Shown one piece after another: positions 1-64,000 of a stretch of DNA of 64,000 nt (position 1 is its first letter; the number at the start of each line of letters is the position of its first letter). Source of the stretch: Mycobacterium kiyosense (GTDB taxonomy: Bacteria; Actinomycetota; Actinomycetes; Mycobacteriales; Mycobacteriaceae); NCBI GenBank assembly GCA_021654635.1, contig AP025179.1:3286001-3350000 (forward strand). Reading direction: 5' to 3'. The notes under the pieces are model-generated. The model saw nothing but the letters and a program-made list of their open reading frames with translations, did no database searches and was not told the origin of the DNA. A program made the position numbers and the translations under genes.

Positions 1-3000
1 CAGGGATCGGGAATCGCCGATGTGAGCGTCGTCGAAATCCAACGTGCGCAACACATCCCACTTGCCGCGACTGGCTGTGACGAACACCTCGCAGCCCCAG
101 TGCCGGGCCAGCTGCACGGCAGCCATGCCGACCCCGCCCGTGGCCGCATGCACCAACACCCGCTCACCGGCCTTGAGCCCGGCCAACTCGCGCAAACCAT
201 ACAGGGCCGTCAGGAACACCACCGGAACCCCGGCGGCCGTGTCCATCGACCAGCCGGCCGGAACCGCGACCACCATCCGTTGATCAACCACGGCTTCGGG
301 CGACACCACACCCAACAGGCCCAACACCGTGTCGCCGACGGACAATCCGGTCACCCCGGGACCGACCTCGACGACGACTCCGGCGCCCTCGGCACCCAGC
401 TGACCGCCGCCGGGATACATGCCCAGTGCCACCAGTACATCCCGGAAGTTCACGCCCACCGCACAGACGGCGACGCGCACCTGTCCGGACCCCAAATCGA
501 GCGGCTCACTGTGCAATGCGGCGACGTCGTCGAGGGTGCCGCCGTCGCCGACACCCAACCGCCACAAGCCATCCGGCAACGTCAGCACCGACGATTCGTC
601 GGCCCGGACCAGCCTGGGGCCGTAAACCACACCCGACCGAACCGCCAATTGCGGCTCCGCACAACGCAACGCGTCCTCGATCGCCACCGAGCCATCGGTG
701 TCCACCAGCACCAATCGGCCCGGATGCTCGGCCTGCGCGGACCGCACCAACCCCCAAACCGCGGCACCGGCCAGGTCGACGATGTCCTCCCCACCCGCCG
801 ACACCGCTCCGCGAGTCACCGCGGCCAGCTCGCCCGGTCCGTCGCCAGTCAGGTGTTTCTGCACCGCTTCCAAAGCCTGGTGGACGGCAGCCGACACGGT
901 CACCGGATCCGACTCCCATACGGTCAGATCGGCGGGAGCGGCAACGACGTCGCGTTCCGACGGCGACCACACCACCTCGAGCAACCCGCTCGCCGAAGCC
1001 GCGCCCGACGAGATCGCCGCCGACAGCGCCTGCGCGGATACCGGGCGCACCACCAATTCCCGCACCGACAGGACCGGCAATCCCGACGAATCCGCGAGCT
1101 CCACCGACACCGAGCCGCCGCCGGTGGGCGCTATCCGAACCCGCAGCCGGGTGGCACCCGTGGCGTCCAACGACACGCCCTGCCACGAGAACGGCAGGGC
1201 CAAGGGGCCGTCGCCCGCAATCAAGATCCAGGTGTGCAGGGCGGCATCCAGCAGGGCCGGATGGATTCCGAACCCTGCCACGCTCACGCCGTGGGGCGCC
1301 GCCAACTCGGCGTACACCTCGCGCCCTCGCCGCCACGCCGACCGCACGCCCTGAAACGCCGGCCCGTATCGGTAGCCCCGCCCGGCCAACTGCTCGTAGA
1401 CCGCCGACACATCCACCGCCGCGGCCCCGACCGGCGGCCACGACGACAAATCGGCGCCACTTCGGATGCCACCCGCCCGCAACGTCCCCTCGGCGTGCAG
1501 CACCCACGAATCACTCTCTCCCGCAGCGGAATAGACCCAGACGCTGTGCCGCCCGGAATCGTCGGCGGCGCCGAGCAGCACCTGTATCCGCAACCCACCC
1601 GTCGCCGGCAACGCCATCGGCGCCAGCAGCGTCAATTCCTCGATCACCGGTGCACCCACCTGGTCGCCGGCGCGCAGCACCAACTCCGCGAAACCGGCTC
1701 CCGGAAACAGCGCAACCCCGCTGACCACATGATCGGACAGCCAGCCCTGGGTAGCGGTCGAGAGCCAACCGGTCAAAATCACGCCGCCGCCATCGGCTCG
1801 CTGCACCGCCGCACCCAGCAGTGGGTGGCCGATACCGGACAGCCCGGCGGCGCGCAACGATGTGGGTCCCACGCCCAGGTCGGTCAACCAGAAATGCTTG
1901 CGGTCAAAGGCGTACGTGGGCAATGCCACGATCTGTGCGTCCGATCCCGCGAACGTCTCGCGCCAGTCCAACCGCAGGCCCGAAGTGAACAACTCCGCAA
2001 GCGCGCCGTACAGCGATTCGACTTCGGGGCGACCCTTGGTCAGCATCGCCGTCGCCACCGACGGTCCCGCGACGGACTGCTCGATCAGGGCCGCCAATCC
2101 GCCGTTAGGGCCAACCTCGAGGAACACCCCGGCCCCCAACGATTCGGCGCATTGCACACTGTCGGCAAAGCGCACCGGCTTACGCACATGGTCAGCCCAG
2201 TAGGACGGCGAACCGTAGCCGGCGCCGGCAAGTTGCCCGGTGACATTGGACACCAACCTGATTCGCGGTTCACTGGCGGTCACGTCGGCGAGAAGCTCGC
2301 GAAACTCCGGGATCATCGGCTCCATCAGGGCCGAGTGGAAGGCGTGCGACACCGCCAACCGGCGCACCCGCCGGCCGGCCAGCCGATCGACCGCCGCGGC
2401 CACCGCCTGCTGCGCTCCGGAAAGCACCACGGAACCAGCGGCGTTCACGGCAGCGATGCTCACCTCGTCGCCGAGCAACGCAGCTGCCTCCGCCTCGCCC
2501 ACCGTGACCGAAACCATCACCCCACCGGCCGGCAACCCTGCCATCAACCGGCCGCGGGCAGCGACCAGGCGGGCCGCGTCGTCCAGCGACAGCACCCCGG
2601 CCACCTGGGCCGCGGCGATCTCGCCTACCGAATGGCCGAGCACCAGGTCGGGAACTACACCCCAGGACTGCAACAACGCGGCCAACGCCACTTCGACGGC
2701 GAACAGCGCCGGCTGGGCAAACTCGGTGCTCTCCAGCAACGCCGCGTCGGTGCCGAAGGCCACCTGCCGCAGCGGCTTGCGCAGGTGCCGATCCAGTGCA
2801 CCGGCGGCCTCGTCGAATGCGTTGGCGAACAACGGGAATCGCCGATAAAGGTCGCGCCCCATACCCAGGTACTGCGCACCTTGGCCGGGGAATACGAACA
2901 CCGTCTTGCCCAGCGCCCGGGTGCGCCCGGCCGCCACACCGGTCGCCGGTTCGCCGGCCGCCAGCATCTGCAGCGCATCCTGAAAACGCCGACGATCGGC

Positions 3001-4578
3001 GGCCACCACCACGGCGCGGTGCTCGAACACCGACCGGGTGCTGGCCAGCGACCAACCGACATCCAGCGGCCGCACACCGGCGTCCGCGTTCAACCGGGCC
3101 AGCAGGCGTCCCGCCTGGTTCGCCAGCGCGGCAGCCGAACGCGCCGACAACACCCACGGGACGGCGCCGGTAAAAGGCTGCGGTGCAACATTTTCCGCGG
3201 GTGGACCTTGTTCGATGATCACGTGCGCGTTGGTGCCGCTGATCCCGAACGCCGACACACCCGCCCGGCGCGGGCGGCCCGGCTCGGGCCAGGGCCGCGG
3301 TTCGGTCAGGAGCGACACCGCGCCCGCCGACCAATCCACGTGCGGGGTGGGCACATCGACATGCAGCGTCTTGGGCAGCACGCCATGCTGCATGGCCAGG
3401 ACCATCTTGATCAACCCCGCCGCACCCGCCGCCGCGGAAGTGTGGCCGATATTGGACTTGATCGACCCCAGCCACAGCGGCTCGGCGCGGTCGCGCCCAT
3501 AGGTCGCCAGGATCGCCTGCGCCTCAATCGGATCGCCCAGCCGGGTGCCCGTCCCATGACCTTCGACCGCATCCACATCAGCCGGGGTCAGACCCGCACT
3601 GGCCAGGGCCGCCCGGATCACCCGCTGCTGTGCGGGACCGTTGGGTGCGGTCAGGCCGTTCGACGCGCCGTCCTGGTTGACCGCCGAACCCCGCACCACC
3701 GCCAACACCGGATGCCCCAACCGCTCTGCGTCGGCCAGTCGTTCGACCACGAGCACCCCGGCACCCTCGGACCATGACGTGCCGTCAGCGGCACCCGCGT
3801 ACGCCTTACACCGCCCGTCGGCGGCAAGCGCCCGCTGGCGGCTGAACTCCACGAACGCCGCCGGTGTGGCCATCACGGTGACCCCGCCGACCAGCGCCAG
3901 GTCGCACTCGCCGTGACGCAACGACTGCACCGCCAGGTGCAGTGCCACCAGTGACGAAGAGCACGCCGTATCCAGCGACACCGCGGGGCCCTCCAGGCCC
4001 AGGACATACGCCACCCGGCCCGAAGTCACGCTCGGCGTCGAACCGGTGAGTCCGTAGCCCTCCAACTCCCCTTTGACCTCACCGCCGTAGCCGGCGTGAA
4101 TTACCCCGGCGAACACGCCGGTCGCCGAGCCCCGCAAGGTGCCCGGATCGATCCCGGTGCGCTCCAACGCTTCCCAGGAAACTTCCAGCATCACGCGCTG
4201 CTGAGGGTCCATCGCCAGCGATTCGTTGGGGCCGATGCCGAAGAAACCGGCGTCGAAATCGCCGGCATCCCGCAGGAAGTTGCCGCGTCGGGTGTAGGTC
4301 TTGCCGGGTGCGTCGGGATCCGGGTCGTACATGCCGTCGATATCCCAGCCCCGATCCGTCGGGAAGTCCGAGACGGCGTCGCGACCGTCGATCAGCATGT
4401 CCCACAATGCTTCTGGCGAATCCACCCCGCCTGGATACCGGCACGCCATGCCCACCACAGCGACCGGTTCGGACAACCGGCCCTCCAGTTCCGACAGCCG
4501 CCGCCGGGTGCGCCGTAGATCGGCGGTGAGACGTTTGAGGTACTCGACGTGTCTGGTGGTGTCCGGGCCCTGGTCCAT
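1..4578 (-). CDS. pks8: Type I modular polyketide synthase, KS-AT-DH-ER..., 3' end outside window (pks8-like)
   Basis: The frame is open from an ATG at 4578, 3 bp after the stop of the upstream PKS, down to base 1. It opens with a short helical docking segment, then a ketosynthase (active Cys about residue 206 in DTACSSS; HGTGT motif), an acyltransferase (Ser about 650 in GHSVGE; HAFH signature, which in this family predicts malonyl-CoA), a dehydratase (His about 950 in an HxxxGxxxxP motif) and an enoyl reductase with an NADPH-type [11 protein letters not shown] motif. The window ends inside the ER, so KR and ACP must lie outside. In M. tuberculosis this position holds pks8 and pks17, a split reducing synthase for methyl-branched fatty acids. 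I assign pks8 from position and domain order. Reading frame checked at KS, AT, DH and ER sites. Confidence 0.85.
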
Positions 4579-4581
4579 GGT

Positions 4582-7500
4582 CTAGGAGCCCAGTTCTTCG
4601 TCGAGGATGGCGAACAGCTGGCTTTCGCTGGCCGCGGCGAGGTCGTCGTCGATGAGCAGGTCGCTCGCGCCGGCCAGCTCAGCCTGGATGGTGTGCAGTC
4701 GGTTCGACAGCTGTGCCCGCTGCTCCGGGGTCCAGTCCGCTCGATTGATCAGAGCCTCCAATTCAGCGGCGATGTCATTGAACCGGGCCACCGGATCGCC
4801 GTGCTCGGTAGGGGCAGCCAGCCGGATGTCAAGGTGTTCGGCCAGGACGGTGGGACTGGGATAGTCGAAGATCAGGGTGGGTGAAAGGGTCAGGCCGGTC
4901 GCAGTTTTGAGCCGGTTGCGCAGTTCCACCGCGGTCAGCGAATCGAAACCGAGGTCCTGGAAGGCACGCTGGGCGCTGATGTCGGTGCTGCTGGACCGGC
5001 CCAGCACAGTGGCGGCGTTGCGGCACACCATATCCACCAGTTCGCGGTGTCGCTGCTCGGCGTCGAGACCCCGCAGTCGCGCCGCGAGACCGGTACTGGC
5101 ATAGCCGGATTCCGCGTCGGCGGTGACACGGCGCACCGGGCGGCGGACCAGGTCGTGCAGCAGCGGCGGGGCGTCTTCAGTGAGCGCGGACGCGTCGAGG
5201 CGGGTAGCCACCACGACGCCGGGATCGGTGGCCAGCGCCGTGTCGAACAACGCCAGCGCCTGCTCGGTTCCCAGCGTGGCCAATCCGGCCCGCCCCATCC
5301 GCGCCTTGTCGCGGTCACCGAGGTGGCGGGTCATTGCGCTCGCCTCTTCCCACAGTCCCCACGCGAGAGACAGCCCGGGCCGGCCCTGGGAACGACGGTG
5401 GGTCACCAGGGCGTCCAAGAAGCTGTTGGCCGCCGCGTAATTCCCCTGCCCGGGCGTGCCGAGGATGCCGGCCAGGGACGAAAACACCACGAACGCCGAC
5501 AGGCCGAGATCCCGGGTCAGCTCATGCAGATTCCATGCGCCGTGAACCTTGGCCCGCAGCACCGCGTCGATCCGGTCCGGCGTCAATGATCCGATCAGTC
5601 CGTCGTCCAGCACGCCGGCAGCGTGGATCACCGCCTTGAGCGGAAACCTCTCGGGAACCGTGGCGAGCAACTCCGCGACGGAGTCGGGATCGGCCACGTC
5701 AGCGGCCACCACCGAAACCCGAGCGCCGACGTTGTGCAACTCCTCCACCAACTTCGAAAAACCTGGTGCGCGAGCGCCCGAACGGCTCACCAGCAGCAGA
5801 TGAGGAACTCGGTGCCGGGTGACGAGGTGGCGGGCCAGCGCGGCGCCGGCCATCCCGGTACCACCGGTGATCAAAACGGTGCCGTCGGCGAGGCCGGTGG
5901 CGGCCGGTAACGTCAGGACCACTTTGCCGATGTGCCGGGCCTGGCTGACATAGCGATATGCTTGCCGCACCGCGCGCAGGTCAAATGTCTTGACCGGCAA
6001 CGGCGTCACGGTTCCGACCTGCACCAGCGCCATCAATTCGGCCAGCATATGCGCGGTCTGGTCAGGGCCGGCCTCGATGAGGTCGAACGCCCGGTATCGG
6101 ATGCCGCGCTCCGCCAGGGGCTCCGGGTCACGCAGGTCGGTCTTGCCCATCTCGATAAATCGTCCGCCGTGCACCAGCAGGCGCAGCGATGCGTCGATGA
6201 ACTCGCCGGCCAGCGAGTTCAGGATCAGATCCACCCCGGCGCCGGCCGCACCGGCGCGGAAGGTGGTCTCGAAATCCAGGCTGCGGGAGTCGCCGATGTG
6301 ATCGTCATCGAAACCCATCGCGCGCAACGTGTCCCATTTACCGCGGCTGGCGGTGGCGAACACCTCGCAACCCCAATGGCGTGCCAACTGCACCGCGGCC
6401 ATGCCGACCCCGCCGGTCGCCGCGTGCACCAACACCCGCTCGCCCGCTTTCACCTGGCCAAGCACCGACAACCCGTACCACGCGGTCAGGAACGCCACCG
6501 GGAATCCGGCGGCCTGCGCAGCCGACCAACCCGCCGGGACGCGGGTCACCAACCGGCGGTCGACGACCGCCTCGGGGCCCGCCACACCCAACAACCCCAG
6601 TACCGTGTCGCCTGCGGCAAGATCCGAGACACCCGGTCCCACTTCGACGACGACGCCGGCTCCCTCGACACCCAACTCGCCACCACCGGGGTACATGCCC
6701 AGCGCCACCAGCACATCCCGGAAGTTCACCCCCACCGCGGCCACCGCGACTCGCAGCTGCCCGGTAGCCAGCTCGGCACGGGCGCAGCTACCCACCTGCA
6801 CGTCCTCGAGCGTGCCGCCACCGCCCACGACCAAGCGCCAGCCCGAATCCGCTTCGGGCAGAGCCAGTTCCGACTCCGCCGGTTTGAGCCGCGGCTGGTA
6901 TGCCGCACCCCGGCGGATCACCAATTGCGGCTCACCACAGGCGATTACGCTCCTGATGTCGAGGGACCCGTCGGAATCCAACAGGACTACCCGATCCGGA
7001 TGCTCGGCCTGTGCCGAACGCACCAGGCCCCATACGGCCGCGCCGGGCAGATCGGTGACATCCTCGCCACCCAGTGCCACCGCACCGCGGGTCACGACCG
7101 CCAGGACACCGTCCTGCGCACCGCCCAGCCACGACTGCAGCACCGCCAGCGCCGCGTGCGTGGCCGAGCTGACCGCCCGGCACGTGTCACCGTCATCGGA
7201 AGGCAACTGCCACAACGTCACCGGCGTGTCGCTGCCGGCCACCGGACCGACGGGTGACCACCCGACCTCGAACAGGCCGGCGTCGCCAACCAGGCCGCTG
7301 CCGGCCGCCGCCGATATCGAGTCGGCTGCCGGGCAAAGTCGAGTTCCCCGCACCGTCATGACCGGCAGGCCGGTGGCGTCGGCCAGTTCCATCGACAGCG
7401 CACCGCCGCCGGCGCGGCTCAGCCGGACCCGCAGCCGGGTGGCGCCCGCAGCGTGCAGCGCCACGCGTTGCCAGGCGAAGGGCAACACCGTCCCATCGTG

Positions 7501-10500
7501 TGTTCCGGCGACTCCCCACGCGTGCAGCGCGGCGTCCAGGAGCGCCGGATGAATTCCGAATCCGGTTGCAGTCAAACCGGTTTCCTCCGCGAGCACAACC
7601 TCGGCGTAGAGGTCGTCGCCGGACTGCCACATCGCGCGTAAACCGCGGAACGCCGGGCCGTACTCGTATCCCCCGGCGGCCAGCCGATCGTACGCACCGC
7701 TCAACTCGACCGCCTGCGCGTCCGGCGGCGGCCAGGAAGACAGGTCTGCCTGCGGTTCCAGTCCGCCGGCCGCCAGCACGCCCTCGGCGTGCAGTTGCGG
7801 TTGCTCACCGAGGGAATACACGGCGAAGTCGTGGCGGCCCGATTTGTCCGCGGCGCTGACCACGACCTGTACCCGGGTCTCGCCGAGCAGCCTCAGCGGC
7901 GTCGACACGGTCAGTTCCTCGACCACCGGGCAGCCGACCTGGTCGCCGGCCCTGATCGCCAACTCTACGAATCCCGCACCCGGGAACAGCACCGTGCCGT
8001 TGACCGCATGATCGGCCAGCCACGGCTGCGCGGTCAGCGAGAGGCTGCCCGTCAACACCACACCGCCGGTGTCGGGCCGCTCGACGACCGCGCCGAGTAG
8101 TCCGTGCTCAGCGCTGACGATTCCGTCCCGGCGGGCGTCCCGGCCTGCCGATTCGGTAAGCCAGAATCGGCGCCGCGCGAACCCGTACGTCGGCAGCGCC
8201 ACCTTGCGGGCGCCCTCGAAAACCGGCGACCAGTCGACGGCCACACCCGCCACGTGTGCCTGCGCCACCGAGAGCCAAAACCGTTGCAGCCCATCATCTG
8301 CACGACCCAGGGTGGGGATCACCACAGGCTGCGCGGACGGATGGTGCGCGACCACGGTTTCCTCCACCGCAGCGGCCAGCACCGGGTGCGGACTGGATTC
8401 GACGAACACCTGGTAACCCGCCTCGGCGGCGGCGCCCACGGCCGCCTCGAACAACACGGTCTGGCGGAGGCTTCGGTACCAATAATCGGCGTCAAGGCCC
8501 GCGGTGTCGACGAGTCCGCCGGTCACGGTGGAGAAGAACGCGATTGCCGACGATCGGGGCACGATCGAGGCGAGTGCCTCGGTGAGATCCGAACGGATGG
8601 CCTCGACCTGCCGGGAATGCGAGGCGTAGTCGACGTCGATCCGGCGGGCGCGGACACCGTCGGCGTCGCAGTACCGCAGCAATTCGTCGACGGCGGCGAC
8701 GTCGCCGGACACGGCGACCGCCGAAACACCGTTGACGGCAGCGATACTCAACCGATCGCCCCACCGAGCCACCAACTGCTCGGCTGCTCGCGGTCCGACG
8801 GCGAGCGAAGCCATTCCGCCCTGCCCCGACAACCGCGCCAAGAGTCGGCTGCGCAGCGCCACCACTTTGGCCGCGTCGGACAGCGACAGGGCTCCCGCTA
8901 CATAGGCCGCGGCGATCTCGCCCTGCGAATGCCCGATCACCGCATCGGGTTTGACGCCCAGCGAGCGCCACATCTCGGCCAGTGACACCATGACCGCCCA
9001 CAGCACCGGCTGCACCACGTCCACCCGATCCAAGCCGGGTGCTCCGGGCTGGCCCCGCACCACGTCGATCAGCGACCACTCGACATGGGCCCGCAACGCC
9101 TCTTCGCATCGGCGCATCTGTTCGGCGAACACCGGTGCGCTGTCCAGCAGCGAAGCACCCATCCCGGGCCACTGCGAACCCTGTCCGGGGAACACGAACG
9201 CCGTCCTGCCGAGCGGGTGCGCCTGGCCCACTACCGCACCGGAACCCGGTTCACCGCAGGCCAGTCCAGCCAGCTCGGACAGCAATCGCCGCCGGTCGGC
9301 ACCGACCACCACCGCGCGGTGCCCGAACAGGGACCGCGTGCTGGCCAGCGACCAGCCCACGTTCGGTCCGCTCAAGCCGTCGTCGGCGGCCACCCAATCC
9401 AGCAGCCGCTGTGCCTGATTGGTCAGCGCCACGCAGGATCGGGCCGACAACGGCCAAATCGTGGGTTTGTCAACACGTTTCGGGGCGTCCACCTCGACCG
9501 TTGGGGACTCTTCGAGGATCACGTGCGCATTGGTGCCGCTGATCCCGAACGACGACACCGCCGCCCGGCGCGGCCGCCCCGGCTCGGCCCACACTAGGGA
9601 CCGCGTCAGCAACGACACCGCGCCCGCCGACCAATCCACGTGCGGCGTCGGCACATCCACGTGCAACGTCTTGGGCAGCACGCCGTGCCGCATCGCCAGC
9701 GCCATCTTCATGACCCCGGCCACGCCTGCCGCGGCCGAGGTATGACCCATGTTCGATTTGATCGAGCCCAGCCAGAGCGGCTCGGTGCGCCCCTGACCGT
9801 AGGTTGCCAAGATCGCCTGCGCCTCAATCGGATCCCCGAGCGTCGTCCCGGTCCCGTGGCCTTCGACCACATCCACGTCTGTCACGCTCAGTCGCGCATT
9901 GGCCAGTGCCGCGCGGATAACCCGTTGCTGGGCAGGGCCGTTCGGAGTGGCAAGACCGTTGGACGCACCGTCCTGGTTGACCGCCGAACCCCGCACCACC
10001 GCCAACACCGGATGCCCCAACCGCTGCGCGTCGGCCAGCCGTTCCACCACCAGCGCCCCGGCGCCCTCGGCGAATGCGGTCCCGTCGGCGGCGCCGGCGT
10101 AGGCCTTGCACCGGCCATCCGCCGAAAGCGCCCGCTGGCGGCTGAACTCGACGAACATGGCCGGGGTAGCCATCACCGTCACCCCACCAACCAAAGCCAG
10201 ATCGCACTCCCCGGAACGCAGCGACTGCACCGCCAGGTGCAGTGCCACCAGCGACGACGAGCACGCGGTGTCCACCGACACCGCAGGCCCTTCCAGCCCC
10301 AGCACATAGGCGACCCGGCCCGAGGCCACACTCAGCGTCGAACCGCGCAACCCGTAACGTTCCAGGTCCCCTGGCACCCGCCCCTGGCCTCCGTAGGAGC
10401 CGTGGAACACACCGGCAAAGACGGCGGTCGACGAACCCCGCAGCGACAGGGGGTCAATCCCGGCCCGCTCCAACGCTTCCCAGGAGACCTCCAGCAGCAG

Positions 10501-10878
10501 GCGCTGCTGCGGATCCATCGCGAGAGCTTCGCTCGGGGCGATTCCGAAGAACTCGGCGTCGAATCCGGCGACGTCGTCGAGAAACCCGCCGTGGCGGGTG
10601 TAGGACTTGCCGATCGCATCCGGGTCGGCATCGAAGAGCCCAGCCAGGTCCCAGCCCCGATCGCTGGGAAAATCGGTGACCACGTCACGGCCCTCGGCCA
10701 CCATCCGCCACAACAGATCCGGTGAGTCCACCCCGCCCGGATAGCGACAACCCATGCCCACCAACGCGATCGGCTCCGTGGCTCGGGCCAGGTAGTCCCG
10801 GTTCTCGCGCTTGAGTCGCTCATTCTCTTTGAGCGATCGCCGCAGGGCCGACACGAGTTCGTCGTGCGTGCTGCTCAT
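4582..10878 (-). CDS. pks7: Type I polyketide synthase, complete reducing module KS-AT-DH-ER-KR-ACP (pks7-like)
   Basis: A 2098-residue single-module synthase. In order: N-terminal docking helix; ketosynthase (Cys206 in DTACSSS, HGTGT); acyltransferase (Ser651 in GHSQGE, with YASH signature, both typical of methylmalonyl-CoA-specific ATs); dehydratase (His957 in [10 protein letters not shown]); enoyl reductase ([12 protein letters not shown] about residue 1490); ketoreductase (TGGTGMAG about 1680, with an LDD motif typical of B-type KRs); acyl carrier protein (Ser1980 in GFDSL carries phosphopantetheine). A fully reducing module is expected to add a saturated methyl-branched unit. Length is close to M. 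tuberculosis Pks7 (2126 aa), and position after pks10 and before pks8 agrees. The exact product cannot be told from sequence. Confidence 0.9.
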
Positions 10879-10908
10879 ACCGTGCCAGCCATCGAAGCGG
10901 TCAGCCCC

Positions 10909-11970
10909 TCAGTGCCAACGCAACAGCACCAGCTCGGAGCAGAAACCCGGGCCCATCGCGATCATCAGACCGGGGCTGCCGCTGGGCGGTGGTTTGGCGA
11001 GGGTGTCACGCAGCACGTGCAGCACCGACGCCGAGGACAGGTTGCCGATCTCGCCCAACGAGCGCCACGTCAACTCCAATGCCTCCGGCGGCAGATTCAA
11101 GGTCTCGGTGATGGCGTTGATGATCTTCGGCCCGCCCGGGTGCGTCACCCAGCCACCGATATCGGTGGTCTTCAGCCCGTGCGCAGCCAGGAACGAGGTG
11201 ACGTCGTTGCCCAGGTGCTGCTCGACGACGTCAGCCAGGTCCTTGGACAGCACCAGTTCGAAACCGGCCGAGCCGACGTCGTACCCCATGGTGCGCAATG
11301 AGTCGGGATACAGGGTGCTGCGGGAATCGAGAATCGACGGGCCAGCCGCCTCGACCTGTTCGGCACGTCTGTCCCCCACCGCAATCACCGCGGCCGCACC
11401 GTCAGCAAACAGCGCGCTGCCCACCAGACCCGCTACCGAGGGCTTGTAACCCGGGAAGGTGAGCGAGCAGAGTTCGACCGAGACGAGGGCGGCGATGCCG
11501 TCGGGCGCTCCCTTGAGGTAGTCATGCAGCCGTGCCACGCCAGCCGCACCGGCTACGCAGCCCAGCCCGAACAACGGCACCCGGCGCACGTCGGGGCGCA
11601 GGCCGACCCGCCCGGCGATCCGGGCGTCCAGCGATGGCACCGCGAGGCCGGTGACCGTGGTGGTGATCAGCACGTCGAGGTCTTCGGGCCCAAGCCCGGC
11701 CTCGTCCAGCGCGCCCATCAGGGCCTCCACGCCCAGATCCACGGCCTTTTCCAGGAAGATGGTGTTCGCCTCGCCGAAGTCGCTGAGTTTCGGGTAGCGG
11801 TCCAGGGGCAGCACCAGGTGTCGGCTGTTCACCTTCGCGCTGGCATGCAGTTGCCGCACGATGTCCTCGTAACCCTCGAAATCGGGGATGCTGACGAAGG
11901 TGTCGGTCAATTCGCGCTGCGAGTAGCGATGCGGCGGCAAGGCTCCGCAGACGCCGGCGATGACGCTCAT
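10909..11970 (-). CDS. pks10: Type III polyketide synthase (chalcone synthase-like) Pks10
   Basis: A 353-residue chalcone/stilbene-synthase-family enzyme. These homodimers extend an acyl-CoA starter with malonyl-CoA without an ACP. The nucleophile Cys138 sits in [11 protein letters not shown]; the catalytic His lies in WVTHPGGPK and the Asn in [12 protein letters not shown]; the C-terminus carries the GPGF loop. In M. tuberculosis the pks10-pks7-pks8 locus has been linked to dimycocerosate or related lipid formation. The frame is open further upstream, but the ATG at 11970 gives the family's standard start (MSVIAGV) and follows a purine-rich GGGGTGGG stretch. It lies 122 bp after argH and 30 bp before the pks7 start. 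Confidence 0.93.
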
Positions 11971-12092
11971 TGGTCCCACCCCTTTGATACGAACATCAAG
12001 GCCACATTGTTCACCAGGTTCGGTCGACCGACTCGCTGAAGCGTCGAAGTTTAATTGTTCCAGTTTGACCGGCAAAGGACGCCGACCGCGCC

Positions 12093-14729
<2,637 letters not shown>

Positions 14730-14768
14730 GAAAAGTTCTCCTTGTGCTCGGGGTAGCTGGTTTGGGGG

Positions 14769-17397
<2,629 letters not shown>

Positions 17398-17401
<4 letters not shown>

Positions 17402-18281
17402 ACCGGCACCACTTTGGTTCCGGTCCCGGCATTGGTGAACAGCTCCACCAGCACGCAATGTTCGACCCGCCCGTCGATGACGTGCGCGCTGGGCACGCCG
17501 GCGGTGACGGCCCGCAGGCACGCCTCGACTTTGGGAATCATTCCCGTCTCCAGTCTGGGCAGCAGTTGCGCCAAAGTGGCCGTATCGATTTCGCTGACCA
17601 GCGAGGTGCGGTCGGGCCAACTGGTGTAGAGGCCTTCGACATCGGTGAGCATCAACAGCTTCTCGGCGCCCAAGGCTTCCGCCAGCGCCGCTGCTGCGGT
17701 ATCGGCGTTGATGTTGTGCACTACGCCGTCGACGTCGGGCGCCAGCGTCGATACCACCGGAATACGGCGCGCTGCAATGAGATCCAAGACCGCAGCGGTG
17801 TTCACCAACTCGACATCGCCGACCAGACCGATGTCGGTGTCGACGCCGTCGACGGTGACGCTGCGCCGTACGGCGGTGAAAAGTTGCGCATCTTCGCCGG
17901 TGATGCCGACGGCGTACGGTCCGTGCGCGTTGATGAGGTTGACCAGCTCGCGACCCACCTGACCGAACAGCACCATTCGCGCGACGTCGAGCACTTCGGG
18001 CGTGGTCACCCGGAATCCGCCCTTGAAGTCGCCCTCGATACCCAGCCGGCGCAACATGGCGGTGATCTGCGGGCCACCCCCGTGCACGACAACCGGATGG
18101 ATGCCGCAGTTGCGCAGAAACGCCATGTCCGCGGCGAACGCCCGGCGCAGCGACTCGTCGGTCATCGCGTGGCCACCATATTTGACGACGACGATCTTGC
18201 CGTGCAACTGCTTGAGCCATGGCAGCGCCTCGGCGAGCACTTGCGCCTTGACCTGGGTGGACAACGCATCCGTATTCGCGG

Positions 18282-18285
<4 letters not shown>
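17398..18285 (-). CDS. argB: Acetylglutamate kinase ArgB
   Basis: Phosphorylates N-acetylglutamate, the second step of ornithine synthesis and usually the arginine-inhibited one. An intact 295-aa amino acid kinase (M. tuberculosis 294). Motifs seen: VVKYGGHAM (phosphate binding), [10 protein letters not shown] near the N-terminus, [28 protein letters not shown] in the nucleotide domain and [13 protein letters not shown] near the C-terminus. Both ends overlap neighbours by 4 bp. One of the few arg genes here without an indel. Confidence 0.96.
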
Positions 18286-20577
<2,292 letters not shown>

Positions 20578-20906
20578 TTCTCAGGTTTAGAACCCGGCCA
20601 GTCTGGCGATCACCAGACTGCCCAGGTTGGTGACCTGTCAACAGGACACGCCGACATGCGCGCAAAAATGCGCGTATTTGACGGCGCAGGTCGGGGAGCA
20701 GTTGCTCTCTGCCGCACTAGTTTTCGGCCTAAAGGTAGGACAGCGCCGGCTGAACAGACCCTAAGATTGCCGTCAAAATTTTCTTAGAGATATCGGGTTT
20801 AAGCCCTCCCCACGATGGGGACTTATTCGGCACGTGTTGCCTCGCTGACGATCGGGCGTCGTCGAGTCAAGAGCGTGTTCATTTGGGTCATCTTGGGGAG
20901 ATGGAC
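20578..20906. other. Divergent intergenic region between argC and the PE repeat gene
   Basis: 329 bp, more AT-rich than its surroundings, with no supported gene. It holds small hairpins: CAGTCTGG/CCAGACTG (20599-20620), CAGGT/ACCTG just after it, and a direct repeat of ATGCGCG separated by CAAAA about 20655-20675. The GGGGAG at 20895-20900 is the ribosome-binding site of the PE gene. The promoter for the PE gene must lie here, but I cannot place it firmly. Confidence 0.5.
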
Positions 20907-23900
20907 ATGTCTGTTTTGATCGTGCCTGAAATCGTTGAGGCGGCTGCCGAGCAACTAGCCGGTATACGCACCACACTGGCCGACATCAGCACTGCGGCGC
21001 TGAGCGCTACCACCGAGGTAGCACCCGCCGCCGCAGACGAGGTGTCGGTGGCAATCGCCAAGTTATTCGGCACGTTCGGCAGCGAGTACCAGGCCATCAA
21101 TGCCCAAGCAACCGCGTATCACGAAGATTTCGTTGCGCTGCTGACTCGGGGCGCCACAGCCTACGCAGCCGCGGAGGCACTCAACGTGTCCGCGTTGCTC
21201 GACCTCGGACAACTGGTTACCGCCTTCGAGATCGGCGTCGGCAACCTCGCAACGCAGTTCAGCGGTGCCCTCAACGCCGCATTCGGATTGGGCGGCATCG
21301 GCGGAAGTATCAGCGGCACAGGCTCATTGGGTCTCAACGCAGCGACCGCTTTGCGTGCACTCACCGCACTGCCCACCCTGGGAGCGGGACTTGCGCTGCA
21401 GACCGGCGGTGCACTCACGTCGGGGCTGGGCTCCGGTTTGGCTCAGGCGGGGCAGTTGATCACCAATGCCGGGGTTGCCCTCGGCAACGCGGGCGCCCTG
21501 CTGTCGGTCACCGGCGCCGGCCTGACCGCGCAAGGCAATGCGGCCCTCGAGGCTCTGCTGAGCGGGTCACTTGGCGCCACCTTGACCGCCAGCCTGACCG
21601 CCAACTTCAATGCGATGCTGCCCAGCCTGGCTGAACTCGGGCAAACCGGTGGGCTTTTGATTGCCAACATCTCTGCGGCCCTGGGCGCTCTGCCGACGCT
21701 GGGCGCCAACATTGCCGGGGCTTTCCAGGGTGGCCTGGACACACTGCTCAACCTGGCCGGCAATTTCACTTTGCCGCCGTTCACATTCCCGACGCTGCCG
21801 CCGTTTACGTTCCCGTCGTTGCCGAACCTGGGTGCGATCATCAGCGGGTCGATCGATGCGGGAATCAACGGCCTGGTCAACCTGGCCGGCAGCTTCACGC
21901 TGCCGCCATTTGCCCTGCCGCCCTTCACTTTCCCGACTCTGCCGCCGTTCACCTTGCCCAACATTGGTGGGGCGATCAATGCCGGTATCAGCGGGCTGGT
22001 CAACCTGGCAGCGCAGCTGCCGTCATTGACGTTGCCGCCGTTCACCTTCCCGAGCCTGCCCCGTTCACCCTGCCGCCGTTCACCCTGCCCAACATCGGCG
22101 GGGCCATCAACGCCGGTATCAGCGGGCTGGTCAACCTGGGCGCCAACCTGGCAGCCCAACTGCCGTCGTTGACGTTGCCGCCGTTCACCTTCCCCAGCCT
22201 GCCCCCGTTCACCCTGCCGCCGTTCACCCTGCCCAACATCGGTGGGGCCATCACCGGCGGTATCAACACCCTGATCAACCTCGGCGCCAACCTGGCAGCC
22301 CAACTACCGTCATTGACGTTGCCGCCGTTCACCTTCCCGACCCTGCCCCCGTTCACCCTGCCCTCGCTGCCCAACATTGGTGCGGTCATTGGTGGGTCGA
22401 TCAACGCCGGGATCAACAGCCTGATCACCCTGGCCGGCAGTCTGCACCTGCCGCCGTTGACGTTGCCGCCGTTCACGCTGCCGACCCTGCCGCCGTTCAC
22501 CCTGCCCAACATCGGCGGGGCGATCACCGGCGGCATCAACACGTTGGTCAACCTGGGCGCCACCCTGGCAGCGCAACTGCCCTCACTGACGTTGCCGCCG
22601 TTCACCTTCCCGACCCTGCCCCCCTTCACCTTCCCGACGCTGCCCGGACTGCCCGACCTGAGCCTGGCCATCAACGCAGCACTGTCGGGCAACCTGAGCC
22701 TGAGCCTCAACGGTTTGTCCGCGGCGCTAAGCGGTGCTATCTCCACCGGACTCAACGGGCTCAACGCCGCCATCAACGCCGCCTTCTCCGGTGGCCTACC
22801 GGCCCTGGGCGCCACCCTGACCGGCGCCTTCAACGGCGGCCTGAACACCTTGATCCAGCTCGGTCAAACCCTGGCCGGCAGCTTCACCCTGCCGCCGATC
22901 ACCCTCCCGAGCCTGCCGCCGTTCACCCTGCCCAACATCGGTGGAGCGATCACCGGCGGTATCAACACCCTGATCAACCTCGGCACCAACCTGGCAGCCC
23001 AACTACCGTCATTGACGTTGCCGCCGTTCACCTTCCCGACCCTGCCCCCCTTCACCCTGCCACCGTTCAGCCTGCCCAACATCGGAGGGGCGATCAACGC
23101 CGGTATCAGCGGGCTGGTCAACCTGGCAGCGCAGCTGCCGTCATTGACGTTGCCGCCGTTCACCTTCCCGACCCTGCCCCCGTTCACCCTGCCGCCGTTC
23201 ACCCTGCCCAACATCGGCGGGGCCATCACCGGCGGCATCAACACCTGATCAACCTGGCGGCGCAACTGCCGTCATTGACGTTGCCGCCGTTCACCTTCCC
23301 GAGCCTGCCCCCGTTCACCCTGCCGCCGTTCACCCTGCCCAACATCGGCGGGGCCATCAACGCCGGTATCAGCGGGCTGGTCAACCTGGGCGCCAACCTG
23401 GCAGCGCAGCTGCCGTCGTTGACGTTGCCGCCGTTCACCTTCCCCAGCCTGCCCCCGTTCACCCTGCCGCCGTTCACCCTGCCCAACATCGGTGGGGCCA
23501 TCACCGGCGGTATCAACACCCTGATCAACCTCGGCGCCAACCTGGCAGCCCAACTACCGTCATTGACGTTGCCGCCGTTCACCTTCCCGACCCTGCCCCC
23601 GTTCACCCTGCCCTCGCTGCCCAACATTGGTGCGGTCATTGGTGGGTCGATCAACGCCGGGATCAACAGCCTGATCACCCTGGCCGGCAGTCTGCACCTG
23701 CCGCCGTTGACGTTGCCGCCGTTCACGCTGCCGACCCTGCCGCCGTTCACCCTGCCCAACATCGGCGGGGCGATCACCGGCGGCATCAACACGTTGGTCA
23801 ACCTGGGCGCCACCCTGGCAGCGCAACTGCCCTCACTGACGTTGCCGCCGTTCACCTTCCCGACCCTGCCCCCCTTCACCTTCCCGACGCTGCCCGGACT

Positions 23901-26116
23901 GCCCGACCTGAGCCTGGCCATCAACGCAGCACTGTCGGGCAACCTGAGCCTGAGCCTCAACGGTTTGTCCGCGGCGCTAAGCGGTGCTATCTCCACCGGA
24001 CTCAACGGGCTCAACGCCGCCATCAACGCCGCCTTCTCCGGTGGCCTACCGGCCCTGGGCGCCACCCTGACCGGCGCCTTCAACGGCGGCCTGAACACCT
24101 TGATCCAGCTCGGTCAAACCCTGGCCGGCAGCTTCACCCTGCCGCCGATCACCCTCCCGAGCCTGCCCCGTTCACCCTGCCCAACATCGGTGGAGCGATC
24201 ACCGGCGGTATCAACACCCTGATCAACCTCGGCACCAACCTGGCAGCCCAACTACCGTCATTGACGTTGCCGCCGTTCACCTTCCCGACCCTGCCCCCTT
24301 CACCCTGCCACCGTTCAGCCTGCCCAACATCGGTGGGGCGATCAACGCCGGTATCAGCGGGCTGGTCAACCTGGCAGCGCGGCTGCCGTCATTGACGTTG
24401 CCGCCGTTCACCTTCCCGACCCTGCCCCCGTTCACCCTGCCGCCGTTCACCCTGCCCAACATCGGCGGGGCCATCACCGGCGGCATCAACACCCTGATCA
24501 ACCTGGCGGCGCAGCTGCCGTCATTGACGTTGCCGCCGTTCACCTTCCCGAGCCTGCCCCCGTTCACCCTGCCGCCGTTCACCCTGCCCAACATCGGCGG
24601 GGCCATCAACGCCGGTATCAGCGGGCTGGTCAACCTGGGCGCCAACCTGGCAGCGCAGCTGCCGTCATTGACGTTGCCGCCGTTCACCTTCCCGACCCTG
24701 CCCCCGTTCACCCTGCCGCCGTTCACCCTGCCCAACATCGGCGGGGCCATCACCGGCGGTATCAACACCCTGATCAACCTCGGCGCCAACCTGGCAGCCC
24801 AACTACCGTCATTGACGTTGCCGCCGTTCACCTTCCCGAGCCTGCCCCCGTTCACCCTGCCACCGTTCACCCTGCCCAACATCGGTGGAGCGATCAACGC
24901 CGGTATCAGCGGGCTGGTCAACCTGGGCGCCAACCTGGCAGCGCAGCTGCCGTCATTGACGTTGCCGCCGTTCACCTTCCCGACCCTGCCCCCTTCACCC
25001 TGCCGCCGTTCACCCTGCCCAACATCGGTGGGGCCATCACCGGCGGTATCAACACCTTGATCAACCTCGGCGCCAACCTGGCAGCCCAACTACCGTCATT
25101 GACGTTGCCGCCGTTCACCTTCCCGACCCTGCCCCCTTCACCCTGCCCCCTTCACCCTGCCCACGCTGCCAAACCTGCCGGAACTGTCGGCTGCACTGAA
25201 CGCAGCGTTGTCGGGAAGCCTGGGCGTAGGGCTGAATGGATTGTCTGCAGCGTTCAATGGCGCCATCTCCACCGGACTCAACGGACTCAGCATCGCCATC
25301 AATGGCGGGTTGCCAGCCATCACCGGTGTCTTCAGTGGCGGCTTGAACGGCCTCATCACCGCCGGTCAGACCCTGGCGGGCACCCTGAGCGCGGGTCTGC
25401 CCGCCCTCAACGCGGCATTCAACAACGCCCTGTCGAGCAGCTTCGGCGCCGGACTCAACGGGCTCACGACCATCTCCGCAGCCTTGAATGGAGCCTTTGG
25501 GACAGGCCTGAGCAGCCTGAACGCCGCCATCAACACAGCATTTAGCGCCGGGCTTCCGGCTTTGAATGCGGCCATCACTGGCGGCCTTTCGAACTTCAGC
25601 GCGATGATCAACGCCAGCCTCGCCGGCCTGAACGCTTCGTTGACCGCCAACATCAGCGCGAACATCGGTGCGGCGCTGTCGGGATCGATCAACGGTGCCG
25701 TCTCAGCTCTGGTGGACGCCGGCCAGGCGCTCTCTGCCACCTTCGGTTCCGGGTTGACCGGTCTGGCACAGGTTGGCGCAGGTCTGACCAACAACCTGCT
25801 TGCCGCACTGAGCGGCACCGGCCAGACCGGGATGGCGCTGGCCAACATCTGGGCGAACGCCGTCGCCCAGGTCAGCAACGTGGTGGGCGGTGCGCTGAAT
25901 GCCAGCATCGGTGCAGGACTGTCGGGATTCGGCCAGACCGGTGGGGTGTTGGGAGCCACCCTCGCAGGTGCCCTCACCGGTCTCACCCAAACTGGCGGTT
26001 CCATCCTGACAGCGCTGAACCACACCGCCCTCGACCTCGCTGTTTCGCTCAGCAACGCCTTGCTCAACCTCCAACTGGCGCTGCAGGCCAGCATCGGCGT
26101 TTCCGTCGGGACGTAG
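20907..26116 (+). CDS. Giant PE-family protein with LPPFT-type repeats, frame broken in the repeat region
   Basis: Starts with a PE domain of about 95 residues (MSVLIVPEIVEAAAEQLAG; Pro7-Glu8), which in this family directs export through ESX-5. Then comes an Ala/Leu/Gly-rich linker and from about 21770 a long array alternating LPPFTFPTLPPFTLP-type stretches with helical GGINTLINLGANLAAQLPS stretches. The tail (about 25150-26116) is a non-repeated Ala/Gly/Leu-rich region. This is neither PGRS nor classical MPTR. The frame shifts seven times by one lost base, each in or next to a C run of the repeat (about 22060, 23246, 24166, 24295, 24990, 25134, 25147). Restoring these bases gives about 1738 aa. 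ATG 20907 is chosen over 20901 because GGGGAG ends 6 bp before it. Confidence 0.8.
22155..24652 (+). repeat. 1.25-kb tandem duplication inside the PE repeat gene
   Basis: The stretch from about 22155 recurs at about 23405 with a 1250-bp offset, and both copies are almost identical base for base, including the non-repetitive island with PGLPDLSLAINAALSGN. Offsets fall to 1249 and then 1248 where single C bases are missing. With lost bases restored the period is 1251 bp, or 417 codons, so the duplication would keep the frame. Each copy itself holds several units of about 47 residues. Near-identity suggests a recent event or a long-read assembly artefact. Confidence 0.85.
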
Positions 26117-26137
26117 CAACAAGATCCCCAGCGGCGC

Positions 26138-26183
26138 GGCACCGGAAGTCTGGTCGGTCTAACCACCGCGGACTTCTGGTGCC
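26138..26183. terminator. Long hairpin between convergent genes, candidate terminator
   Basis: GGCACCGGAAGTC (26138-26150) pairs with GACTTCTGGTGCC (26171-26183): 13 bp with one G-U pair. An inner TGGT/ACCA extends the stem. It lies 22 bp after the stop of the PE repeat gene. There is no T-tract, which is common for mycobacterial terminators. Confidence 0.6.
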
Positions 26184-26285
26184 GTGGCCGTCCCCGCAAA
26201 CCTCAGGCCGCGGGATCCGCGAATTCGTTTGTGGCGCAGCAACAATGGCTAGGCACATCAACGGCTAGGCACTGCTCGACCAACG

Positions 26286-26309
26286 GGTGCCGCCAAGCAG
26301 CGCGGCACC
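26286..26309. terminator. Second hairpin serving the opposite-strand PE gene
   Basis: GGTGCCGC (26286-26293) and GCGGCACC (26302-26309) form an 8-bp GC-rich stem with an 8-base loop, 25 bp past the stop of the minus-strand PE gene at 26335. With the hairpin at 26138-26183 it insulates the convergent pair. No T-tract on either strand. Confidence 0.5.
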
Positions 26310-26334
26310 ACCCGTCTGGATAGGGCAGATCTAC

Positions 26335-28140
26335 TCAGTTAGCGATCGAGTCGGCGAGTGTGCGGAATCCGGTGTTGGCCAACAGTTGGAACAGCCCGCC
26401 GAACTTCGTCCCGCCCAAGGTCAGGTTGATCGGGATAGAGATCCCAAGCACGGATATCGGCACCGTCGCCGTGATGGCATGCGGCGGGACAAGGAGGCCG
26501 TTGAAGGGCAAGTGCGCGACGACCGGAATGTTGATGGGCCCGGTGAGGGTACTGAGGATAGGAACATCGAACGTGACGGGCAGCGGTACATCCACAATTG
26601 CCTCGCCGTTGAGTAGACCGTTCAACACATATGCCGGCGCGTCGACCAGTCCGCCAGCCACCTGGACGGGGTTTCCGGTCGCGATGCCTCCCCCGATCAC
26701 CGTTCCGGCGGTGGCGAGCCCGTTGAGTCCGGCAACCGGCGCCCCCGCGACGCCGAACAGGAGTGAGAGCGGCAAGCCGAAGTTCGCGCCCAGCACCAGT
26801 GCCGGGGGGTTGACTGTTCCGCTGATTGTTGTCGAGACGCTCGTATCCGCCAGCGCGGTAAAGAATCTGCCCAGGTTGTTGGTCATCTGGGCGGGCACGG
26901 AATGAGCCGGCATCAAGGTGCTGAGGCCGCTCAGGTTCTGGCCGGGCAGGCTGATCACCGGGAAGAGGTCTCCCACCGGGCCCACCAGCTTGATGTCGGC
27001 CAGATTATGGGTGTCGAATCCACTCAGGAAGACGTTGAGCACCGCCGACGTCCCATCGGTGACCGCGAGATGGTATTGGCCGGTAGCCAGATCCTGGTTG
27101 ACTTTCGCCCAGTCCGACGGGAAATGAGCCAGGTTGGCCGACAAATCCCGATTGAAAGCCGAGAATGACGTGCTGAGCGTCTGCCAGTTCCCCGCCGTGC
27201 CGCTGAGCGTGCCATTGACGGCAGTCTGCACCGCCAAGGCCGGGCCGCCCGACATCAGGTACGCCAAGCTCGCCTGCCCCACGAGGGCAGGATGCTGTGC
27301 GACGTAGGCCAATTCGGCGCCGATCTGCATCGCGTAGCCCTGCTGGTTGGCGACGATCTGGCGCAGCAGCGGGAACGGGTCGGCGGCAAACGCGGCATTT
27401 AGCGCGGCCAGATTGTTGCCGGTGTTGATGAACAGCTGCTGCCACGCCCCGCCAACGGCGGGGGCCGTGGTCACTACACCGGTGGTCGGGAAGAGTCCCG
27501 GGAACAGCAGGGAGCCCAGCCCCTGTAATTGGCCGGTGAGGAACTGTCCGCCGGTGCCGCCGATCAGTGCGGAGATACCGGCGCCGAATTGCTGCCCGGC
27601 CGAGTTCAATATGGATCCGAACGGCCCGTTACCGACCAGCGACGTCAGCACGCCGTTGCCGCCGATGAGCGGGCCCAGCAGACCGCCGGTGCCACCGAAG
27701 AGGATCGGGTCCAGCAGCCCGCCGGAGCCGCCGAGCAGGCCGCCCAGGCCGGTGCCGCTGGTGCTGGTTCCACCTCCGAGAATGCTGCCGAGTAATCCGC
27801 CGAGTGGATCGGTCGCGGCTGCTGCGGCCGATGTGTCCAGCAGCTGCTTCTCAGCGTTGGCTATCTCAGCTCCGATATACGCCGCCGCGCTGGTACTCAG
27901 AACACGGACGAACTCGGCGTGAAATGCCGCGGCCTGGGCGTTGGCCTGCTGAAATTCTGCTCCCAGCGTGCCGAAGAGCCGCGCCACCGCCGCGGAGACT
28001 TCGTCGGAGGCAGCGACCGCGATCTGCGTCGTCGGTGCCGACGCTGCCGCCGCCGTCTCACCTATTGAGGCACCGATATCAGCCAGTTGACCCGTTGCCG
28101 TCGCTACCAGTCCCGGATCGATTACCAACGACACAGCCAT
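26335..28140 (-). CDS. PE-family protein with variant DPG motif and PE_PGRS-type C-terminal domain
   Basis: A 601-residue protein. The first about 95 residues have a PE-domain pattern (MAVSLVIDPGLVATATGQLAD, later SAAVARLFGTLGAEFQQANAQAAAFHAEF), but the usual Pro-Glu is Pro-Gly. A short Gly-rich segment (about 105-175) follows with GGxGG-type runs, much less than a true PGRS. From about residue 250 there is a folded-looking region (ADPFPLLRQIVANQQGY, then LADIKLVGPVGDLFPVISLPG) shared in pattern with the neighbouring PE_PGRS gene upstream. PE proteins are usually exported to the cell surface; the role of this domain is unknown. Intact frame. Confidence 0.8.
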   Translation of the reverse strand: MAVSLVIDPGLVATATGQLADIGASIGETAAAASAPTTQIAVAASDEVSAAVARLFGTLGAEFQQANAQAAAFHAEFVRVLSTSAAAYIGAEIANAEKQLLDTSAAAAATDPLGGLLGSILGGGTSTSGTGLGGLLGGSGGLLDPILFGGTGGLLGPLIGGNGVLTSLVGNGPFGSILNSAGQQFGAGISALIGGTGGQFLTGQLQGLGSLLFPGLFPTTGVVTTAPAVGGAWQQLFINTGNNLAALNAAFAADPFPLLRQIVANQQGYAMQIGAELAYVAQHPALVGQASLAYLMSGGPALAVQTAVNGTLSGTAGNWQTLSTSFSAFNRDLSANLAHFPSDWAKVNQDLATGQYHLAVTDGTSAVLNVFLSGFDTHNLADIKLVGPVGDLFPVISLPGQNLSGLSTLMPAHSVPAQMTNNLGRFFTALADTSVSTTISGTVNPPALVLGANFGLPLSLLFGVAGAPVAGLNGLATAGTVIGGGIATGNPVQVAGGLVDAPAYVLNGLLNGEAIVDVPLPVTFDVPILSTLTGPINIPVVAHLPFNGLLVPPHAITATVPISVLGISIPINLTLGGTKFGGLFQLLANTGFRTLADSIAN

Positions 28141-28237
28141 CTCCCGTCGACGCCTGGCATTCGGGCGGGTGTTACCCCAATGACGTCGCGTTCAAACCCC
28201 GAATTTTCGTTCGGGCGGGAAGTGCCGGCGTGTGGCG

Positions 28238-30806
28238 CTACGAAATCGCAGCTGCGAGTTGCGCCGGTGCGTAACCCAGCAGCGCCGGGACGATGCCGCC
28301 GGTGGTCGTACCGCCGAGCACGATGGAGATCGGCGGCAGCGGAGACAGGTTCACGGTTGCGGTGAACGGCCGCAGCGGCGAGAGGATGCCGCCGACCGGA
28401 ACACCGATGGTCGCCGGAGGCAATCCGGACAGCGACAACGCCAGCGGCAGCGTCACCTGACCGTTGAGGAAGGCGTCGGTGATGGCTGCCGGAGCGTCGA
28501 CGAGTGAGGTCAAGGCCGCCGAGATGTTGCCCGCCTGAAGCGCGCCGATGAACGTCGTCGCGCTGCTGACCGTCGCCATCGTGCTGGTGAGCGGCGCTCC
28601 CAGGGCGTCGACGGCCAGCGCCAGCGGAAGACCGAATGTGATGCTGCCGCTGAGCGTCGCGGCATTGATCACCGCCGCGATATTGGTGTCCAACGCGGTG
28701 TTGATCACGTTCGTGACGTTCTGCGCGAAGTCGCCGGGGATGCTCAGTATGGGCAGCAGATCACCCAGGGTGCCGACCAGCTTGATGTTCGACAGATCGG
28801 AAGCGTTCAGACCGGTCACAAGGGTATTCAGCACCGCCCCGCCGACTGCGCGCAACGCACCGCTGGTATCTCCCGCCAGCAGATCCTGGAAGGCCACCTG
28901 CAAACTGAACGGGATTCCGGCCACGCCGATGGTGAAGTCGCGGGCCGCATTGGTGAGCGACGTCAGGGTCAGCCGCCCGTAGTCGTATTGGTTGGCCAGG
29001 ATCTGCTGAAGGAACGGCGACGGGTCAGCGAGGTATGCCGTGCCGATGCTGCGCAGGTTGGCGACCGTGTTGTTGAGCAGGTCTTCGTACGGCTGCAAGA
29101 TCGGGACGCTTGCGGCCAGGCCCGGCGCGGCGGCCGCCGCAGCGGGTAGCCCCAGCGCTCTGAACAAGCTGTGGCCCGGTTGGCCGGCAGCTCCGCTGAC
29201 CCCGTTCGGTGCGCCGCCGGCGCCACCCACTCCGCCGTCTCCGCCGAAGACGACGGCGTTGCCGCCGTTGCCGCCGGCGCCTCCGCCGCCACCGATGCCC
29301 GCCCCGAGTCCGCCGGAGCCACCGACCCCACCCGCACCACCGGCACCGAACAATGCCGTGCCACCACCGGCGCCCCCGACACCGCCGGTACCACCGGCCA
29401 GGTTGGTGCGGGCGGTCGAGCCGCCGACACCCCGAGGCCGCCGTCTCCCCACTGCCGGCCAGCAAGCCGCCGGTACCGCCCGCGCCGCCCACGCCGCCGG
29501 TCCCACCTGGACCGCCCGTCAGGGTGCTGGAATTCGTGTTGTTTCCGCCGGTACCTCCCGTACCTCCAGTACCTCCGTTGCCGAACAAGCCAGCGTGGCC
29601 TCCGGCGCCTCCGGCGCCGCCGTTGCCCGCACTGGTCAAGGGCGTGTTATTGGCGCCATTACCGCCGATCCCACCGCCACCACCATTGCCGAACAACAGG
29701 CCGGCGCTGCCGCCGGCTCCGCCGACCCCACCCGTTTGACTGGACAGCAGGGAGGTCGAGCCCGCAGCGCCGGCTCCACCGGCGCCGCCGAAGCCCACCA
29801 ATCCAACGTTGCCGCCGGCACCGCCACTTCCGCTGTTGGTGCCGCCCGCGTTCCCGCCGGCCCCGCCATTGCCGACGAAGGTGCTGCCGCCGCTGCCGCC
29901 TCCCGCCGCGCTGCTCGACCCGCCGTCGCCGCCGTGTCCGAAGAAGGCGTTTCCACCGGCACCGCCGGCAGCGGTAAGGCTGGACCCACCGGCACCACCG
30001 TTGCCAATGAAACCGCCGTCCGCACCCGCCAGCCCCGACCCGGCCCCGGCGCTACCGCCATTGCCGTAGAAAACCCCGGCGTGACCGGGGGTGCCGCCGG
30101 AGGGCCCGCTGCCCCCGCTGCCGCCGTCGCCGAACAGCACGGCGTTACCACCCGCGCCGCCCGCGCCGATGATCGTGCCGATGCCGCCGGCACCGCCCGC
30201 ACCACCGGCGCCGAACAGCAACCCGCCCCTGCCACCGGCCCCACCGACGCCGACCGCGGTGAGCCCGTCCGTTCCGCCGGCCCCACCGACACCACCGTTA
30301 CCGATCAATCCGGCGGCTCCGCCGTTGCCGCCGGCACCGCCGTTCGGCCCGCCAGTACCGCCGGCGCCTCCGTTGCCGTACAGCAGCCCGCCGGGCGCGC
30401 CGTTTCCGCCTGCCCCGGAACCCGTCCCGGCCGCGCCGTCGGCGCCGTTACCGATCAGCGGGCGGCCCAGCAACGACTGCGTGGGTGCATTGACCACGTC
30501 GAGCAGCGACTGCAGCGGTGATGCGGCCGCGGTCTCCGCGGCCGCATAGGACGCCGCCCCGGCGCTCAGAGTCTGGACGAATTGCGCGTGGAAAGCCGTC
30601 GCCTGCGCATTGAGAGCCTGGAACTGCTGGCCGTAGGTGCCGAACAACCGCGAGACCGCGGCCGACACGTCGTCGGCAGCGGCGGCCGCCACACCGGTAG
30701 TGGGGCCCGCTGCCGCGGCAGCGGCGTCCTCCAACACCGTGCGCAGGCCGGCCAGATTGGCGGCCGCTGATGTAACCAGATCGGGGGTGGCGACTAGGAA
30801 GGACAT
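28238..30806 (-). CDS. PE_PGRS protein with unique C-terminal domain, frameshifted as sequenced
   Basis: Starts MSFLVATPDLVTSAAANLAGLRT, a PE domain with Pro-Asp in place of Pro-Glu, running to about residue 95. The GRPLIGNGADGA linker, typical of PE_PGRS proteins, is followed by about 330 residues of GGxGG repeats. A C-terminal non-repeat domain of about 310 residues comes last (ADPSPFLQQILANQYDYG; LSNIKLVGTLGDLLPILSIPG). The frame breaks at about 29427-29452, where two G runs (minus-strand view) each lack one base. Restored length is about 856 aa. It sits beside pheT, where M. tuberculosis has PE_PGRS30, but on the other strand relative to pheT, so I do not call it the ortholog. Confidence 0.82.
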
Positions 30807-30929
30807 CAGCAGCTCCACTCGATCAATGTCGGAGGTCACCCGATGTGGCCGACGAGAAACGGAGCCTAGTGGCGACAAAAGGTTACGCGCGGGAAAACGT
30901 GCCATTTCCACAGCGATCCCGCAGCGTCG

Positions 30930-33414
30930 TCAGCCGCGCAGGAAGGCTCCGACCCGATCGGCCGCGCAGCGCACCGCGGCGTCGCGGGCCGCGCTCGCGT
31001 CGTCCTCGGTCAGGGTGCGGTCCGGCGCGCGGAAACGAAGGGCGAACGTCAGTGACTTTCGGTCGTCGCCGATCTGGGGCCCGACGAACACGTCGAACAA
31101 TTGGATGTGCTCGAGCAGTGCCCCCGCGCCGTCACGAACGGCATCCAGGACCGACTGAGCGGGTACGTCGGCGGCCACCACCAGGCTGAGATCCTGGAAT
31201 ACCGCGGGGAACGGCGACACCCGCGGCGCCGGCAGTTGCCGGCCGGTCGGTATCGCATCCAGATCCAGCTCGACAGCGCAGGTGCCCTTGGGCAGGCCGG
31301 CGCGTTCGATGACGGCAGGATGCAGCTGGCCGGCATGACCGACCAGGGTGTCGCCGACCAGCACCTCGGCGCACCTACCCGGATGCCACGGCAGATGTTG
31401 GGCCGCCCGCAGCGTGACGTCGATTCCACTGGCGCGGGCGATAATGCGCACCGCCTCGAATGCGTCGGCCGCCTCGACGGCGCGCCCCGGGCCCCACGGC
31501 CCGCGCGGCTCACGCAGCCCGGCCAGCACCGCGGCGACATGTTGCGGCTGGCGCGGCAGCGACGCGTCCAACGCGGCGATCTCGGCATCGGTGGGCCGGC
31601 GATCGACCGCGATCAACTCGACGCCACGGGTCTGTTCGGTCGGCTGGACCACCTGGGCGATGGCGAACAGCGCGACATCGCCCAAACCTCGGGACACGTT
31701 GCGGCCCAATGCTTCCAGAAGCGCCGGGAGCAACGTGGTGGCCAGCGCCGGGCGGTCGGCCTCGAGCGGGTTGACCACTTTGGTGGTGGTGCGGCGAGCG
31801 TCGTCGGGCGGCAGCCCCCACAGGTCGAACACACCGGCCGGCAGAAACGGCGTCGGCAGGATCTCGACGTAGCCCGACAGGGCCAGCGACTTGCCGATCG
31901 CGCGGCGGCGCTGCTGGGTAGCCGTCAGGCCGCGTCCCGCGGGTGCGGCGGGCAGCACCGACGGTATGGCTTCCAGCCCCTCCAGCCGTAGCACTTCCTC
32001 GACGAGGTCGGCGACCTGCAGCAGGTCCGGGCGCCAGCTCGGTGGAGTCACGGTGAGGGTATCCCCGTCCTGGGCCACGCGGGCGCCGATCTGGGTGAGA
32101 CGACGCGCGGTGGTGCCCGGCGGGTAGTCGACGCCCGCGACGCGGGCCGGCAGGTCGGCGGTCACCTGGATCGGCGGTGGTGACCAATCCGCCCGCAGCG
32201 GGTCGCCGCGCCAGTCGGTCAGGCTCGGCTCGGCAACTCCCCGGCGATGTCGACGAGCAGCCGTGCGCAGCGATCCAGGACGGCCACCGAGATGGCCGGG
32301 TCCACCGCGCGCTCGTACCGGCGCGCGGCCTCGCTGGGCAGGTGGAGCCGGCGCTGGGTGCGCGAGATCGCGGCCGGGTCCCAGACGGCGGCTTCCAGCA
32401 GGATCTCGGTGGAGTCCGCGCGCACCTCGGTGCTGGCCGCGCCCATGACGCCGCCGATGGCCGTGGTTGCGACGTCGTCGACGATCAGGACGTCGGCGGG
32501 TTCGAGTTTGCGTTCGACGTCGTCGAGGGTGATCACGGTCTCGCCGGGGCGGGCGAAGCGCACCGCGAAGCCTCCGGTGATGCGGGCCCGGTCGTGGGCG
32601 TGCATCGGATGGCCGAGCTCGATCATCACGTAGTTGGTGACGTCGACGGCCGGCGAGGTGGGACGGATGCCGGACAGCAGCAGTCGTCGCTGCAGCCACC
32701 ACGGTGACACCGCCGCCGGATCGATCCCGACGACCGGGCGCAGCGCGAACCGGCGCACCTCCGTCGCCGGGTCGACGGTCAGCGGCCACGCTTCGCCTTC
32801 GACGGGCAGCGGCGGAACTTCGGCGGGGTCGACGAACTTCAGGTCGAAGGCGCAGGCGATTTCGCGGGCCAGCCCGCGCACCGACATCGCGTAGCCACGG
32901 TCGGGTGTGATGGCGAGGTGAAAGACGACGTCGTCCAGGCCCAGGACGACGGTCGCGTCCGCTCCTGGCTCGGCGGTGCCCGGCGGCAGCACCAGGATCC
33001 CGGAATGGTCGGCGCTCAAACCCAGTTCGGCCGCCGAACAGATCATGCCGTTGGAGTTGCGGCCGTAAGTCTTGCGTGCAGCGATCTTGAAGTCGCCGGG
33101 CAGCGTGGCCCCCGGAAGCGCCACGGCAACCAGGTCACCCACTTTGAAATTTGTTGCGCCACAAACGATTTCCTGCGGCTGGTCGGCACCGACGTCGACC
33201 AGGCAGGCGCGGATGGGTTTCTTGAATCCGCTGAGTTCCTCGATGTCGGTCACCCGGCCGACGGCCAAGGGCCCGTCGACCGGACCGAGCTCGATCACTT
33301 CTTCGATCTCGTGCCCGACCCGGACCAGCGCCTCTTGCAGCTCGGTTACGCTGACGTCCCAGTCCGGGGCGCCGGCGCGGACCACATCACGCAGCCAGCT
33401 GTACGGAACGCGCA

Positions 33415-33415
<1 letters not shown>
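30930..33415 (-). CDS. pheT: Phenylalanyl-tRNA synthetase beta subunit PheT, frameshifted as sequenced
   Basis: The beta chain of the alpha2-beta2 PheRS, carrying the tRNA-binding (EMAP-like) domain near the N-terminus ([14 protein letters not shown]), the B3/B4 editing domain in the middle, B5 (RLTQIGARV), a core-like region and the C-terminal FDX-ACB anticodon-binding domain ([15 protein letters not shown]). A missing base in the C run at 32238-32241 (plus-strand view) splits the frame at residue about 393. With it restored the protein is 828 aa (M. tuberculosis 831). ATG 33415 overlaps the pheS stop by one base (TGATG), so translation is coupled. An essential gene, so the frameshift is almost surely a sequence error. 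Confidence 0.94.
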
Positions 33416-34643
<1,228 letters not shown>

Positions 34644-35458
34644 TTACCCGTTGACGCTCATCGCGGGCACCGGGCGCTCGCTGAGCTGGTCGCCGCCGGG
34701 ATCGCGGGACCCGAACAGGCGTGCGGCCAGGTGCGCGACCACGGCCGCGAGCGCACCGACGACCGTTCCGGCCACCATCGACGCAGTGCTGTGCGCGAGG
34801 ATCAGGAACCCGAACCCCGCCGAGTTCAGCAACATGAAGCAGCGCAGCGGGCGTCCAGTGGACCTGCGCACGGAAGCGAGTCGAGATCAGCACCCCCCAG
34901 CAGGACGGCCACCGCGTGACCTGCGTTGGTGAAGTCGCCCCCGACGACTGCGGCCGTCACGCTCAACGAAATCCACCAGGCGATCCACGCCGGTCGCCAG
35001 GGCCGCGGGATGGTGGCAGTCAACGCACCCAGGGCCGCCAGCGCGCCGTAGCTCATCCCGACGTCGCTGGCGCGGGTGATCGTCCACGGCATCCAGCCCA
35101 TCTTCACCGCTAGGGCCAGCGCAGCGGCCACCACGAGCGTGGCCCCGATGTGACCCACCAGAAACGCCACGATCAGCCGCACCGTGCGCAGGTGCAGTTC
35201 GGCGAGCACCAGCAGACAGGTCAAAAACGGCATCCAGAACCACAGCGGACCCGCCTCGACCACAAACGCGCTACCGAGCAGCGTGTGCAGCCGGCCGTGC
35301 GACAGGTTGTGCAGATTGGTGCTGGCGTGCCTGATCAGCCGATCGTGGGCCTGCGGGCTCAGCATCAGCATGGTGATGCTGACACCGAATAACGTGGCCA
35401 TGTAGGCCACGGTGAAGCGAACCCGGAACAGCCGGGCGAAAATCTCGGAAAACATCAC
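34644..35458 (-). CDS. Polytopic rhomboid-like membrane protein (Rv1648-like), frameshifted
   Basis: About 270 residues with six or so predicted membrane segments. Order: FTVAYMATLFGVSITMLML; a His-rich stretch STNLHNLSHGRLHTLLGSAFV; WFWMPFLTCLLVLAEL; IVAFLVGHIGATLVVAAALA; DVGMSYGALAALGALTA; and NAGHAVAVLLG. Rhomboid proteases have HxxxH, GxSG and a late His in similar order, and here GMSYG and GHAVAVLLG resemble them, so a rhomboid fold is likely; protease activity is uncertain. The frame breaks between about 34830 and 34900, after which a matching membrane segment (GFGFLILAHSTASMVAG) continues in another frame. In M. tuberculosis this position is Rv1648, a 268-aa membrane protein. Confidence 0.75.
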
Positions 35459-35464
35459 CTTCCA

Positions 35465-36427
35465 CTATGCATGGACATTTGTCTCATCCGTGTTATCGCC
35501 AGCTGTCAAGTGCCTACCAACCTTGAGGCGATATATCGCCAAGTCAGGTGGGATGCCGGTGAGTTTGCTGGAGAACATCGGCCTGCGCGCCCGCCGGGCG
35601 GTGACGCCCATCGCGTCCAGCTCGCTTTGCGGTATCAGATCAAGAGTCGGACTCGAGATCATGATCCCGCCTTTGGTGGCGCGTTCCATCACCCGCGCCG
35701 CGATGTTGACGTCGACGCCCAGCCAGTCCGAACCCAGCCGCTGCGGCCGTCCGGTGTGGATGCCGACCCGCATCCGAGGTGTATATCCTTGTACCTCAAC
35801 GGATTTGATGGCTTCCTCGGCAGCGATGACGGCCTGGACCGCAACGGCAGGGCGCCGGAAGACCGCCATGATGCCATCGCCCGTGCGCTTGACGATGTGT
35901 CCGCCGGCATCCAGCAGCGGAGACTCGACGGCGCGCGCCACCTGCCGCAACAAGGCCAAGGCGGCCTCGTCGCCGGCCTGCAGTGACCACGAGGAGTAAC
36001 CCACCAGATCGGTGAACACCAGCGTCACTTCGGGGTTTGCCGGTTTGCGCGAGACCGCCTCGGTCATCGCCTGCCACACCTGTAACACACCCAGGCTGAC
36101 CTCGCGCGATGCCGCGTCGCGATCCCCGAGTAACCGGTGGGCGGCGCGGGCCGCGGCACGGGGACCACCCTCACCGGCCGTCGAGAGCGGATCGCCGAAT
36201 TCGGGGTCGCCGGGCAGCAAGCGCCGGGCCCGCTTGACGAAGTTCACCACGCCTGGGCTGCGGTTGGTGTTGCGGAGCCACCTGGCCGGGGACCGCCGTC
36301 GAGGAGCGTCTTCGGCCACCGCCGTCGTGGTCTCGTCGGCTGAGCCGGACTTTGCTCCGTCGGGCGCGACCTCCACCCGGCCAGGGTATTTGGTCCGGAC
36401 TGACCCGGGCAACGAGGGCTGCGCCAC
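35465..36427 (-). CDS. Class III adenylate cyclase (Rv1647-like)
   Basis: A 320-residue soluble cyclase with an N-terminal basic, helical region and a single catalytic domain from about residue 135. Metal-binding Asp is in VTLVFTDLVGYSS. The substrate-specifying Lys and second Asp are in VKRTGDGIMAVF. LGVDVNIAARVMERA supplies the second specificity Asp and the transition-state Asn and Arg. The Lys-Asp pair predicts ATP, so the product is cAMP; the domain must dimerise to work. The start is GTG 36427; shorter starts are possible because the N-terminus is poorly conserved. Six bp upstream of the rhomboid-like gene, hence co-transcribed. Confidence 0.9.
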   Translation of the reverse strand: MAQPSLPGSVRTKYPGRVEVAPDGAKSGSADETTTAVAEDAPRRRSPARWLRNTNRSPGVVNFVKRARRLLPGDPEFGDPLSTAGEGGPRAAARAAHRLLGDRDAASREVSLGVLQVWQAMTEAVSRKPANPEVTLVFTDLVGYSSWSLQAGDEAALALLRQVARAVESPLLDAGGHIVKRTGDGIMAVFRRPAVAVQAVIAAEEAIKSVEVQGYTPRMRVGIHTGRPQRLGSDWLGVDVNIAARVMERATKGGIMISSPTLDLIPQSELDAMGVTARRARRPMFSSKLTGIPPDLAIYRLKVGRHLTAGDNTDETNVHA

Positions 36428-36582
36428 CCCGTGTGCGCTGACGCGACAAACATGCTGATCACGCGGTTACGGCGGCGCTGTGGAGAGTGGGTAACGACGG
36501 TGCGACGCGTATGCCGAAATCGTGGACAACGCACGTTGTCAACGCTTATCGTGATCGCAGTACAGGCGCTTTGGAGGCCGTC
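36428..36582. other. Divergent promoter region, cyclase / DUF2236 gene
   Basis: 155 bp with no gene. M. tuberculosis has PPE24 (Rv1646) between the two equivalent genes; no trace of a PPE motif is present here. GGAGG at 36573-36577 is the ribosome-binding site of the plus-strand gene. Confidence 0.5.
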
Positions 36583-37629
36583 ATGACAGTCACATCGGCA
36601 ACGACGCCGGCTGACCCGCTCGGGCCCGACTCGCTGACGTGGAAGTACTTCGGAGATCTGCGCACCGGGATGATGGGCGTCTGGATCGGCGCGATCCAGA
36701 ACATGTACCCGGAACTGGGCGCGGGTGTCGAAGAACACTCCATCCTGCTGCGCGAACCGCTGCAGCGAGTGGCCCGCTCGGTGTACCCGATCATGGGTGT
36801 GGTCTACGACGGCGACCGCGCCGCCCAGACCGGCCGGCAGATCAAGGGCTACCACTCCACCATCAAGGGAGTCGACGGCGAGGGCCGCCGCTATCACGCC
36901 CTGAACCCCGAGACCTTCTACTGGGCGCACGCGACGTTCTTCATGCTCGTCATCAAGGTGGCCGAATACTTCTGCGGCGGCCTGACCGAGGCCGAGAAGC
37001 GTCAGCTGTTCGACGAGCACGTGCAGTGGTACCGCATGTACGGGATGAGCATGCGTCCGGTGCCCAAATCGTGGGACGAATTCCAGGAGTACTGGGAGCG
37101 CGTGGGCCGAGACGAGTTGGAGATCAACCAGGCGACCCTGGACATCTTCAACATGCGCATTCCCAAGCCGAAGTTCGTGCTGATGCCCACTCCCGTCTGG
37201 GACCAGATCTTCAAGCCGCTGGTGGCCGGTCAGCGCTGGATCGCGGCCGGCCTGTTCGAGCCCGCCGTGCGAGAGAAAGCCGGGATGCACTGGACGCCGG
37301 GCGACGAGATCCTTTTGCGCGTGTTCGGCAAGATGGTCGAGCTGGCCTTCCTGGCCGTGCCCGACGAGATCCGGCTGCACCCCCGCGCGCTGGCCGCCTA
37401 CCGCCGCGCCGAAGGACGGGTCCGCAGCGACGCGCCACTGGTCGAGGCACCCGCGTTCATGGCACCGCCGCGGGATCGGCGCGGCCTGCCCATGCATTAC
37501 TTTCCGCCGCGCCCCCGGTCACCGCTGGACCCGGCCAAAGCGTTGATGGAGCGCGCGGGTTCGCTGGTGCACAACACCTTGTCAATTGCTGGGTTGCGAC
37601 CGGCCCGGGGACGCAGCCGGGCGGCTTGA
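36583..37629 (+). CDS. DUF2236 (MpaB/latex-clearing-like) protein, Rv1645c-like
   Basis: A 348-residue protein of the DUF2236 family, which includes the haem oxygenase Lcp and MpaB. Conserved parts seen: RSVYPIMGVVYDGDRAAQTGRQIKGYH, YWAHATFFMLVIKVAEYFCG and DEHVQWYRMYGMSMRPVPKSW, the last two being the usual helical core with conserved His residues. The substrate is unknown. ATG 36583 (MTVTSATTPADPLG) is preferred over an earlier GTG because GGAGG lies 5 bp before it. It converges on tsnR with a 5-bp gap. Confidence 0.82.
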   Translation: MTVTSATTPADPLGPDSLTWKYFGDLRTGMMGVWIGAIQNMYPELGAGVEEHSILLREPLQRVARSVYPIMGVVYDGDRAAQTGRQIKGYHSTIKGVDGEGRRYHALNPETFYWAHATFFMLVIKVAEYFCGGLTEAEKRQLFDEHVQWYRMYGMSMRPVPKSWDEFQEYWERVGRDELEINQATLDIFNMRIPKPKFVLMPTPVWDQIFKPLVAGQRWIAAGLFEPAVREKAGMHWTPGDEILLRVFGKMVELAFLAVPDEIRLHPRALAAYRRAEGRVRSDAPLVEAPAFMAPPRDRRGLPMHYFPPRPRSPLDPAKALMERAGSLVHNTLSIAGLRPARGRSRAA

Positions 37630-37634
37630 GGTTT

Positions 37635-38435
37635 TCAGCCGCGCGACCCCAGCCGCAACACACGCGAACTCTGATACAGGCAGATCGCCGCCGCGGCCGC
37701 AACATTGAGGCTCTCCGCTGCTCCGGCCATCGGGATACGCAGGCGGCGATCGGCCTGGACCGCGATTTCGGTGGGCAGCCCGTGGGATTCCGGCCCGAAC
37801 AACCATGCCGTCGGGTCGCCCAGCAGCCCGTCGGCGTCATCCAGGGAGATCTCCCCGTCCACGGTGGTGGCCAGCAACTGCAGACCGGCCGCGCGCAGCC
37901 GGCCCAACGCGTCCGCGGCATCGTGGGCAACGATGACGGGAACCGCGAAGATGCTGCCGGCGGAGGCACGCAAGCACTTGCCGTTGTACGGGTCCACGCT
38001 GTGTCCGGCCAGCACCACCGCCGCGGCGCCCATGGCATCGGCGATCCGGATCAAGGTGCCGGCATTGCCGGGTTCACCGATTGCGACGGCGACGGCGATC
38101 AGCCTCGGCGAGCTGTCGAGCACCTCGTCGAGCGTGGTCTGCGGAATCTCACACACGGCCACCAGACCTGCCGGTGTGACGGTGTCCGACAACGACTTGG
38201 CGGCGCGCTCGGTCACCAGGTGCACCGGTGCGGCCTGTGCTGCCAGCAGCGCCTCGTGGCGGCGCGCGGCGTCTTCGGTGACGAAAACCTCACGAACCAG
38301 GCCGCGCGCCGCAGCCGCCTGCACCAGGTTGAATCCCTCGGCCAGGAACCGCCCGTCGCGGCGCCGGCCCACGTGACGGTGCAACTTGACCGCCGCGGCC
38401 ACCCGGGCCGAACGTTCGGTGAGCGCGGCCTGCAC
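37635..38435 (-). CDS. tsnR: SpoU/TrmH-family rRNA 2'-O-methyltransferase TsnR
   Basis: A 266-residue SPOUT methyltransferase. An N-terminal RNA-binding domain (RFLAEGFNLVQAA) is followed by the knotted catalytic domain with the three SpoU motifs: IGEPGNAGTLIRIADAMGAAAVVL, LFGPESHGLP and RIPMAGAAESLNVAAAAAICLYQ. It probably methylates 23S rRNA and is named tsnR in M. tuberculosis (Rv1644). GTG start at 38435, 17 bp after rplT, so it is the last gene of the infC-rpmI-rplT-tsnR operon. Confidence 0.93.
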   Translation of the reverse strand: MQAALTERSARVAAAVKLHRHVGRRRDGRFLAEGFNLVQAAAARGLVREVFVTEDAARRHEALLAAQAAPVHLVTERAAKSLSDTVTPAGLVAVCEIPQTTLDEVLDSSPRLIAVAVAIGEPGNAGTLIRIADAMGAAAVVLAGHSVDPYNGKCLRASAGSIFAVPVIVAHDAADALGRLRAAGLQLLATTVDGEISLDDADGLLGDPTAWLFGPESHGLPTEIAVQADRRLRIPMAGAAESLNVAAAAAICLYQSSRVLRLGSRG

Positions 38436-38452
38436 AGCCCGCGACCAGCCGG

Positions 38453-38842
38453 TTAGGCAGCTTCTCCGGAGGGAGCGTTGACGTCCTGGGGCAGCGCGGC
38501 GCGGGCGACCTCGACGAGCGCGGTGAACGCCGCCGGATCACTGATCGCGATGTCGGCGAGGTTCTTGCGGTCGACCTCGACACCCGCGGCCTTGAGGCCC
38601 TGGATCAGCCGGTTGTAGGTGATGTCGTTGGCACGCGCGGCGGCGTTGATCCGCGAGATCCACAACTTGCGGAACTCTCCCTTGCGGGCACGACGGTCGC
38701 GGTAGGCGTAGTTCAGCGAATGCAGTTGCTGCTCTTTGGCTTTGCGGTAGAGCCGGGACCGCTGACCGCGGTAGCCCTTCGATGCCTTCAGGACGCTGCG
38801 CCGCTTCTTGTGGGCGTTGACCGCCCGCTTCACGCGTGCCAT
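38453..38842 (-). CDS. rplT: 50S ribosomal protein L20
   Basis: A 129-residue L20, matching M. tuberculosis length. Basic N-terminal arm ([19 protein letters not shown]) and signature [36 protein letters not shown]20 nucleates early 50S assembly. In Bacillus it also represses its own operon through the infC leader; whether this happens here is open (see the leader at 39758-40035). 79 bp after rpmI. Confidence 0.98.
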
Positions 38843-38921
38843 GGGTGTTCCTACTCTCGTTCAAACTTTGGTCGGGCTCTAACAGCCCGGAATCGGTCAA
38901 GGGGTGGGGTGCGAACGCCGG

Positions 38922-39116
38922 TCAGCCGTTGAGCAGCGACTTGACCCGCTTGGTGTCGTTGGCCGCGACGACCGTGCGACCGTCCAGCCGCCGGGTGCGC
39001 TTAGTGGCCTTGTGCTCGAGCAAGTGCCGGCGGTTTGCTTTCTGCCGGACGATCTTGCCGGTTCCGGTGCGCCGGAACCGCTTCGAGGCCCCGCTGTGAG
39101 TCTTGGCCTTGGGCAT
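38922..39116 (-). CDS. rpmI: 50S ribosomal protein L35
   Basis: A 64-residue L35: [20 protein letters not shown], then the basic [18 protein letters not shown] core and C-terminal VKSLLNG. Standard length, intact. Between infC (53 bp) and rplT (79 bp). Confidence 0.98.
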
Positions 39117-39169
39117 GTTCCCTCGATTTCTTCAGGTTCGTGGTTCTTGTTCTTGGTTCTTGCAGACGA

Positions 39170-39757
<588 letters not shown>

Positions 39758-40035
39758 GGGGCCTCCCTCGTTGGCTTGGGTTTCAGTGCGGTCCAGTCCT
39801 GGACAGCCGGAAACAGCGGTGGGGACACACCAACCATCAGCAAAAAAGCCCTGCAGAAGCAGGGCCCAATGCCGACCGATCACGGCTTGGACAGCTCCAG
39901 CCGCCTGCGTCAAGCGCAGACCAGGCACCGTAGATGCCTGTGACCGGACCGAATAGCCTGTACGGCTTCCGGTGGGAGTGGGACTCCACTTAACGTTCCC
40001 TGGCGTTCGCCGGGATGGTCGCAGCGGTAAGTCTA
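39758..40035 (-). promoter_or_regulatory. infC operon leader with candidate promoter
   Basis: Upstream of infC there are about 265 bases of likely untranslated leader. A TAGACT hexamer (minus strand, 40035-40030) fits a -10 element and would place the start near 40023. The leader contains an intrinsic terminator (39842-39865) and, after it, the near-perfect hairpin GTCCAG-TC-CTGGAC (39791-39804, plus-strand view). A segment CTGTCCA occurs both before and after the terminator, which could allow alternative pairing. This looks like transcription attenuation, as known for infC leaders of Bacillus; the ligand here is unknown. Confidence 0.55.
39842..39865 (-). terminator. Intrinsic terminator inside the infC leader (attenuator)
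   Basis: On the minus strand GCCCTGC-TTCT-GCAGGGC forms a 7-bp GC-rich stem with a 4-base loop, directly followed by TTTTTT. It is the only textbook stem-plus-T-run terminator I found in the window. It lies about 85 bases before the infC start, on the coding strand and upstream of the gene, so it would abort infC-rpmI-rplT-tsnR transcription unless bypassed. Confidence 0.8.
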
Positions 40036-40128
40036 ACAGCAATTACACTTCGGCTCGGCAACGCGCCCATTTGCGGACGGGCCGCAACACCAGGAATTTC
40101 GTAGATTTAGGGCATATCCTCGCCGTCT

Positions 40129-43100
40129 GTGACACTCATCAAGCCTCGCTCGGTGCGCCGGCCGTCATCCCGGTACCACTGGCTGCCCGCGGTGGCCGGC
40201 TGGACCGTCGGCGTCATCGCAACCGTGTCGCTGCTGGCCAGTCTGTCGCCGCTGATCCGCTGGCTCATCCACGAGCCGCGCGAATTCATCAACAGCTACC
40301 TGTTCAACTTCCCGGACACCAGCTTCGCCTGGTCGTTCGTGCTCGCGTTGCTGGCCGCGGCGCTCACCGCGCGCAAACGCATCGCCTGGGTGGTGCTGCT
40401 GGGCAACATGGTGGTCTCCGCGGGCATCAACGCCGCCGACATCGCCGCGGGCGGCAACACCCCCGCCGAGGCGTTCGGCGAGAACCTCGGCTTCGCTTTT
40501 CACATCGTGGCCACTGTCCTGCTGGTGCTGGGCTACCGGGAATTCTGGGCCAAGGTGCGCCGCGGCGCATTGTTCCGGGCGGCCGCGGTGCTGGTGGTCG
40601 GCGGGGCGATCGGAATCCTCGCGTCGTGGGCCCTGGTGGAGATGTTTCCCGGCACGCTGGCGCCCCAGGACCGGCTGCCCTACGTCGCCAACCGGGTGAT
40701 CGGATTCGGCCTGATCGACTCCGACGTGTTCACCGGGCGCCCGCATGTCTTCCTGAACGCGATATTCGGACTGTTCGGCGCGTTCGCCCTGATCGCCGCC
40801 GCGATCGTGCTGTTTTTGTCCCAGCGCGCGGACAACGCACTGACCGGCGAGGACGAATCCGCGATCCGCGGGCTCGTCGAGCTGTACGGCAAGAACGACT
40901 CGCTGGCGTACTTCGCCACGCGGCGGGACAAGTCAGTGATCTTCGCCCCCAGCGGGCGCGCCGCCATCACCTACCGGGTGGAAGTCGGCGTCTGCCTGGC
41001 CAGCGGCGACCCCGTCGGTGACCCCAAAGCGTGGCCGCAGGCCATCGACGCGTGGCTGCAGCTGTGCCAGACATACGGCTGGGCGCCCGGCGTGATGGGC
41101 GCCAGTTCCCAAGGCGCCCAGGTGTTCCGCGAGGCCGGACTCAACGCTCTGGTGCTGGGCGACGAGGCCATTCTGCGGCCGGCCGAATACAAGCTGTCCG
41201 GGCCCGAGATGCGCGGCGTGCGTCAGGCGGTCACCCGGGCCCGGCGCGCGGGGTTGACGGTGCGCATCCGGCGGCACCGCGACATCTCCCCCGACGAGAT
41301 GGCGAAAACCGTCGAGCGGGCGGACGCCTGGCGCGACACCGAAACCGAACGCGGCTTCTCGATGGCGCTGGGCCGGCTGGGCGATCCCGCCGACGCCGAC
41401 TGCCTGCTGGTCGAGGCGGTCAACCCGGGCGGCGAGGTGGTTGCGATGCTGTCCCTGGTGCCCTGGGGCGCCACCGGCGTTTCGCTGGACCTGATGCGCC
41501 GATCACGGGAGTCACCCAACGGCACCATCGAGCTGATGGTCAGCGAGCTGACGCTGCACGCCGAAAGTCTGGGCATCAGCCGAATCTCGTTGAATTTCGC
41601 CGTTTTCCGCTCGGCATTCGAGCAGGGCGAGCAGCTCGGCGCGGGACCGGTAGCGCGGTTGTGGCGTGGCCTGCTGGTGTTCTTCTCGCGGTGGTGGCAG
41701 CTGGAAACCCTCTACCGCTCCAACGCCAAGTATCAACCCGAATGGGTGCCCCGTTACGCCTGCTACGAGGACGCCCGGATGATCCCGCGGGTCGGCGTCG
41801 CCTCGGTGATCGCCGAGGGCTTCCTAGTGCTGCCGTTCAGTCGGCGCGACAAGGTGCACACCGGTCATCACCCCGCCGTGCCGGAGCCGCTGGTGGCGAC
41901 CGGCTTGTTGCACCCTGACGGCACCGCACCGGACGTCAGCGGACTGCAAGATGCCGAGATCCCCGAACACGACGAGTCGGGCCGCCGCCAGCCCGAGCAG
42001 GTGCGGGTGCGGCTGGCGAAGCTGAAGAAGCTGCGCGACAACGGCATTGACGCCTATCCGGTCGGCCAACCGCCCAGTCACACGGTGACCGAGGCACTGC
42101 AGGCCGCCGACGACGCCGATGTGGTGGTGTCCGGGCGCATTCTGCGGGTCCGCAACTACGGCGGCGTGCTGTTCGCCCAGCTGCGCGACTGGTCCGGGGA
42201 AATGCAAGTGCTACTGGACAATTCACGTTTGCGGCACGGCCGCGCCGCTGACTTCAACGCCGCGATCGACCTCGGTGACCTGGTGGAGACGACCGGGCAC
42301 ATGGGCTTCAGCGACAAGGGCACCCGATCGCTGATCGTGAGCGATTGGCGGTTGATCGGCAAGTGCCTGCGGCCGCTGCCGAACAAGTGGAAAGGGCTCA
42401 CCGACCCCGAGGCCCGGGTGCGGACCCGCTATGTCGACCTGGCCGTCAACACCGAGTCCCGCGACCTGATCACCGCCCGCAGCGCCGTACTGCGGTCGAT
42501 CCGGGAAACGTTGTTCGGCAAGGGATTCATCGAGGTCGAGACCCCGATGCTGCAGCAGGTGCACGGTGGGGCGACCGCCCGGCCGTTCGTGACCCACATC
42601 AACGCCTACTCCATGGACCTGTACCTGCGCATCGCCCCGGAGCTGTACCTCAAACGGCTCTGTGTGGGAGGCGTGGAGCGGGTTTTCGAGGTCGGCCGGG
42701 CCTTCCGCAACGAGGGCGTCGACTTCAGCCACAACCCCGAGTTCACCCTGCTGGAGGCATATCAGGCGCACGCCGACTACAAGGTGTGGATCGACGGCTG
42801 CCGCGAACTGATCCAGAACGCCGCCCAGGCCGCCAACGGCGCACAGACCGCGATGCGGCCCAGGACTCAGGATGATTCGGTTAGCCACAGCGGCCGTCTG
42901 GAACCGGTCGACATCTCCGGGGTCTGGCCGGTCAAGACCGTCCATGACGCGGTTTCCGAAGCCCTGGGCGAGCAGATCGATCCCGACACCGGCCTGGCCC
43001 GACTGCGTAAGCTGTCCGACGCCGCCCGCATCCCCTACCGCGCCTACTGGGACGCCGGCGCGGTGGTGCTGGAACTCTACGAGCACCTGGTCGAGGCGCG

Positions 43101-43464
43101 CACCGAACAGCCCACCTTCTACATCGACTTCCCCACCTCGGTGTCGCCGCTGACCAGGCCGCACCGCAGCAGGCGCGGCGTCGCCGAGCGCTGGGACCTG
43201 GTGGCGTGGGGCGTCGAACTGGGCACCGCCTACAGCGAACTCACCGATCCGGTGGAACAGCGGCGCCGTCTCGAGGAGCAGTCGCTGCTGGCCGCCGGCG
43301 GCGACCCGGAGGCCATGCAACTCGACGAGGACTTCCTGCAGGCGATGGAATACGCGATGCCGCCCACCGGCGGGCTGGGCATGGGCGTCGACCGGGTGGT
43401 GATGCTGATCACCGGGCGCAGCATCCGCGAGACGCTGCCCTTCCCGCTGGCCAAGCCGCACTGA
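40129..43464 (+). CDS. lysX: LysX, lysyltransferase fused to lysyl-tRNA synthetase
   Basis: A 1111-residue bifunctional membrane protein that makes lysyl-phosphatidylglycerol, which gives resistance to cationic peptides. Residues about 15-235 hold several membrane helices. About 240-590 is an MprF-type DUF2156 transferase domain ([16 protein letters not shown]). From about 620 on there is a class II LysRS: OB fold ([21 protein letters not shown]), motif 2 ([22 protein letters not shown]) and motif 3 ([15 protein letters not shown]). The catalytic part charges tRNA-Lys, which donates lysine to the lipid. GTG start 40129; a TAGATT -10 candidate lies at 40102-40107. Intact; M. tuberculosis LysX is 1172 aa. 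Confidence 0.95.
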
Positions 43465-43573
43465 CCCCACGCGTGGCCGCGACACTTCCCGGCCGCCCGG
43501 GAGCTGACTTCGGTGCGTCGGCACCCGATGGTGCGTTATTTCGGCCGTCGGCAGCCCAAGTAACGTGACGAGC

Positions 43574-43810
43574 ATGCCCGAACAGCCGAGCGCTCCTGTC
43601 CCCGACCCCGGCTATGACAGCGCCGGGGTGCCCACGTTCGATTCGGTGCGCGAGAAGATCGAATCGCGCTACGGCGCCGCACTGGGGGCCGAGGAACTGG
43701 CGGCGGAGACGACCGAAGGCCGGTCCGTCGAAGAGGATTACCAGCAGCGTCAGCGGGCGGCCGCCGAGCGCCTGGCGCAGATCCGGGAGTCGATGCACAC
43801 CGATGAGTGA
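43574..43810 (+). CDS. Small charged helical protein (Rv1638A-like position)
   Basis: A 78-residue acidic protein: Pro-rich start (MPEQPSAPVPDPGYDSAGVPT), then charged helical sequence (FDSVREKIESRYGAALGAEELA) ending in QRQRAAAERLAQIRESMHTDE, probably coiled coil. Function unknown. M. tuberculosis has a small gene of this kind (Rv1638A) near uvrA. ATG 43574 is chosen because a TAACGT hexamer (43561-43566) sits 7 bases upstream, as for leaderless mycobacterial mRNAs; an in-frame GTG at 43565 is the alternative. It overlaps the kinase gene by 8 bp. Confidence 0.7.
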   Translation: MPEQPSAPVPDPGYDSAGVPTFDSVREKIESRYGAALGAEELAAETTEGRSVEEDYQQRQRAAAERLAQIRESMHTDE

Positions 43811-45596
43811 CACGTCGCCAACCTCGCGGACCGGCCGTCAGTTCGGCCCGTACCGGCTGGGCCGACTGCTGGGCCGTGGTGGGATGGGTGAGGTCTACGA
43901 AGCCCACGACACGGTCAAGGACCGCACCGTCGCGCTGAAGTTGATGTCTCAGGAACTGAACTCCGACGACACCTTCCGGCGCCGCATGCAGCGCGAAGCG
44001 CACACCGCCGGGCGTCTGCAGGAACCCCACATCGTGCCGATCCACGACTTCGGGGAAATCGACGGCCAGTTGTACATCGACATGCGCTTCATAGAGGGCG
44101 AGGACCTCGGGTCGCTGCTGGCGCGCACCGGCGCGCTTCCCCCCCCGCGAGCCGTCGCGATCATCACCCAGGTGGCCGCCGCGCTGGACGCCGCCCACCG
44201 CGCCGGTGTCATCCACCGCGACATCAAGCCGGAGAACATCCTGATCACCGGTGATGACTTCGCCTACCTGGTCGACTTCGGCATCGCTGCGGCGGCAACG
44301 GACCAACAACTGACCAAAACCGGCACCGCGGTGGGCAGCTGGCGGTACATGGCGCCCGAGCGGTTCGCCGACGACGAGACCACCTACCGATCCGACATCT
44401 ACGGGCTGGCGTGCGTGCTGTACGAGAGTCTCACCGGGTCACCGCCCTACCAGACGCAGAACTTGAGCGCACTGATGGCGGCGCACATGATGCAGCCCGT
44501 CCCGCGGCCCAGCCAGGCGCGCCACGATATCCCGGCGGCGTTCGACAGGGTGATCGACCGCGGCATGGCCAAGAATCCGGCGGACCGGTTCTCGACGGCC
44601 GGTGAGCTGGCCCGGGCAGCCAGAGAGGCGCTCAGCGCGCCCGACCGGGATCGGGCGGCCACCATCATCGAGCACACCCAGCATCCCGGCCCGCCGCCCC
44701 CGCCGCTCCCGGCGCCCAGCGGGCCGGTCACCCAACCGCACTGGACGCCACCGGTGTCGCATCCGACGTACGCGGCACCGCCGCCGCAGGGACCCGCGCA
44801 CCCGGCGCCGCAGTGGCGGCCGGCCCCGGCACCACGCCGCAACCGGTGGTTGTTGCCGGCCGCGGCGCTGGTAGTGGTGGTGCTCCTGGCCGGCGCCGGC
44901 ATCTGGTTGATCAGCGGCAGCCGCGGCGGCGGTGGACGAAACGAGGCAAGCAGCACCGCCACCTCGCCCGCCGCGGGCAGTGCGGCCGTCACCACCACCG
45001 CCGCGCCGTCGGCGGCGCCGCTGGTAACCGCGGCGCAACTCGGGTCGCTGCTGCTCACCGAGCAGGAGGTCAACACCAGCGTCGGGACTACCGGCATCCT
45101 TCTGGACCACAACGTCTCGGAGATGAAGGACCCGGGCCCGGAGAACTCGTTGTCCGACGAACGCTGCCTGGGCGCCCTCATCGGTTTCCAGACGCGGACG
45201 TATAAGAGCAGCGGCTACACCGGGATGTCGGCGCAGCTGTTGCAGAAGCCGAACGCCAATCCCGGCTATGTGGTGGTCCAGGGATCGGCGGTTTTCGCCT
45301 CCGCCCGGCAGGCGGCCGATTTCGTTGCCGCACAGGCGGAGTCGTGGCAGTACTGCGCCGGAAAGTCGGTGACCCAGGTCAACAGCGGCAAGACGTCGGA
45401 ATGGACGTTCGGGCAACTCAGCGGCAACCCGCCCAATATTGCGCTGACCCGCACGCTGGCCGACAGCCCGGTGATCTGCCAGCACGTGCTGAGTGCGGTG
45501 TCCAACGTGGTGTTCGACGTCAACGTCTGCGCGCCCGGGGTCATCAACCAGGCTCGGCTGATCGCCAACAAGATGGCCACGAAACTACCCAAGTGA
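43803..45596 (+). CDS. Membrane serine/threonine protein kinase with PknH-type sensor domain
   Basis: A 597-residue receptor-like kinase. Cytosolic kinase domain about 15-280: P-loop LGRGGMGEVY, Lys46 in VALKLM, catalytic HRDIKPEN (Asp140), DFG, MAPER. A Pro-rich juxtamembrane stretch (about 290-350) leads to one membrane helix (LLPAAALVVVVLLAGAGIWLI) and an extracellular domain of about 200 residues with four Cys and the PknH-type fold pattern (LLLTEQEVNTSVG; VICQHVLSAVSNVVFDVNVCAPG). It resembles PknH, which senses outside signals and phosphorylates EmbR, but no embR lies nearby. Starts inside the end of the small gene before it, so the two are co-translated. Confidence 0.9.
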   Translation: MSDTSPTSRTGRQFGPYRLGRLLGRGGMGEVYEAHDTVKDRTVALKLMSQELNSDDTFRRRMQREAHTAGRLQEPHIVPIHDFGEIDGQLYIDMRFIEGEDLGSLLARTGALPPPRAVAIITQVAAALDAAHRAGVIHRDIKPENILITGDDFAYLVDFGIAAAATDQQLTKTGTAVGSWRYMAPERFADDETTYRSDIYGLACVLYESLTGSPPYQTQNLSALMAAHMMQPVPRPSQARHDIPAAFDRVIDRGMAKNPADRFSTAGELARAAREALSAPDRDRAATIIEHTQHPGPPPPPLPAPSGPVTQPHWTPPVSHPTYAAPPPQGPAHPAPQWRPAPAPRRNRWLLPAAALVVVVLLAGAGIWLISGSRGGGGRNEASSTATSPAAGSAAVTTTAAPSAAPLVTAAQLGSLLLTEQEVNTSVGTTGILLDHNVSEMKDPGPENSLSDERCLGALIGFQTRTYKSSGYTGMSAQLLQKPNANPGYVVVQGSAVFASARQAADFVAAQAESWQYCAGKSVTQVNSGKTSEWTFGQLSGNPPNIALTRTLADSPVICQHVLSAVSNVVFDVNVCAPGVINQARLIANKMATKLPK

Positions 45597-45616
45597 CCCC
45601 CGGGAACCATTGAGCC

Positions 45617-46811
45617 GTGCGCAAATTCAGCATCGCGGAACGCCGAAACCGGCTGGCGCGCAGGCACTTCCTGTCGGCACGGGGTTCGGCGACCCGCGTC
45701 ACCGCCGGACTGCTCGGCCTGCACGCCACCGACCCGGCCACGCCGTACCTGTCGCTGTGGGCCCGCTGCCCCGACTTCACCGTCGCCGACCTGGACCGGT
45801 TGCTCTACCAAAGACGTTCTGCCATAAAACATCTGGCGATGCGGCGGACATTGTGGCTGGTGAACACCGACGACTTTCCGCTGGTTCAGTCGGCGGCCAG
45901 CGCCGCCGTCGCCGACAACGAGCGGCGCCGCCTGATCGGCGACCTGCACAAGGCCGGCGTGACTGACGACGGCGACGGGTGGCTGAATCAGGCCGGCGCG
46001 GCCGTGCTGCGTCACCTCGGCGAGCACGGTCCGGCGAACACGTCCGAACTGCGGGCGGCACTGCCGGAGCTGGCCGGAACCTACGATCCCGCCCCCGGAA
46101 AACCTTGGGGCGGTTCAACTCCGGTGGCCCCCCCGGGTGTTGACCGTGCTGGCCGCAAGCGGTGCGGTGGTGCGCGGCCCCAACGACGGGTCCTGGACGA
46201 CGTCACGACCACGGTGGGTGCCGGCCCGGGACTGGTTGGACCAGGCCGGCGCACCACCGCCCGAGGGTACGGCGCGCGCCGAACTGGTCCGGCGTTGGCT
46301 GCACACCTTCGGGCCGGCCAGTGTCACCGACATCAAGTGGTGGTTCGGCACCACTTTGACCGCCACCCGAGTGGCGCTGGCCGCGATCGGGGCGGTGGAA
46401 GTGGACATGCACGGCAATCCCGGTTACGCGCTGGCCGAAGACCTGGGCACCGAGGCCGACGCGCCGCCGTGGGCCGCGCTGCTCCCGGCGCTGGACCCCA
46501 CCACGATGGGATGGTCGGAACGCGACTGGTATCTCGGCGAACATCGCGACCAGATTTTCGACCGCAACGGAAACGCCGGTCCCACCGCGTGGTGGAACGG
46601 GCAGGTGGTAGGCGGCTGGTGCCAGGAAACAGAGCCCGGCCAACCCGGGCGGGTCCGGCTGCAGTTGCTGGAAGACCCGGGCGCGGACGGGCGCCGCGCA
46701 CTGCAGCAGCGGGCCGACGAGCTCACCGCCTGGCTGGACGGGGCGCGAATCAGCCCGCGCTTTCCTTCGCCGCTGTCCAAGTCCGGCCGCGGGCCGCTGG
46801 CACCGGCCTGA
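45617..46811 (+). CDS. Winged-helix DNA-binding (HTH_42/YcaQ-like) protein, frameshifted
   Basis: The two parts read MRKFSIAERRNRLARRHFL...LHATDPATPYLSLWAR (to about 46125) and VLTVLAASGAVVRGPNDGSW...WLHTFGPASVTDIKWWFG (from about 46137), joined if one extra C in the run 46126-46134 is removed. Total about 397 aa. The family (winged helix DNA-binding domain, Pfam HTH_42) includes E. coli YcaQ (AlkX), a glycosylase that opens DNA interstrand crosslinks, so a repair role is possible, and uvrA lies nearby. The exact function is not proven. Follows the kinase by 20 bp. Confidence 0.8.
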
Positions 46812-46845
46812 GTCAGGTACGAGCGCAAGGGGTATGTAGCGGGTC

Positions 46846-47739
46846 ATGCATTGGCTGGGTACGCACCTTGCGGCAATCGGATCGGCGGCGGCGGCGTCGC
46901 TGTTTCTGGCTTTGGGCATTGTGGTGCGTCAGGCCGCTCTGCAGCGTCCGACCGTCAGCGACAAACCGCTACCGGCAGCCGCCGCGGCGGTGCTTCGCGA
47001 CGGGCTGTGGTGGGCGGGGACGGCGTCGGCCGTAGCCGGCTACGCATTTCAGGCGCTCGCACTCGCCCACGGGTCGCTGATGCTGGTGCAACCGCTGCTG
47101 GTGTCCTCGCTGCTGTTCGTGCTGCCCATGAGTGCCTGGCGGACCGGCAAGCGGGTAACCGGGCCCGAGTGGGCGTGGGCGACGTTACTGACCGCCGCGC
47201 TGGCGGTTTTCGTACTGGTCGGGCGGCCGAGGGAAGGACACTATCGCCCCACGGCGCCGGCCTGGGCGCTCGCCTGCGCCGCGACGGTGCCGGTGGTGGT
47301 GCTGTGCGTGTGGGTGGCACGTCGCACCACGGGCAGGGTTCGTGCGACGTCCCTGGGGGTGGCGGTGGCCGTCGGACTCGGGATGATCGCCCTGCTGACC
47401 AAGACGTGTACACACCTGGTCGGGGTGGGCGGCTGGCCCGCCCTGCTCTCCGCTCCCGCGCCCTATCTGCTGGTAACGCTGGCCGTGGCCGTTACCGCGT
47501 TGCAGCAGTGGGCTTTCCAGGCGGGCGCCTTGCAGGCGTCGGTGCCGGTCATGCTGGTCGGCGAGCCGGTCGTGGCGGTGGCGCTGGGCGTCGTGGTGCT
47601 GGGCGAGCAGTTGACGGCCCACGGCGTCGGGGCGGTGATCCTGCCGGCCGCCATCGCGACGATGGCGGCAGCGACCGTCGCACTCGGTCGCGGCGAAGGC
47701 GCCCAGACCGAGGAAGCGGCTCTGCAGCGCGTGCACTGA
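46846..47739 (+). CDS. DMT/EamA-type membrane transporter
   Basis: A 297-residue integral membrane protein with nine or ten hydrophobic helices in two repeats, for example WLGTHLAAIGSAAAASLFLALGI at the start and VPVMLVGEPVVAVALGVVVLGE near the end. The second repeat has the typical EamA signature with a Glu near the end of the ninth helix. Drug/metabolite-type transporter; substrate unknown. Starts 34 bp after the winged-helix gene. Converges with the minus-strand YbaB-like gene across a 25-bp gap. Confidence 0.8.
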   Translation: MHWLGTHLAAIGSAAAASLFLALGIVVRQAALQRPTVSDKPLPAAAAAVLRDGLWWAGTASAVAGYAFQALALAHGSLMLVQPLLVSSLLFVLPMSAWRTGKRVTGPEWAWATLLTAALAVFVLVGRPREGHYRPTAPAWALACAATVPVVVLCVWVARRTTGRVRATSLGVAVAVGLGMIALLTKTCTHLVGVGGWPALLSAPAPYLLVTLAVAVTALQQWAFQAGALQASVPVMLVGEPVVAVALGVVVLGEQLTAHGVGAVILPAAIATMAAATVALGRGEGAQTEEAALQRVH

Positions 47740-47764
47740 CACTGGGCGACAAAGACTTTCGCCT

Positions 47765-48145
47765 TCAGCGATCCCGCCAACCGCGTCGGGCCTGTTCTTC
47801 GTAGTAGGCTTCGTCGTCTTGCTCACGCTGGGCACGCTCGGCGTCCAGCCGAGCCGAGTTCGCCTCGACGAAGGTCGACATCGCCTCGAACCGCGGGTCG
47901 GACCGCACCTCGCTCATGGCGTCCTCGACCCTGACCTGTACGTCAGCCACCGCGGCGCGGTAGGCGGCGATGATCGCGTCTTCGTCGGGTACGTTCACCG
48001 ACAGCAGCCGGTTTTCGGCGTCCACGACCACGTGGATGCCGTCGGCCGTCCCGACACCGCGGGCCTGCTCGAGGGCGCGCTGAGCGCGCTGCACCTTGAG
48101 CCCGAGCTCTTCGAAGTCGTTGTCCGCCAACCCCGTCGGCCTCAC
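47765..48145 (-). CDS. YbaB/EbfC-like small protein, end of T7SS-like cassette
   Basis: A 126-residue protein of YbaB-type pattern: a helix (FEELGLKVQRAQRALEQARGVG), a beta section (GIHVVVDAENRLLSVNVPDEDA) and a second long helix, ending in a charged tail (RAQREQDDEAYYEEQARRGWRDR). YbaB proteins bind DNA as dimers, but mycobacterial cousins of this type often sit beside ESX-like genes with no known role. GTG 48145 overlaps the lipoprotein stop by 4 bp (GTGA), so it is the last gene of the cassette. Confidence 0.7.
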   Translation of the reverse strand: MRPTGLADNDFEELGLKVQRAQRALEQARGVGTADGIHVVVDAENRLLSVNVPDEDAIIAAYRAAVADVQVRVEDAMSEVRSDPRFEAMSTFVEANSARLDAERAQREQDDEAYYEEQARRGWRDR

Positions 48146-48699
48146 TTCTTGTCGTTGGGAAGCCGGCAGCCGGTGTATCCGGCGATCACCAGGTTGCCGC
48201 CGTAGGACACTTTGATGGACAGCCCGGTGGGACCGGAGAACCAGACGTCGTGATCCCTGGGCTGGTCCTTCATCACCTGGACGTCGGTGGCGTCCAGCTT
48301 GGCGGCCGAGTCCTTGGCCGCCGCGACGATCGCGGCCCAGTCCGGCTCGGAAACAGCGACGTTCTCCGCGACGCGTTGCGGCAGAAAGAAACTCTGGCCA
48401 GCGGTTTGCTCGTACGGTCGCTGGCAGTTGTCGCTGCTGCCCTGGTCCAGGGTTTCCCACCGGATCGAGGGAATTCTCGCGCTGGCCGCCGCGGCTATCG
48501 CGTCCATCGCGGACTGCAGTTGGGTCTTGGTGTCTTCCAAGGACGGCAGGGCTTTCAGCTGCTGCAGGGCGTGTGCGGCATCGCTGGACGGGGTGGGCGG
48601 ATAGGGCTGTTCCACGTGGCATCCTGTCGTCGCTAGCAGAACCGCAAGTGTCGCCGCGCAGCGAACGGCCGTGCGGATCGGTGCGGTGGGCTTTCTCAT
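48142..48699 (-). CDS. LppA-like lipoprotein
   Basis: A 185-residue secreted lipoprotein. The signal peptide TAVRCAATLAVLLATTGC ends in a lipobox with Cys about residue 27, so it should be lipid-anchored on the outer face of the membrane. The mature part has a helical start (AAHALQQLKALPSLEDTKTQLQ) and a beta-rich end (GGNLVIAGYTGCRLPNDKK), similar to the mycobacterial LppA family (Rv2543/LppA). ATG 48699 follows the hydrolase stop by 7 bp. An immunity or partner role for the hydrolase upstream is a reasonable guess, not shown. Confidence 0.78.
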   Translation of the reverse strand: MRKPTAPIRTAVRCAATLAVLLATTGCHVEQPYPPTPSSDAAHALQQLKALPSLEDTKTQLQSAMDAIAAAASARIPSIRWETLDQGSSDNCQRPYEQTAGQSFFLPQRVAENVAVSEPDWAAIVAAAKDSAAKLDATDVQVMKDQPRDHDVWFSGPTGLSIKVSYGGNLVIAGYTGCRLPNDKK

Positions 48700-48706
48700 C
48701 TGGTCG

Positions 48707-50594
48707 TCAGTCTCCGCGGATCGCATGGTCACCCAGGCCGGCGACGACGGCGGCGATGTTGTAGCCCGTGGTGCGCGGCAGGTTGTTGCCACCCTGGCGA
48801 GGATAATCACTGTGCCCGTGCGCGCCTTCCAGGTTGAGGCTTCCGCCGTGTCCGTCGGGTATGGCGACCGGACCGGTGGCCAGCCGGGTGAATTCGGGGT
48901 TGGTGGCGGGGTTGGGTCCGAAATGACCGGCTCCGGAGGCATCCAACGCGGTCAGGCCGCCCTCGGCGATCACGTTCAGCGGAAACGGCAGGAACGGGGC
49001 GCCGGCATGGACCAGCGGCGGTGCGTCGTAGGTGTATTGGATGGGGTCGTCCGGGGTTTCCATGGCGAATACGTGCCCGGGCTGCAGATGTAGTTGCTGT
49101 GGGGTGCTGGCTTCGATGCCCGGCGAACCGTAGAACAGGGCGTCGCTGACCCCGTGATTGCCGGGTTCCTGCAGGGCCAGGCCGGTGGTCAACGACCCGT
49201 AGGAGTGGCCGATGGCGGTCAGATGCGCTGGCCCCCCGTCATGGGCGGCCGTGATCCCGTCGTAGAAGCCGGCCAGCTGGTGCGCCCCGGCGCGGGCAAG
49301 GGTGTCGTGGCTGACGTCCCAACCGCCGGCCAGCGATCTGCCGAGGTCGTCGGTTCCGGGGACCTGCGGCGCGTCGTAGCCGATCCAGGCGATCGCCGAT
49401 ACGGTGTCGTGGGCGTGCCCCGGGGTGGTGCGCAGCTGTCGCAGCGCTTCTTCCCGGACGTGCGTCGCTTCCGAGGCCATCCCGTCGATTGCCCCGTGCA
49501 CGGTGGTGTTGAGCCCGGGCGCGGTGACTGAGACGTGGGTGGCGGTGTCCGGGTCGCCGATCGCGACGGCAGCGTGCGCCTGTCGACCGGTCTGGGTGTC
49601 CAGCAGCAACAGCTTGCGGTCGGGTTTGCCGCCGACGGCCTTGTCGACGGCCTGCAGATCCGGCAGGGTTCTCGTGCCGGCCAGGGCGGCGTCGTAGCGC
49701 CGCTGCCACTGCTCGTAGGCCACGCGGTCGTCGAAAATCGCACCCGGTTCGTTGGGTGAGGGAATGTTGTGTCCCGCCGCCCAATCCGGGTGCTGCGCGC
49801 GCAGCTCCTCGACCTGTGCCGCGGCGGAGCGGGCCCGGCTCAGTTCGTCGGCCAGGGTTTCACGGTTGTAGTAGTCACGGTCGACCGCGGGCAAGCCGTT
49901 GCGATTCCCGATGTAGTGGTCGTGGCGGTAGAGGGCGTCCTTCTCCGCGGGCGAAAGTCCCGCCCAGAAATCGTGCAGCTGTTTGGGGTCGGTGGGCAGC
50001 TGGGCGTGGCCGTCGATGATGGCCTGCACCTGCGGGCGCACCGCCGGCCCGTCGGGGTGCTGTGCGTAACCGGTCAGCTCCTGCAGTCCGGTGGAGATCG
50101 CTTGCGCCGCTTGGGTTTCCGCATCCCCGAATTGAGTCAGCAGATTCTTCACGCGCGTCTGGAAATCGGCAGCCTGGCCGTCGAGCTGCCCCTGCAGCAG
50201 GTAGGCCAGCAAGTCCCCCCGATCGTGCGCCCGGCACTTGCGGCGCCTTGACGTTGCCCGCGTCGTCCACGGTCATCCCGGCGGCCGGGATGTCGCCGTC
50301 GACTATTCGCAGCAACGTGTTCCGGTATCCGCTCAGTTGGGCGCCGTAAGTGTTGAAGGTGTCGGCCAGCGTCACCACGGCGGAGCCGATGTGGTTGGCG
50401 GCCAGCCGCTGTGACGTCGCGCGCACCGAAGCGGCGCCGGCTGCCGCACCCTTCCAGGTGTTCATCGCGGCGTCGACGTCGCGTTCGGCCTGCTCGACGC
50501 GCGAGGTGAAAGTGTTGCCCTGTGCGCTCAGATCCTCGGCGAACGCCGTCATCGTCTCGGGCTGGCAACCACGCACGTGGCTGATGGTGGTCAC
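48707..50594 (-). CDS. WXG-like domain fused to DUF1023 alpha/beta hydrolase, frameshifted
   Basis: About 628 residues. N-terminal about 100 residues are a helical hairpin with WKG (Trp-x-Gly) in AMNTWKGAAAGAASVRA, as in WXG100/ESX proteins. A linker leads to a second helical segment (FQTRVKNLLTQFGDAETQAAQAI). The C-terminal DUF1023 hydrolase has the nucleophile Ser in LTAIGHSYGSLTTG, preceded by SAIAWIGYDAPQ, and a late His candidate in GAHGHSDY. One extra G in the run at 50215-50220 breaks the frame between the two halves (around residue 126). ATG 50594 is 6 bp after the EspC-like gene. Looks like a type VII-exported esterase or lipase; substrate unknown. Confidence 0.82.
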
Positions 50595-50600
50595 CGCGAC

Positions 50601-50891
50601 TCAGCGGCCGTCGCTGTACAGGCGTCGTTGGGCCGCGAACGCCTGATCGAGTTCCTCGTAGGTGGCGGCGGCGTTGGTCGACGCCTCGGCCATTCGGCGC
50701 ACGCACTTTCCGACCACGCCGAATGCCTTGACCACCCCGTCGCCGACCTGATCGGCGGCGATCTGGACCGGTGAGCCCGGCATCGCCACCGCGACGGTGA
50801 GTTTGCACCCTGCGATCGCATCCGCATGCCCGGCCAGGGTGGCGCCGAGCCGGTGCAGGTTGTCCAGATCGACCTGCAGCAACTCGTCCAC
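50601..50891 (-). CDS. EspC-like (DUF2580) small secreted protein
   Basis: A 96-residue helical-hairpin protein, MDELLQVDLDNLHRLGATLAGHADAI at the start and a C-terminal helix ending in ATYEELDQAFAAQRRLYSDGR. YEELD fits the YxxxD/E type VII export signal, at the place where EspC has YSEAD. The Gly after the first helix and overall size match ESX-1 secretion-associated EspC-type proteins. It precedes the WXG-like hydrolase by 6 bp, so the two may form a secreted heterodimer. First gene of a four-gene cassette. Confidence 0.75.
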   Translation of the reverse strand: MDELLQVDLDNLHRLGATLAGHADAIAGCKLTVAVAMPGSPVQIAADQVGDGVVKAFGVVGKCVRRMAEASTNAAATYEELDQAFAAQRRLYSDGR

Positions 50892-50923
50892 GTCGCAGAG
50901 ACTACCGCCGCGGCGCGGCGAAA

Positions 50924-53836
<2,913 letters not shown>

Positions 53837-53905
53837 GCTGTCCCTTTCAGCTGAAACTCGTAGAGCCCTGCCGTGACGAACAGCTCACAGCGCAGGCCGC
53901 AATCC

Positions 53906-53928
53906 ATGCTAGGTGCAGCCACCGACAA
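53906..53928 (-). promoter_or_regulatory. PafBC/RecA-NDp-type DNA-damage promoter of uvrA
   Basis: On the minus strand TTGTCGGTG, 8 bases, then TAGCAT. This fits the RecA-NDp consensus (TTGTCRGTG-N8-TANNNT) that PafBC activates in mycobacteria during DNA damage independently of LexA. It would start transcription about 63 bases before the uvrA GTG. I see no LexA box (TCGAAC-N4-GTTCGA) between uvrA and the next gene. Confidence 0.75.
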
Positions 53929-53978
53929 GCCTCGTCCGGCCGCTGCCGGCCCGCGCCTGACCAAGTAGCGTGACCAGC

Positions 53979-54656
53979 ATGATCACTGTTTCCGACTCCT
54001 ACACCGGACACGTCGACCCGGGCACCGCCGCCCAGCGCACGCTGCCCGGCGCGACGATCCTGAAGGCCTCGGTCGGCCCGATGGACAACAACGCCTACCT
54101 GGTGACCTGTTCCGCGACCGGAGACACACTGCTCATCGACGCCGCTAACGACGCCGACGCGCTGATCGACCTGATCCGCCGGCACGCCCCCAAGCTGGCG
54201 TTGATCGTGACCAGCCACCAGCACTTCGACCACTGGCAGGCCCTGGAGGCGGTCGCCGCCGCCACCGGAGCACCCACGGCGGCGCACAAGATCGACGCGG
54301 AGCCACTACCGGTCCGACCGGACCGTTTGCTGGCCAACGGCGACACGATCCAGATCGGTGAGCTCACCTTCGACGTCATCCACCTGCGCGGGCACACTCC
54401 GGGATCGGTGGCACTGGCCCTGGACGGGCCCGCTACCGGCGGCGTCACCCAGCTGTTCACCGGCGACTGCCTGTTCCCGGGCGGTCCTGGGCGTACAACA
54501 CGCCCGGAAGAATTCGAGTCGCTCATCGGAGACCTGGAAACCAGAGTTTTCGACCGCTACGACGACGCCACGGTGATCTACCCCGGCCACGGCGACGACA
54601 CCACACTCGGCGTCGAGCGACCGCACGTAGCGGAGTGGCGCGAACGCGGCTGGTGA
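53979..54656 (+). CDS. Metallo-beta-lactamase-fold hydrolase (Rv1637c-like)
   Basis: A 225-residue MBL-fold protein, glyoxalase II-like. Metal ligands seen in SHQHFDHW (the HxHxDH motif), the His in LRGHTPGSV, the Asp in FTGDCLF and the His of YPGHGDDTT. It likely hydrolyses a thioester or similar; substrate unknown. ATG 53979 is chosen because TAGCGT (53966-53971) ends 7 bases before it, giving a leaderless mRNA; GTG 53970 is the alternative. It diverges from uvrA. The mobile element begins right after its stop, where M. tuberculosis would have Rv1636. Confidence 0.88.
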   Translation: MITVSDSYTGHVDPGTAAQRTLPGATILKASVGPMDNNAYLVTCSATGDTLLIDAANDADALIDLIRRHAPKLALIVTSHQHFDHWQALEAVAAATGAPTAAHKIDAEPLPVRPDRLLANGDTIQIGELTFDVIHLRGHTPGSVALALDGPATGGVTQLFTGDCLFPGGPGRTTRPEEFESLIGDLETRVFDRYDDATVIYPGHGDDTTLGVERPHVAEWRERGW

Positions 54657-54722
54657 AGCGCGGCACTCTCGATACTGCGCTCGCCCGAGCGCCACGTCCG
54701 TCTACGCGGCCGACTGTCCAAC

Positions 54723-54742
54723 GCGCTACAGCCCTGTAGCGC
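54723..54742. repeat. Perfect inverted repeat at left edge of the element
   Basis: GCGCTACAG, CC, CTGTAGCGC: 9-bp arms, 2-bp centre. It lies 67 bp after the host hydrolase stop and 27 bp before the promoter of the integrase operon. Size and symmetry fit a repressor operator or a recombinase arm site. It is less likely to be a plain terminator, because the 2-base centre cannot form a good loop and no T-run follows. Confidence 0.6.
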
Positions 54743-54768
54743 AATGATTAAGCGTTCAAATTGCCTAT

Positions 54769-54796
54769 TTACCAACGTAATTCGGTGCAATAGGCT
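54769..54796 (+). promoter_or_regulatory. Candidate leaderless promoter of the integrase operon
   Basis: TTACCA (54769-54774), 16 bp, TAGGCT (54791-54796, fits TANNNT). The ATG of the next gene is 8 bases downstream at 54805, the normal distance for a transcription start, so the mRNA would begin at the start codon. No ribosome-binding site is present, which agrees. Confidence 0.5.
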
Positions 54797-54804
54797 CCTC
54801 GGCC

Positions 54805-55122
54805 ATGAGCCGCGACAATGACCTGAGCAATGCTTCTTGCCCGCCGATCCCTGCCGGTGCGGTCGCCGGTGACTGGGATATCTGGCACGACATCACAGGC
54901 CGCAGCTGCCCGCAGGACTGCTACCGGCCGCTGACGTGGTCGCAGCACGACGTCGGCGAGGTCAGCGTGACTGTCGCCGGCGCGCAGTACGGCAACGGCG
55001 AACTGTTCCGGTACGTGTTGCTCCGCCCCGACACCGGCGACGCCGAACTCACGGCACCGCAGGCCCGTCGACTGGCGGCTGCGCTGCTCGATGCGGCCGA
55101 CTCACTCGACGCTCTGACATGA
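54805..55122 (+). CDS. Small protein preceding the tyrosine recombinase
   Basis: A 105-residue protein with several Cys and Trp residues (NASCPPIP, GDWDIWHDITGRSCPQDCYRPLTW), a beta section (GEVSVTVAGAQ) and a C-terminal helix (APQARRLAAALLDAADSLDAL). The helix pattern is common in small actinobacterial phage proteins, but I know no function. It overlaps the integrase start by 4 bp (ATGA), so the two are made together. An excisionase or regulator is possible; no clear helix-turn-helix is visible. Confidence 0.7.
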   Translation: MSRDNDLSNASCPPIPAGAVAGDWDIWHDITGRSCPQDCYRPLTWSQHDVGEVSVTVAGAQYGNGELFRYVLLRPDTGDAELTAPQARRLAAALLDAADSLDALT

Positions 55123-56150
55123 CGGCGACCGAGGCCAGTCGGGCGCGGATCGCGCGCCGCCAAGCCGCAGCGCTGCAGGTGCAGATGGCGCGGCGCGGCA
55201 ATGTGTTCGAGCTGCGCGATGCCGGCGGCCCTGTGATCGCCGGCCGGTTGGAGACCATCGAGGCGTACCTGGTCGAGCGGTACCGCGGCGGCCGGCCGGG
55301 GCCGGCGCCGGCCCGCATCCCGGCGGCGTGGCGGCAACCCGTCGCCGACTACTGCCTGCACCTGGCGGCGGCAGGCCAGAGCGCGCGCACGGTCGACGCA
55401 CGCCGACACGCCGTGTCGCGCATTGCCCGCGGCGTGGGCCGGCCACCCGCTGAGGTGACCGGGCAGCTGCTCGTCGAATGGTTCGGCGGGCAGCAGTGGA
55501 AACCGGAGACGCGGCGGTTCTACCGGGCTGCGGCGCGTGAGTTTTTCCGCTGGGCACACCGGGCCGGCCGCGTGCCGGCCAACATCGGTGACGAGCTGCC
55601 GGCGGTGCGGATACCGCCGGCGGTGCCGCGGCCGGTGCCTGATGATGCCTGGCAGCAAGCCATTTCGGCCGCGGATGCGCGTGTCACGTTGATGATGCGG
55701 CTCGCGGCCGAGGCCGGCCTGCGGCGCGCCGAGGTCGCCCAGGTCCACACCAGCGACCTGGTCGACGGCGTCGGCGGGCCGCAGCTCGTCGTACACGGCA
55801 AGGGCGGCAAGACCAGGGTCGTGCCGATCAGCGACTCGCTGGCCGCGGTGCTGCGGGCCGGTGCCGCCGGCCACACCCCGTATCTGCCGGCCGTCGGTTG
55901 GCTGTTCCCGGCGTGGCCGGCCGGCGGGCACCTCACGGCCGAGCACGTCGGCAAGCTGGTCGCCGACGCGTTGCCGGCCGGCTGGTCGATGCACAAGCTG
56001 CGGCACCGCTTCGCCACCCGCGCCTATCGCGGCAGCCGTAACCTGCGCGCCGTCCAGGTGCTCCTCGGCCACACCTCGATAGCCACCACCGAGCGGTACA
56101 CCGCCGTCGACGACGACGAGATACGCGCTGCGGCGCTTGCCGCGCTATAG
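55119..56150 (+). CDS. int: Tyrosine recombinase / phage integrase
   Basis: A 343-residue integrase. N-terminal arm-binding region; core-binding SAM-like domain about 95-180 (YCLHLAAAGQSARTVDARRHAVSRIA); catalytic domain from about 190. The conserved set is complete: Arg in AEAGLRRAEV, Lys in HGKGGKTRVV, His292-x-x-Arg295 in HKLRHR, His318 in LLGHTSIATTERY and nucleophile Tyr327. It should cut and join at an attachment site, but no tRNA target is visible nearby. The stop converges with the minus-strand gene at 56145 by a few bases. Confidence 0.93.
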   Translation: MTATEASRARIARRQAAALQVQMARRGNVFELRDAGGPVIAGRLETIEAYLVERYRGGRPGPAPARIPAAWRQPVADYCLHLAAAGQSARTVDARRHAVSRIARGVGRPPAEVTGQLLVEWFGGQQWKPETRRFYRAAAREFFRWAHRAGRVPANIGDELPAVRIPPAVPRPVPDDAWQQAISAADARVTLMMRLAAEAGLRRAEVAQVHTSDLVDGVGGPQLVVHGKGGKTRVVPISDSLAAVLRAGAAGHTPYLPAVGWLFPAWPAGGHLTAEHVGKLVADALPAGWSMHKLRHRFATRAYRGSRNLRAVQVLLGHTSIATTERYTAVDDDEIRAAALAAL

Positions 56151-56714
56151 CTTCGGCGGCCTTGTGCCTCGCCACTGTTGCGGCGGCTGATCGGACAGGT
56201 CGTCGCGACGGTGCCACGTCACATCTATCCGGTCGGCTTCACCGCCGAACGGGGCAATCATGAACCGCGCGGAGCTGCGGCCGTCGACACGGTCGAACAC
56301 GGGATCACCTGCAACGCCCCCACCTGAAATCTTTACGCCAAACTTGGCGGTGTCGGTGACATTCCAGAGGTCGTACTGGTCACCTTGTGCGTGCCTCAAC
56401 TCCCAGGGAACGCCCTCGGCGCGCTCAGCATGTTCTTCAGCCATCCGGTTCTGCGCCTCGAGGGCCTCGGCCGACCGCTGGGCCGCCGCTGCGGCCTGGC
56501 GCTGCCAGGCCGCAGCTTCTTCGGCCGCCTTGGTTGCTCGTGCGGCGTTCTGTTCGGCTTTGGCCTCGTGAAGTTGCGCCGCGTCCTTTGCTTTTGTGGC
56601 GCGTCTGGCCTGAATCACTGCCACCGCGGCCGAGATGGCCGGTGCTACCAAAGCGGCCAGCGCGATCCAAGTCGGCACCTGCACGTTGCAGAGCGTAGTG
56701 CGCGGCACCGACAC
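56145..56714 (-). CDS. Membrane-anchored coiled-coil protein of the element
   Basis: A 189-residue protein, unknown. N-terminal membrane helix (WIALAALVAPAISAAVAVI), then about 60 residues of Ala/Glu/Arg-rich coiled coil (RRATKAKDAAQLHEAKAEQN onward), then a beta-rich C-terminal domain (QYDLWNVTDTAKFGVKIS and SSARFMIAPFGGEADRIDVTW). It faces opposite to the integrase beside it, a usual place for cargo or lysogenic conversion genes. An envelope role, for example blocking other phages, is only a guess. GTG start at 56714; a later GTG at the VQVPTW segment is also possible. Confidence 0.65.
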   Translation of the reverse strand: MSVPRTTLCNVQVPTWIALAALVAPAISAAVAVIQARRATKAKDAAQLHEAKAEQNAARATKAAEEAAAWQRQAAAAAQRSAEALEAQNRMAEEHAERAEGVPWELRHAQGDQYDLWNVTDTAKFGVKISGGGVAGDPVFDRVDGRSSARFMIAPFGGEADRIDVTWHRRDDLSDQPPQQWRGTRPPKL

Positions 56715-56740
56715 ACGTAGCGCGTTAGCCGCACATTTGT

Positions 56741-57079
56741 GTGGACACGCTGAGTCCCGCTGTCGCGCTCTTGGTCCGCGTGGCGAGCGACGGGATACTG
56801 GTCAGCGTGAGTGAGTCGGGTGGAACCCAGGCAGCGGAACGCTGGCTTGATCAGATGGACGCTGACGACCCGACGATTCGGGTGTACGACGTCCAGGCCA
56901 TCAGTGCGGCAGCCGGCCAGCTGCGCGACGCGGTCGCGGATGCGTTGGCCCGCGGCGTGCCGGCCCACGTGATCAGCCTGTCGATGGAGCTGCTCGAAGA
57001 TGACCTCAGCGTGCTGTTGCGGACAGGCGAGACGATTCCCGCGCGGCAGCTGCGGGACGAGCTGGGCCTCGGCGACTAG
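56741..57079 (+). CDS. Short hypothetical protein of the element
   Basis: Up to 112 residues; contains SGGTQAAERWLDQMDADDPTI, a helix (AISAAAGQLRDAVADALARG) and ELLEDDLSVLLRTGETIPARQLRDELGL. No family recognised. The start is uncertain: GTG 56741 or GTG 56807; the shorter one gives about 90 aa. It diverges from the TM/coiled-coil gene (26 bp apart) and converges with the protease-like gene, overlapping it by 4 bp. Confidence 0.5.
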   Translation: MDTLSPAVALLVRVASDGILVSVSESGGTQAAERWLDQMDADDPTIRVYDVQAISAAAGQLRDAVADALARGVPAHVISLSMELLEDDLSVLLRTGETIPARQLRDELGLGD

Positions 57080-57621
57080 GCCGGCGCAGTTCCTCCCAGC
57101 GCGAGAGCGCAGGCGATGACCTGGTCGGCCAGGACGGCCCGCTGGGCCGGTGTGGCGGTGTAGATGCGGGCGGCCAGACCGAGCAGCTCGGCCGCCGGCT
57201 CAGCGCCGCCGCCAACGGTCGGCGGCCCGGTGGGCAGCGTGAACACCCCGCCGAGCACCTCGCGCACCAGCTGGCCGGCGTCGTCGATGGTGTCGGTATA
57301 TTCCAGCTTCGCCTCACGCAGAACACGTTGCGCGACAAGGGTTCTCACGTATTCTCCGAGCGGGGTCGTTGACCACATGCCGCGGATGCGGAGGTTGTTC
57401 TTGCGGTCGAGCAGCGGCGTTCCTTCGCCGACGACCTGGCTTTCGCCGTGCCGTACAACGGTGATTGGCACCCGCTCGGGGAACGGTTGCCGCCACTGGC
57501 TCGGCCCGAGGATCACCCCGCCGGGCTCGCGGTGGCCGCCGGCGATGATGATGTCGAACGCGGCCTCGCCGCGCAGCTGCCTGCAGACGCCGCGGCGCGT
57601 CGCGCTGGCCGGCGCGGTCAC
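57076..57621 (-). CDS. Prohead-protease-like protein (HK97/U35 family pattern)
   Basis: A 181-residue protein. Its middle part follows the prohead protease pattern: FDIIIAGGHREPGGVILGPSQW, VPITVVRHGESQVVGEG with the expected His, then MWSTTPLGEYVRTLVAQRVLREAKLEYT, which matches the family's TPLGxxVxxLVxxGxLxxxSVxF stretch. The family's catalytic Ser position reads as Lys (EAKLEY), so activity is doubtful. In phiRv1 the protease comes before the capsid gene; here it follows it. GTG 57621 overlaps the gene before it by 4 bp (GTGA). Confidence in fold moderate. Confidence 0.6.
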   Translation of the reverse strand: MTAPASATRRGVCRQLRGEAAFDIIIAGGHREPGGVILGPSQWRQPFPERVPITVVRHGESQVVGEGTPLLDRKNNLRIRGMWSTTPLGEYVRTLVAQRVLREAKLEYTDTIDDAGQLVREVLGGVFTLPTGPPTVGGGAEPAAELLGLAARIYTATPAQRAVLADQVIACALALGGTAPA

Positions 57622-57869
57622 TCGTCGACAGGGGCGCCGTCGCCGGCCGGTGGGACCGGCCTGCCGTCCTCGTCGACCACCGGCGTGCCCGCCTCCGACA
57701 CCGCCTGAGGTACCCAGCCGGCTTTGCGCTTGCGGCCGCCGACCTCGTCGACCCATCCCGAGGCCAGCCACAGCTCCCCGACGTGGTCGGGCACCTCGGC
57801 GGTCTTGCCGGGCCGGTGGATCGCGCCGTCGTGGCAGACCTGAAACGGTTGCAGCACCTTGACTTTCAC
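57618..57869 (-). CDS. Small structural-region phage protein
   Basis: An 83-residue protein between capsid and protease-like genes: MKVKVLQPFQVCHDGAIHRP, EVPDHVGELWLASGWVDEVG, then a Pro/Glu/Asp-rich tail. The first half looks like a small SH3/beta-barrel; such proteins next to capsid genes are often head-completion or decoration proteins. Not certain. GTG start at 57869, 14 bp after the capsid stop. Confidence 0.65.
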   Translation of the reverse strand: MKVKVLQPFQVCHDGAIHRPGKTAEVPDHVGELWLASGWVDEVGGRKRKAGWVPQAVSEAGTPVVDEDGRPVPPAGDGAPVDE

Positions 57870-57883
57870 CGCAGACGCTCCTG

Positions 57884-59014
57884 TCAGCTCGTCGGTAGGC
57901 CGGTAATGGACAGCAGCGCCGCCGGCCGCTCGACGGCCAGCGCCAGGCGCTCCTCGCCGACGAACCGCACCAGGTTGTGCGTGAAGTCGTCGTTGGCGCT
58001 GCCGGTGCGCAGCGACAGGCCCTCACGCAGCAGGACGCGGCCGAACTTGCTGCTGTCGATGAGCAGTCCGGTGCCGGCGGCCTGCACCGTGGTGACGAGC
58101 ACCTCGACACCCCACAGCGAGCTCGCGGCGCCCTGGGTGGGATCGGGTGCGACCAGGTAGCGGTTCTGGCTGTCCTTCTCGCGGCGCATCGCCGACCAGG
58201 TGAGCGGGTTGAGCACCAGCAGGTCCGGCTCAGCCAGCGCCGCCCCGGTGCGCAGCGCCGCAATGCTCATCTCCACCGCGTCCAGCGTCGTGACGCCAGT
58301 CGCGTCCGCACTGTGGTCGTGCGTCAGGATTCCCGAGGTGTGCAGCAATCCGGTGAGGTGCCCGGTCGTGCCAGCGCCGCCCAACAGCTCGGCGTTCTCG
58401 ACGTCGATGATCTGCCGGAACAGCTCGGCCTGCACATAGCCGGTCCACGAGTCCCAGTCCGAAATCGCCTCGTACGTGGTGGCGGTGTGCGCGGCGATTT
58501 TCTGCGCGGTCGCGGTCATCTGCTGCGTGTTGAGCACCAGCTCGGGCTTGAGCCCGCCCTCGGCGACCACGGCCGCGGCGCCGGTCGTGCTGTTGTGCCT
58601 GATGTACTCGACCGACGGCGCGCTGATCGCCTGCACCGGCAGCCGGTCCAAAATCCGGTTCTCGTGCACCGGCCCCAAGACATTGGGCACCAGCTGCGCC
58701 GGCAGCAGCGAGTCAGGAGACGAGAACGCCTTGACTTGCAGCGACTGCCGCGACACCACGGCCTCATACAGCGCGCGCGACGACTCCTCGTCCAGGCCGA
58801 GCGGCGCCACCTGGCGTCCGGTCACCTGCTTGCCGACCACGGCGCCCTCGGCGGCTGCATAGCCGGCGTTGCGCCACTGCCGGGCACGCTGGGCGGTCGC
58901 GTCTTGGGCCGCGCGGGCCTCGGCGTCGTCCATGAACGCCGAAAACTCGGCATCGGTGATCTGCCCGGCCCGGTATGCGGCCGCCTTGGTCTTGACTTCC
59001 TCTGCGAGATTCAT
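57884..59014 (-). CDS. HK97-family major capsid protein
   Basis: A 376-residue capsid protein, shorter than the phiRv1 homologue Rv1576c (473 aa). The N-terminal about 85 residues are helical (NLAEEVKTKAAAYRAGQITDAEF) and probably a removable delta domain. The HK97 fold follows: SLLPAQLVPNVLGPVHENRILDRLP, then EYIRHNSTTGAAAVVAEGG (E-loop area), KIAAHTATTYEAISDW, and the P-domain with AELLGGAGTTGHLTGLL, ending in DDFTHNLVRFVGEERLALAVERPAAL. ATG 59014 follows a GGAGG ribosome-binding site. It shows the element can make its own shell. Confidence 0.88.
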   Translation of the reverse strand: MNLAEEVKTKAAAYRAGQITDAEFSAFMDDAEARAAQDATAQRARQWRNAGYAAAEGAVVGKQVTGRQVAPLGLDEESSRALYEAVVSRQSLQVKAFSSPDSLLPAQLVPNVLGPVHENRILDRLPVQAISAPSVEYIRHNSTTGAAAVVAEGGLKPELVLNTQQMTATAQKIAAHTATTYEAISDWDSWTGYVQAELFRQIIDVENAELLGGAGTTGHLTGLLHTSGILTHDHSADATGVTTLDAVEMSIAALRTGAALAEPDLLVLNPLTWSAMRREKDSQNRYLVAPDPTQGAASSLWGVEVLVTTVQAAGTGLLIDSSKFGRVLLREGLSLRTGSANDDFTHNLVRFVGEERLALAVERPAALLSITGLPTS

Positions 59015-59326
59015 CGCAAGATGCCTCCGAAATATTGTGCGCGGCAACGTATTCCGCGCAGCATGAATGAGGGGGTGCCCGAAACGGGCGATTTCGGCGG
59101 CGGCGACGTCGCTGAGCGGCGGTCGATCCGGTTCCGGCGGCGGTCGATTTCTCGGCGGCGGGCGAACCTTCACGGCGGCGGGTCAGCTCGGTGGCGGGCT
59201 CCTCACCGCGGGTACCCGACGGATCATCTCGGTCAGTCAGCGCCCACGGCTGCCCCCAGAATGACACGAATGAGATTTAGGGTGCAACCACCCTCGGCGG
59301 CGCGTGTTCGTCGCCGAGGGCCGCAC
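59015..59326 (-). other. 312-bp intergenic stretch upstream of the capsid gene
   Basis: No supported gene. It contains a strong GC hairpin (59291-59320) just after the stop of the 59327-59626 gene and should also hold a separate promoter for the capsid operon. The rest is a run of CGGCGG-type low complexity. Confidence 0.5.
59291..59320 (-). terminator. Candidate terminator after the terminase operon
   Basis: CCCTCGGCG (59291-59299) and CGCCGAGGG (59312-59320) form a perfect 9-bp stem with a 12-base loop, 7 bp beyond the stop at 59327. No T-run follows on the minus strand, as is common for mycobacteria. It would separate terminase from capsid expression. Confidence 0.55.
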
Positions 59327-59626
59327 TCAGCCCGATTCCGGCCCATCGGGATCGCCCGGCGGCGACGCATCTGCGATGGCCGCGTCCAGTTGCACCTCCA
59401 CCAACTCCGCGCGCGCAATCAACCACGCAGGGCCGGTGTCGTCGACAGACCACAGTCCCACCGTCGCCACAGCCAGCCGGTACAGCGCCATCTCCTCGAC
59501 CGTGTCGGCGTTCGCGCAAATAGCGGTGACCTGGTGCGCCATCGCCAACTCGTCGGAGCCAATGCCATCCTTCGCGCGCATCCGCGACACGAACTCCTCG
59601 CACAACCGGCGATCCTCGGCCCTCAA
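59327..59626 (-). CDS. Short acidic phage protein after small terminase
   Basis: A 99-residue protein: MRAEDRRLCEEFVSRMRAKDG, IGSDELAMAHQVTAICANADTVEEMALYRLAVATVG, ending in PPGDPDGPESG. Mostly helical; no family recognised. ATG 59626 overlaps the terminase stop by 4 bp (ATGA), so it is translated with it and may act in packaging. Confidence 0.7.
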   Translation of the reverse strand: MRAEDRRLCEEFVSRMRAKDGIGSDELAMAHQVTAICANADTVEEMALYRLAVATVGLWSVDDTGPAWLIARAELVEVQLDAAIADASPPGDPDGPESG

Positions 59627-60114
59627 TTCAGCAGCCTTTCGGGACCGAGCACGGGACGGCCCTGGCCGGCCCCGCCGGGCATGACGCCCTCGACCAGGCC
59701 GGCGCGGTCAGCCGGTGTCAACCCGAAACGAGCCGCCAGCGCCATGAGCTGCTTGAGCGCATCGTTACGCGCCGCCCAGTACACCGACTTGATCGGCTGC
59801 CCCTGGCTGCCTGCCCCGGTGTAGCCGTCCTGGCGAACCTTCGCCTCCAACGCCCGATAGTGCGCCACCGTCCGACAGAACGCCTCGAACAGCGTCAAGT
59901 CCCAGACTGCCAACACCTGCTTGTCGACCAAGTCGGGCGCCAGCTCACGCCACACCTTCGCCGCGGCGGCTCCCAGACCACGCGGCGGCTTCGTCAAGTC
60001 GACACCGTCAGCAGGTGGCGACGGAATCGGCTCGTCGCGGTTCAAGTCCCGCTCCCGACTGCCCGCCAGCAGCTTGAGCCGGTTCGGAGTGGCCTTGCGG
60101 CCAGTTCTCGCCAT
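59623..60114 (-). CDS. Phage terminase small subunit (P27 family)
   Basis: A 163-residue P27-type small terminase, equivalent to phiRv1 Rv1578c (156 aa). Start MARTGRKATPNRLKLLAGSRERDLNRDEP and LGAAAAKVWRELAPDLVDKQVLAVWDLTLFEAFCRTVAHYRAL are the family's characteristic stretches, near the N-terminus and the helical core. It recognises the packaging site and would need a large terminase from a helper phage, because none is present here. ATG 60114. Confidence 0.85.
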   Translation of the reverse strand: MARTGRKATPNRLKLLAGSRERDLNRDEPIPSPPADGVDLTKPPRGLGAAAAKVWRELAPDLVDKQVLAVWDLTLFEAFCRTVAHYRALEAKVRQDGYTGAGSQGQPIKSVYWAARNDALKQLMALAARFGLTPADRAGLVEGVMPGGAGQGRPVLGPERLLN

Positions 60115-60369
60115 AATCAATACCTTTCGGTCGTTTCGGCCCGACAATCGGCCTGGAAAATCGGAATTTGTTGGGTCCACGCCCACGGGGCCTTGACAAA
60201 GCGGTCGCGTCACAGGCGTCACGGCGATTGGACCTTCCCGCCGGGCGGCGGGGGCCGGCGGCCGCCCGGCGCAGCGGGCGCGGGGGCGGTCGAACAGATC
60301 GTGTCGGCCGCGGCAGCGGGCGCCGGGCAGCGCGGGGATGGGCACGCCGAGGACCAGGGCGGCGGATGG
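60115..60369 (-). other. 255-bp non-coding gap before the terminase gene
   Basis: Open frames here are Pro/Arg/Ala-rich readings typical of GC-rich shadows, so I call no gene. It includes an AT-richer piece (60115-60180) likely to be the promoter of the terminase operon, and a GC hairpin at 60240-60270. A packaging site is possible here, but not visible as such. Confidence 0.45.
60240..60270 (-). terminator. GC hairpin closing the early operon
   Basis: GCCGGGCGGC (60240-60249) and GCCGCCCGGC (60261-60270) make a perfect 10-bp stem with an 11-base loop. It lies 100 bp after the stop of the 60370-60582 gene on the minus strand. No T-run. Could end the early (integrase to 60370) transcript. Confidence 0.5.
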
Positions 60370-60582
60370 TCATGGCAGGAACCTGGCGAGGTGGCGGCCG
60401 CGGGGGGCGGCGGACTCGAGTTCGACGGGGACGACGGTGTGCACACCGATGCAGTGTGGCCCGCAGGGCGGCAGCTCGGCCGCGGCCTGGTGGGCCAGCT
60501 CGAGGCTGTCCCAGTAGGTCCACTCTGCGGTCAGTGTGCCGGTGCTCGGGTGCTCGCGGTGGCAGACCAGGACGGCGGTCAT
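60370..60582 (-). CDS. Small phage protein, unknown
   Basis: A 70-residue protein: MTAVLVCHREHPSTGTLTAEW, TYWDSLELAHQAAAELPPCG, PHCIGVHTVVPVELESA. Has Cys and His but no clear zinc motif. Coupled by a 4-bp ATGA overlap to the Zn-finger gene upstream, which supports it being real. Confidence 0.65.
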   Translation of the reverse strand: MTAVLVCHREHPSTGTLTAEWTYWDSLELAHQAAAELPPCGPHCIGVHTVVPVELESAAPRGRHLARFLP

Positions 60583-60755
60583 GTTGTGAGCCTTGTGAAG
60601 TGGACGATGCGGCCGCCGGGCAGCGGGCCGGTGTTACCGGCGAGGTTGTGGCAGTGCTGGCCGGGTTGGGCGTGGCACAGTTCGCAGCGGCGGCGCAGCG
60701 CGGCGGCGACCAGGGCGCTGACCGGGTTGGTGAGGTGTTCGCGTAGGTGGCTCAT
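60579..60755 (-). CDS. Small zinc-finger protein
   Basis: A 58-residue protein MSHLREHLTNPVSALVAAALRRR followed by CELCHAQPGQHCHN and GRIVHFTRLTT. C-x2-C...C-x-H is a compact zinc-binding pattern frequent in mycobacterial phage proteins. Start ATG 60755 overlaps the stop of the next upstream gene by 4 bp. Confidence 0.7.
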   Translation of the reverse strand: MSHLREHLTNPVSALVAAALRRRCELCHAQPGQHCHNLAGNTGPLPGGRIVHFTRLTT

Positions 60756-60874
60756 GGTGTCCGAATCCCGTTGAGCGAGTGCAGGTCTGCGTAGGTTCGC
60801 GGGTCGTCGGTGGCGGCGTGGTCCCATTCGGTCAGCTCGGCGACGGCGGCCCGCCATTCGGTGTCGTCGATCAT
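60752..60874 (-). CDS. Very small protein, 40 aa, inside the ATGA-coupled train
   Basis: ATG 60874 opens a 40-codon frame (MIDDTEWRAAVAELTEWDHA, then ATDDPRTYADLHSLNGIRTP) that ends in TGA overlapping the next gene's ATG by 4 bp. Its own ATG overlaps the Rep-like gene's stop in the same way. Coupling on both sides is the main evidence it is a gene. Acidic, two Trp, no known family. Confidence 0.6.
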   Translation of the reverse strand: MIDDTEWRAAVAELTEWDHAATDDPRTYADLHSLNGIRTP

Positions 60875-61863
60875 CGGGTTTGTCCTTGGAGTTGGCGTGC
60901 GTAGGCGAGTTGCTCATCGGTGAGTTCGCCCTCGATTGCTGGGTGGCTGCCACCGTCGCAGTGACAGACGCGGATGACGCGGCCTGGTTTGCCGTCGTTG
61001 TTGAGCACGATTCCGCGGTCTCGGCACCTGTTGCACAAATAGCGCGGCGCGGCGGCCGGCCCTGGCGGTTGCTCCGTGTCATCCGAGTCCATCCGTGCAA
61101 TCAGGCGCTCGGCGACGAGCAGGTTGCCGAGGGCCTTGGCTTCGGTCTTGCCGATTGGTGGCGGGTGCAACACGTCCCAGATTGCGCCGTATCGCTTTTC
61201 CCAGCGCGTGTAGTTGTGCCGAGCATCGCGGCATGGACCGCAGCTGAGTTCTGTGCCGGCAGGCATGTGCCTCGAGCAGTAGCGGGGCGGCTCGGCCGGA
61301 ATGCTCGACAGGTCGGCGGGTACGCCGCTGATGCGCTGCAGTTGTTTGCCGGTTTGCTCGATCGCCTTGGTGGGCTCGTCGACGAGCTCGGCGTCGACGG
61401 TGGGCGCTTCTCCCCCTTCTTCTGTTACTTCTCCAAGGTCTCTATAAGTAGTGCATCTGTCGGATTCGACAGGGGGGTGTGTCGATTTCGACAGACCATC
61501 GTACGAATTCGGCACATGGTCTGCCGGATTCGTATTGTGGCAGCTCGCAGGTTTGTCGGATTCGTATTCTGTCTGGTCAGAGGCGATTTTGTAAGATCGG
61601 CGTCGGTCCTCGCGCGGCGGGTGTTCTGCGACCTCGATTGAGTTTGCTAGACGCTCCAAGGCGCGCCGAATTGCGCTGCCGCTCAATCCGACTTCGCTGC
61701 CGAATTCGGAATAGGACACGCGCCACCAACGCACGCCGGCCACCGTCACGCGCCCAGGTCCGTTGGACTCACACCGATACCGAATGTGGGCCAGCACTAA
61801 GGCTGCCGCTGCGCCGTAACGCTCGACCTCGTCCGGCATGACCCTGACGAACGGCGGTCTCAC
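60871..61863 (-). CDS. Winged-helix replication-initiator-like protein with internal iterons
   Basis: A 330-residue protein. N-terminal about 95 residues resemble a winged-helix initiator domain of phage or plasmid type (FVRVMPDEVERYGAAAALVL; VSYSEFGSEVGLSGSAIRRALERLAN). A low-complexity linker (about 98-140; ESDKPASCHNTNPADHVPNS) coincides with five DNA repeats. The C-terminal part has Cys pairs (CSRHMPAGTELSCGPC and CNRCRDRGIV with a later CHC), probably zinc-binding. It occupies the place of phiRv1 Rv1582c (a primase-helicase), but no helicase motif is seen. GTG 61863 overlaps the upstream stop by 4 bp. A role in replication is inferred from domain, position and repeats. Confidence 0.7.
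   Translation of the reverse strand: MRPPFVRVMPDEVERYGAAAALVLAHIRYRCESNGPGRVTVAGVRWWRVSYSEFGSEVGLSGSAIRRALERLANSIEVAEHPPREDRRRSYKIASDQTEYESDKPASCHNTNPADHVPNSYDGLSKSTHPPVESDRCTTYRDLGEVTEEGGEAPTVDAELVDEPTKAIEQTGKQLQRISGVPADLSSIPAEPPRYCSRHMPAGTELSCGPCRDARHNYTRWEKRYGAIWDVLHPPPIGKTEAKALGNLLVAERLIARMDSDDTEQPPGPAAAPRYLCNRCRDRGIVLNNDGKPGRVIRVCHCDGGSHPAIEGELTDEQLAYARQLQGQTR
61458..61567. repeat. Five iteron-like repeats, candidate replication origin
   Basis: Plus-strand copies of a 14-bp element: TGTCGGATTCGACA (61458), TGTCGATTTCGACA (61480), GTACGAATTCGGCA (61501), TGCCGGATTCGTAT (61522), TGTCGGATTCGTAT (61554). The CGRATTCG cores are 22, 21, 21 and 32 bp apart, close to whole helical turns, so bound proteins would line up on one face. 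The area is more AT-rich than its flanks. It lies within the linker of the Rep-like gene, as origins of some phages and satellites do. Confidence 0.65.
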
Positions 61864-62198
61864 GTTGCGGCCTTCGCGGTGTGCAGCCCGCACGCCAGGC
61901 CAGGTTCCTTGACGCGCTGACGGCAGGGTTGGCCAGCCGAAGTGGGTCGCCCGCAGCGCAGACTGTCACCCCAGATGCGCTCGCGCATGGTGGCCGGCAG
62001 CCGCCCAAGCCCCTCGTGTGGCTGCGATGGGTCTCCGTGTTGCGCGCGCCCCCCGGCGAGGGCGGTCTTGCTTACCAGCCACAGCACCTCGTCGCCGGCG
62101 TTGGTCACACAGACGGCGGCCAGATAGTCGGGTGCGCCGACGTCGCACAGGCAAGCTGAGCGTTCGTAGTCGATCAGGCTGCCGGGCCGGTCGCTCAC
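61860..62198 (-). CDS. Small zinc-binding phage protein
   Basis: A 112-residue protein with CLCDVGAPDYLAAVCVTNAGDE near the N-terminus and a C-terminal CGRPTSAGQPCRQRV...ACGLH motif, a Cys/His cluster widespread in actinobacterial phages. Occupies the place of phiRv1 Rv1583c. Probably binds nucleic acid. Overlaps both neighbours by 4 bp (start ATG 62198). Confidence 0.72.
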   Translation of the reverse strand: MSDRPGSLIDYERSACLCDVGAPDYLAAVCVTNAGDEVLWLVSKTALAGGRAQHGDPSQPHEGLGRLPATMRERIWGDSLRCGRPTSAGQPCRQRVKEPGLACGLHTAKAAT

Positions 62199-62410
62199 GC
62201 TGCGCCGCCGCGCAGAATCGCGGCGATGCGCTCGCGCTGCTCGGCGGTCAGCGGCGGCGCCTGGGCGACGACCCTCGCGACGTGCTCGGCCAGTTGGTGG
62301 GCACGGAGCGCCCGGCGGGCCTCGACCAGCTCCGGGTCGTCGGGCTTACGGTCGCGGGACAGCGCACCGATGCGAGCGCGATAATGTGCGGTTTCCGATG
62401 ACAAAGCCAT
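62195..62410 (-). CDS. Small helical protein at the phiRv1 excisionase position
   Basis: A 71-residue charged helical protein: MALSSETAHYRARIGALSRDR, LVEARRALRAHQLAEHVARVV, AQAPPLTAEQRERIAAILRGG. In phiRv1 the directionality factor Rv1584c (73 aa) lies at this place relative to integrase, so this is a candidate recombination directionality factor; I do not recognise the sequence itself. ATG 62410 has GGAGG 9 bases upstream and follows the only large gap in the early region. Confidence 0.6.
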   Translation of the reverse strand: MALSSETAHYRARIGALSRDRKPDDPELVEARRALRAHQLAEHVARVVAQAPPLTAEQRERIAAILRGGAA

Positions 62411-62538
62411 CGCCAGGGCCTCCAAGAGCGCGAGAGATTAACCCTCGCGCTGGCAAGGCTGTCACCGAGCGACATCCGGCCCTTGTTGGCGCTCACCGAC
62501 GCTGTTACGGGGCGCCCGACGTACCGGTCGTTGGCGCT
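62411..62538 (-). promoter_or_regulatory. Early promoter/operator region of the element
   Basis: 128 bp with two notable features. An inverted repeat AGCGCGAG (62427-62434) / CTCGCGCT (62444-62451) with a 9-base centre containing a TTAATC -10-like hexamer on the minus strand. Direct repeats GTTGGCGCTCAC (62485-62496) and GTTGGCGCTTCAC (62530-62542), 45 bp apart. Suggests a repressor operator over a minus-strand promoter for 62410-60370, and possibly recombinase or RDF arm sites. Confidence 0.5.
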
Positions 62539-62892
62539 TCACAGGCTAGCAGCGAGATTCTTAAGACTGATGGAGGTTTGGCCGTGCGCCGCCCACGTGT
62601 CGAGGAATGCCGCTAGCGACTCGTACCTCGCGGGCGTCGTCTGGCCGTGGCATTCAAACAGCATTCGGTACCGGACGTTGCTCGCGTCGCTCGGCGTGAG
62701 CAGATCGGAGCCTGGTTCGATTTCCACTGTGCGACCGTCGATTTCGCGCAGAGCTTGCAGAGAAATGCATCGCCGCCCGTTTTCGGGTGGCACTGGCCGC
62801 CATCCCCTGGTGTCGCAGATCAGCGCCCCGAGCTCGTAAGTGCCGCGGGAGTGCACGGCGTCGTCGCAGAAAACGCGGATGCGGTCGATCAT
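62539..62892 (-). CDS. Phage protein next to serine integrase (Rv1585c position)
   Basis: A 117-residue protein: MIDRIRVFCDDAVHSRGTYELGALI, DTRGWRPVPPENG, EIDGRTVEIEPGSDLL, YRMLFECHGQTTPARYESLAAFLD. Mixed alpha/beta, no clear family; phiRv1 has Rv1585c in the same place. Start ATG 62892 overlaps the integrase stop by 4 bp, so it is translated along with it. Confidence 0.7.
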   Translation of the reverse strand: MIDRIRVFCDDAVHSRGTYELGALICDTRGWRPVPPENGRRCISLQALREIDGRTVEIEPGSDLLTPSDASNVRYRMLFECHGQTTPARYESLAAFLDTWAAHGQTSISLKNLAASL

Positions 62893-64000
62893 CGGTCCCA
62901 CTCGAATCTGACGCTGCTGGGGTCGAAACCTGGACCGGGCCGGGTGCGGTCGATAATCACGCGCAGTCGCAGCGCCTGCAATATGGCGCGGCGCTGGGAT
63001 ACGGCCATCTCGTCCCATCGTTCTCGAGCTCGCGGGCCGGCCAGCGGTTGCACCGCGCTGATGTCCAGCGAGACGACGGACTCGGCGCGGCGCCGTTCGG
63101 CCTCATCGAGCTCGGGCTGCAGGCGCGCGGTGATTCGGCGTAGCTGGTCGGCGCTGATGGCGCCCTCGGCGAACGCGTCGGCCGCTTCGCTCAGACGTTG
63201 ATTCAGCTCGCGGGCACGGTCGGACCACCGCCGCGCCTCCGCATCATCGCCGAGTAGCCAGTCCAGTGCGTCAGGCTGAGCCAGGCGCGCGATGACGACC
63301 TCCCTGACGACCTCGTCGACCGACGGCTCGGAGCGGCCGACGCAGCCCTTATTGCTGTCGCAGATGTACAAATCGAGCGGCTTGCCGCGCTGCCCGCGGC
63401 GCGTGACGGCACGCAGCTTCTCTCCACACACCCCGCACTCGCCTATCCCCCAGCTGAGCAGATGCCGGCGGGCGCCGGGGCGGGCGGTGCCGTTGACTCG
63501 GCGCCCGGGCTCGGTGAGCAGCGCAACGACTTTCTCGTGCTTGGCGCGGTCAACAATCGGCGGCCAGCAGCCGTCGAAACGTTCCTCATCGGGAAGGCCG
63601 CGATGGTGAACACGTTGCGCAATATTCGATTCTCGGATGGCGAGCTTCTTGACCGACGTCTTACCCCACCGCGCCGAGTTGGGCGCCGGCTCGCCGCGCT
63701 GGTTGAGCGACTCGGTGATGCCGCGGAGGGTGTCACCAGCGAGCAGACGGTCGACGACCTCACGGACAACACCGGCCTGTTGCGGGTGTTCGACCCAGGT
63801 GGCGTCAGCCCCGCGGCCCCTCTTCTGCCACCCGTAGCCGAGGTCGCTGGATGGCCGGCCTGAGCGGGCACGTCGCGCGGCCGCGGCTGTGACGCGCTCG
63901 GACTTGATTTCAGATTCCCAGGTTGCCAACGCCCCTTGAATGTCGACCCAGGAGCGGCCGGCCGCCGTTGATAGGTCGTAGTCGCCGCCCTGGGCCTCGG
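62889..64000 (-). CDS. Large serine integrase, N-terminal catalytic domain outside window
   Basis: At least 370 residues, open to the window end. Seen: end of the resolvase domain and long helix (LSTAAGRSWVDIQGALATWESEIKSERV), recombinase domain (VVREVVDRLLAGDTLRGITESLNQRG), zinc ribbon (CGVCGEKL...YICDSNKGCVG), coiled coil (RARELNQRLSEAADAFAEG) and C-terminal domain. This is the layout of large serine integrases such as phiRv1 Rv1586c (469 aa). The nucleophile Ser lies beyond base 64000. It should drive directional integration with a separate RDF. Confidence 0.92.
   Translation of the reverse strand, partial: EAQGGDYDLSTAAGRSWVDIQGALATWESEIKSERVTAAAARRARSGRPSSDLGYGWQKRGRGADATWVEHPQQAGVVREVVDRLLAGDTLRGITESLNQRGEPAPNSARWGKTSVKKLAIRESNIAQRVHHRGLPDEERFDGCWPPIVDRAKHEKVVALLTEPGRRVNGTARPGARRHLLSWGIGECGVCGEKLRAVTRRGQRGKPLDLYICDSNKGCVGRSEPSVDEVVREVVIARLAQPDALDWLLGDDAEARRWSDRARELNQRLSEAADAFAEGAISADQLRRITARLQPELDEAERRRAESVVSLDISAVQPLAGPRARERWDEMAVSQRRAILQALRLRVIIDRTRPGPGFDPSSVRFEWDR

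What the first reader, a model, noticed from the sequence alone, without database searches (positions are those of the whole stretch)
54657..64000. phiRv1-like element resembles a capsid-forming phage satellite
Seen: own major capsid, small terminase and protease-like gene, an iteron/Rep module and integrases, all in about 9.3 kb. Not seen: large terminase, portal, tail, lysis or DNA polymerase genes. Known: capsid-forming PICIs of other bacteria carry exactly this set and borrow tails and packaging motors from helper phages. Inference: this element, and by extension the phiRv1/phiRv2 class, may be mycobacterial satellites rather than degraded prophages. Limits: the right end lies outside the window.
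Basis: partly seen in the sequence, partly recalled or inferred. Interest (0 to 1): 0.8.

Follow-up and report, generated by a model that had tools for sequence, protein, structure and literature searches.

The report
Capsid-carrying phage satellite without packaging motor
This 9.9-kilobase piece of a mycobacterial chromosome looks like an intact mobile element that encodes its own virus shell but not the motor, portal and tail needed to fill and deliver it, so it probably travels by borrowing those parts from a phage.

Summary
Observation: mostly right. I fetched the missing right end. The element is 9,870 bp, from window 54,474 to 343 bp past the window end, inside an MBL-fold hydrolase gene whose 3' end it replaces. 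It encodes a capsid protein (MCP), small terminase (TerS), iteron/Rep module, tyrosine recombinase and serine integrase; no large terminase (TerL), portal, tail or lysis gene was found. The protease-like gene is divergent, its presumed catalytic serine replaced.

A decaying prophage is unlikely: MCP dN/dS is 0.14, and it falls in a 23-row capsid clade (support 100/100) in which no TerL or portal was found near any capsid.

Interpretation: partly right. Capsid-forming PICIs do not carry "exactly this set"; they also have TerL, portal and connectors. The satellite idea for phiRv1/phiRv2 was published in 2023.

New: integrase and att arms match K5 mycobacteriophages. Nine elements of about 10-12 kb use this site: four carry an MCP, three HNH plus TerL, one a portal, one none of these; no two of MCP, TerL and portal were found together. 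I read these as "split-kit" satellites, each supplying one head part. Mobilisation is inferred, not shown.

The parts
53970..54656 (+). Host MBL-fold hydrolase gene used as attachment site; its last part (from about 54474) is element-borne
   Evidence: PF00753 E=2.6e-15; 145-nt 77% repeat of its 3' end at the far junction; intact gene next to the USP gene in relatives
54474..54478 (+). Left crossover core TTCCC (attL side); the right core lies at L006:14344, just past the window end
   Evidence: Homologous P and P' arms in phage Larva and in sibling elements; core-to-core size 9,870 bp
54805..55122 (+). Small ORF, 105 aa, unknown
   Evidence: Only a sub-threshold DUF6907 match; 53% identical homologue in the M. 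asiaticum element
55119..56150 (+). Tyrosine recombinase, 343 aa
   Evidence: PF00589 E=2.5e-22, phrog_1 E=9.2e-35; dN/dS 0.17 against M. asiaticum over 297 aa
56145..56714 (-). Cargo-slot protein, 189 aa, unknown
   Evidence: No match below E=0.02 in Pfam, PHROGs or PADLOC
56741..57079 (+). Cargo-slot protein, 112 aa, unknown
   Evidence: No match below E=0.09
57076..57621 (-). Divergent prohead-protease-like protein, 181 aa, presumed catalytic serine replaced by lysine
   Evidence: tblastn with Eureka protease E=1.2e-5; phmmer to phrog_2753 relatives; alignment A4
57618..57869 (-). Small protein next to the capsid gene, 83 aa (phrog_2616-like)
   Evidence: phrog_2616 E=2.6e-5, DUF7210 below cut-off; homologues beside MCP in several relatives
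57884..59014 (-). Major capsid protein, 376 aa
   Evidence: PF05065 E=2.5e-26, phrog_10 E=2.1e-40; 93% identical in M. asiaticum
59327..59626 (-). Unknown 99-aa protein between TerS and MCP
   Evidence: 76% identical in the M. asiaticum element; no family match
59623..60114 (-). Small terminase subunit, Terminase_4 type
   Evidence: PF05119 E=1.1e-21; 46% identical to phage Eureka and others
60190..60206 (-). Candidate cos-like site, weak
   Evidence: GACCGCTTTGTCAAGGC against Eureka GACCGCTTGTCAGGC; 15 of 2000 shuffles of the intergenic stretch as good (stretch chosen after seeing it); not significant element-wide, 65 of 200
60370..60582 (-). Unknown 70-aa ORF
   Evidence: No family match
60579..61100 (-). 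Phage zinc-finger protein (true start probably downstream, as the ORF overlaps Rep)
   Evidence: PF24623 E=6.4e-6 at residues 129-171
60871..61893 (-). Replication-initiator-like protein
   Evidence: phrog_3171 E=2.9e-5; dN/dS 0.29
61458..61564 (.). Iteron cluster inside the rep gene (probable origin)
   Evidence: window; M. asiaticum locus: 6 matches, 0.38 expected
61860..62198 (-). Conserved 112-aa protein
   Evidence: 85% identical in M. asiaticum, dN/dS 0.14
62195..62425 (-). Conserved 76-aa protein, candidate recombination directionality factor (inferred)
   Evidence: tblastn matches in L007 and in L117-L124, weak in L141; none in the 4.2-kb piece L125
62539..62892 (-). Unknown 117-aa ORF
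   Evidence: No match below E=0.09
62889..64000 (-). Large serine integrase, 477 aa; N-terminus continues to L006:14322, 322 bp past the window end
   Evidence: phrog_95 E=5.8e-96; 76-77% identical to K5-type phages

Best explanation
An intact 9.87-kb phage satellite that supplies its own capsid protein and small terminase and takes motor, portal and tail from a helper phage. Shown from sequence: it sits in the 3' part of an MBL hydrolase gene between hybrid att sites and restores the gene's end; it carries a K5-type serine integrase, Rep with iterons, TerS, MCP and a protease-like protein; no TerL, portal or tail was found in it or beside its capsid relatives. Inferred: helper infection triggers excision by the integrase with a small directionality factor; Rep amplifies the circle; the element's TerS hands its DNA to the helper's large terminase; the element's capsid forms a small head on the helper's portal; helper tails complete the particle. 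It belongs to a family of about 10-12 kb elements at this attB that carry, in place of one another, a capsid, a terminase module or a portal.
For: Both ends and an empty site defined: in 6 of the 8 same-genus relatives with a full-length hydrolase match (L084-L091) USP lies within 100 nt of the gene (junctions in 8, 23, 103). No recognised structural gene beyond MCP, TerS and the protease-like gene. Purifying selection against M. asiaticum: MCP dN/dS 0.14, tyrosine recombinase 0.17, Rep 0.29. Capsid tree of 56 rows: 23-row clade, support 100/100, 0 of 23 loci with TerL or portal found nearby; the 18 phage rows fall outside both TerL-less clades. Own genome: 4 phrog_10 capsid places (two contain stop codons), 0 phrog_9 TerL, 0 portal by three families. 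A TerS of this family lies within 1.5 kb of a capsid without TerL nearby at 11 places, own included. Integrase and att arms match phage Larva. Nine elements at the same att site with exclusive head modules.
Against: No excised circle, induction, particle or transfer was observed. The IMG/VR scans gave only a copy of the M. asiaticum element, two K5-size phage genomes and one integrated sibling, no free satellite. The M. asiaticum element, 93% identical in capsid, has no TerS match in its locus, so TerS redirection cannot be essential to the whole lineage. The 83-aa gene beside MCP has dN/dS 0.74. The protease-like protein lacks the presumed serine. A capsid that must fit a foreign portal is mechanistically demanding. 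The cos-like site is not significant element-wide.
Confidence: 0.8

Rival explanations
1. Degraded prophage: remnant of a normal phage that lost TerL, portal, tail and lysis genes and is decaying.
For: The gene set is incomplete for a phage; the protease-like gene has lost its presumed serine; TerS, protease-like protein and MCP all have distant matches in the head module of phage Eureka (46%, 27%, 25%); the annotation literature calls such elements prophage-like or defective (PMC3986857 passages).
Against: Intact ends and ORFs; dN/dS 0.14 in MCP; the same absence at 23 of 23 capsid-clade loci, one of them (G102) on a 7.2-kb contig; similar size of siblings with different gene content.
Confidence: 0.1
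2. Domesticated or stand-alone capsid island: the capsid serves a host or element role (encapsulin-like, or interference with infecting phages) and the element moves by other means.
For: No portal match and no phrog_9 TerL match in the own genome; two sibling elements carry PADLOC defence-candidate genes.
Against: A TerS gene in the capsid cluster and HNH-TerL modules in siblings at the same att site point to DNA packaging.
Confidence: 0.08
3. Ordinary capsid-forming PICI whose TerL or portal is too divergent to recognise.
For: Several short ORFs are unassigned.
Against: Apart from ORFs antisense to assigned genes, the longest unassigned ORF has 189 aa, too short for TerL or portal; gene space is filled.
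Confidence: 0.02

Closest known systems
phiRv1/phiRv2 class of mycobacterial prophage-like elements (candidate PICIs, PMC10654092)
   Same: About 9-11 kb (sizes in PMC3986857), serine or tyrosine integrase, capsid gene; already proposed as PICI-like
   Different: Different att site; this element has two recombinases. Sequence homology to phiRv1 itself not tested here
Capsid-forming PICIs (cf-PICIs)
   Same: Own capsid protein and small terminase, integrase, small size
   Different: No TerL, portal or head-tail connector found; protease-like gene divergent. It would need the helper's motor and portal as well as tails
Subcluster K5 mycobacteriophages (Larva, AlleyCat, Edugator)
   Same: Integrase 76-77% identical; attP arms homologous, with a 43-residue hydrolase C-terminus beside the integrase in Larva
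   Different: Complete 61-63 kb temperate phages; no Larva capsid, terminase, portal or tail query matched this element at E 1e-3
Phage Eureka (Kostyavirus; cluster E is recalled)
   Same: Its TerS (46%), head maturation protease (27%) and MCP (25%) match the element's three head genes
   Different: A complete 76-kb phage with TerL, portal and tail genes
SaPI-type PICIs
   Same: Some encode a TerS that redirects a helper's packaging (PMC10690885 passage)
   Different: They use helper capsids, often resized; this element encodes its own capsid protein
Streptomyces satellites MulchRoom and MiniFlayer (PMC10690885)
   Same: Actinobacterial satellites with their own capsid genes
   Different: They carry TerL and portal too and use virulent helpers

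Membership tests
Capsid-forming PICI | Own major capsid protein | tested here: met
Capsid-forming PICI | Small terminase subunit | tested here: met
Capsid-forming PICI | Large terminase subunit | tested here: not met
   Complete element sequence; in the own genome no phrog_9 match at E<=1e-6 and only four weak, distant phrog_2 matches
Capsid-forming PICI | Portal protein | tested here: not met
   PF04860, PF05133, phrog_104 all 0 in the own genome
Capsid-forming PICI | Head maturation protease | tested here: inconclusive
   Divergent relative with presumed serine replaced
Capsid-forming PICI | Head-tail connectors and HNH nuclease | tested here: not met
   No connector or HNH match among the called ORFs of the element; very short or divergent connectors could be missed
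Capsid-forming PICI | Mobilised by a helper that supplies tails | not testable with these tools
   Needs infection experiments
phiRv1/phiRv2 class | About 10 kb, integrase plus capsid gene, no tail genes | tested here: met
   criterion of integrase plus MCP from PMC10654092
phiRv1/phiRv2 class | Sequence homology to phiRv1 capsid or integrase | not tested
   No identified phiRv1 sequence was in hand
Degraded prophage | Relaxed selection or broken genes in what remains | tested here: not met
   dN/dS 0.14-0.45 in seven of eight compared genes, 0.74 in one 83-aa gene; no stops in the eight pairs
K5-type integration system | Same integrase family, core and P/P' arms at the MBL hydrolase gene | tested here: met
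   that K5 phages integrate there in a host was not tested

The most novel reading that the evidence does not exclude
One integration system (K5-phage-type serine integrase, MBL hydrolase attB) carries a family of 'split-kit' satellites, each of which supplies one core part of the virion head machinery (capsid protein; or HNH-TerL motor module; or portal) and hijacks a helper for the rest. Satellites sharing one docking site thus take over virion assembly at different steps by swapping the head module.
Probability: 0.45. Interest if true: 0.75.

Novelty: new variant of a known kind. Interest (0 to 1): 0.55.

Why it matters
The idea that phiRv1-like elements are satellites is in print but rests on a simple criterion, integrase plus capsid. 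Here the absence of motor and portal appears as a conserved trait of two deep capsid lineages, which speaks against decay by phylogeny. A usable handle follows: the phages that share this integrase and att design grow on the laboratory host M. smegmatis. The exclusive head modules raise an open question that can be tested: can a foreign capsid assemble on a helper's portal, and can a lone terminase module or a lone portal be enough to move a satellite?

Tried and rejected
- tRNA or tmRNA att site: none in the window or L006. Rfam: no match. Promoter and terminator scans at shuffle level.
- Plasmid origin: only two short Rhodococcus hydrolase-gene matches.
- Free particles in IMG/VR: the capsid alignment scan gave 1 relative (L140, the M. 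asiaticum element), the integrase scan 3 (two genomes of K5 phage size and the integrated sibling L141); neither L140 nor L141 has exact terminal repeats of 12-200 nt.
- cos probes: Eureka cos in the own element 65 of 200 shuffles as good; 15 of 2000 in the TerS upstream stretch only, chosen after seeing it. Larva cos in L117, L118, L119 not significant element-wide (82, 196, 143 of 200); in the HNH-TerL intergenics 6, 1093 and 45 of 2000. L120 scores 34, 1 of 1000 shuffles, but 1 of 40 background loci (L080) also scores 34; ten elements and two probes were tried. A pattern scan of IMG/VR for the motif gave 24 stretches, not followed.
- Protease by PF04586: no match in this element; the genome's only match is at 5,088,053.
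- The batch PHROG scan of L117-L120 (79 ORFs of 150 aa or more) showed 25 of 40 families; 15 were not seen. That of L121-L123 and nine window proteins (64 rows) showed all 19.
- Capsids of L121 and L122 gave no phmmer hit with this MCP and were left out of the tree; L123's was not entered. Of the places, one stronger relative (G070:C6:3128) and most weak ones were not fetched.
Full report
WHAT IS THERE. The element was read in full after fetching the chromosome past the window (G000:C1:3336001-3355000 = L006; window position = L006 position + 50000). A 145-nt stretch at 77% identity occurs twice, at L006:4510-4654 and 14380-14524. The left copy is the end of an MBL-fold hydrolase gene (PF00753). 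The right copy is the same gene end without its 5' part. In 6 of the 8 same-genus relatives with a full-length match (L084-L088 and L090; not L089 or L091) the intact gene stands within 100 nt of a universal stress protein gene, the gene that follows the right copy here; L086 and others show the native sequence that the own right copy has. So the element replaced the gene's end with its own version. From core TTCCC to core TTCCC it is 9,870 bp, window 54,474 to L006:14,344. GC content is like the flanks: 68.5% against 67.9% and 68.6%.

GENES. Listed in parts. MCP, TerS, tyrosine recombinase and serine integrase have strong HMM matches, the Rep-like protein a modest one. The iterons lie inside the rep gene and recur in the rep gene of the M. 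asiaticum element. The last 343 bp past the window hold only the integrase start and its att arm. Apart from ORFs antisense to assigned genes, the longest unassigned ORF has 189 aa, too short for TerL or portal.

THE PROTEASE-LIKE GENE. The ORF 57076-57621 starts at a GTG that overlaps the stop of the preceding gene. Its own PHROG match is weak (phrog_2753, E=0.29). But the Eureka head maturation protease finds it by tblastn (27%, E=1.2e-5), and four ORFs (L056, L044, L051, L075) that phmmer links to its C-terminal 132 aa at 2e-9 to 6e-6 match that protease family at 1.5e-20 to 5e-29. In the alignment the serine of L056, L044 and L075 is lysine in this element and in M. asiaticum. That this serine is the nucleophile is recalled, not from a call.

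DECAY IS UNLIKELY. Against the M. asiaticum element, dN/dS is 0.14 (MCP), 0.17 (tyrosine recombinase), 0.29 (Rep), 0.14 (112-aa protein), 0.27, 0.31 and 0.45 for three small genes, and 0.74 for the 83-aa gene; no stops in the eight pairs. A search of 248 genomes of the genus found capsid relatives in 77. I fetched 40 neighbourhoods and asked by whole-genome HMM search where TerL (phrog_2, phrog_9), portal (PF04860, PF05133, phrog_104) and protease (PF04586) lie, in 41 or 47 genomes. In a tree of 56 capsids (18 phage or prophage rows, 36 TerL-less rows, 2 ambiguous) this MCP sits in a 23-row clade with support 100/100: 22 TerL-less rows and one ambiguous row on a 7.2-kb contig. A second TerL-less clade has 15 rows (14 plus one ambiguous, support 99/99). 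All 18 phage rows lie outside both. Over the 54 unambiguous rows 2 changes suffice on the quick tree; with the ambiguous rows counted as a third group the table gives 4, and the phage rows form one side of a branch in 28% of bootstrap trees, so the number of origins is open. The five mycobacterial loci with TerL and portal beside the capsid (G032, G176, G242, G030 split over two contigs, G099) serve as positive control. Limits: 12 of the phage rows were chosen from the hits listed among 556 matching records and Eureka; database phages were labelled as phages by their records. Many loci lie in draft genomes, and divergent TerL or portal families could be missed.

THE HOST GENOME. It is one contig, 98.5% complete. 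It has four phrog_10 capsid places, two of them with stop codons inside the match, no phrog_9 TerL at E<=1e-6, no portal by three families, and four weak phrog_2 matches (2e-6 to 7.5e-4) far from any of the capsids. No resident helper is apparent. A TerS of the PF05119 family lies within 1.5 kb of a capsid with no TerL or portal found nearby at 11 places including the own one; G102 and G070:C6 lie near contig ends, and G070:C6 and one G064 place were not fetched.

LINK TO PHAGES. The integrase is 76.3-76.7% identical to twelve records of nine phages, among them Larva, AlleyCat and Edugator, which PMC5679794 places in K5; the next listed record has 31%. Larva gp38, annotated hydrolase, 43 aa, beside the integrase, is the hydrolase C-terminus; the left junction of the element matches its P' side and the right junction its P side. 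King et al. 2017 (PMC5679794, section 3 read) noted a 43-residue protein related to hydrolase C-termini in K5 phages; that section does not call it an att site. In the listings of two searches I saw no paper naming this attB; that is no proof of absence. The head genes point elsewhere: TerS 46%, protease-like 27% and MCP 25% to phage Eureka, none to the seven Larva head and tail queries; the MCP is at most 36% identical to any listed phage. The element is a mosaic.

ONE SITE, DIFFERENT HEAD PARTS. The integrase occurs in 10 of 396 genus genomes at E<=1e-80, own included. Eight elements have both ends in hand; G341 and G354 are cut by contig ends. IMG/VR adds an integrated metagenome element, L141. 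Of these nine: MCP in four (own; L121; L122 with a weak scaffold match; L123 with protease and connector); TerL with an HNH gene in three (L117, L118, L119; the L119 HNH by blastp kinship to that of L117), each with a small ORF between them that resembles Larva TerS, clearly only in L118 (48% over 27 aa, E=1.9e-6; 0.006 and 0.001 in the others); a portal in one (L141, phrog_104 E=1.7e-104); none of these in one (L120). Two of MCP, TerL, portal together: 0 of 9. No tail gene among the families seen. Six sizes were measured, 9.6-10.9 kb; L123 and L141 are about 10.7 and 10.6 kb and L118 about 11.9 kb by tblastn coordinates. Of ten cargo-type proteins scanned, those of L117 and L120 match PADLOC defence candidates strongly. 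L141 was checked less fully: five of its nine ORFs of 140 aa or more were scanned by PHROG, one is the integrase, and the other three have at most 189 aa.

HOW IT MOST LIKELY WORKS. Shown from sequence: docking site, gene-end restoration, replication module, capsid and TerS, and no motor, portal or tail found. Inferred: induction by a helper, TerS handing the DNA to the helper's TerL, the own capsid making a small head on the helper's portal, and helper tails. The missing TerS in the close M. asiaticum element warns that the TerS step may vary.

RELATION TO KNOWN SYSTEMS. cf-PICIs as described in PMC10690885 (passages) carry TerL, portal, connectors and more; these were tested here and not met, so this is not filed as a cf-PICI, though it may work as a satellite with its own capsid. 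PMC10654092 (passages and section 9) defined candidate mycobacterial PICIs as integrase plus MCP, included phiRv1/phiRv2, and stated that induction by phages has not been demonstrated. PMC3986857 (passages) lists mycobacterial elements of about 8-12 kb with differing head gene subsets. Passages of PMC12597102 and PMC11389934 on cf-PICIs were also read. The satellite reading is therefore known. The TerL-less capsid clades, the K5 att link and the exclusive modules at one attB I did not see in the listings of searches, which cover open-licence papers only.

Noticed in passing
L120:8711-8734 (sibling element in G099): Near copy of the Larva cos site (score 34; 1 of 1000 shuffles, but 1 of 40 background loci, L080, also reaches 34) in the element that has neither capsid, terminase nor portal: possibly a cos-only satellite.
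   Followed up: partly
L040 (G000:C1:3838001-3858000): Second capsid gene of the same genome (3847778-3848863) with a 53% identical piece of the Larva tape measure protein nearby; perhaps a prophage remnant.
   Followed up: partly
G000:C1:5914801-5915676 and 4374123-4374980: Two further capsid-like places in the same genome, both with stop codons inside the match; surroundings not read.
   Followed up: no
L007:5613-15692: M. asiaticum sister element between a yifB/comM-like gene and a dprA-like gene (names by eye), with a different serine integrase (29%), no TerS match, and P450-like and trypsin-like cargo ORFs (by eye).
   Followed up: partly
L117:9930-10949 and L120:9453-11296: Cargo matching PADLOC defence candidates (PDC-S35 with TIR matches; PDC-M41A and B) in sibling elements; the matching slot of this element holds two unknown genes (56145-57079).
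   Followed up: partly
G004:C1:3710380-3710517: Extra copy of the hydrolase 3' end about 1.5 kb past the intact gene: possible remnant of a lost element.
   Followed up: no
L144 (IMG/VR, 8,779 bp): Another short contig with a portal 89% identical to that of L141; not read.
   Followed up: no
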